Assembly (NCBI GenBank): GCA_028709965.1
Contig: JAQUTA010000013.1
Span: 1 to 34,839 of the forward strand
Reading direction: 5' to 3'
From: Lutispora sp.
Lineage (GTDB): Bacteria > Bacillota > Clostridia > Lutisporales > Lutisporaceae
Length of the DNA stretch: 34,839 nucleotides
Shown: piece after piece, positions 1 through 34,839 of the stretch
How positions within the stretch are numbered: the stretch's first letter is position 1
Layout: every line of letters starts with the position of its first letter
The notes under the pieces: model-generated
What the model was told of the DNA's origin: nothing
What the model saw: only the letters and a program-made list of their open reading frames with translations
Databases searched by the model: none
Made by a program: the position numbers and the translations under genes

Positions 1-71
1 AATTTTATATTTACATCATCAAAAAGCTTTCTTCCACCATATCTAAGGCTTATGTTTACTACATTAATCAT
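1..71 (-). CDS. ABC-F family ATPase, N-terminal fragment (runs off left edge)
   Basis: The ATG at 69-71 opens a frame of 23 codons that runs off the window. It begins MINVVNISLRYGGRKLF, the usual first strand of an ABC-F nucleotide-binding domain: a short beta strand followed by a Tyr/Phe-Gly-Gly-(R/K)-x-Leu-Phe A-loop. A purine-rich AAAAGGGG lies 7 bases before the start. ABC-F proteins are soluble double-ATPase proteins that act on ribosomes and have no membrane domain. Which ABC-F subgroup it belongs to cannot be told from 23 residues. It is transcribed away from the rest of the window and is separated from the next minus-strand gene by a terminator. Confidence 0.7.
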   Translation of the reverse strand, partial: MINVVNISLRYGGRKLFDDVNIK

Positions 72-105
72 TTCTAATCCCCTTTTAAAATTATCATACT
101 TGGAT

Positions 106-114
106 ATTATAACA
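106..114 (-). promoter_or_regulatory. Extended -10 promoter for the ABC-F gene
   Basis: Read on the minus strand this is TGTTATAAT, an extended -10 (TG-N-TATAAT), 35 bases before the start codon. No convincing -35 box lies at 16-18 bases, which is common for extended -10 promoters. Confidence 0.45.
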
Positions 115-138
115 TAGATAGAGCTACTATATCAGCAA

Positions 139-183
139 TAAAAAAAGGCTCTGAAGTAATAGCTGCCTTAGAACCTTTTTTTT
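139..183 (-). terminator. Intrinsic terminator of the 168-629 gene
   Basis: On the minus strand AAAAAAAGGUUCU pairs with AGAGCCUUUUUUU around a 17-base loop, followed by a U run. The last three codons and the stop codon of the upstream gene form the 5' arm. The terminator separates this gene set from the ABC-F gene. Confidence 0.75.
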
Positions 184-629
184 GACTTGCTTTTTGGTTT
201 GATAAGCTTAATGATAACAATTCCTGTGCCTATTATAATAATATTACCCATTTTGAATCCTGTTTCACTTTCCAGCGCATTCATCTGTGGTAAAGCATTT
301 AAATATTTAACAGGAGCCATGCTTATATTTGAATCAGATATTTTAACATATACTGCACTTCCAATTTTATAAGTAAATCCATCAACTTTTTTTCCATTGG
401 GCAGGGTAAAGGAATAGCTAACAACATAAGTATATCTATTTGGTACAGATTCATTTCTTTCCCCTCCCTGCCTTCTTATGTTTGTTATAATAGCAGTATC
501 CTTCTCCCCAACAATACCTAGACTAATATGAATTAGACCATATAAAATTAACATAATTGCAATGATTGTAACAAATACAGGACCAAACTTTTTATTCACA
601 TTAAATCTAAACACAAAACTAATCTCCAT
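168..629 (-). CDS. Small membrane protein, DUF3592-like
   Basis: 153 residues. One hydrophobic segment lies near the N-terminus (about 15-38), followed by a polar beta-rich part (about 45-105) and a second hydrophobic segment (about 126-143) before a Lys-rich tail ending SKSKKRF. This TM - extracytoplasmic beta domain - TM layout, with a central Tyr-x-Val-x-Tyr-x-Phe stretch, resembles DUF3592 proteins; that match is by eye and tentative. The start overlaps the end of the preceding gene by 11 bases, so the two are probably co-translated. No enzymatic motif is visible. Confidence 0.6.
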   Translation of the reverse strand: MEISFVFRFNVNKKFGPVFVTIIAIMLILYGLIHISLGIVGEKDTAIITNIRRQGGERNESVPNRYTYVVSYSFTLPNGKKVDGFTYKIGSAVYVKISDSNISMAPVKYLNALPQMNALESETGFKMGNIIIIGTGIVIIKLIKPKSKSKKRF

Positions 630-1191
630 TCATTTTTACTTTGTCTAAAATTATATCTCTCACTAACTCAAAGTTATCATCGTTACAAAACAAAGCAATT
701 TTTTCAGCAAAACCTCCCCTAATAACTATGGATTTTGATTTAGGATAAACCTTAACTTTTTTTATGCTTTTCCATTTAACAAGTACATATTGTCTGGATT
801 GAGCCAAAATACCTCCTCCTGCGGCAGAAGGTTTGCCTGAAAGTATTCCAATAATAACTAACAAAACATTTATAATTTTATTTTTCTTAGCCTGTTTTTC
901 TTGAGTATAATTGAGAATTCCTTTGCTATCTATCACATAACCCGCATCATATTTGCCACCATATATAAGAATGATAAACATAAATGACATCACAAAAAAT
1001 ATTCCTATAAATATCAATGGATATCCTATTCCATCCCTAGATATATCTCCCTTTGATACTATTAGCAATACAATTATCAGAATGCCAAAAGGAATTCCCA
1101 GTGCTAAACCTAGATCCTTTAAGATTACTGTGTTTTTGAATAAAGGTACTTTAATCTCCCATTTAATTTTTTCAGTGTTGAAATCATCCAT
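619..1191 (-). CDS. Hypothetical membrane protein with two N-terminal spans
   Basis: 190 residues, not recognised. Residues 1-22 are polar and cytoplasm-like. Two hydrophobic spans follow (about 27-47 and 58-77). The C-terminal half is soluble, Lys-rich and beta-like (about 85-185), broken by a short hydrophobic stretch and a Gly-rich turn near 115-127. The layout recalls bacterial PH-like or YcxB-like membrane proteins, but no signature confirms it. The start is supported by GAGGTG nine bases upstream. It overlaps the next gene (168-629) by 11 bases, which suggests linked translation and perhaps a complex. Confidence 0.55.
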   Translation of the reverse strand: MDDFNTEKIKWEIKVPLFKNTVILKDLGLALGIPFGILIIVLLIVSKGDISRDGIGYPLIFIGIFFVMSFMFIILIYGGKYDAGYVIDSKGILNYTQEKQAKKNKIINVLLVIIGILSGKPSAAGGGILAQSRQYVLVKWKSIKKVKVYPKSKSIVIRGGFAEKIALFCNDDNFELVRDIILDKVKMNGD

Positions 1192-1279
1192 AACTTTTCA
1201 CCTCAATTTTTTCAGCAAAGACCGTTTGCATATGATATCTAAGTAGTAATAAGCTTCAATCTTAAGAATGGACAAATTC

Positions 1280-1804
1280 TTAATCAATTACATTAGGAGT
1301 AATACCTGTTTCATAACGAAAACGCTCTACAAAGTCCCGCAATTCTTGTGTTGATAAAGAACCATGCAAAAGCCGTATTGTTTTATTCCAATTATCCTTT
1401 CCATAAACAATAAAAATAAAGTCATGGTCTATTTTCACTTCTATAAGTTTGATTCCATCCACATTGAATTTAATCACCTTTGAGCCGAGAAGTACACCAA
1501 AACAAGATATAATATATTCTATAACAATGGTAGACAATGTATTATAAATTTTTTTCTCGCAATTTTCTTCTATTTTAGTAACTTGAATATAAATAATTTT
1601 ATTGTCCATTATCAATTTAGCAGTGTTATACCTATAGTATTCCGCTGCAAGTAATGCTGCAAGCACAGTAAAAAGCAAAACAAAAACAATGCGAATATCA
1701 ATGTTGAAAATAGTGTAACCCTCTATGAAGAAAAACAGGCATAACAATAATACAATACAGCTCAAAGCAGTATATAAAGCAAGCTTCATCTGTATTATTC
1801 TCAT
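1280..1804 (-). CDS. Hypothetical membrane protein
   Basis: 174 residues, not recognised. Two closely spaced hydrophobic segments (about 8-28 and 36-56) lead into a polar C-terminal domain of about 115 residues with alternating beta-type hydrophobics. The shape matches the neighbouring 190-residue protein, and the two could be distant paralogues. The start has AGGAG and GAGGT upstream. It begins 18 bases after the stop of the secreted protein gene, so it is probably in the same transcript. Confidence 0.55.
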   Translation of the reverse strand: MRIIQMKLALYTALSCIVLLLCLFFFIEGYTIFNIDIRIVFVLLFTVLAALLAAEYYRYNTAKLIMDNKIIYIQVTKIEENCEKKIYNTLSTIVIEYIISCFGVLLGSKVIKFNVDGIKLIEVKIDHDFIFIVYGKDNWNKTIRLLHGSLSTQELRDFVERFRYETGITPNVID

Positions 1805-1822
1805 ATACCTCAGCTCCTGTCT

Positions 1823-3550
1823 TTATTCCTCATATACAATAACTGCTTCCTTGGTACTGTTTATCCAGTCAACCTTACAGTTTAAATTTTCTGCAGCAAA
1901 TCTAACAGGTACAAAGGTTCTGCTGTTTTTTGATGCTGGAGCCACATCCATTTTTTTGCTTACTCCATTAATTTTAATATCTGTTTTTCCCATCCACATT
2001 TCAACTGTGTTTCCTCTTGCCTTAAGGGTTATCTTCTGAGTTCCTCCATCCCAACCTACTGTTCCACCCATAGCTTCAACAACAGCTCTTATTGGTACCA
2101 TGGTTCTGCCCGCTATTACAACAGGAGCTGTTCCTCTGCCTGGATCTACCTCTTGATCTACTCCATCAATGCTCATTTTTGGGCTTTCCAGCTTAAGCAT
2201 GATAAAGTGCTTGTAGCTTCCGGGCTTATAGGCCTGGTTGCCGGTTTTTACTGTAAATGTAGCTATAACATTTCCCAGTTTTTCTTCTATGCCTTCAAAG
2301 GGCTTTGCTTCTGCTAGCACCGGCTTTACCGTATAGTAATAGGTAGTATTTGGTTCAACATTTACATCTGCATAAGAGGTACTGGTAATATAAAAGTCCG
2401 TTACGGATATACCCAAGCTATTGGTTGAAGTTGATCTGAATAGTCTGTAGCCGAGTCCATTAGCCGGCTGCCACATAATTCTGGAGCCTGATTCAAAAGC
2501 TTCTGCACCGCTGCTGCTTGTAGTTGGTGTGGGGATTGTTGGTGCTGAAGGTTTGGGTGCCAATATAACCTCAGTTATACGCTTTCCGCCTTCCCAATTC
2601 CCCCAACTGCCATCAGAACCGTAACGCCATTTTCCTGAAAAACTTTTACCATCAGCAGCCATAGTTAGTATCATATCTCCCGCATCATTTGGCGGTGCAT
2701 AAGCAGGAGATTCAGACCATGTGCCTGTAAGAACATCTCCAGAAATAGTACCACTTATTTTGCCTTTATCATGGGTATATGTGCCTGTGACAGTTGAACC
2801 GTTTTGAGTTAGCACCATCTTGCCCCAATTAGTATCCCATTCACCTTGCCATGAATATGTTCCTAAATTCAAATTGCCTGTGGATACTATAGCTCCTAAT
2901 GATCCTACTTGTTCCCATTCATAAGTATATCTTACACCCAGTAATCCGGGTGATCCTGCGACAACCCCTGCATACAGGGCACATTTGCTTCCGGGTGAGC
3001 CTTCTCCCCTGAACTGTAGCGTCATATTTGCACTATAAGATTGCTGTGCCTGTGCATCCCGATTGTACCCAATACCCGGATATTTTGCTTTGGCGCCATC
3101 GGCATAGGTTATCACTGCATCTACACTACTGCTGGTACCACTGCCTAGGTCTAGCCCTTGGGCATCCAATTTTAAATAGGGAATGAAGCCTATGCTGTAA
3201 TTGCCGTTTTTGTTACTGATTACACTTTGCTCAAGCTTAAGAGTCACAGTTTGTCCGGCTTGTATAGTATTTGGAGGATTGCTCCAGGTATAAACCGCAT
3301 GCATATCTGTTGGATTATTATAATCCTTTGAGGCATATACACCCAATCCGTAAGGCCATGCCAGCTGCAGTTCGGCGGTATTGCCCTTCAGACTGCCTGT
3401 AAAACCTTCTGATTCCGGTATGGGAAATTGATAGGTATCTACCAGTACCCAAGCGGATTCTCCTTCTACAGCTGATACGGTCGTGGTTAAACCCATAGTG
3501 AAACTATAAATAAATAATAATGCAATAACTAATGATAATATCCTTTTCAT
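1823..3550 (-). CDS. Secreted multidomain protein with C-terminal copper-amine-oxidase-N-like domain
   Basis: 575 residues from the ATG at 3550, which has AGGAGG eight bases upstream; a frame extension to a TTG at 3589 has no ribosome binding site. Residues 1-27 form a Sec signal peptide. An N-terminal domain of about 190 residues is unrecognised. A Gly/Trp-rich repeat region (about 220-320: [16 protein letters not shown], [22 protein letters not shown]) looks like a small beta-barrel domain seen in clostridial exported proteins. A fibronectin-III-like segment follows (about 345-420). The last 115 residues ([20 protein letters not shown] ... [13 protein letters not shown]) are a clear copper amine oxidase N-terminal-like (stalk) domain, common on clostridial surface proteins and not a sign of oxidase activity. 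It is first in a likely operon with three small membrane proteins. A surface or adhesion role is inferred only. Confidence 0.85.
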
Positions 3551-3638
3551 AATAAATATCCTCCTTTTTTTAATCTTGTTAGTACTCAATATAGTTTATT
3601 TTTATTCAAAAGTCTCCACCTGAAAAGGGTGATTTCAC

Positions 3639-3675
3639 AAAAACCTCCTCACCCATTTCGGGTGAGGAGGTTTTT
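3639..3675. terminator. Perfect 16-bp terminator hairpin ending the LuxR-type gene
   Basis: Arms 3639-3654 and 3660-3675 are perfect complements around a 5-base loop and are flanked by A and T runs on both sides, so it could work in either direction. On the minus strand it ends the 3649-5067 gene, and the arms also encode that protein's last residues and stop codon. Confidence 0.85.
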
Positions 3676-5067
3676 ATTTTCTTTTTGCATCAGTAAATTG
3701 ACAAGCTCCACTTTGCTTTGCACGCTAAATTTAGAATAGATGTTTTTAATATGTGTTTTAATAGTATTTTCACTCAGATTGAGTTCATTGGCTATCATTT
3801 TATAAGTTCTCCCTTTCAAAAGTAAAGCTGTTATTTCACTTTCACGTTGAGTCAATTTGCCTTCTATTACAAAATTATAGATTGTTTCGCTTTGTTTTGA
3901 CGGCGTCATTTCATATAGCATATTTAAAAAAACATGGTTTTTCAACAGCAGTGAAAGATATTTATGAAGCAGTGGGAGAATGATGAGAGTAAAAAAAACT
4001 ATAGAAAGTGCTAGTATTGAAGAGTTATAGCTTTTAGTATCGTTAGCGCTAATTGCACTTCCTAGCATACCGCCTATCAATACTCCAAGTACATTCGCAG
4101 AAAGCCCAATGCCAAGTATTTTTGCAGGATTATCATCAAAATCCAACATTTCTCCAAGAATACTCCACCAAAAGAGGTCATATACACCACAAGCTCCCAG
4201 CATTAGAGTATTAATGACAAGGTAGCTTACAACAGAACGATCAAACATCATAAAGGCTATAAAGGAAAAGCCAATCATAGCTATTGCTACATAAAGTAAA
4301 TAATTCCTATTTGTTTTTCTCGGAAGGTTCTTCATAATATATAGAGCAATAATATATGGCACAGCCCAATACCAACTGACAAGCCATTGGTGATGTTCAA
4401 AAGCCGGATTGATTACCTGATACATCAACCCAGAGTTAATAGTGATTACTACAATGAAAAAACATAAAAAAGCAAGAGGCTTTATGGGACTTACAGTATC
4501 CTTTGATTCTTTATTGTCGCTATGAGCATCTATCTTCACATTCTCCGGTAATCTGAATGCAAAAAATAAAGCTAAACTAAGTATAATCAGCGATAATCCA
4601 AGACCTGCATAAGGTGACAAATGTATAGCAGTCATATTTAAAGCAATCATCAATACATTTGAATATATAAGTACATCTGCAGCAGTTTTGATCCTTTCAT
4701 TGGGTAGACTATAGTTCTTAAAATAAAAACCCCAGGCTGCTACACAGAGACCAGCCATAAAAGAGGCTGCTAACAGCGATATATTCCATATAACAGATGG
4801 ATAAAAAAAGAATGGTAGACTGCCTGCCATGCACAACACAACAGAAACAATCACCAGGTGTTTTGCCGCCTCCATGGTCTTAATAAAAAAACCGGAGGTA
4901 AATAAACCGACACAATGAGCAGCTATTGAGGCAAAAATAATGCTATGAGCATCTATATAAAATCTATCAGTGATAGCATACAAAACTTGACCTTCAAAGG
5001 GAAAAGCTAGCAGCCATGAAAAGAACAATGAAAACACAATTATTGATAAACTGCGCTCCTTTTCCAA
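3649..5067 (-). CDS. LuxR-family regulator with multi-span (MFS-like) membrane domain
   Basis: 472 residues. About 390 residues form some 10-12 hydrophobic spans resembling a major-facilitator fold. A cytoplasmic tail follows with a canonical LuxR/GerE helix-turn-helix (about 405-460: LTQRESEITALLLKGRTYK, then IANELNLSENTIKTHIKNIY). This architecture, a membrane sensor fused directly to a LuxR DNA-binding domain, is known from Actinobacteria such as Eggerthella and some Clostridia, where it acts as a one-component regulator. The ligand is unknown. The start is TTG with GGGGGG seven bases upstream; no closer ATG fits. A TTGGAA-17-TATAAT promoter lies just upstream. Possible targets are the secreted-protein operon downstream or the divergent HD-domain gene. 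Confidence 0.85.
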   Translation of the reverse strand: MEKERSLSIIVFSLFFSWLLAFPFEGQVLYAITDRFYIDAHSIIFASIAAHCVGLFTSGFFIKTMEAAKHLVIVSVVLCMAGSLPFFFYPSVIWNISLLAASFMAGLCVAAWGFYFKNYSLPNERIKTAADVLIYSNVLMIALNMTAIHLSPYAGLGLSLIILSLALFFAFRLPENVKIDAHSDNKESKDTVSPIKPLAFLCFFIVVITINSGLMYQVINPAFEHHQWLVSWYWAVPYIIALYIMKNLPRKTNRNYLLYVAIAMIGFSFIAFMMFDRSVVSYLVINTLMLGACGVYDLFWWSILGEMLDFDDNPAKILGIGLSANVLGVLIGGMLGSAISANDTKSYNSSILALSIVFFTLIILPLLHKYLSLLLKNHVFLNMLYEMTPSKQSETIYNFVIEGKLTQRESEITALLLKGRTYKMIANELNLSENTIKTHIKNIYSKFSVQSKVELVNLLMQKENKNLLTRNG

Positions 5068-5105
5068 TGATATCCCCCCATGAATAACTTTAGTTATTAG
5101 ATTAT

Positions 5106-5134
5106 ATTATACCTCCTAATATTTAATCTTCCAA
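5106..5134 (-). promoter_or_regulatory. Sigma-A promoter of the LuxR-type regulator
   Basis: On the minus strand TTGGAA at 5129-5134 is separated by 17 bases from TATAAT at 5106-5111, a near-consensus vegetative promoter about 40 bases before the TTG start. Confidence 0.65.
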
Positions 5135-5168
5135 GATATGAATACACTGTTCTAGAATATTTTTTATA

Positions 5169-5197
5169 TTGACATAAAGTAAATTAAAGCTTACTAT
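5169..5197 (+). promoter_or_regulatory. Sigma-A promoter of the HD-domain gene
   Basis: TTGACA at 5169-5174, a 17-base spacer, and TACTAT at 5192-5197. A perfect AT palindrome (TAATAATA-G-TATTATTA, 5201-5217) follows, covering the likely transcription start region and 5' leader, and could be an operator. Confidence 0.65.
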
Positions 5198-5237
5198 TTT
5201 TAATAATAGTATTATTATTGGGAAAGAAGGTTAAAAA

Positions 5238-5813
5238 ATGAAAAACCAAAAACCTACAAGAGCTGAAGCCTTCGAGCTCCTGAAGAAGTATAACAAAAGC
5301 GAAAGCTTAATACGTCATGCACTGACTGTTGAAGCTGTAATGCAGCACTTTGCAGAAATTTTTGATGAGCCCGATAAGGAAAAATGGGCTGTTATAGGCC
5401 TCGTTCATGATTTGGATTATGAAATGTTTCCAAATCAACACTGCATAAAGGTTAGAGAAATACTCTTAGAAGAAGGATGGCCTGAAGACTACATAAGAGC
5501 AATAGAAAGTCATGGTTGGGGACTTTGTTCAGAAGTTGAACCTATTAAGAAGATGGAAAAAGTGCTTTATGCCACTGATGAATTGACTGGACTTATTACT
5601 GCCGCCGCTCTACTCCGTCCTAGTAGAAGTGTGTTAGATTTGGAAGTAAAATCTATAAAGAAAAAATGGAAGGACAAGAGGTTTGCGGCCGGGGTAGATA
5701 GGGACGTGATCGAAAAAGGAGTTCTGCTTTTAGAAATGGATTTGAATTTTGTTATAGATGAAACCATCAAAGGCATGCGTAAGGTTGCAGAAGAAATAGG
5801 TTTAAAAGGATAA
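5238..5813 (+). CDS. HD-superfamily (HDIG-like) hydrolase
   Basis: 191 residues. The metal-binding pattern of HD phosphohydrolases is visible: His27 (IRHALTVE), the His-Asp pair at 57-58 (GLVHDLDYE), further histidines near 68 and 91, and Asp near 113 (YATDELTGLI). Small stand-alone HD proteins of this type are common in Clostridia and usually annotated as HDIG-domain hydrolases acting on nucleotides or phosphate esters; the substrate is unknown. The start has AAAGAAGG upstream and a strong promoter. The gene is monocistronic, ending in a 19-bp perfect terminator shared with the liv operon on the other strand. It diverges from the LuxR-type regulator across a 170-base promoter region. Confidence 0.85.
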   Translation: MKNQKPTRAEAFELLKKYNKSESLIRHALTVEAVMQHFAEIFDEPDKEKWAVIGLVHDLDYEMFPNQHCIKVREILLEEGWPEDYIRAIESHGWGLCSEVEPIKKMEKVLYATDELTGLITAAALLRPSRSVLDLEVKSIKKKWKDKRFAAGVDRDVIEKGVLLLEMDLNFVIDETIKGMRKVAEEIGLKG

Positions 5814-5853
5814 GTGAGGGATAAAATTTCTATTCCTCACTTATCCTTTTAAA
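5801..5853. terminator. Bidirectional terminator between HD gene and livF
   Basis: Perfect 19-bp arms (5801-5819 and 5835-5853) around a 15-base loop, with AAAA/TTTT at the stem base on both sides. The stop codon of the HD gene (5811-5813) lies inside the left arm. It lies between convergent genes and can serve both. Confidence 0.9.
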
Positions 5854-5859
5854 TACTTG

Positions 5860-6567
5860 TTAAATTTTAACACCCAAGTAAGCTTCACGTATCGACGGAT
5901 TATCGGCAATTTCCTTCGCAGAGCCTTCCATTTTGATCTTTCCTTGCTCCAATACATAAGCTCTATCTGCTATGGCTAAAGCTTTATAAGCATTTTGCTC
6001 AACTAGTAAAATGGTTTTATCCATTTTACTTATATTCACTATTATATCAAACACTGTCTGTACCAAGAGAGGTGCCAACCCCAGAGAAGGTTCATCTAGA
6101 AGCATTATTTCTGGATCGCTCATAAGACCCCTGCCCATAGCAAGCATCTGTTGTTCCCCTCCGCTTAGAGTTCCTGCTATCTGCTTTTCTCTTTCTTTTA
6201 ATCTTGGAAAAAGCTCATATACCTTCTCCAAATCTTCTTTTATCTTGTTTTTATCATTTCTCAAGAAGGCTCCTAGCATAATATTATCCTCGACAGTGAG
6301 GTTTGCAAAAACCAATCTTCCCTCAGGCACTTGGCTTATTCCCATTTTAACTACCTTATTGGGGTTAATTGGCAATTTTTCATCTTTATATGTTATTATT
6401 CCCTGTTTATATTTCAAAAATCCGGATATTGCATTAAGTAGTGTAGATTTGCCGGCTCCATTTGAGCCAATTATTGTCACAATCTCACCTTTATTAATAT
6501 CTAGGCTAACCCCTTTTAGCGCATGAATACCACCATAGAATACATTTAAATCTTCAACCTTTAACAT
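5860..6567 (-). CDS. livF: Branched-chain amino acid-type ABC transporter ATPase LivF
   Basis: 235 residues, a typical LivF length. The Walker A motif GSNGAGKST is at 34-42, the signature LSGGEQQ near 134-140, and Walker B IMLLDEPSLGLAP near 154-166. LivF and LivG form the ATPase pair of the hydrophobic amino-acid importer family. It is the last gene of the operon, three bases after livG, and its ribosome binding site (GGAGGGG) lies in the livG end. Family members also import amides, urea or other small molecules, so the substrate is not fixed by sequence. Confidence 0.95.
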   Translation of the reverse strand: MLKVEDLNVFYGGIHALKGVSLDINKGEIVTIIGSNGAGKSTLLNAISGFLKYKQGIITYKDEKLPINPNKVVKMGISQVPEGRLVFANLTVEDNIMLGAFLRNDKNKIKEDLEKVYELFPRLKEREKQIAGTLSGGEQQMLAMGRGLMSDPEIMLLDEPSLGLAPLLVQTVFDIIVNISKMDKTILLVEQNAYKALAIADRAYVLEQGKIKMEGSAKEIADNPSIREAYLGVKI

Positions 6568-6570
6568 CCT

Positions 6571-7335
6571 CTACCCCTCCACTCCTAAATATGCTTCAAT
6601 AACCTTGGGATTATTCTGTATATCCTGAGGGGTTCCTTCAGCTAATTTACAACCAAAATTGAGAACCATAATTTTTTCACATATACCCATTACCAAATCC
6701 ATATGATGGTCAATTATAAGCACACTCAAGTCAAATTTTGGGCGTATATCGGAGATCAAAGTCATAAGCTGGGCTGTTTCGTCTGGATTCATACCTGCCG
6801 CCGGTTCATCAAGGAGCAAAAGCTCAGGATTCAAGGCCAAAGCTCTAGCTATTTCCAATCTTCGCTGCAAGCCATAAGGAAGATTGTTAGCAATTAAATC
6901 TTTTCTATCCTTAAGACCCATAATCTCCAGCAGATCATCCGCTTTCTGCTTAAGCTGTTTTTCTTGTTTTCTGCACCTTGGGAGCCGCAATACAGACTCC
7001 AATAGATTATAATTCCCATTGCTGTGACAGGCAATCAAGACATTCTCATACACAGTAAGCTTCTTGAAAAGCCTAATGTTTTGAAAAGTTCTAGTAATGC
7101 CCTGGCCTGAAATTAAATAAGGTTCCTTGTTAGTTATATCATTATCTTTAAACAGTATTTTGCCATCGGTGACTTTATAAACACCTGTAATAAGATTGAA
7201 TATGGTTGTTTTGCCAGCACCATTTGGCCCTATGAGTCCGCTTATTATCCCTTTTGGAACTCCAAAATCAACATTACCAACTGCAGTAAGACCTCCAAAG
7301 CATTTGGTCAGATTTTTCATTTCTAGTATATTCAT
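6571..7335 (-). CDS. livG: Branched-chain amino acid-type ABC transporter ATPase LivG
   Basis: 254 residues. Walker [10 protein letters not shown] is at 36-44. The signature region has the LivG form ([15 protein letters not shown]) rather than LSGGQ, followed by Walker [16 protein letters not shown] and the C-terminal EAYLGVEG typical of the family. The start overlaps the livM stop in an ATGA, and GGAGGAG lies upstream, indicating translational coupling. Confidence 0.95.
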
Positions 7336-8234
7336 AACGTATCTCCTCCTTCCATACTTTTTGGAAGGTTTCCCTTTTTACTCCTCATCCTTGTGAAAAG
7401 TTTCTTCATACTTGATGGAGTCAACTCATAGCCACCCATCAAGCCTTCAGGCCTAGATATCATTATAACAATTACGGATAACCCATAAATTACTAGGCGC
7501 CAATTAGAGAAGCTTCTCAATATTTCCGGTAAGGATGTGAGTACAAGAGCTCCAAGTACGCTTCCTGATATGCTGCCTAATCCTCCAAATATAACAATAA
7601 TTGTCAACTCTGTAGATTTTACAAGACTGAACATCTTGGGCTGCAGAAATGTCATGTAATGAGCCATAAGACCTCCAGCAATACCTGCGTAAGCTGCACT
7701 TATCATCAAGGATATAAGCTTATATTTAAAAACATTTATCCCTACGATTTGAGACGCAAGCTCCTCTTCCCTAACAGCAATCATGTTTCTTCCTTGTCTT
7801 GATCTTATTATATTTGCAAGAATAATTATGGCAATTATATTTATAATTAAAACATTTGTGAAATTCGTATAGTTGGGTATTCCAGGCCAACCTCTGGCTC
7901 CTCCGAAATACTGAACATTATCCAGTACAAGCCTTATTGCCTCACCAAAACCTAAAGTAGCAATGCAAAAATAATCTCCTTTGAGGTTTAGTGTAAGCTT
8001 ACCTATTAATGCACTCATTAATGCCGCTGTCAGAGCCCCCATAAGCAATGCAGGTATAAAAGGCCAACCATAATTCACTGTCATCATAGCTGAAGTATAG
8101 CCGCCTATAGCCATAAAGCCTGCATGTCCAAAGGAGAACATGCCTGTAAATCCTGTAAGCAAAGACAATCCAAGAACAGACATGAGATTGATACCAGCAA
8201 GCATCAATATACCTTGAATATAGTATAAATCCAT
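7332..8234 (-). CDS. livM: Branched-chain amino acid-type ABC transporter permease LivM
   Basis: 300 residues with about eight to ten hydrophobic spans. The LivM signature [20 protein letters not shown] is at about 25-44, and the conserved [13 protein letters not shown] loop is near the C-terminus. It pairs with LivH to form the membrane channel. GGGGGGAGG precedes the ATG. It lies 15 bases after livH. Confidence 0.95.
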
Positions 8235-8249
8235 AATATTGCCTCCCCC

Positions 8250-9128
8250 CTAAGCCTTATCTTCGGTTATTTTGCCCATGAGTCCGCTGGGTCTGAAAAC
8301 CAAAATAGCTATAAGCAGGACAAAAGCAATGAGATCTCTATAATTTGAGGATAAATATCCTGAGGTCATTGTCTCAATTATTCCTAGCAATATGGAACCA
8401 ACAACAGCTCCCGGTAGGCTTCCTAATCCTCCAAATACTGCAGCAATAAATGATTTATTAGTTATTATTCCTATTTGAGGATATACAGTATATTTCATTC
8501 CAAATAAAACGCCTGCTATACCTGCGAAAAATCCGCCAAGAGCAAATACAACAATTATTACGAGATCAGTATTGATTCCCATTAATGCACTGGCCTTAAC
8601 ACTATAAGATGTAGCTTGAATAGCTTTTCCCATCTTTGTAAAATCAATGAAAAATACCAATAAAGCTAAGCATATAGCCGAAATAATAAACATAGTTAAG
8701 TCTATCCTGCCTAATGTGACACTGCCCAATTGAATGGGAGTCCTGGATAATATCTCCGGATAACTTTTGAATGTAGGCCCTATGGTTGCTATTACAATGT
8801 TTTCAAGAAATATTGAAGCACCCATAGCAGAAATAATAAAATACAAGAATGGAGCTTTTCTCTCTCTCAAGGGCTTATAAGCTCCTCTTTCAATAACTAC
8901 TGCAAGTATACCGGTTGTTAACGCTGATGCTATAAAAGCCACAAAAAAAGGTAAACCTAGTTTAGTCAGATAATAATACCCAAAGTAAGCTCCCAACATT
9001 ATGACACCACCATGGGCAAAATTGCTAAAATTCATAATGCTGTAAACCAGCGAATATCCTACTGCCATAAGAGCATAAACGCTTCCTATAGATAGTCCGT
9101 TGATAAGCTGCTGCAAAAATCGTGACAT
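8250..9128 (-). CDS. livH: Branched-chain amino acid-type ABC transporter permease LivH
   Basis: 292 residues, multi-span. The LivH N-terminus FLQQLINGLSIGSVYALMAV, the NFAHGGVIMLGAY motif (about 36-48), and the FGGLGSLPGAVVGS coupling loop near the C-terminus are all present. It follows livK after an 82-base gap that contains a perfect hairpin. GGGGTGA lies upstream of the ATG. Confidence 0.95.
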   Translation of the reverse strand: MSRFLQQLINGLSIGSVYALMAVGYSLVYSIMNFSNFAHGGVIMLGAYFGYYYLTKLGLPFFVAFIASALTTGILAVVIERGAYKPLRERKAPFLYFIISAMGASIFLENIVIATIGPTFKSYPEILSRTPIQLGSVTLGRIDLTMFIISAICLALLVFFIDFTKMGKAIQATSYSVKASALMGINTDLVIIVVFALGGFFAGIAGVLFGMKYTVYPQIGIITNKSFIAAVFGGLGSLPGAVVGSILLGIIETMTSGYLSSNYRDLIAFVLLIAILVFRPSGLMGKITEDKA

Positions 9129-9152
9129 CTCTTCACCCCTAACTGATAAAAT

Positions 9153-9185
9153 TGCATAAAAGGAGAGAAGCTCTCCTTTTATGCA
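9153..9185. other. Perfect intercistronic hairpin between livK and livH
   Basis: TGCATAAAAGGAGAG (9153-9167) and its exact complement (9171-9185) surround a 3-base loop. It lies 25 bases after the livK stop. No long U tract follows on the minus strand, so it looks more like an mRNA 3'-end stabiliser or partial attenuator than a full terminator. It would favour excess binding protein over permease. Confidence 0.7.
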
Positions 9186-9210
9186 GTCTATTAAATTTAA
9201 TGTATATAGA

Positions 9211-10383
9211 CTATTTGGCAGAGTATTTCTGCTGGAATACGTATCTGTCTCCTTCTATTTTAACTATAGCAGCATCCTTGCCCTCTGGATTATGAGTGTC
9301 TTTACTTATTGTAATCTGTCCTGTAACACCCTTAACATTTGTAGTTTCAAGCGCTTCTGTAATCTTCACTGAATCAGCCACTCCTGCTCTTTCTAACGCA
9401 TCTACAAATACAACTACTGCGTCATGAACCAAATAACCATTCAATTCTAATTCTTTGTTATATTTAGTTTTGTATCTGTTCTTGAGATCTTGAACTTCTG
9501 GATCATCATAATCTACGTGATTTACTATATAAGTGCCTTGAACTGCATCCTTTGCCATTGTGAAAAGCTGTTCAGATGGTAATCCATCTCCACCCATAAG
9601 AGGTACTGTTATCCCTAATTCTCTTGCTTGATTTGCAATCAAAGCTGCTTCTTTGAAGAATATAGGCAGGAACAATACTTCTGGAGCAGCGTCTTTTATT
9701 TTACTTAACTGAGGTCTGAAGTCAACATCTCCAAACTTGAAGGCTTCTTTAGCAACTATAGTACCACCTTTGGAAACAAAGAATTCTTCAAAAAACTGGG
9801 TCAAACCTTGTGAATAATCATCAGCTACGTCATAAAGTATTGCAGCTTTCTTAAATCCTAAAACTTCAATTGCATAACCAGCTGCAACAGCACCTTGATA
9901 GGGGTCTATAAAGCATACTCTAAAGTTGTAAGGCTTAACCTTACCATCCAATACAGTAACCTTTGGATTTGTAGCAACTGTTGCTATGTCAGGGACTTTA
10001 GCCTGTTCTAATACAGGAGCTATGGGTATAGCATTACCGCTGGCATTAGGACCTAATATAGCGACAACTTTATCTTGCCCGGTAAGCCTCTTTGCAACGT
10101 TTACTGCCTCTTGCGGGTCACCCTTGGTATCATAGCCAATTACTTCAAGTTGCTTACCAAGAACTCCACCTTTAGCATTTATCTCTTCAAAAAGCATCTT
10201 TACTGTGTCAAGCTCACATTGTCCCCATACTGCTTGGTCGCCTGTCAATGAACCCATCCAGCCTACTTTTATGATTTCTTCCGCTGGAGCAGCTGTCTCT
10301 GTCTCTGGCTTTGAACAACCTGTGAAAGCCATTGTCAGGATCATTAAGCTCACTAATAATAATGCAAGAGTTTTTTTATACAT
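9211..10383 (-). CDS. livK: Branched-chain amino acid-type ABC transporter substrate-binding lipoprotein
   Basis: 390 residues. A lipoprotein signal peptide ends at TGC (Cys23), followed by an acidic Thr/Ala linker. The mature part starts IIKVGWMGSLTGDQAVWGQ, the type I periplasmic-binding fold of the LivJ/LivK/AmiC group, with the ILGPNASGNAI and FFEEFF...GGTIVAKEAF regions expected of the family. It is the first gene of the importer operon, with AAGGAGGGG upstream. Two domains close on the ligand outside the membrane and deliver it to LivHM. The ligand could be branched-chain amino acids or another small amino acid or amide. The adjacent GlnKL-like system would fit a glutamine or related ligand, but that is inference. 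Confidence 0.95.
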   Translation of the reverse strand: MYKKTLALLLVSLMILTMAFTGCSKPETETAAPAEEIIKVGWMGSLTGDQAVWGQCELDTVKMLFEEINAKGGVLGKQLEVIGYDTKGDPQEAVNVAKRLTGQDKVVAILGPNASGNAIPIAPVLEQAKVPDIATVATNPKVTVLDGKVKPYNFRVCFIDPYQGAVAAGYAIEVLGFKKAAILYDVADDYSQGLTQFFEEFFVSKGGTIVAKEAFKFGDVDFRPQLSKIKDAAPEVLFLPIFFKEAALIANQARELGITVPLMGGDGLPSEQLFTMAKDAVQGTYIVNHVDYDDPEVQDLKNRYKTKYNKELELNGYLVHDAVVVFVDALERAGVADSVKITEALETTNVKGVTGQITISKDTHNPEGKDAAIVKIEGDRYVFQQKYSAK

Positions 10384-10485
10384 CCTTACCCCTCCTTATT
10401 TTAAACAAAGCCTTTCAGCTTTAATTTACTATAAAACTGAATTTTCAAAAATCTTCAGAAATACTCACAATCTTTTAAAAATTTT

Positions 10486-10514
10486 ATTAATTTTATTCGC
10501 ATAATAAAATTAAT
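10486..10514. other. AT-rich 12-bp perfect inverted repeat at the end of the response-regulator gene
   Basis: ATTAATTTTATT (10486-10497) and its complement (10503-10514) surround a 5-base loop. It overlaps the last codons and stop of the response regulator, ahead of the 109-base spacer before livK. The stem is weak because it contains only A-T pairs. It may be a minor attenuator or operator; there is no clear terminator between the two-component genes and livK. Confidence 0.4.
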
Positions 10515-11317
10515 CCTTCAAAAAACTTGTTCATATTCACTTTTCCGCCACCGTTCCTCTTGCCCCTAATATAATCCATCTCAGCTTTTACATTCTCAAA
10601 ATCAAAAAGCATATTCGAATATCTTTGAAAATTATCTCCTAAATAATCTTCAAGCCCTGCATTTGCTAAGTTTGTCAGACCTTCTTTCATTGCTCGCCTC
10701 ATCCTTTGCTTTACTGTCTTTGAATTATCCGGTAAATATTTGCACAATTCATCTATGGCGCACTCATCGTAGGATTTTTTTGCATTAATGAGATATGCAC
10801 ATATGTTTATTATGTCATTTGTCCCTTTTTCGCCAAGCATACCCAGCATGCTCAGAATATATTTTATTTCTTTAGTTTTGTCTTGTTCCTCTTCTTCCTG
10901 GCCTCCTATATCCTTAAACACTTTTCTTATATTATTTACCATGTCCTCCAATCTTATTTTTTGAGCTACCTTATTAGCAACCTTCTCTACCTCAATTTTA
11001 TTCAAAGGCTTGTTTATAAAGAACTCAATTCCGGATTCGTAAGATTCTGTTATTAATTCATGATCAGAAACCTGGGAAATCATTATAAAATTAATCTTTG
11101 GTCTTATTGCTTTTATTTCTTTTACCAAGGTATTTCCATCAAGCTTTGGCATAAGCAAATCCACCAATACAATATCAGGATTGTTGGCTAAAATCTCCTT
11201 GTAAGCGGTATCTCCATCATTATCGCATCCTATAACCTCTCCTAAATTGTTATCTTCGATGATATTACTCAAAATCTTTACAACATTTATATCATCATCT
11301 ACAATATAGTATCTCAA
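10493..11317 (-). CDS. glnL: GlnL/YcbB-like response regulator
   Basis: 274 residues from the TTG at 11317, which has a perfect GGAGGTG six bases upstream and gives the typical start MRYYIVDDD. A GTG at 11326 has only an abutting GGGAG. The receiver domain (1-120) has acidic residues 7-9, phospho-acceptor Asp53 (VLVDLLMPKLDG) and Lys103 (FFINKPL). The output part (about 140-270: DIINICAYLINAKKSYDEC ... KQRMRRAMKEGLTNLANAG) matches the YcbB domain of Bacillus GlnL, a DNA-binding output unlike common families. In Bacillus subtilis the GlnK-GlnL pair controls glutamine uptake and glutaminase genes. Its position right before the liv importer suggests that it controls that importer. Confidence 0.85.
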   Translation of the reverse strand: MRYYIVDDDINVVKILSNIIEDNNLGEVIGCDNDGDTAYKEILANNPDIVLVDLLMPKLDGNTLVKEIKAIRPKINFIMISQVSDHELITESYESGIEFFINKPLNKIEVEKVANKVAQKIRLEDMVNNIRKVFKDIGGQEEEEQDKTKEIKYILSMLGMLGEKGTNDIINICAYLINAKKSYDECAIDELCKYLPDNSKTVKQRMRRAMKEGLTNLANAGLEDYLGDNFQRYSNMLFDFENVKAEMDYIRGKRNGGGKVNMNKFFEGLILLCE

Positions 11318-11322
11318 AGCTC

Positions 11323-12582
11323 TCACCTCCCGAAAATTCTACTGGGAAAAACAATAGTAAAGCTTGTTCCCTTGTTTATCTCAGATTTCACTGAAATATA
11401 TCCCTGAAAAACATCTCTAGCCAAATCCCTAACCAAGGCGAGTCCAAGACCCCTCTCAATATCTCCTGTTTCTTCATCAAATTTTGTCGAAAACCCAGGG
11501 TTAAATATGTAATGTATGTTATCCTCTTTAATACCTTCTCCGTTATCGGAAACATTAAATACGTAGTCCTTTCCTTGATCATATATATCAAGCTTAAGAA
11601 AACCTTTTTTCTTTTTTCCCATTGCTTCTATAGAATTATTTATAAGATTTCTCAATATAGACATCAGATAAAAATGCTCCGCCACATTAAAATTTACTTT
11701 TACGTTAAAAAATATTTCTATATCTAAATCGTTCAATCTAATATATTCCTTCGTATCTATTTCCAGGATACTAATTATATCCTTGATACTCATACGATTA
11801 CAGTTTGTTTTATCTTTCGACATTTGCTTTAAACCGCTTATTACCCTTATATAATCCTTCTTTATTTCATGTACATCCTTTGCAATATCTAATGCCAGAT
11901 GCTTCAGTTCGTAAGGATAATCATTTTCAGAAATTACTTTATAAGCGAAATATGATTTTTTCATTACATCTTCTATCTCTTTTATATTTTTATTCATAAA
12001 GTATATTTCACTTTTAAAGCTTGAGGTTAGAAGCATCAATCTCCTATATCTCTCTTCATGCTCCTCTTTTGCTAAAAAAGCTTTATAATGCCTAATAGAT
12101 ATAATTACTCCTAATACTATGGAGGCTCTTGTTGCAGCTATCACCACTAGGTTTCTAATTATTTCTATATTCATGCCGACAATGCTTGTCCTTATGCTCA
12201 TCTCAACTATGTTGGATAAAAAATCACACAAGAAAGCTGTTAAGACAAATCTTGTGATATCTTTCTTTACTGCCCTATAATATAAAAAATAATAAAAAAT
12301 ACCATATGCAAAATAGAAAAATACATCAGGACCTACCATAATCCAAGTGATTGGTAAATCCTTAATCTCCATATATTCAATAACTCCTCTAAAAAAGGGA
12401 GATACTATACCTGTAACAAAGCCAACAATTACTGGATTAAGTTCAGCATAATTGTATAAAAAAATTGGAAGTAAAATTACTGAAAGTGTTATTATGAATC
12501 CTTGTATAAAATAATTAAAGTGAAACTGCGATGCTAGGGCCACACATGTTGCAATTAAAAGTGTGTGTTTTAATTTATTCAT
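11323..12582 (-). CDS. glnK: GlnK/YcbA-like sensor histidine kinase
   Basis: 419 residues from the ATG at 12582, which has AGGTG seven bases upstream; an in-frame GTG nine bases earlier has none. About five or six membrane spans (1-165) are followed by a cytoplasmic linker. A phospho-acceptor His near 238 (DVHEIKKDY), an N box (NLINNSIEAM, about 312-321), DNGEG at 346-350 and GLGLALV at 378-384 form the kinase core. The weak H box and multi-span sensor are as in GlnK/CitA-like kinases. The stop region overlaps the response regulator start region, indicating a coupled pair. The signal is unknown; the family links it to glutamine or amino-acid availability. Confidence 0.85.
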   Translation of the reverse strand: MNKLKHTLLIATCVALASQFHFNYFIQGFIITLSVILLPIFLYNYAELNPVIVGFVTGIVSPFFRGVIEYMEIKDLPITWIMVGPDVFFYFAYGIFYYFLYYRAVKKDITRFVLTAFLCDFLSNIVEMSIRTSIVGMNIEIIRNLVVIAATRASIVLGVIISIRHYKAFLAKEEHEERYRRLMLLTSSFKSEIYFMNKNIKEIEDVMKKSYFAYKVISENDYPYELKHLALDIAKDVHEIKKDYIRVISGLKQMSKDKTNCNRMSIKDIISILEIDTKEYIRLNDLDIEIFFNVKVNFNVAEHFYLMSILRNLINNSIEAMGKKKKGFLKLDIYDQGKDYVFNVSDNGEGIKEDNIHYIFNPGFSTKFDEETGDIERGLGLALVRDLARDVFQGYISVKSEINKGTSFTIVFPSRIFGR

Positions 12583-12707
12583 TAAATTCACCTATGCATA
12601 TTTATTAGAGTATAATGCAAGAATTGTCTTTATGCATTGACATAATAATATCATATTTACTTCACAAAGAAAAGTGTATAATATTACGAATATTTGTAAT
12701 TGTACGA

Positions 12708-12744
12708 GAATAAACCAGGGTGAATTATTTACCCTGGTTTATTC
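12708..12744. terminator. Perfect 14-bp terminator-like hairpin
   Basis: GAATAAACCAGGGT (12708-12721) and its complement (12731-12744) surround a 9-base loop. It lies between the threonine dehydratase remnant and the histidine kinase gene. The T run is short (TTTATTCT), but the stem is strong. It shields the two-component operon from read-through. Confidence 0.75.
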
Positions 12745-12771
12745 TTAGGATTTTTTATCATTATCTATTTT

Positions 12772-12990
12772 CTATCTGATTATAGATTTTATCAATGAAA
12801 AATCTAGATTACCGCCACTTATTACTATAGCTGTGTTTTTATTTCTGAATAACCTCGGATTAGCCATAATAGCGGCTATACCTACTGCACCTGCTGGTTC
12901 TGCTATTAACTTTTCTTTATACATGAGGAATATGATCGCCTCTTTGATACTTTCTTCTTCAACTTGTATTATATCATCAAATGTAATCAA
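12772..12990 (-). pseudogene. Threonine dehydratase C-terminal remnant
   Basis: 72 codons that match only the last part of the PLP-dependent catalytic fold of threonine ammonia-lyase (IlvA/TdcB): helix VEEESIKEAIIFL, then KLIAEPAGAVGIAA and the closing VISGGNLD. The Lys-bearing N-terminal two thirds (about 250 residues) are missing. The sequence upstream is occupied by a terminator from the next gene within about 45 bases. A TTG with GGGAG upstream could be read as a start, but a protein without the PLP lysine could not catalyse the reaction. It is most simply a deletion remnant; a non-catalytic retained fragment is less likely. Confidence 0.75.
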
Positions 12991-13037
12991 GCTTATGCAC
13001 TCCCTAATCTGTATTTATGTATATAATATTACCATAA

Positions 13038-13077
13038 AAAGCCCCTCAAGATTGCATATAGCATCTTGAGAGGCTTT
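13038..13077 (-). terminator. Terminator of the lipoprotein gene
   Basis: 15-bp arms with one mismatch (13038-13052 and 13063-13077) surround a 10-base loop. On the minus strand GGGGCTTTTT follows the loop, giving a U tract. It lies 30 bases after the lipoprotein stop. Confidence 0.8.
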
Positions 13078-13106
13078 AAATTATCTGTTTTATGTGGTTC
13101 TAATTA

Positions 13107-13976
13107 TCACTTCTTATATTCGTGTATGTGGATTCTATATTCTACTATTTTGGATTCATTGTCTTTTATTTCTCCATCTATAGAATTTGAATAATCGTCA
13201 CCCAGCCTTACTTCAAATTGAAAATCGGAAGAGCTTAAATTTTTGTATTCTACCACAATATCGCTCCAGCTATTTTCATAACCATCTATAATATCTTTCA
13301 TCGATTTATTTGATATCAGCGTTACATCAAAATATTTCTCATATTCGGTTTCGCTATAAAATCCATCAGTCACCTTATCGCCTTGTAGGATAGGAAATTT
13401 ATCTTCCGGATAACCGTCAGGAAGATCCACTGATTCGCCTGATGCAAGCGTGTTTTTGAGTTTATCTGCCTCTGCTCTTTCAGAGTAATTCACATCTAAC
13501 ATTACACTGCTGCCTTTGCCCTCCATTGCTACCACGGTAATAGAAATTCTATAGCCATCCTTTGTTCCGCCCATCATGCTGCCACTGTCTAATTGAGTAT
13601 TATTAAAGTTATCTGCATCTTTCAATACTTCCTGATAAAAGGTTCCAACCTCATCATACTTTTTCGCCGTTGTGTAAATTATCCCTATAGCATTATTATC
13701 CTTATTATCGATTACATTGCTTATATTGGCATCATCCAACAAAGGTACTACATCCCTTGGAAAATAATCAGGTAGTTTCAGATTGCTGCCCATTTGTCCC
13801 AAATTCACAGTAACATTTGAGCCACTTTCTTCTGCAATTTTATTAATTTCGTCTTCAGCCTTTTCTAATTCCTTATTAGCAGCGTCCATATTCGATTGCT
13901 TAGAGCCGCCCCCACATCCACTAAGCATTACCATGATAATAATGCATACCATTAAAACTAACAGTGTTTTCTTCAA
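13107..13976 (-). CDS. Lipoprotein with internally duplicated domain
   Basis: 289 residues, family not recognised. The signal peptide ends in the lipobox LSGC (Cys21). A charged coiled-coil-like stretch (about 30-52) leads into two copies of a similar unit. LKLPDYFPRDVVPLLDDANI starts near 67 and VDLPDGYPEDKFPILQGDKV near 183. Each is followed by a beta/alpha stretch with a Tyr-Asp or Tyr-Glu helix. The start is TTG, nine bases after GGGGGAGG. It is monocistronic, with its own terminator. The protein is probably anchored to the outer face of the membrane; its function is unknown. Confidence 0.75.
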   Translation of the reverse strand: MKKTLLVLMVCIIIMVMLSGCGGGSKQSNMDAANKELEKAEDEINKIAEESGSNVTVNLGQMGSNLKLPDYFPRDVVPLLDDANISNVIDNKDNNAIGIIYTTAKKYDEVGTFYQEVLKDADNFNNTQLDSGSMMGGTKDGYRISITVVAMEGKGSSVMLDVNYSERAEADKLKNTLASGESVDLPDGYPEDKFPILQGDKVTDGFYSETEYEKYFDVTLISNKSMKDIIDGYENSWSDIVVEYKNLSSSDFQFEVRLGDDYSNSIDGEIKDNESKIVEYRIHIHEYKK

Positions 13977-14101
13977 AATTTAAACCTCCCCCAAAAATAG
14001 TTTAATCTGCTATTATTATAGGAAATATCAATACTTTAGGCTTCTGATTAATTGCACTATGCTTTCAATAAATTGCAAATTATTACTCTTGTTGAATTAG
14101 G

Positions 14102-14620
14102 TTAAAACTTTTCTTTATGTATTTTATTAAAGAGCAAACTTTCTTCATCATGAGGGACTTTTTCTTCATCCGGATAGCCTATGGCAATCATGCACTCAAT
14201 CTTTACGCTTTCAGGGATTTCCAATACCTGCTTGATGTATTCTTCTGATTTTATATCCTCATTGTATTGCCTCTCTCTAACCTGCACCCAGCAAGTGCCA
14301 AGTCCCAATGAATGAGCAGTAAGTTGCATTATAATCGCTGCAATAGAGGCATCCTCTATCCATACGTCATATGGATCTCCATCAATAGCTACAACAATAG
14401 CCAAAGGAGCTCCTGCCAATAGTTGGGAACCTCTTTCTCTGCATTTAGACAATTTCTCAAGTTTCTCCTTGTCCTCTACAACGATGAATTCCCATAGTTT
14501 TCTGCCGCTTGATGAAGGTGCCATCAATGCGCTTTTCAATATAGCATCAATCTTTTCTTTTTCCACCTTTTTGTCTTGATATTTTCTAATACTTCTTCTT
14601 GTTTTTAGTAAATCTAACAT
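14102..14620 (-). CDS. Nitroreductase family protein
   Basis: 172 residues. The FMN-binding N-terminus LLKTRRSIRKYQDK (Arg pair at 8-9), the SALMAPSSSGRKLWEF motif near 31-46, and a Gly-rich LGLGTCWVQ segment near 105-113 are typical of the short nitroreductase family, which act as FMN-dependent NAD(P)H oxidoreductases in dimers. The substrate is unknown. GAGGAG lies upstream of the ATG, and a TAGACA-17-TAATAT promoter precedes it. It appears to be transcribed alone; no obvious terminator follows. Confidence 0.88.
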   Translation of the reverse strand: MLDLLKTRRSIRKYQDKKVEKEKIDAILKSALMAPSSSGRKLWEFIVVEDKEKLEKLSKCRERGSQLLAGAPLAIVVAIDGDPYDVWIEDASIAAIIMQLTAHSLGLGTCWVQVRERQYNEDIKSEEYIKQVLEIPESVKIECMIAIGYPDEEKVPHDEESLLFNKIHKEKF

Positions 14621-14659
14621 AAAATCAATTCTCCTCTCGCAAATTTCTTCTTATACTAT

Positions 14660-14688
14660 ATATTATTCCATCCTAAGTATGATGTCTA
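14660..14688 (-). promoter_or_regulatory. Sigma-A promoter of the nitroreductase gene
   Basis: On the minus strand TAGACA (14683-14688) and TAATAT (14660-14665) are separated by 17 bases, 40 bases ahead of the start codon. Confidence 0.5.
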
Positions 14689-14706
14689 GTCACCCATTTC
14701 TTCCCT

Positions 14707-14731
14707 TAAAGCTTTGCTTTTCTAAGCTTTA
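14707..14731. repeat. 8-bp inverted repeat in the divergent nitroreductase/pucR spacer
   Basis: TAAAGCTT (14707-14714) and AAGCTTTA (14724-14731) surround a 9-base spacer, 25 bases upstream of the pucR -35 box. It is a candidate operator, for example for autoregulation. No U tract follows, so it is not a terminator. Confidence 0.4.
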
Positions 14732-14755
14732 CCGTGTATCCATTGAGCTCATAAC

Positions 14756-14784
14756 TTGTAAGCTAGTGATTAATATTATATAAT
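14756..14784 (+). promoter_or_regulatory. Sigma-A promoter of the PucR-family gene
   Basis: TTGTAA (14756-14761), a 17-base spacer, and a consensus TATAAT (14779-14784), 30 bases ahead of the ATG. Confidence 0.65.
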
Positions 14785-14814
14785 TAATAAAAATTCATAT
14801 TTAGAGGTATTAAT

Positions 14815-15981
14815 ATGGCAATAAAAATATCTGATCTATTATGCTTAGATTTACTTAAGGGCGCAAAAATTATTGCAGGTAAAAATGGCTTAGACAATGA
14901 AATAAAACGTGTAACATTTAATGACTGCCCTTTGGACTTAGATGTAAACAGTAAAATAATTAGAAGTGGTGATTTATACATCAATAGCTTTTATATTGTA
15001 AGAGATAATAAGGAACAACTTATTAGTTTCTTCAAGTTTTATATTGAAAATAAAAGTGCAGGAATATTTATAATTGACGAATACTTAAAAGAATTTCCCG
15101 AAGAAGTTATTGCAATGGCAAATACCCATAATTATCCAATAATTTTGATTTATAATAACACTCCTTACGCAGAAATAATTAATGCTGCAACCGGAATGAT
15201 TTTATTCGACCAATATGATACCATTGCAGAAATGAAAATTAATAATATATTAGATTCACATATAACCCCTGAAGAAATGATGAAAAGCATTGAATATTTT
15301 AATATAGATTTCAAAGAACACTACTCTTCCGTTTTTATTAAAATTAATGATGATTTTTCAAAAAAGGAAAAGTTAATACGAAGTGACCTGGAAAATATTT
15401 ACAGCATTGATTCATATAAATATAGAAACGGATTACTTGCGTTTTTTAGCTATGATGATATTAAAAAGCATTCTATTCTTATTTCTCAAATTTCTGATCT
15501 TACAAGTAAATACAGTAAAGATTACAAGATAGGTATAAGCAACTCTTTTAGTAATATTATGGATTTTAATCATTGTATAAATCAATGCATATGTGCTTGC
15601 GATTTATGCGATACAACGGATAATAACATTATTTACTACAATACACTAAACGTATATAAAATATTATATCCTATGAAAGAAAAACTTTTTCTTAAAGAAT
15701 ATATGGAAGAGATACTCAGACCTCTGGAAGAATATGATAAAATTCATAAATTAGATTTGATAAAAACATTACAAGCTTATATCAATAACGATGGTAACTA
15801 TAAAAAGGTTGGTATTGAAATTGCGCAACATGAAAACACAGCAAGATATAGGGTATCAATGGCAAAAAAAATACTTAATCTTGAAAGTAATCATATAGAT
15901 TTTATTGAGCAAATTTCTATTGCATTTAAAATCAATAAAATATTAAACAAAAAAGGGTTCTTTAAAGCAGCGCAACAATAA
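14815..15981 (+). CDS. PucR-family transcriptional regulator
   Basis: 388 residues. The N-terminal PucR domain (about 5-125) begins KISDLLCLDLLKGAKIIAG and contains the family's NDCPLDL and SGDLYINSFY stretches. The middle is a GGDEF-like alpha/beta region of the PucR/CdaR type. The C-terminal HTH_30 segment (about 325-375: LIKTLQAYINNDGNYKKVGI, then HENTARYRV) is the DNA-binding unit. Members usually sit beside, and activate, purine, amino-acid, GABA or dipeptide catabolism genes in response to a metabolite. Here it converges on the end of the dpp/AroM/DUF917 operon, the most likely target. AGAGGT lies seven bases before the ATG. Confidence 0.88.
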   Translation: MAIKISDLLCLDLLKGAKIIAGKNGLDNEIKRVTFNDCPLDLDVNSKIIRSGDLYINSFYIVRDNKEQLISFFKFYIENKSAGIFIIDEYLKEFPEEVIAMANTHNYPIILIYNNTPYAEIINAATGMILFDQYDTIAEMKINNILDSHITPEEMMKSIEYFNIDFKEHYSSVFIKINDDFSKKEKLIRSDLENIYSIDSYKYRNGLLAFFSYDDIKKHSILISQISDLTSKYSKDYKIGISNSFSNIMDFNHCINQCICACDLCDTTDNNIIYYNTLNVYKILYPMKEKLFLKEYMEEILRPLEEYDKIHKLDLIKTLQAYINNDGNYKKVGIEIAQHENTARYRVSMAKKILNLESNHIDFIEQISIAFKINKILNKKGFFKAAQQ

Positions 15982-15985
15982 AGAA

Positions 15986-16034
15986 AAAGCATTCCAGCTA
16001 AAGTTGAAATATTCAACCTTAGCAAGAATGCTTT
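15986..16034. terminator. Bidirectional terminator between pucR-type gene and the dpp operon end
   Basis: AAAGCATTC (15986-15994) and GAATGCTTT (16026-16034) pair, with an inner stem AGCTAAAGTTGAA/TTCAACCTTAGC extending it. A-rich and T-rich flanks on both sides fit convergent use. Confidence 0.8.
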
Positions 16035-16047
16035 CACTTTTTCTCTT

Positions 16048-16890
16048 TTATTCAAGCCATTTAAATCCTTGTCTTTTCATAAATTCTTTGTATCCCTGCA
16101 TACTTAAAAATCCCTCTTCTTCAAGATAGTAGCATCCAAACCAGTATTGATAAGTAGAAATAATCCCTTTGTCCAGTATATATTGCTTACATTTTTCAGC
16201 ATGCTCTACACCATGATAGGCCTTTGCAGTATTATATATCCTTTCTACAAGTTTGTCTGTGGCTTTTATCTTCTGTTTACCGTCCTTTTCCTTATATGCT
16301 TTCATAAGCATGTCTATATCTATATCTCTATATTCCTCTTCGTGTATGAGTACGCTTTTATCATATCTTAGAGGAGGGGTTGGCGTTTTTGTAGGATATC
16401 CGATTGTAACCATAACAGCAGGGCATACGTATTCGGGAATATTGAGAAGTTTGGCTGCTTCATCAATCATATTTATTATATTTCCTATATATACGGTCTT
16501 TAAACCAAAAGCTTCCGCCGCAAGACATAGCGTTTGGGCACTAATTGCTGCATCAATCAATCCCATCCAAAAATTCATAAATGTATCTGTTTCAATACAT
16601 GGGGCAGGTTCTATCTCATTTATTCTTTTAACTCGTCTGAAGTCTATACAAAATATCAAACTTACAGGTGCTTTCTCTATAAATTTTTGATTTCTACATA
16701 GTTTGACTAACTGTTCCTTTTTTTCTTTTTTAGTAACCTTAATTATTGAATATGTCTGAAAGCCTCCACTGGAAGGACTTTTGCATGCAGCATCCAAAAG
16801 CTGATTCATTATTTCTTCCGGAATTTCTTTTTCCATGTAGCTCCTGCATGTCGCTCTATTGTTTATAATATCAATAATATCATTGCTCAT
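16048..16890 (-). CDS. Nitroreductase family protein with C-terminal extension
   Basis: 280 residues. The first 195 form the nitroreductase fold: INNRATCRSYMEKEI at the FMN-binding N-terminus, ACKSPSSGGFQTYS at 34-47, and a central helix with AAEAFGLKTVYIGNI. The last 80 or so residues (KATDKLVERIYNTAKAYHGV ... YKEFMKRQGFKWLE) extend past the usual family length and look helical; they are unrecognised. It is the last gene of the dpp operon, 20 bases after the racemase gene, with GGAGAGGAG upstream of the ATG. In this context it probably performs a reductive or oxidative step on the imported substrate; the reaction is unknown. Confidence 0.88.
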   Translation of the reverse strand: MSNDIIDIINNRATCRSYMEKEIPEEIMNQLLDAACKSPSSGGFQTYSIIKVTKKEKKEQLVKLCRNQKFIEKAPVSLIFCIDFRRVKRINEIEPAPCIETDTFMNFWMGLIDAAISAQTLCLAAEAFGLKTVYIGNIINMIDEAAKLLNIPEYVCPAVMVTIGYPTKTPTPPLRYDKSVLIHEEEYRDIDIDMLMKAYKEKDGKQKIKATDKLVERIYNTAKAYHGVEHAEKCKQYILDKGIISTYQYWFGCYYLEEEGFLSMQGYKEFMKRQGFKWLE

Positions 16891-16910
16891 ATTATTCTTA
16901 TTCTCCTCTC

Positions 16911-17642
16911 CTATTTATATAGAGGGAAATTAATATTATTCATATTCAAGTTATAATTTAATGAATTTGTAAAGCCAAGCTGAATTATTGTTTCTAGAAA
17001 TTTAACACCTGTTGCCAAAGGTTCAATTACCACTATATTACAGCCTTTTGCTTTAAGCCTTTCTCTTAATTCATCTGCTATATAATACATGCCAGTACAT
17101 CCAAAACTTACTGCCTGAACTCTGTATTTCTCTTCATATCTCAAGCAGAGTTCTATTAGTTTTTTCATAAGAATGTCTTTATCTCCAAGTTCAAGTACTC
17201 CAAGCTCTACAGGTTCAATAGCAATTATTTTGTCCTTGAATCCTGAATGAGCTGCCTTTATTTCTTCACTTAAAATTCCATTTTTGTCTGTTGTTATTAT
17301 CCCAATTCTTTCTCCTAAAGATAAAGCTGTTAATAAGGATGGCAAATACCCTCCATAAACAGGTATCTTAACCAACTCGCGGATAGCAAATACCCCTGGA
17401 TCGTCAAAGCAATTAATAAATATTCCATCATACCCTTCTTGTTCAGCTTTGACAGCCTTTTTTATTATTTCTGTTGCATTAAAGATTCCATGAGTCTCAG
17501 ATTCAATTGATGGAAATCCATATTCTACGTTATCATAATCTATCATGGTTGTATCGCTTACATACCTTTTCAAATATACCTTCTGCTGCTCTTTCTTTTC
17601 ATTAGAAACTCCAGTTACAGCAGTTATCAATTTTATCCTCAT
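16911..17642 (-). CDS. Asp/Glu/hydantoin racemase family protein
   Basis: 243 residues from the ATG at 17642, preceded by GAGGTG; the open frame continues 27 codons upstream into the DUF917 gene but without a ribosome binding site. Two cysteines in the expected places, Cys78 (FINCFDDPGV) and Cys182 (SFGCTGM), form the usual proton-transfer pair of aspartate/glutamate/hydantoin racemases. These enzymes interconvert D and L forms without PLP. It lies 22 bases after DUF917 in the operon, fitting a stereo-inversion step in the breakdown of a D-amino-acid-containing or hydantoin-like compound. The substrate is not set by sequence. Confidence 0.88.
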   Translation of the reverse strand: MRIKLITAVTGVSNEKKEQQKVYLKRYVSDTTMIDYDNVEYGFPSIESETHGIFNATEIIKKAVKAEQEGYDGIFINCFDDPGVFAIRELVKIPVYGGYLPSLLTALSLGERIGIITTDKNGILSEEIKAAHSGFKDKIIAIEPVELGVLELGDKDILMKKLIELCLRYEEKYRVQAVSFGCTGMYYIADELRERLKAKGCNIVVIEPLATGVKFLETIIQLGFTNSLNYNLNMNNINFPLYK

Positions 17643-17664
17643 GCTTGTCACCTCGTATACATTT

Positions 17665-18762
17665 TTATACAAAAGGCTTCCAATCAATGTCATGTCCAAA
17701 ACTTTTAGGTCCGAAAACTTCAAGACCTCTTTCGGTAGTCCACTCTGTTGGAGCCGGTAATACTATTATAGAAACGTTTTTATCTTTTTCCCCATAAGGA
17801 TTTAATAGGGGCTCTTTATTGTCATCATCAAATATACATACCAAATCAGGAACAGTAGCAAAATATTCTCCGTTTTTCCATGTTATAATATTTTCATTTT
17901 GATACCATACCTTAAAGATATCTCCTGTGTATTCTTCCTTACCCTCTACCACAAGATTTCCAATTGTAAATCCTTTTACAGTGTCCCAATCATTAGATTT
18001 AACTATACCTCTAAACACTACAACGCCATTCCCTGTTTCTGCAACTTTCGATGCAATATCTTTTTGATTTTCTTTAGCCATTCTAAAAGCTTTGCCGATT
18101 TCTAAAGCTTGTGATATTGCTCCTCTAATAACTGAATTTCTAAGCACTTTTACAGTTTCAACATGGTCGACAACGGCAATATTATTTTGACTTACTACAG
18201 CCATAGCTCTTACCAATGCTTCTGCTCGATAATCGTTTACTACTTTTGTAATGATGGCAGACTCTCCAAATTTATTTACAACAGAAATAGGATATATATT
18301 CAATTCATTAAGAAAATATGTGGAATGCTGTAATTCAGGTACCGATCTTCCTGCTGGATCCGCATCAATTATATATTTGCCTGACATTGCTCCACAATAT
18401 AATGCTGTAGCCGTATTTCCTCCTCCAAGTTCAGTGGAAATTACTGCTTTAATTTCTTTTCCCAAATATTTTTCCATTTCTCTTAAAGCAACAACCTGGG
18501 GCACTTCATCGATAAGTGAAAGTCCTTCGTATTTCTTTTTTTCTTCTTCCGTAAGAGGCGAAATAGCTCCACAAGAATATGGCGTTGCAACTAAATCTTC
18601 ATCCTCTAGCTCATTAAAATCAACTAATACAAATTCCTTGTCTAACTTTAATGCAGCGTCAATTTTTTTTATTCCTTCAATAAGGCTTCCACCACCACCG
18701 GTGCCAAGTATGGCACATCCTACTAATATATCAACTAAATCCTGTCTATCTAATTTCTTCAT
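17665..18762 (-). CDS. DUF917 family protein (S-methyl-thiohydantoin desulfurase-like)
   Basis: 365 residues, the usual family length. The N-terminal VGCAILGTGGGGSLIEG, the STELGGGNTATAL stretch, and DADPAGRSVPELQHSTYF (about 133-150) are hallmarks of DUF917. More recent family naming ties it to S-methyl-thiohydantoin desulfurase, and members often occur with hydantoinase or racemase genes. It lies between the AroM-like and racemase genes, with GGAGG five bases before the ATG and only 15 bases after the AroM-like stop. A role in processing a cyclic imide or peptide-derived compound is inferred from context. Confidence 0.88.
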   Translation of the reverse strand: MKKLDRQDLVDILVGCAILGTGGGGSLIEGIKKIDAALKLDKEFVLVDFNELEDEDLVATPYSCGAISPLTEEEKKKYEGLSLIDEVPQVVALREMEKYLGKEIKAVISTELGGGNTATALYCGAMSGKYIIDADPAGRSVPELQHSTYFLNELNIYPISVVNKFGESAIITKVVNDYRAEALVRAMAVVSQNNIAVVDHVETVKVLRNSVIRGAISQALEIGKAFRMAKENQKDIASKVAETGNGVVVFRGIVKSNDWDTVKGFTIGNLVVEGKEEYTGDIFKVWYQNENIITWKNGEYFATVPDLVCIFDDDNKEPLLNPYGEKDKNVSIIVLPAPTEWTTERGLEVFGPKSFGHDIDWKPFV

Positions 18763-18777
18763 TTCGTCCTCCTTATG

Positions 18778-19437
18778 TCATCGAATTAAACTTTTTATCA
18801 TATTAGGCATAAATACCCTGGGTACAATAATGTTTTTACCCGAAGTTTCTTTAACAATTCTCCCCATCTCTTCAGTAAATCCCATGCAATCTGTCAATAT
18901 TAATTCTACATCTTCTTGTTTGAACTGCTGTGCGGTTGTTCTTAAATTCTCTATGTCTTTGTAGGGAGAAGCAGCTTTTATTACTGGATTAAAATTTCTG
19001 TATTGTTCCATAGAATCACATATTTGATCTTTTTCAGGAACTATTATTCCTACCTTGGATATTCCAAGGCCTCGCAATATGCCGTAAATAATATTTTCAG
19101 GTATTACAACAAGCCCTTTAGTTTTAACTCTTTCAAAATGTCCTGTGCAAAAGATAAGAATATTATTTACCCCAGAGTTTTCTAATTCCTTTATCTTTAA
19201 ATTTATAAGCTCCATAGCTTTGTCTGTTGAAACCATTATATTTTTATTGTCCTGAATTTTAGATACAATAAAGGATTCATTTTCTTCTGGCCATAAATTT
19301 TCCCGTATATATTCATAGGTATATCCATCAACAATTCCACTAACATTTACATTGATTTCATCTCCAAAAATTTCTATGACATCGCTTATTTTTTTGACAT
19401 CTCCCGATCCCATCATGACAATACCCAATTGCCTCAC
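18778..19437 (-). CDS. AroM family protein
   Basis: 219 residues. The N-terminus RQLGIVMMGSG, a central FCTGHF, and the VELILTDCMGF stretch near 178-189 match the AroM family, whose fold resembles Asp/Glu racemases but whose reaction is unknown. The start is GTG with GGGGGG about seven bases upstream. It lies between the transporter ATPase and DUF917. AroM, DUF917 and oligopeptide transporter genes are reported together in other bacteria, which supports a shared peptide-related pathway; this is from general knowledge, not a search. Confidence 0.85.
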   Translation of the reverse strand: MRQLGIVMMGSGDVKKISDVIEIFGDEINVNVSGIVDGYTYEYIRENLWPEENESFIVSKIQDNKNIMVSTDKAMELINLKIKELENSGVNNILIFCTGHFERVKTKGLVVIPENIIYGILRGLGISKVGIIVPEKDQICDSMEQYRNFNPVIKAASPYKDIENLRTTAQQFKQEDVELILTDCMGFTEEMGRIVKETSGKNIIVPRVFMPNMIKSLIR

Positions 19438-19451
19438 TTAAAATCCCCCCA

Positions 19452-21254
19452 TTATAAATTATGCTCTATGCCTAAATTTGAATAAAGCAAACATGACACA
19501 TAATGATTGTCTGACAAATAAGTCACATTTGGCTCTATGTTCTTGCAATCTTCTATGCAACTTGTACATCTCGTATGGAATCTGCATCCTGAAGGAGGGT
19601 TAATAGGACTGGGGATATTTCCTTCTAACGTTGTAAGATGCTCTATTCCAATCTTTTTTATATCAGGTATTGAGTTAAATAGTGCTTTAGTATAGGGATG
19701 TTTTGGACTTTTAAAAACTTCATTTGCAGGTCCAAACTCAACCACCTTGCCAAGATACATTACCGCTATTCTGCTTGCCATTTGATTGACAACTCCAAGA
19801 TCATGGGAAATAAGTATATTAGTAAGATCAAACTTAGTTTTCAGATGCTGAAGTAATTCTAATATCTGAGCCTGAGAGAATACATCTATGGAAGAAGTAG
19901 GTTCATCTAGTACAATAATTTTTGGTTGGGAAGCTAAAGATCTTGCTATTGCAATCCTTTGTCTTTCACCTCCGCTGAACTCATGGGGATATTTAAAGGC
20001 GGCATCCTTTTCTAATCCAACCATTTTTAATAGTTCATTTACTCTTTCCAGTTTTTCATTATTTTTAATTTTCTCATGCACATCTATTGGCTCTGAAATA
20101 ATATCCTTAACAAGTAGTCTGGGATTCAGTGACCAATAAGGATCCTGGAATACTATTTGAATATCTTTTCTTATTTTCCTTACATTTTCCTTGCTTTGTT
20201 CGTAAATATTTTTACCTTCAAAATATACGCTACCCTCTGTGGGTTCGAAAAGCTTTAATATAGTGTTGACTAATGTTGATTTTCCACACCCCGATTCGCC
20301 AACTATACCAAGAACCTCTCCCTTTTTTATATCAAAGCTCACTCCATCTACTGCTTTGAGTGTAAGACCTTTTTGTTTTTTAAGCGGATCATTAATCTTG
20401 AAATATTTTTTTAAATTTTGAACTTTTAATATAATGTCATCGTTAATATTATCTTTTTTTGCTTCTTTTTTAATATTGGCAGCCTCTATCAATAATTTTG
20501 AATATTCTTGCTGTGGATTCTTTACTAATTCTTCAGTAACTCCCTGCTCAATAATTTTGCCGCCATACAATATTCCAACTCTGTCACAAAAAGCTGACAC
20601 AAGGCTTAGATTGTTGGCAATAAAAAGTACTGTCATTTTATATTCTTTCTGCAATTCTTTAAGAAGCTTAAGCATGCTTGCTTGTATAGTTGCATCAAGG
20701 TTTCTAGTAGGTTCATCTGCTATCATAAGCTCTGCTCCGCATGATAATGCTAGTGCAATGATTATACGCTGTCTTTGTCCTCCACTCAGCTCATGAGGAT
20801 ATTTAGTCAGCACATTACCAGGGTCAGCTAATTTTACTGTTTCAAGAGTTTTTACAGCTTCTTTAATAGCTTCTTTTTCACTTATCTTTCTATTTTTTCT
20901 TATAACTTCGACCATCTGCTCTTTAACAGTAAAAACCGGATTTAATGTTGACATTGGATCTTGAAAAATCATAGCTATTTTTTTACCCCTGACCTCTTTC
21001 TGTAGGTAATTAAAGCCCTTCTCCAGTAAATTTACACCATCTAAAACTATTTCTCCGCTTTCTATTTCTCCAGGAGGACACTGTAAAAGTTTTAATATAG
21101 TAAGTGCAAGAACAGTCTTTCCTTGACCGCTTTCTCCTACAATTCCATAGGTAGTGCCCTTTTCTATGCTTATATTATCAATATCTAATACACGTTTTTT
21201 ACCATCAAAGGCATTATGGTTTACTTTAAGATTTTTAATTTCAAAAAAAGCCAT
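19452..21254 (-). CDS. Dipeptide/oligopeptide ABC transporter, fused DppD-DppF double ATPase
   Basis: 600 residues carrying two nucleotide-binding domains in one chain. The first (about 1-260) has Walker A GESGQGKT at 40-47 and signature LSGGQRQR. The second (about 275-600) has GESGCGKST and FSGGERQRIAIARSL, and ends with the oligopeptide-family Cys-rich motif GCRFHTRCTSCIEDC. The first Walker A has Gln where the usual Ser/Cys-Gly-Ser is found, a tolerated variant. Most dpp/opp loci have separate D and F genes; the fusion fixes their 1:1 ratio. AGGAGG lies upstream, and the gene follows the dppC-like gene by 15 bases. Confidence 0.92.
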   Translation of the reverse strand: MAFFEIKNLKVNHNAFDGKKRVLDIDNISIEKGTTYGIVGESGQGKTVLALTILKLLQCPPGEIESGEIVLDGVNLLEKGFNYLQKEVRGKKIAMIFQDPMSTLNPVFTVKEQMVEVIRKNRKISEKEAIKEAVKTLETVKLADPGNVLTKYPHELSGGQRQRIIIALALSCGAELMIADEPTRNLDATIQASMLKLLKELQKEYKMTVLFIANNLSLVSAFCDRVGILYGGKIIEQGVTEELVKNPQQEYSKLLIEAANIKKEAKKDNINDDIILKVQNLKKYFKINDPLKKQKGLTLKAVDGVSFDIKKGEVLGIVGESGCGKSTLVNTILKLFEPTEGSVYFEGKNIYEQSKENVRKIRKDIQIVFQDPYWSLNPRLLVKDIISEPIDVHEKIKNNEKLERVNELLKMVGLEKDAAFKYPHEFSGGERQRIAIARSLASQPKIIVLDEPTSSIDVFSQAQILELLQHLKTKFDLTNILISHDLGVVNQMASRIAVMYLGKVVEFGPANEVFKSPKHPYTKALFNSIPDIKKIGIEHLTTLEGNIPSPINPPSGCRFHTRCTSCIEDCKNIEPNVTYLSDNHYVSCLLYSNLGIEHNL

Positions 21255-21269
21255 TTCAGTTCCTCCTTT

Positions 21270-22160
21270 CTACTTCTTTCTCGTTTTAGGATCTAATATT
21301 TCACGTACACCATCACCAAGTAAGTTAAATGCAAGCACTGTAACAAATATGGCTAAACCAGGAAATATACTATACCACCAAACATCAGGAAAGTACTTCC
21401 TGCTGATGCTAATCATTAGCCCCCATTCAGGCGTAGGAGGTTGTGCTCCAAGACCTAAGAAGCTTAAAGATGCAATAGTGAGTATAACACCTCCCATATC
21501 CATAGAAGCTTGCACTATTACCGGAGATATAGTATTAGGTATAATATGCTTTAGAATAATCTTATAATCCGGTGTTCCTATTGTTTGAGCTGCTTGAATA
21601 AACTTTCTCTCCTTAAGGGAAATAGCTTGACCCCTTACAAGCCTTGTATACCAAGGCCACCATGACACTGCTATAGCTATAATAGCATTATTTAAACTTG
21701 GTCCCAGTAATGATACCAGTACTATAGCCAAAAGAAGGGGCGGAAAACTTAAAAACATGTCCGTTATCCTCATTATTACTTCATCTATTACCCCTCCTCT
21801 AAACCCTGCTATTGCACCAAGGGGTATCCCAATAAGAACTGCAAGACCAACGGCAAGTATACCGGTGGAAATAGATACTCTCGTTCCATAAAGAACACGG
21901 CTAAATATATCTCTTCCCAACTCATCGGTTCCGAAGAAATGCTTCCCCGAAGGCGGCATAAATTTATTTTGAATATTGGCTTCATCTGATATATGCTCTG
22001 GATAAGGAATTATATAAGGTGAAAGTATAGCAATCAGTACAATGGCCAAGATTAGATACAGCGCTATTGCTGTTAACTTGTTTCTCCTTAGTAGATATAT
22101 AGATTCCTTGAATACTTTTATCTTTGGTTTGATTGTCTCTTTTATTACACTGTAATTCAT
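21270..22160 (-). CDS. Dipeptide/oligopeptide ABC transporter permease DppC-like
   Basis: 296 residues. A cytoplasmic N-terminus leads into one span (about 31-52), the family motif FFGTDELGRDIFSRVLYGTR (about 74-93), and five further spans. An EAA-type loop (SFLGLGAQPPTPEWG) lies near 234-248. It is one of the two permeases of the importer. AGGTGA lies upstream of the ATG, 12 bases after the DppB-like gene. Confidence 0.93.
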   Translation of the reverse strand: MNYSVIKETIKPKIKVFKESIYLLRRNKLTAIALYLILAIVLIAILSPYIIPYPEHISDEANIQNKFMPPSGKHFFGTDELGRDIFSRVLYGTRVSISTGILAVGLAVLIGIPLGAIAGFRGGVIDEVIMRITDMFLSFPPLLLAIVLVSLLGPSLNNAIIAIAVSWWPWYTRLVRGQAISLKERKFIQAAQTIGTPDYKIILKHIIPNTISPVIVQASMDMGGVILTIASLSFLGLGAQPPTPEWGLMISISRKYFPDVWWYSIFPGLAIFVTVLAFNLLGDGVREILDPKTRKK

Positions 22161-22172
22161 ATGCTCACCTCT

Positions 22173-23183
22173 CTATAACCTTATTCTCGGATCTAATGCT
22201 ATGATTAAATCTGCTATAAGATTAAGTATTACATAACATGTAGCAGAGAATATAGTTACTCCTATTATTGCAGGATAGTCTAGCGTTGTTACAGCTGTAG
22301 CAACATAATTCCCAAGTCCCGGCCAACTGAATATAGTTTCTATTAAAAATGTATTTACCAAAGTATACCCAAGAGATAATGTAAGAACAGTGGCTGTAGG
22401 TCCTAAAGTATTTTTAAGTGCATATTTCCATAATACTTTGGTTTCCGAAACTCCATATGACCTTATTGATGCTATATAATCTTCATTCAAAACCTCTAAT
22501 AATGCAGATCTAGTCATTCTGGCAACAAGACCTATAGGGTATAAGGCTATAGTAATGCCAGGCAATATTATGTGAATAAACGCATCTTTAAATATCATGA
22601 AATTACTGGTAATAAGACTATCTAGCAGAAGCATTCCTGTAATATCTGGAACATTGTAAAATATTGTTGTTTCTAGGCTTAATCTCCCTCCAAGAGGAAG
22701 CAACCCTAACTTTTTATAAAAAACAAGCTGTAAAAACAAAGCAACCCAAAATGCAGGCAGTGATACAGAGCCTATTGAAAAAAATCTGCTTACATGATCA
22801 AGCATTTTATCCTTTTGCTTAGCGGAATATATCCCCAAAGGAATACCAATTATTACAGCAAGCAAAAACCCAAATATAACAATTTCAAGTGTTGCCGGAA
22901 TATAAGCAGCCAACTCCTGAGTGATAGGCTGTTTAGTTCTCAAAGATCTGCCAAGATTTCCTTTTAATAAGTCTCTTATATAATTTGCATATTGCACCGG
23001 CATTGGCTTATCTAGTCCAAGCTCTTTTTCCGCCATAGCAATCTGCTCAGGGGTGGCCTTAGGGCCAACCCACTTCGCAGCTGGATCTGAGGGAATTACT
23101 CTTGCCATTATGAAAGTAATTGTGATTACTCCCAAAAGGACTATAATGCCAGTAATTATTCGTTTGAAAATATATTTTTTCAT
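22173..23183 (-). CDS. Dipeptide/oligopeptide ABC transporter permease DppB-like
   Basis: 336 residues, six hydrophobic spans. The family N-terminus YIFKRIITGIIVLLGVITI, the RVIPSDPAAKWVGPKATPEQ stretch, and the coupling loop RSYGVSETKVLWKYALKNT are present. It is placed right after the binding protein, as usual. GGGGGAA precedes the ATG. Confidence 0.93.
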   Translation of the reverse strand: MKKYIFKRIITGIIVLLGVITITFIMARVIPSDPAAKWVGPKATPEQIAMAEKELGLDKPMPVQYANYIRDLLKGNLGRSLRTKQPITQELAAYIPATLEIVIFGFLLAVIIGIPLGIYSAKQKDKMLDHVSRFFSIGSVSLPAFWVALFLQLVFYKKLGLLPLGGRLSLETTIFYNVPDITGMLLLDSLITSNFMIFKDAFIHIILPGITIALYPIGLVARMTRSALLEVLNEDYIASIRSYGVSETKVLWKYALKNTLGPTATVLTLSLGYTLVNTFLIETIFSWPGLGNYVATAVTTLDYPAIIGVTIFSATCYVILNLIADLIIALDPRIRL

Positions 23184-23217
23184 TGTAATTTCCCCCTAAA
23201 GGTAAATGTATACCATA

Positions 23218-24795
23218 TTATTTATATAGATCAAAATATCTAACTACAGTAGGATATGCAGGATTTGTGGTAAATCCTTTGAGATCTTTACTAATTCCAT
23301 AAGTGGCTGATTTATCATACATATGAATAAAATATGCTTCGTCAATGATCTCTTTTTGCATATCAATCATTATCTGCTCTGCTTTGTCTCTATCAGTAAC
23401 TGTTAGCATAGAAGCTTCATGCATTTTTGCATCAAGATCAGTATTTTTAATGTATGACAAGTTAAAGAATATTTTATCCTCTGAACGAACTAATCCTTCA
23501 AACCAGCTTATAGGGCTTGGATAATCCGGCCACCATATGAATAAGAATATATCTTGTCTATCCTTAGGATTAGGATTCTTTGCTTTTTCCCACTGTGCAT
23601 CCCAAGACATTTCCCTTATTTCAAGATTAATTCCAAGTTTTTTAAGATTAATTTGAAATAGTTGTGCAAAGTTTCTATATTCATCATAGCCTGAGCTTAT
23701 TGTCATCTCGATAGTTAATCCATCTGTTTTAACTCCTGACTTATCAAGATATTCTTTAGCCTTATCTAAGTCAAAGTTATATTGCATCAAATCTTCACTA
23801 TGTCCCCACAATCCACCCGGAATAAGTCCGTGAGATTGTACACCTTGTCCTTCGAGAACATTGTTTACTGTTTCTTCATAAGGGAATGCATAACTTAGGG
23901 CTCTCCTAAAGTCAACATTATCTAATGGATATTTCTCTGTATTTAAGCATCCAACCACTGTGTCATATAAAGGTCTTTGAACAATTTGTACTTTGTCAGA
24001 TTTTTTCATTGCTTCTATATCCGTTGTAGAAAAATTAACTGAAATCTGTGCTTCTTCTTTTTCCAACAATTGTCTTCTTGCACTGCTTTCTGGAACTTTT
24101 TTCATAATAATGCTAGTGTATTGATTCTCTTTCCAAGGTCTCCAGTAATCATCAAACTTTTCTAATACTACTTCTTCTCCTGCAACAGCTTTTTGAATTT
24201 TATATGGACCTGTACCCGCACCGTTGCCTTGGTTAAACCAGTCACTGTCTTTCTCTGCAGCATCTGGAGATATTATAAATGCTGCATAAGCTGCAGATGC
24301 TATCAAGTCAATGGGTGCTGGATATTTCAAATTAAACTTAACTTCGTATTTATCAATTAATTCAATGCTTTCAACGCTATCCCAAATAAAGGATGCGCCA
24401 AGACCTAACTCCATAGTCCTATCTATAGATTTTTTTACTGCTTCTGCATTTAAGTCCGTCCCATCATGGAACTTTACTCCTTCTTTAATCTTAAAAGTCC
24501 ATGACTTTCCATCCTCACTTGCAGACCAGCTTTCTGCAAGCATAGGGTCAATTTTACCTGTTTCATAATTGTAATAGGTAAGCATTTCGTAAGTATTATG
24601 CAATACCATTACGCCGTTTGAATTTTCTACGCTTGGATCTAAGTTAATATAGGGTGTATTTCCATTAGCTTGGAATAATAAGTTTTTTGCTCCTTCTCCT
24701 CCACCCTTAGTTGTCCCTCCCCCTGAACAACCAGCTATCAATGAAACTACCAAAACAATGACCAACAACAAACTAATTAGTCTTTTGTTTTTCAT
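23218..24795 (-). CDS. Dipeptide/oligopeptide ABC transporter substrate-binding lipoprotein (SBP family 5)
   Basis: 525 residues. The signal peptide ends at AGC (Cys23), followed by a Gly-rich linker. The mature part has the family 5 signature YEMLTYYNYETGKIDPMLAE and SWTFKIKEGVKFHDGTDLNA, and the late DDYWRPWKENQYTSI region. Family 5 proteins bind di- to oligopeptides, nickel chelates, opines or glutathione-like compounds; the ligand is not predictable by eye. It is the first gene of the operon, with AAGGAGGAGG before the ATG, a candidate promoter about 70-100 bases upstream, and a palindrome in its leader. Confidence 0.93.
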   Translation of the reverse strand: MKNKRLISLLLVIVLVVSLIAGCSGGGTTKGGGEGAKNLLFQANGNTPYINLDPSVENSNGVMVLHNTYEMLTYYNYETGKIDPMLAESWSASEDGKSWTFKIKEGVKFHDGTDLNAEAVKKSIDRTMELGLGASFIWDSVESIELIDKYEVKFNLKYPAPIDLIASAAYAAFIISPDAAEKDSDWFNQGNGAGTGPYKIQKAVAGEEVVLEKFDDYWRPWKENQYTSIIMKKVPESSARRQLLEKEEAQISVNFSTTDIEAMKKSDKVQIVQRPLYDTVVGCLNTEKYPLDNVDFRRALSYAFPYEETVNNVLEGQGVQSHGLIPGGLWGHSEDLMQYNFDLDKAKEYLDKSGVKTDGLTIEMTISSGYDEYRNFAQLFQINLKKLGINLEIREMSWDAQWEKAKNPNPKDRQDIFLFIWWPDYPSPISWFEGLVRSEDKIFFNLSYIKNTDLDAKMHEASMLTVTDRDKAEQIMIDMQKEIIDEAYFIHMYDKSATYGISKDLKGFTTNPAYPTVVRYFDLYK

Positions 24796-24827
24796 TTTTT
24801 CCTCCTCCTTTTATCCTTTTTATTTAA

Positions 24828-24850
24828 TTAAAACCGGAAATCGGTTTTAA
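24828..24850. promoter_or_regulatory. Candidate operator palindrome in the dpp leader
   Basis: TTAAAACCG (24828-24836) and its exact complement CGGTTTTAA (24842-24850) surround GAAAT. It lies about 15 bases downstream of the likely transcription start. A partial copy (ACCGATTCCCGTTTAA, plus strand) occurs at 24949-24964 upstream of the promoter. The pair could be sites for the PucR-family regulator or another factor; a short RNA hairpin is the alternative. Confidence 0.5.
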
Positions 24851-24864
24851 CTTGCTTAGTTATT

Positions 24865-24893
24865 CTATAACATGTTTATTGAAATTTTTTCAA
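24865..24893 (-). promoter_or_regulatory. Candidate promoter of the dpp operon
   Basis: On the minus strand TTGAAA (24888-24893) and TTATAG (24865-24870) are separated by 17 bases; TATAGA one base further on is an alternative -10. The -10 match is moderate, which fits a promoter needing an activator. Confidence 0.4.
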
Positions 24894-25169
24894 AATAGTA
24901 TAAAATCTGCTTGTATTTTAATGCATCCATAATTTTCATATTTTTCCTACCGATTCCCGTTTAATGCAACCTTTTAAACCTATTAGAATAATATTATCAT
25001 AAATAGCAATAAATAATAATGATTAATTTTTGTATATTTAATAATATTGCAGAACTATTTTTGTAATATTTACAATGTATTTATATTGTATACTTCCTTT
25101 TTTGTAATTTTTTATCTAAATCATCTTGTCTTACGTTTATATAATATAATGGAAAATGACTTAATACAT

Positions 25170-25207
25170 AAATAAATGGCATGGATATAAATCCATGCCA
25201 TTTATTT
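25170..25207 (-). terminator. Terminator of the ferredoxin-glutaredoxin pair
   Basis: Perfect 17-bp arms (25170-25186 and 25191-25207) surround a 4-base loop, beginning 28 bases past the glutaredoxin stop. The minus-strand tail is A/T-rich but mixed. It separates the copper/thiol region from the dpp operon. Confidence 0.85.
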
Positions 25208-25234
25208 GTAGTCATAAGCTTTTCTATTTATCAT

Positions 25235-25468
25235 TTAAGATGTTCTTAAAAGCCTATCTATTTTGGGTTGATCAAACCCAATTACCATATTTCCATTAAT
25301 ATCTACTACAGGCACACCGCTCTGCCCTGATTTTCTGATCATTTCCATTGCACCCAGCCTATCAGCTGCTACATTGACGTCTTTGAATCTTACTTCTTTG
25401 TATTCTAAATAATCCTTTACTTTATGACACCACGGACATGTAGGAGTAGAATATACTGTAACTTTCAT
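25235..25468 (-). CDS. Glutaredoxin/NrdH-like thiol-disulfide protein
   Basis: 77 residues, the length of minimal glutaredoxins. The active site CPWC is at Cys11-Cys14 (YSTPTCPWCHKVK), the cis-Pro region SGVPVVDING near 49-58, and a GFDQPKIDRLL C-terminus; all are typical of the NrdH/glutaredoxin-like group in Clostridia. It lies 40 bases after the ferredoxin stop, with GGAGGTGA upstream of the ATG. Clostridia usually lack glutathione, so it is probably reduced by a thioredoxin-reductase-type partner. A CsoR-like operator at the shared promoter suggests a role in copper or thiol stress. Confidence 0.9.
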   Translation of the reverse strand: MKVTVYSTPTCPWCHKVKDYLEYKEVRFKDVNVAADRLGAMEMIRKSGQSGVPVVDINGNMVIGFDQPKIDRLLRTS

Positions 25469-25508
25469 TAAATCACCTCCTCAGAATATATTAGCAGTAT
25501 TATTTGTG

Positions 25509-25694
25509 TTAATTGTTTACTCTAATTGCTCCCATAGGACAAAAAGCTGCACACTTTTTGCAATTAATGCATTTATCCATATCAACCTCTGGAGCTTTAA
25601 AACCACTTTGCTTCAGTGCGCCCACAGGACATACCCTTACAGAAGGACAGGGATGATTTTGCGGACATCTTGATTCATTAATAATAACACTCAT
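25509..25694 (-). CDS. Small 4Fe-4S ferredoxin-like protein
   Basis: 61 residues from the ATG at 25694, eight bases after GGGGGT; a frame extension of eleven codons upstream covers the promoter and operator and is rejected. Cysteines lie at 10, 16, 22, 42, 45, 48 and 52. The second half has the full CxxCxxCxxxCP pattern, the first half only a widely spaced C-x5-C-x5-CP. One [4Fe-4S] cluster is expected, with a second uncertain. It is probably a small electron carrier. It is paired with glutaredoxin in one transcript and preceded by a palindrome resembling a CsoR operator and an 18-bp inverted repeat. Confidence 0.85.
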   Translation of the reverse strand: MSVIINESRCPQNHPCPSVRVCPVGALKQSGFKAPEVDMDKCINCKKCAAFCPMGAIRVNN

Positions 25695-25743
25695 ATACAT
25701 ATACCCCCTATAGGTATATAATAGCATGAGTGTTATTATTAAT
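25677..25743. repeat. 18-bp perfect inverted repeat flanking the ferredoxin promoter core
   Basis: ATTAATAATAACACTCAT (25677-25694) and its exact complement (25726-25743) surround 31 bases that contain the operator, -10 box and ribosome binding site. The left arm is the first six codons of the ferredoxin read on the minus strand. The right arm lies largely within the spacer between the -35 and -10 boxes. An 18-bp perfect match is unlikely by chance even in AT-rich DNA. Confidence 0.8.
25699..25719. promoter_or_regulatory. Candidate CsoR operator at the ferredoxin promoter
   Basis: ATATACC-CCCTATA-GGTATAT, a 21-base palindrome with 7-base arms; read on the minus strand its core is TATAGGGGGTATA. 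It resembles the GGGGG-GTAT core of CsoR-family sites such as that of Bacillus copZA. It overlaps the -10 box and start region, as expected for repression. csoR itself is about 1.1 kb upstream. Confidence 0.6.
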
Positions 25744-25746
25744 CAA
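25718..25746 (-). promoter_or_regulatory. Promoter of the ferredoxin-glutaredoxin pair
   Basis: On the minus strand TTGATT (25741-25746) and TATTAT (25718-25723) are separated by 17 bases. Confidence 0.6.
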
Positions 25747-25820
25747 TAGTCTTTTTTGCACATCTCGACTTTTTCCAATTCAACCTGCATCTGGTATATG
25801 CTTGCTTTCACATTTCTCAA
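25743..25820 (-). CDS. Possible 25-residue small protein
   Basis: A TTG at 25818-25820 follows a perfect AAGGAGG by five bases and opens 25 codons ending in TGA: MRNVKASIYQMQVELEKVE then MCKKDY. The peptide would be an amphipathic, charged helix with one Cys. It lies between cysK (stop at 25892) and the ferredoxin, and its end overlaps the ferredoxin -35 box. There is no clear terminator after cysK, so it could be translated from the copper operon transcript. The Shine-Dalgarno is the main evidence. It could instead be the remnant of a longer gene. Confidence 0.4.
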   Translation of the reverse strand: MRNVKASIYQMQVELEKVEMCKKDY

Positions 25821-25891
25821 AAATGCCTCCTTGCTAAAACTGCTAGTACTTTTGAATTTCCAATAAGTCTTCAATTCTTTTTGTAATGTTT

Positions 25892-26821
25892 TTATATAAA
25901 TAACTCAGTGGACAAGTATCGCTCACCTGTATCAGGTAAAAGCACTACAATTGTTTTGCCTTTGTTTTCGGGACGCTTTGCCACTTCTGATGCTGCATAA
26001 AGTGCAGCTCCCGATGATATGCCTGCAAGGAGGCCTTCGCTCTTAGCAAGCTTTCTTGAAGCCTCAAAAGCGCTTTCATTTTCTACTCTGAATATCTCAT
26101 CAATTATGTTTAGGTTTAGTACTTCAGGCACGAAGCCAGCACCAATACCCTGTATTTTATGAGGTCCCTTTTGTCCCCCCGACAATACCGGTGAATCATT
26201 TGGCTCAACAGCAACTATCTTTATTTCAGGGTTTTTCTGCTTTAACGCTTCTCCTACTCCAGTAATAGTACCGCCTGTTCCTACACCGCCTATAAAAATA
26301 TCAACTTTTCCATCAGTATCTCTCCAGATTTCTTCTGCAGTAGTCTTTCTGTGATATTCAGGATTTGCAGGATTCTTGAACTGTTGGGGCATAAATGAGT
26401 TCTTTATTTCAGAAGTTAACTCCTCAGCCTTTTTGATTGCTCCAGCCATTCCGTCCGAACCTGGTGTAAGCACAAGCTCTGCTCCCAATGCTGCAAGAAG
26501 CTTTCTTCGCTCTATGCTGAAAGTCTCCGGCATGGTGAGTATCAGCTTATAACCCCTTGCAGCAGCTACTAAAGCTAGACCTACTCCTGTATTGCCACTA
26601 GTTGGTTCGATTAAAACTGTATTCGAGTCTATGATGCCTCTATCTTCAGCATCCTTTATCATAGCATAGCCTATTCTGTCCTTTACGCTGCCGCCCGGAT
26701 TAAAATACTCAAGCTTAGCTAGCACTGTGGCATCCAGGTTATTTATCTTGTTATAATTTGTCAGCTCCAGAAGTGGAGTATTACCAATCAAATCTGTTAA
26801 ACTCTTTGCAATTTTAGACAT
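25892..26821 (-). CDS. cysK: Cysteine synthase A (O-acetylserine sulfhydrylase)
   Basis: 309 residues from the ATG at 26821, seven bases after GGAGG; an ATG five codons upstream lacks a spaced ribosome binding site. The PLP lysine is Lys47 (NPGGSVKDR), the substrate loop PTSGNTG follows near 73-79, the phosphate-binding [11 protein letters not shown] lies near 170-180, and the C-terminal SSGAAL and [12 protein letters not shown] are present. It makes cysteine from O-acetylserine and sulfide in the cytoplasm. It is the fourth gene of the copper operon, 23 bases after csoR, so cysteine synthesis is likely induced with copper efflux. Confidence 0.95.
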
Positions 26822-26844
26822 ATTTACTACCTCCATCCTCCAAC

Positions 26845-27180
26845 CTATTTCATCATCTTTTCTATAGTCTTCAGCAATTCATCAACTACTTCCATTTCTC
26901 CTGCCTGAATTCTGCTTATAAGGCAGCTTTTCATATGGCTTTCTAGCAGCAGCTTGCTGACTGAATTCATTGCAGCTTGGGCTGAAGCTATTTGATTAAG
27001 AATATCATCACAATAGGCATCCTTTTCTATCATGCCTTTTATTCCTCTGACTTGCCCTTCTATTCTATTCAATCTTGATATCAAAGATGATTTCATCTTT
27101 TCAGATCTGTTTGTTATTCTATGACAGCATTTTTCATCCTCACAGCTTCCGCAATCATCTATTTTACAATCATCACTCAT
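26845..27180 (-). CDS. csoR: CsoR-type copper-sensing repressor with Cys-rich N-terminus
   Basis: 111 residues from the ATG at 27180, which has GGAGG six bases upstream; a frame extension of eight codons is rejected on that basis. The four-helix core is typical: [17 protein letters not shown], the Cu(I) ligands Cys57 (AYCDDI), His82 and Cys86 (ESHMKSC), as in CsoR rather than the persulfide sensor CstR, which lacks the His. The first 20 residues add Cys5, 10, 13, 18, 19 and His20, which may form an extra metal site. In the apo form CsoR represses; Cu(I) releases it from DNA. It is third in the copA operon, and operator-like palindromes lie at 29718-29743 and 25699-25719. Confidence 0.92.
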
Positions 27181-27208
27181 ATTACTTCCTCCAGAACTAT
27201 TCATTTAC

Positions 27209-27424
27209 CTATATGCTTTCAATGCCTGTTACATCATAGCCTGCTTCTTCAACGGCTTCTTTAAGCTTGGAGTCATCAGCATCGGCGTTTAACTCTACAA
27301 TTGCATATCTGCCTTCCAAACTTACTGTTACGCCTGATATCCCAGCAATTTCTTTTAGAGCCTCCTCAACATGCTTTACACAGTGGCCACAGCTCATTCC
27401 TTCAATATTAATCTGCTTTTTCAT
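27209..27424 (-). CDS. copZ: Copper chaperone CopZ
   Basis: 71 residues forming a single heavy-metal-associated domain. The metal motif is GMSCGHC (Cys12, Cys15), followed by the usual VEEALKEIAG helix and EEAGYDV loop. CopZ carries Cu(I) in the cytoplasm to CopA and to CsoR. It lies 17 bases after copA and 28 bases before csoR. Confidence 0.93.
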   Translation of the reverse strand: MKKQINIEGMSCGHCVKHVEEALKEIAGISGVTVSLEGRYAIVELNADADDSKLKEAVEEAGYDVTGIESI

Positions 27425-27441
27425 TTATTTTTCCTCCATTC

Positions 27442-29688
27442 TTAATTTGGTTTGAACTTTCTTAATCTAAGGGCATTGGTTAAAACTGATACTGAGCTTA
27501 GTGACATAGCTGCTGCTGCAAACACCGGATTTAGCAGTGGTCCGCCAAATAAGTGAAGTAAACCTGCCGCAAGAGGTATACCGGCTGTATTATATCCAAA
27601 AGCCCAGAAAAGGTTTTGCTTAATGTTTCTGATTGTGCTATTGCTTAATTGTATGGCAGTTGGTACATCCATAAGATCGCTTCTCATCAATACTATATCT
27701 GCTGATTCCATCGCAACATCAGTACCTGATCCAATAGCTATTCCAATATCTGCCTGGGCTAAAGCCGGAGCGTCATTTATACCATCTCCAACCATAGCAA
27801 CCTTCTTGTTTTCGGCTTGCAGCTTTTTAACCTCATTGGCCTTATCTTGGGGCAACACTTCTGCAAGTACTCTGTCAATCCCAACCTGTCTTGCTATTGC
27901 TTCTGCAGTCCTTATGTTGTCTCCGGTTATCATGGCAACTTCTATTCCCATGTCATGCAACCTCTTAATTGCTTTTGCACTGCTCTCTTTTACCACATCC
28001 GCTACTGCAATTATACCCGCAAGCTCATTATCCATTGCTATATACATTGGAGTCTTACCTTCCGATGCAAGTCTGTCGGATTCATCTTCAAGCCGCTTCA
28101 GATCAATATTTCTATCCATCATAAGCTTCCTGTTTCCAAGAAGTATATTTGAACTTTCAATTTGAACTTCTATTCCATGTCCGGGTATTGCAGCAAAGTT
28201 GTCAACCTTTAATACTTCCAGTTTACTCTTTTCTGCTTCCTTTACAATGGCTTCACCCAAAGGATGCTCTGAACCTTTTTCTGCTGATGCAGCTATCTGC
28301 AAAAGCCTATTTCTTTCAATCAAATCAGTTGCAATTATATCTGTTACCTCAGGTTTACCTTCGGTTATAGTTCCAGTCTTATCAAATACTATGGTATTAA
28401 TCTTGTGAGTGGTTTCTAAGGCTTCTCCGCCTTTTATCAATATGCCATAGTCAGCACCTTTACCTGTACCAACCATTATAGCTGTAGGTGTTGCAAGACC
28501 CAATGCGCAAGGACATGCAATTACCAATACGGATATAAATATTGTCAAGGAAAAAACTGTTGATTCTCCGCTTATATACCATGCCAACGATGATAATATA
28601 GCAATTAGAAATACAATAGGTACAAAGTAACCTGAAACTATATCTGCCATTTGTGCTATAGGAGCCTTAGAGCCTTGGGCATCTTCAACAAGCTTTATTA
28701 TTTGGGCAAGTGCTGTATCCCCGCCTACCTTTGTAGCTTTAAATTTGATGGATCCATGCTTATTAATGCTTGCACCTATTACCTTATCTCCTACGTGCTT
28801 TTCTATAGGTATGCTCTCACCGGTAAGCATTGATTCATCTATGGAAGTATGGCCTTCTACCACTTCCCCATCTACAGGTATTTTCTCACCCGGCTTAACT
28901 AAAATTACATCCCCAACCTCTACCTCTTCTATGGGCATCTCAATTTCTTTGCCATTTTGAATTACTATAGCTGTCTTAGGGGCCAAGCCCATTAATTTCT
29001 TTATAGCTTCAGAAGTCTTACCTTTTGACACCGCTTCAAGTGATTTTCCCAGAAGAATCAATGTGATGATAACACCTGCGGACTCAAAGTACAGATTCAT
29101 GACACTATGATGGTCTCCCATATAAATTCTGTAAGTGGAATATAAGCTGTAAATCACAGCGGCGGATGTACCCATGGCAATAAGTGAATCCATATTGGGG
29201 CTTCTTCTTATTATGGCTCCAAAGCCTATAGTATAAAACTTATATCCTGCAATAATTATCGGTGTAACTAAGATTATTTGAACTATTGCAAATAACAAAG
29301 GGTTGCTCATAGGATCTAAAAAAGCCGGCAATGATTTATTCACACCCGGTATCATATGAGCCATAGCATAGATTAATAAAGGGGTAGCAAATATTGCTGA
29401 TACTATAAATTTTGCCCAAAGTGTTCTTATATCCTTCTCTTTTCTCACCTTATCTTCATCAACTTGATTAGCACTTTCAACCTCTAGCGCTTTATATCCC
29501 GCCTTTGAAATGACCTGTTTTATTTCTGAGAGTCTTGTTAGTTTGGGGTTATATTTTACATTTGCTTTCTCTGTAGCAAAATTGACCGAGACACTTTCTA
29601 CACCTTCTAGCCTTCCTATTACCTTTTCAACTGCTTTTACACAGGCTGCACAGGTCATTCCGATTATCTTTAGAGATATAGTTTTCAT
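27442..29688 (-). CDS. copA: Cu(I)-exporting P-type ATPase CopA
   Basis: 748 residues. There is one N-terminal heavy-metal domain (GMTCAAC, Cys13/Cys16) and eight predicted spans. The transport motif CPC is at 392-394, the phosphorylated Asp in DKTGT at 436-440, the SEHP nucleotide-domain motif near 473-476, and GDGINDAP further on. YN in span 7 ([10 protein letters not shown]) and MSLSS in span 8 are the Cu(I) signature of class P1B-1. The ATPase expels Cu(I) from the cytoplasm. It is first in the operon, with a TTGACA-17-TATTAT promoter overlapped downstream by a CsoR-like operator. Confidence 0.96.
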
Positions 29689-29717
29689 GGTAATAACCTC
29701 TTTTCCTATTAGGTTTA

Positions 29718-29743
29718 ATATAGGATACGCCCCTACCCTATAT
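29718..29743. promoter_or_regulatory. CsoR operator at the copA promoter
   Basis: ATATAGGATA-CGCCCC-TACCCTATAT: 10-base arms with one mismatch around a GC core in an otherwise AT-rich region. On the minus strand it contains TAGGGGCGTAT, close to known CsoR boxes. It covers the transcription start just downstream of the -10 box. Confidence 0.75.
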
Positions 29744-29747
29744 TTAT

Positions 29748-29776
29748 ATAATACACAATCTTTTTTATAGTGTCAA
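29748..29776 (-). promoter_or_regulatory. Sigma-A promoter of the copA operon
   Basis: On the minus strand a consensus TTGACA (29771-29776), a 17-base spacer and TATTAT (29748-29753). Confidence 0.8.
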
Positions 29777-29798
29777 TGTAAAAATATTAAATTATACA

Positions 29799-29839
29799 CA
29801 AAAGGGGCAACTTCACCTATAGGTAAGTTGCCTCTTTTG
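29799..29839 (-). terminator. Terminator of the xdhC/ECF/AIR-synthase cluster
   Basis: CAAAAGGGGCAACTT (29799-29813) and AAGTTGCCTCTTTTG (29825-29839) pair with one mismatch, with an inner ACC-TATA-GGT stem. It lies just past the AIR-synthase stop and ahead of the copA promoter. The minus-strand tail TTTTGTG is short. Confidence 0.75.
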
Positions 29840-29845
29840 CAGTGA

Positions 29846-30853
29846 TCAAGCATGGGTTTGGGGAGCCGAATTTTTTTTAGCCGTATATAACTCATCTCTC
29901 TCTGGAGGTAAAATAGATATATGATTATCTCCTGAAATCAAAAGCTTCTCTTTTTCAGTAATCTTTCCTACGATATAAGCATCAATTCCTCGGGATTCCA
30001 AAGCTTCCAGTACTTCGTTTCCTTTTGGTGTACATATAAGCATTGAGCCACTCGAAATTAGACAAAGAGGGTCAATTTGAAAAAAATCACAGATAGCCTT
30101 GGTCTCGGGTAAAATTGGAAGCTTGTCCTTTATTATTTTTATCCCTACTCCAGATGCCTCAGCTACTTCGTAAGCTGCCCCCAACAATCCACCTTCGGTT
30201 ATATCGTGCATAGCAGATGCTCCCACTTTGGCCGCAGCGAGACCTTCCTCAATAACTCCGATTTTTTCTATAAAACTTTTAGCACTATGTAAAAGCTCCG
30301 CAGGTATTCTTTTTTTTAAAAGCTCTTCATAATCAAATGCTAATATAGCTGTGCCCTCAAGCCCAAGAGCCTTGGTAACAATTACATCATCACCCGCTTT
30401 GGCTCCAGAAGAAGTTACATACTCATTCCTCTTTGCAATTCCCAAAGCGGTTACTGAAATTATCGGTTTGACAACCGCATCTGTAATCTCACTGTGACCT
30501 CCTAAAACCTCTACCCCAATTTCATTAGCTGCATTGTGGATGCCTTCCATTAAATCCTTCAGCCTATTCTCATCAGTTCCTTCGGGCAGAAGCAGCGTCA
30601 CCATTATTCCTAAGGGGTTTGCCCCACAAGCAGCAATATCATTGCAAGAAACAAATACAGAAAGATACCCGCTATTTTTATTGGCTCCGGTGATGGGGTC
30701 TGTGGAAACAACCGCTACATTATTACCAAAATCAATGATGCTGCAGTCTTCACCAAAACCAGAATGAACTAAAACTTCTTTTCTCATAACTCCAAGATGT
30801 GGATAAACAACCCTTTTTAAGATTTCTGGAGGTACTTTCCCAATTTTCAACAC
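29846..30853 (-). CDS. AIR synthase/HypE-related protein
   Basis: 335 residues. It has the two-domain ATP-binding fold of the AIR synthase/HypE/ThiL group: VHSGFGEDCSIIDFG at 30-44, VSTDPITGANKNSGY (about 49-63), VSCNDIAACGANPLG, a GGHSEIT near 118-124 and a later MHDITEGGLLGA (about 215-226). The catalytic Cys/Sec of SelD and the C-terminal Cys of HypE are absent, so it is a separate subgroup. Members often lie next to xdhC-type genes in Clostridia and probably help mature molybdenum hydroxylases; the reaction is unknown. The start is GTG with AGGAG six bases upstream. It lies nine bases after the ECF gene. Confidence 0.85.
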   Translation of the reverse strand: MLKIGKVPPEILKRVVYPHLGVMRKEVLVHSGFGEDCSIIDFGNNVAVVSTDPITGANKNSGYLSVFVSCNDIAACGANPLGIMVTLLLPEGTDENRLKDLMEGIHNAANEIGVEVLGGHSEITDAVVKPIISVTALGIAKRNEYVTSSGAKAGDDVIVTKALGLEGTAILAFDYEELLKKRIPAELLHSAKSFIEKIGVIEEGLAAAKVGASAMHDITEGGLLGAAYEVAEASGVGIKIIKDKLPILPETKAICDFFQIDPLCLISSGSMLICTPKGNEVLEALESRGIDAYIVGKITEKEKLLISGDNHISILPPERDELYTAKKNSAPQTHA

Positions 30854-30862
30854 TGATCACTC

Positions 30863-31354
30863 CTAAAAATTATTCTCATCATTGAAGTATATATTTTTCA
30901 ATCTCTTGTATAGAGGTATTGCTATTACCCCTCCTATAAACACCTGAACAAAGTCACCTGCCAATTCTACAGGCACAGCGCCAACGCCGTACAAAATCCC
31001 AGCAGCTGTTGCATATCCTATCATCATAAATATTGCACCTGCTGCTACTGCAATGTAGGGATTAAACTTTCTTGCAAGGATACCAACAATAAACCCCTCT
31101 ATACCTTTTATTACAAGAGTTATTGGCGCCCAAACAGGATAACCGCCTAAAACATCTGACAATGCAGATCCAACTCCTCCTATTATTGCACCGGCAGGTC
31201 CGCCAAAAATAAGAGCGACTAAATATATTACAGATTCGCCAAGGTTGAAGTAAAGATTAAATGTAGGCACAGGAAATCGAAAAATTGTGGTTGCAATAAC
31301 CAAAAAAGCCATAAACAACCCTAAAAAGGCAACTTTTTTAATTCTTTTATCCAT
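30863..31354 (-). CDS. ECF transporter S component (substrate-binding membrane protein)
   Basis: 163 residues from the ATG at 31354, with GGGGGAAG upstream; a frame extension of twelve codons is less likely. There are about five or six hydrophobic spans. The short loops NLYFNLGESVIYLVALIFGG and GGVGSALSDVLGGYPVWAP match the ECF-type S component family (vitamin or cofactor precursor uptake). S components bind the substrate and use a shared EcfAAT module encoded elsewhere. The substrate is unknown; the neighbours (XdhC and AIR-synthase-like) suggest a cofactor precursor of a molybdoenzyme. Confidence 0.85.
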   Translation of the reverse strand: MDKRIKKVAFLGLFMAFLVIATTIFRFPVPTFNLYFNLGESVIYLVALIFGGPAGAIIGGVGSALSDVLGGYPVWAPITLVIKGIEGFIVGILARKFNPYIAVAAGAIFMMIGYATAAGILYGVGAVPVELAGDFVQVFIGGVIAIPLYKRLKNIYFNDENNF

Positions 31355-31406
31355 AAAGCTTCCCCCAAAATGTAGTTTGTTTTTTAACATCGAACATTAT
31401 ACATAT

Positions 31407-31434
31407 ACTATATAGCATAATGTTTTTCTGTAAA
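31407..31434 (-). promoter_or_regulatory. Promoter of the ECF/AIR-synthase pair
   Basis: On the minus strand TTTACA (31429-31434) and TATAGT (31407-31412) are separated by 16 bases, in the 161-base gap after xdhC. The pair may thus be transcribed apart from xdhC. Confidence 0.5.
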
Positions 31435-31515
31435 AGTAAGCTAAGGAAAATAAGTTAGAAGGGGGAAAAATTTGTAGAAGTGTATCGATACGCCACCATA
31501 TGAAAAACTCTATTC

Positions 31516-32583
31516 CTAAAATACTTCAATGAGCACATCCATTATCCCACCGCATACCATGCCTTCGGATTCAGCAACTTCACCGGTCATATCCACATGC
31601 TCAATTAGAAAACCTTTGTCAGCCATAATTGTTCTTGCACTAGCTATGACCCCCGCTTCACTGCAGCCACCGCCTATGCTTCCAATGGTTCTCCCATCTT
31701 GATAAAGCACCATCTTAGCGCCTGCTTTTCTTGGGGTGGAACCTTTAGAAGACAATATAGTTATAAGAGCTCTGGGCATTGATGACTCTTCGGAAATATT
31801 TTGCACCACTTCCACGTCAAATTCAGGAAAGACGAAGCCTTTGCCAAACCTATCAATGCTACTCTTATTTTTGAAACTTATAAGCTGGGCAATTATTGAT
31901 ATAGCTATCTCATCTGGGGTGACAGCGCCTATATCAATTCCTATGGGGGATTTAACCAAATCCAGCTTTTCTTTTGCAAATCCTTCCCTTGATAATTCCT
32001 CCATCATGGCACGAACTCTTCGTTTCGAGCCTATCATGCCGGTGTAACTGAGATCGTGCTGCAAAGCTTCACGCAAGACTATTCCATCATGTCTATGACC
32101 CCTTGTTACAATAACTACAAAATCGGTTTTCCTAAAATTGATCAAATCAAAAGATTTCTCAAAGCTTTCACAAATAACTTTCTCTGCATCAGGAAACCGT
32201 CCTATATTGGCAAAGGAGGGTCTATCATCTATGACAGTAATAGAAAAACCTACCCTAGTTGCAAATTCCGATACAGGTTTAGCCACATGTCCACCGCCGA
32301 AAATAATCAAACGTGGCTTGGGAACGAAGGGTTCGATTAAGAGGTTTTTGTTCTCTTCTATATTGATTATCTCAAGCTTTCCTGTATCCAAAGAAAGATT
32401 TATTTTTTCATAGACATCGTTATGTAAAGGATAAGATTTGTTTTCTACATCCTCTTTTGTTAAGAGGAACTTTTTTCCAATATGTCCATTTGGATCACTT
32501 TGTGAGCTGAGAAAGGTTAACATTGCACATTTACTGCCATCATTTATTTTAGTTAATAACGTTTCATATAAATAACTAAACAT
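31516..32583 (-). CDS. XdhC/CoxI family maturation factor, Rossmann domain first
   Basis: 355 residues from the ATG at 32583, preceded by AAGGGTGG; a GTG nine codons upstream has no ribosome binding site. Residues about 88-230 form the XdhC Rossmann domain (RLIIFGGGHVAKPVSEFA, VIDDRPSFANIGRFPDA, TRGHRHDGIVLREAL). The CoxI-like unit comes last (about 267-350: ITILSSKGSTPRKAGAKMVL, GSIGGGCSEAGVI, MVCGGIMDVLIE). In the best-known XdhC proteins the CoxI unit is first. XdhC proteins carry and sulfurate molybdenum cofactor for insertion into hydroxylases. No hydroxylase gene lies in the window. Confidence 0.88.
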   Translation of the reverse strand: MFSYLYETLLTKINDGSKCAMLTFLSSQSDPNGHIGKKFLLTKEDVENKSYPLHNDVYEKINLSLDTGKLEIINIEENKNLLIEPFVPKPRLIIFGGGHVAKPVSEFATRVGFSITVIDDRPSFANIGRFPDAEKVICESFEKSFDLINFRKTDFVVIVTRGHRHDGIVLREALQHDLSYTGMIGSKRRVRAMMEELSREGFAKEKLDLVKSPIGIDIGAVTPDEIAISIIAQLISFKNKSSIDRFGKGFVFPEFDVEVVQNISEESSMPRALITILSSKGSTPRKAGAKMVLYQDGRTIGSIGGGCSEAGVIASARTIMADKGFLIEHVDMTGEVAESEGMVCGGIMDVLIEVF

Positions 32584-32811
32584 TTTACCACCCTTTGTTA
32601 TATTTTTCACTTTTTTATATTAAGGAAATAATTCAAGCCTGATCTGACTATGTGCAAGCCTTTTCGTCTTGAAATAGTCTCAATCTATGCAAACTGCGCT
32701 TCATATAACTCCTTATAATATCCATAGAGGAAATGGAGTACCAGCCCACCTCTGGTTTCTTTAGAATGAAGAAATCAGAGATAAACAACTGTACTTAAAG
32801 TATTACTGTTA

Positions 32812-33411
32812 TTATTTGAACACCTTTACTCTTTCCTCTAGTGACATAAATTCCTTTTCACCGGCCGGTGCTGTTGGTTTACCAAAGGGCATCTGGGAGA
32901 TCAGCTTCCAATCAGCAGGAACCTTCCATTCTCTCTTCACATCAGCCTCGATAAGCTCGTTATAATGCTGCAAGGACGCACCAAGACCTTCGATCTCCAA
33001 GGATGTCCAAACCACGTGTTGATGCATTCCCAAAGATTGTAGTGACCAACTTGGGAAATTGTCTTTATAGGATGGGAAGCGTTTTTGCAATGACTGGACT
33101 ATGCTAATATCCTCGAAGAATAAAACTGTACCATAGCCATTGCGGAATGAATTAATCTTTTCTTCCGTAACAGCAAATTTATTTTCCGGAACAATTTTCC
33201 TGAGAGCTTCTTTTGTTATATTCCATAGTTTATTATGATGTTCTCCGAACAGGAGAATGATTCTTGTATTTTGGGAATTAAATGCAGAAGGTGTATGCAA
33301 CACAGCCTCTTTGATCACTTCTTCTATTCTTTCATCCGAAACAGTTGTCTCCTTGCTAATCCCATATATGCTTCTTCTTTCTCTTATGGCAGCATAAAAA
33401 TTTTTTGTCAT
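32812..33411 (-). CDS. Nitroreductase family protein, YdgI/Frm2-like
   Basis: 199 residues. FYAAIRERRSIYGISKET at the N-terminus, LHTPSAFNSQNTRIILLFGE (about 38-57), GYGTVLFFEDI, QSLGMHQHVVWTSLEIEGLG and QMPFGKPTAPAGEKEF are typical of the group of nitroreductase-like proteins that includes yeast Frm2/Hbn1 and bacterial YdgI. They are FMN-dependent oxidoreductases active on nitro compounds. AAGGAGG lies upstream of the ATG. No clear promoter or terminator is seen; it is probably monocistronic. Confidence 0.9.
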   Translation of the reverse strand: MTKNFYAAIRERRSIYGISKETTVSDERIEEVIKEAVLHTPSAFNSQNTRIILLFGEHHNKLWNITKEALRKIVPENKFAVTEEKINSFRNGYGTVLFFEDISIVQSLQKRFPSYKDNFPSWSLQSLGMHQHVVWTSLEIEGLGASLQHYNELIEADVKREWKVPADWKLISQMPFGKPTAPAGEKEFMSLEERVKVFK

Positions 33412-33519
33412 GTAAATTTCCTCCTTATTAATTCAACTTCTATTTGCTTTTATATTCATTCTATACGTTTCAAAAAGGTACTTCTATACTATTATTATAT
33501 ATCATTTTATGAAATATAA

Positions 33520-33897
33520 AAGGATAGTTAAAAAAGCCCGGCATCGTCATATGATCCTTTTATAATATTGTACTTGATTGTAATAGTGAATTCACAAGCT
33601 AGAATATCCTATCCCAGAGGAAAATGAGTTATTCGGAAGGCTCTCCGGATTAAAGGCCAAGCTCCTAAAACAGAGAGCCGACGAGGCCTTAGAATTTGTG
33701 GTACAAAAGATGAGCTTCAGCTTGCTCTTGTGCTGTTTGTGCCTATCCTTATGATATTTTTAATGGGCAACGCGCTAAAACCTTTAAGTGAATAATGCAG
33801 ATTCTCTATCTCAGCAGTATTTATCTGCAGGTTTTCCACTCGCCAGCTTTCTCCAGTATCCATATTTCGCTCCGGCACATCAGTTTAGTCTGTTCCA
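33520..33897. other. 378-base stretch without an intact gene
   Basis: It holds the upstream region of the nitroreductase gene, a decayed plus-strand coding remnant (33590-33795), and the 3' flank of the ABC-F gene. No RNA gene or strong terminator is seen. Confidence 0.5.
33590..33795 (+). pseudogene. Decayed coding remnant with an apparent frameshift
   Basis: From 33590 the plus strand reads PIPEENELFGRLSGLKAKLL and on to ADEALEFVVQ. Near 33700-33707 the sensible frame shifts by one base and continues DELQLALVLFVPILMIFLMG, NALKPLSE, then TAA at 33793. A charged helix followed by one membrane span looks like a real protein end, but there is no start codon with a ribosome binding site, and the frame is broken. 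The family is not recognised. Confidence 0.35.
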
Positions 33898-34839
33898 TTA
33901 CAATCTGCTCAGCTCTATAATAATTTGCTTGTACTCCCTATCAAGAGCTTCAATGTCGTCATTTTTAGATGGCATACTCAATTTTCCCAATATTTCTGCC
34001 ATGCGGTGCTGAAGTACCATTTTGTCTATAGATTTATCATATTGTTGTGCAGATACTTCTTTCTTTTGGCTATACTCTTTATATGTCCCATCAAAGCATA
34101 TGGTTTTCTGATTCTCAATAGATATTATATGATCGGCAACATTACTTACAAATCTTCTATCGTGAGAAACAAAGACCACAGTCCCGTTATAGCTTAGTAT
34201 TGCTTCCTCTACAGCTTCCATTGAGTATATGTCCAGATAATTGGTGGGTTCGTCTAAAACCAGTAGATTAAAATCGCTTACGATTATTTTAGCTAAAGCT
34301 GCTTTTACTCTTTCGCCGCCGCTTAATAAGGAAACCTTTTTCATAACGTCTTCCTGCTTAAAAAGGAGCCTTGCAAGCATAATCCTTACAAAAGTTTCAT
34401 CATATATGCTACTTTCCATAACATTTTGGAGCAATGTCTTGTTGCTCTCTAAAACACTCATATCCTGGTTGAAGTAGCCTATTTTAGCAGCTATAGCTCT
34501 ATTTATTGCCGGATAGCCATTTATAATCATTTTGATAAGCGTGGTCTTACCGCTTCCGTTTGGACCTATAACCGCAGTTTTACTATTATTAAGTACCTTA
34601 AATTGTGCCTCTTTGAAAACGACTTTATCTCCGAAGCTTTTATCAAGCCCATCAGAACTCAATATCACTTTGGAATAAAGCTGTCTTGTCTTCTGTATAT
34701 CCAAATTGATTTCCGGCAATTTCTTTGGTTTTTCTTTCACATCAAGTTTTTCAATCCTGGTTCTAATGGCATTAGCCCGTCTATCAAGGGTTGCTTTTGC
34801 AGCCTGATTGCTCATTTTGTGAAGCCGTGCCTCTGAATT
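33898..34839 (-). CDS. ABC-F ribosomal protection-type ATPase, C-terminal part (runs off right edge)
   Basis: The frame is open through the right edge (at least nine codons before the Met at 34815), so this is the linker and second ATPase domain of a longer protein. The linker (ATLDRRANAIRTRIEKLDVKE) is charged and helical. The ATPase has GPNGSGKTT, LSGGERVKAALAKII and LLVLDEPTNYLD, then VFVSHDRRFV. The tail MAEILGKLSMPSKNDDIEA, then LDREY, is typical of the Lsa/Vga/Msr group of antibiotic-resistance ABC-F proteins that displace ribosome-bound lincosamides, pleuromutilins, streptogramins or macrolides. Which drugs cannot be told without the interdomain loop. TAA at 33898. Confidence 0.85.
   Translation of the reverse strand, partial: NSEARLHKMSNQAAKATLDRRANAIRTRIEKLDVKEKPKKLPEINLDIQKTRQLYSKVILSSDGLDKSFGDKVVFKEAQFKVLNNSKTAVIGPNGSGKTTLIKMIINGYPAINRAIAAKIGYFNQDMSVLESNKTLLQNVMESSIYDETFVRIMLARLLFKQEDVMKKVSLLSGGERVKAALAKIIVSDFNLLVLDEPTNYLDIYSMEAVEEAILSYNGTVVFVSHDRRFVSNVADHIISIENQKTICFDGTYKEYSQKKEVSAQQYDKSIDKMVLQHRMAEILGKLSMPSKNDDIEALDREYKQIIIELSRL

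Follow-up and report, generated by a model that had tools for sequence, protein, structure and literature searches.

Among the relatives of AIR synthase, SelD carries a catalytic N-terminal Cys or Sec and HypE a C-terminal Cys, and CblS may belong to the PurM superfamily. In published accounts CblS is an alpha-ribazole kinase and CblT the corresponding transporter, both known mostly from Firmicutes (PMC6461909, PMC5064896). ECF transporter S components of PF07155 are assigned to the PdxU and PdxU2/HmpT family (PMC9997740), and HmpT (4hzu) is reported to have carried pyridoxamine (PMC4860826). XdhC, for its part, is described as binding Mo-MPT and shielding it until a sulfur ligand has been inserted (PMC2997495). 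Here we compare these systems with a Lutispora locus in which genes for an XdhC, an ECF S component and an AIR-synthase-like protein (AIRS) adjoin.

All three ORFs lie on the minus strand of the window, that is the whole 34,839-nucleotide stretch that was analyzed, in the order XdhC, S component and AIRS, and their families, matched by Pfam and NCBIfam, are those given in the initial annotation. XdhC, which is of a swapped-domain type, occupies positions 31516..32583 (identified by Pfam, NF045664, PDB 3on5 and a ribosome-binding site); its longest ORF spans 31516-32610 and the better start is the ATG at 32583 behind the ribosome-binding site AAAGGGTGG. XdhC is upstream and its end is 161 bases from the start of the S component gene. 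Between the two, at 31407..31434 on the minus strand, is a promoter-like TTTACA-16-TATAGT, a pattern match only, which suggests that XdhC may be transcribed apart from the ECF gene; the pattern is weak by itself, with 17 sites in the region against 9.8 expected in shuffled sequences. The S component (PF07155, PdxU/HmpT family by Pfam) is the first gene of what we call the pair and is encoded at 30863..31354, minus strand, the longest ORF being 30863-31390 and the likely start 31354 after GGGGGA. Nine bases further, at 29846..30853 on the same strand, the second gene encodes AIRS, a 335-aa protein of the AIR-synthase/PurM superfamily and a probable ATP-dependent small-molecule kinase. A scan of the window and of a set of pair loci turned up no riboswitch of the TPP, cobalamin or Moco class, and the T-boxes seen at these loci were assigned by eye to divergent serS genes. 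A literature search on an AIR-synthase/ECF gene pair gave nothing relevant.

XdhC carries both of its domains above the Pfam cut-offs, PF02625 (XdhC_CoxI) with 75.0 bits and PF13478 (XdhC_C) with 146.2 bits, and retains the conserved Cys of the CoxI domain (Cys316 in GGGCSE, numbering from the 32610 start). The Rossmann XdhC_C domain comes first however and XdhC_CoxI second, which is not the classical CoxI-first order of PDB 3on5 and of the NCBIfam model: Pfam gives the swapped order and 3on5 is matched as two pieces, reversed. The protein is under both NCBIfam cut-offs (TIGR02964 and NF045664), scoring 307.7 bits against 350 for NF045664. The same swapped order recurs as a single contiguous match across both domains in 16 genomes of our class scan by a hand count, one of these matches ending inside the second domain.

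The premise that XdhC proteins serve molybdenum hydroxylases held up well. XdhC was found in 38 of the 245 genomes of the class, MoCoBD_1 in 43 and both in 37, so that a single XdhC-positive genome (G083) is without a molybdenum hydroxylase; conversely, six of the 43 hydroxylase genomes have no XdhC. At the family level the hydroxylase is present in 16/16 XdhC families. In agreement with the annotation no hydroxylase was seen among the window ORFs scanned, a set to which ORFs 168-1804 and 21270-22160 do not belong, and in this the locus differs from known XdhC systems. The genome itself contains four MoCoBD_1 and five AFOR_C (AOR-type) matches, all on other contigs and some at contig ends. Given these matches and the Mo-MPT role of XdhC, the XdhC of the window most likely serves the molybdenum enzymes encoded on the other contigs.

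Around the other close XdhC relatives retrieved (L046-L050), 18-20 kb of sequence gave neither an ECF nor an AIRS match, and relatives at 34-38% identity are in clusters that look, mostly by eye, like selenium-molybdenum clusters (L052-L055). One of these, L053, encodes SelD (394 bits), YedF, YqeB and YqeC above the NCBIfam cut-offs and a MocA-like protein that matches under its cut-off, a gene set resembling the selenium-molybdenum cluster described in PMC2432076. In the clusters seen, the proteins of the AIRS fold that share a locus with XdhC are SelD-like, as confirmed for L053, and they differ from the AIRS of the window. We thus rejected a SelD or selenium reading of AIRS, SelD being a different protein.

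The association of the S component with AIRS is, in contrast to that of XdhC with the pair, recurrent. Out of 49 distinct main-clade loci, defined as those matching the window AIRS with at least 250 bits after removal of identical copies and of the window itself (a set that excludes weaker members, L118 for example), 18 have a same-strand S component gene that directly precedes AIRS with a gap of -89 to 33 bases, and coordinates indicate a further pair at L106. An AIRS gene without an adjoining ECF gene is commoner (31/49), as in Clostridium where it precedes rph/rdgB-like genes (labels by eye). The paired loci are spread across the AIRS tree from Lutispora to Bathyarchaeota (L033). In the ECF tree the paired S components fall within one clade (support 99/93) with the exception of L111 and L112, which are in another clade, so that AIRS has acquired or retained partners from more than a single lineage of S components. 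At the genome level, a profile of the paired S components matched (E up to 1e-12) 77 of the 84 AIRS genomes and 77 of the 161 without AIRS, an odds ratio of 12; the 84 are the main-clade genomes among the 245, obtained from 89 by subtracting five f26 genomes with a weak and degenerate AIRS group. Neighboring genes were also inspected for enzymes dependent on PLP, and a B6 role drawn from them was rejected, since after near-duplicate Clostridium loci had been dropped such genes were found at 3/39 loci against 54/770 control ORFs, which is no enrichment.

The statement that the three genes occur together is therefore right for the S component and AIRS and wrong for XdhC with the two. Of the 245 genomes, 24 carry AIRS as well as XdhC. 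By coordinates the two genes lie within 5 kb of each other in two of these (G000 and G020), and in G030 and G211 they share a contig at a distance of about 16-17 kb. At locus L014, whose genome appears to be G020, an opposite-strand PALP gene sits between XdhC and the ECF gene. A genome of the same genus that is 97% complete (G054) has kept the pair and gives no XdhC or molybdenum hydroxylase match at the thresholds used. The three genes are not one cassette but two separate things, a lone XdhC and an ECF-AIRS pair.

A co-occurrence check with molybdenum hydroxylases, as proposed in the annotation, came out positively for XdhC. AIRS is enriched with these enzymes (28/84 genomes against 15/161 without AIRS; by family 15/30 against 5/43, p = 0.0005) but they are absent from 56 of the 84 AIRS genomes. 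It is likewise enriched with CobS (53/84 against 45/161; by family 20/30 against 12/43, p = 0.0017), and 31 of the 84 have no CobS and 31 no ThiE. Since both enrichments are seen, co-occurrence singles out no one partner; both may reflect the size of the genomes or their metabolic breadth, the counts not being size-controlled.

AIRS consists of PF00586 and PF02769 by Pfam. Its best NCBIfam match is ThiL (TIGR01379), with 136.9 bits against a curated cut-off of 184.15, followed by scores that are likewise below the curated cut-offs for HypE (TIGR02124; 124.5 against 251.6 bits) and SelD (102.8 against 125 bits). That the protein has neither the SelD nor the HypE catalytic residues was correctly noted: the sole Cys before residue 70 is Cys37, in GEDC, and the C-terminus, which ends in APQTHA, is free of Cys. 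The solved structures closest by sequence are those of HypE (2z1e and 3vti), with ThiL next; AIRS differs from HypE by the score, by the absent C-terminal Cys and in that no hydrogenase genes were recognized nearby in the window. AIRS keeps the nucleotide-site aspartates that it shares with ThiL, and all 22 aligned AIRS rows agree at Asp36, Asp52, Asp72 and Asp217.

Two AIRS clades can be told apart. The main clade, to which the window belongs, has the motifs GEDCS, DPITG, GGHTEVT and SSGSM, and many members also have a C-terminal RDEL. A sister clade of 15 rows (support 98/92) mostly has GVDAA, DPIF, GGHTGYY or GGHTGFY, and SEGTL, and the split between the two has moderate support (92/84). 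In this tree, from which duplicate loci were dropped, L086, L094, L106 and L114 are absent as they were missed by the ORF finder, and the own-genome row L066 is badly placed on a branch of 4.87. The sister clade is connected with thiamine: TPP riboswitches were found at 6 of the 10 loci scanned, and ThiE, ThiD or ThiG are neighbors in L081, L083 and L089 according to Pfam. In addition, canonical ThiL exceeds its cut-off in none of the 245 class genomes and in 9 of 14 control genomes. Together with the thiamine context of the sister clade, this makes the superfamily branch look like one of small-molecule kinases, and the motifs suggest that the acceptor side of the main clade differs from that of the thiamine clade.

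The S component matches PF07155 with 118.5 bits (cut-off 26.7), and a sequence comparison with the PDB at E up to 1 gave a single match, 4hzu_S, which is HmpT (HmpT/PdxU2, COG4720). The pocket residues, in the numbering of the 175-aa protein, are Glu52, Trp87, Lys95, Tyr126, Glu142, Asp146 and Gln149. Compared with the seven HmpT residues that PMC4860826 names as conserved or as contacting pyridoxamine, four are kept (the equivalents of Glu41, Trp76, Tyr120 and Gln143), whereas His84, Ser136 and Asn140 have become Lys, Glu and Asp. The protein thus belongs to the same S-component family as HmpT and differs from it by three pocket changes and by its pairing with a gene of the PurM superfamily.

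We favor, as the probable reading, a pair that takes up a vitamin precursor, hydroxylated and heteroaromatic (of the B6/HMP type or alpha-ribazole), and phosphorylates it, beside an independent XdhC. The S component would capture this small precursor and would presumably deliver it through a shared ECF module. AIRS, which is ThiL/HypE-like and has the nucleotide-site aspartates, would then phosphorylate it with ATP, and phosphorylation would both trap and activate the imported compound. XdhC would bind Mo-MPT and keep it protected while it is sulfurated and inserted into enzymes of the xanthine dehydrogenase type, whose genes lie elsewhere in the genome, and the position of XdhC beside the pair is probably a local accident of the genus. 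The kinase activity is predicted from the sequence, and the substrate class and the use of a shared ECF module are likewise predictions. The case for any particular substrate is weak: a compound of some other kind is a real prospect that falls short of even, a B6 vitamer or a compound of the HMP type can be put forward tentatively, and alpha-ribazole, as in CblT/CblS, is rather unlikely.

We also tentatively entertain that the pair is an undescribed vitamin-salvage module, with a substrate outside the known activities of ThiL, HypE, SelD and CblS and a distinct subgroup of S components having a Glu/Trp/Lys/Asp/Gln pocket. The kinase clade is found in 84 of the 245 class genomes and reaches Bathyarchaeota and perhaps Haloferax.

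A better described system that works alike is CblT-CblS, also an ECF S component with a small-molecule kinase in Firmicutes, the comparison being one of published descriptions only (PMC6461909, PMC5064896). If the pair were CblT-CblS, it would be an alpha-ribazole importer and kinase feeding the cobalamin synthase CobS, which is present in the window's own genome. PF07155-type S components 33-39% identical to that of the window are indeed encoded within 3.7 kb of cobS in at least nine genomes, eight of those nine have AIRS elsewhere, and at L120 and L126 CobU, CobS, a phosphatase, the S component and CobT were confirmed by Pfam; the Haloferax relative of AIRS, moreover, precedes genes for cobyrinic acid a,c-diamide synthase and an adenosyltransferase. 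The enrichment of AIRS with CobS points the same way, but is tempered by the 31 AIRS genomes without CobS. Furthermore, the S components linked to cob genes (L120-L128) have Asp for Glu41, Phe for Trp76 and Asn at 140, where the window has Glu, Trp and Asp, and the same ligand can thus not be assumed for them and for the S component of the window. No AIRS match was seen by eye beside CobS among the matches listed, no cobalamin riboswitch was found at the pair loci scanned, and none of the vitamin or Moco type at the nine cob-linked S-component loci. We regard this identification as unlikely, if deserving of serious attention.

Less likely still is that AIRS is a stand-in thiamine-phosphate kinase and that the S component imports a thiamine precursor such as HMP. 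The ThiL best match, the lack of a canonical ThiL above cut-off across the class and the thiamine context of the sister clade all speak for it. The motifs by which the main clade departs from that clade (DPITG/DPIF, GGHTEVT/GGHTGYY and SSGSM/SEGTL) speak against it, as does the presence of both clades in the same genome in G157, G245, G308 and G409, and in G430 with the deeper row L087. AIRS shows no association with ThiE (53/84 against 93/161, p = 0.49), the window's genome, which is 88% complete, has no ThiE match at E up to 1e-20, and no thiamine genes were recognized beside AIRS. That AIRS is a ThiL ortholog was ruled out by the missed cut-off and by the ThiE distribution.

The proposal of the initial annotation, that uptake and maturation by the trio amount to a single step serving a molybdenum or selenium-labile hydroxylase, draws on the adjacency of the three genes in the window, on the fidelity of XdhC to molybdenum hydroxylases, on the moderate enrichment of AIRS with these enzymes and on the pairing of an AIRS-fold SelD with XdhC in selenium-molybdenum loci (L053; PMC2432076), but as a unit the trio is ruled out by distribution and gene order, namely by an XdhC within 5 kb of the pair in two genomes only, one of them with the intervening opposite-strand gene, by the pair of G054 and by the 56 AIRS genomes without a hydroxylase, which make this reading highly improbable.

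In all, this analysis clears away the mistaken molybdenum cassette, and what is left is a testable pair, an importer subunit and a probable kinase, that recurs across distant lineages. The identity of the kinase substrate would give a function to a gene present in 84 of the 245 class genomes sampled, and with it an answer to the way in which certain anaerobes salvage a cofactor precursor.

Two further parts of the window lie apart from the AIRS gene. The row at 14815-24795, which encodes a PucR-type regulator, a nitroreductase, an Asp/Glu racemase, an S-Me-THD protein, AroM and a peptide/nickel-type ABC transporter, is likely a small-molecule catabolic cluster. On the minus strand, a half-length ABC-F protein of 305 aa (33898-34815) aligns to ribosomal-protection ABC-F models over their C-terminal half; because its gene sits at the edge of both window and contig, it may simply have been cut there.

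Among the fetched relatives (coordinates are those of each locus), PF07155-type S components were found within cobU-cobS-phosphatase gene rows at loci L120-L128 (for example L120, 6821-7342), with CobT also present in L126 and L127. These rows were labelled with Pfam for L120 and L126 and by eye for the remaining loci. The cob-linked S components have a distinct pocket and are candidate CblT (alpha-ribazole) transporters. On a Haloferax plasmid, an AIRS relative with about 40% identity (L116, 6001-7008) is followed on the same strand by genes for cobyrinic acid a,c-diamide synthase and an adenosyltransferase.

The weak, divergent and degenerate AIRS group f26 (L090, 6358-7326; L091, 6606-7580; L092, 6342-7322; L093, 6466-7524) has changed active-site aspartates, NDxA for instance becoming NGLA or NSL, and its genes lie beside two others labelled by eye, one small and regulator-like, the other aminotransferase-like.

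The sister AIRS clade includes L077 6586-7626, L081 6790-7830, L083 6525-7547, L089 810-1922 and L095 5503-7119, and part of it has longer ORFs of 517-538 aa. TPP riboswitches occur at six of ten sister-clade loci scanned, and ThiE, ThiD or ThiG genes adjoin AIRS at three. Since canonical ThiL scored over its cut-off in none of the 245 sampled genomes of the window organism's class, members of this clade are candidates for the thiamine-phosphate kinase that takes its place.
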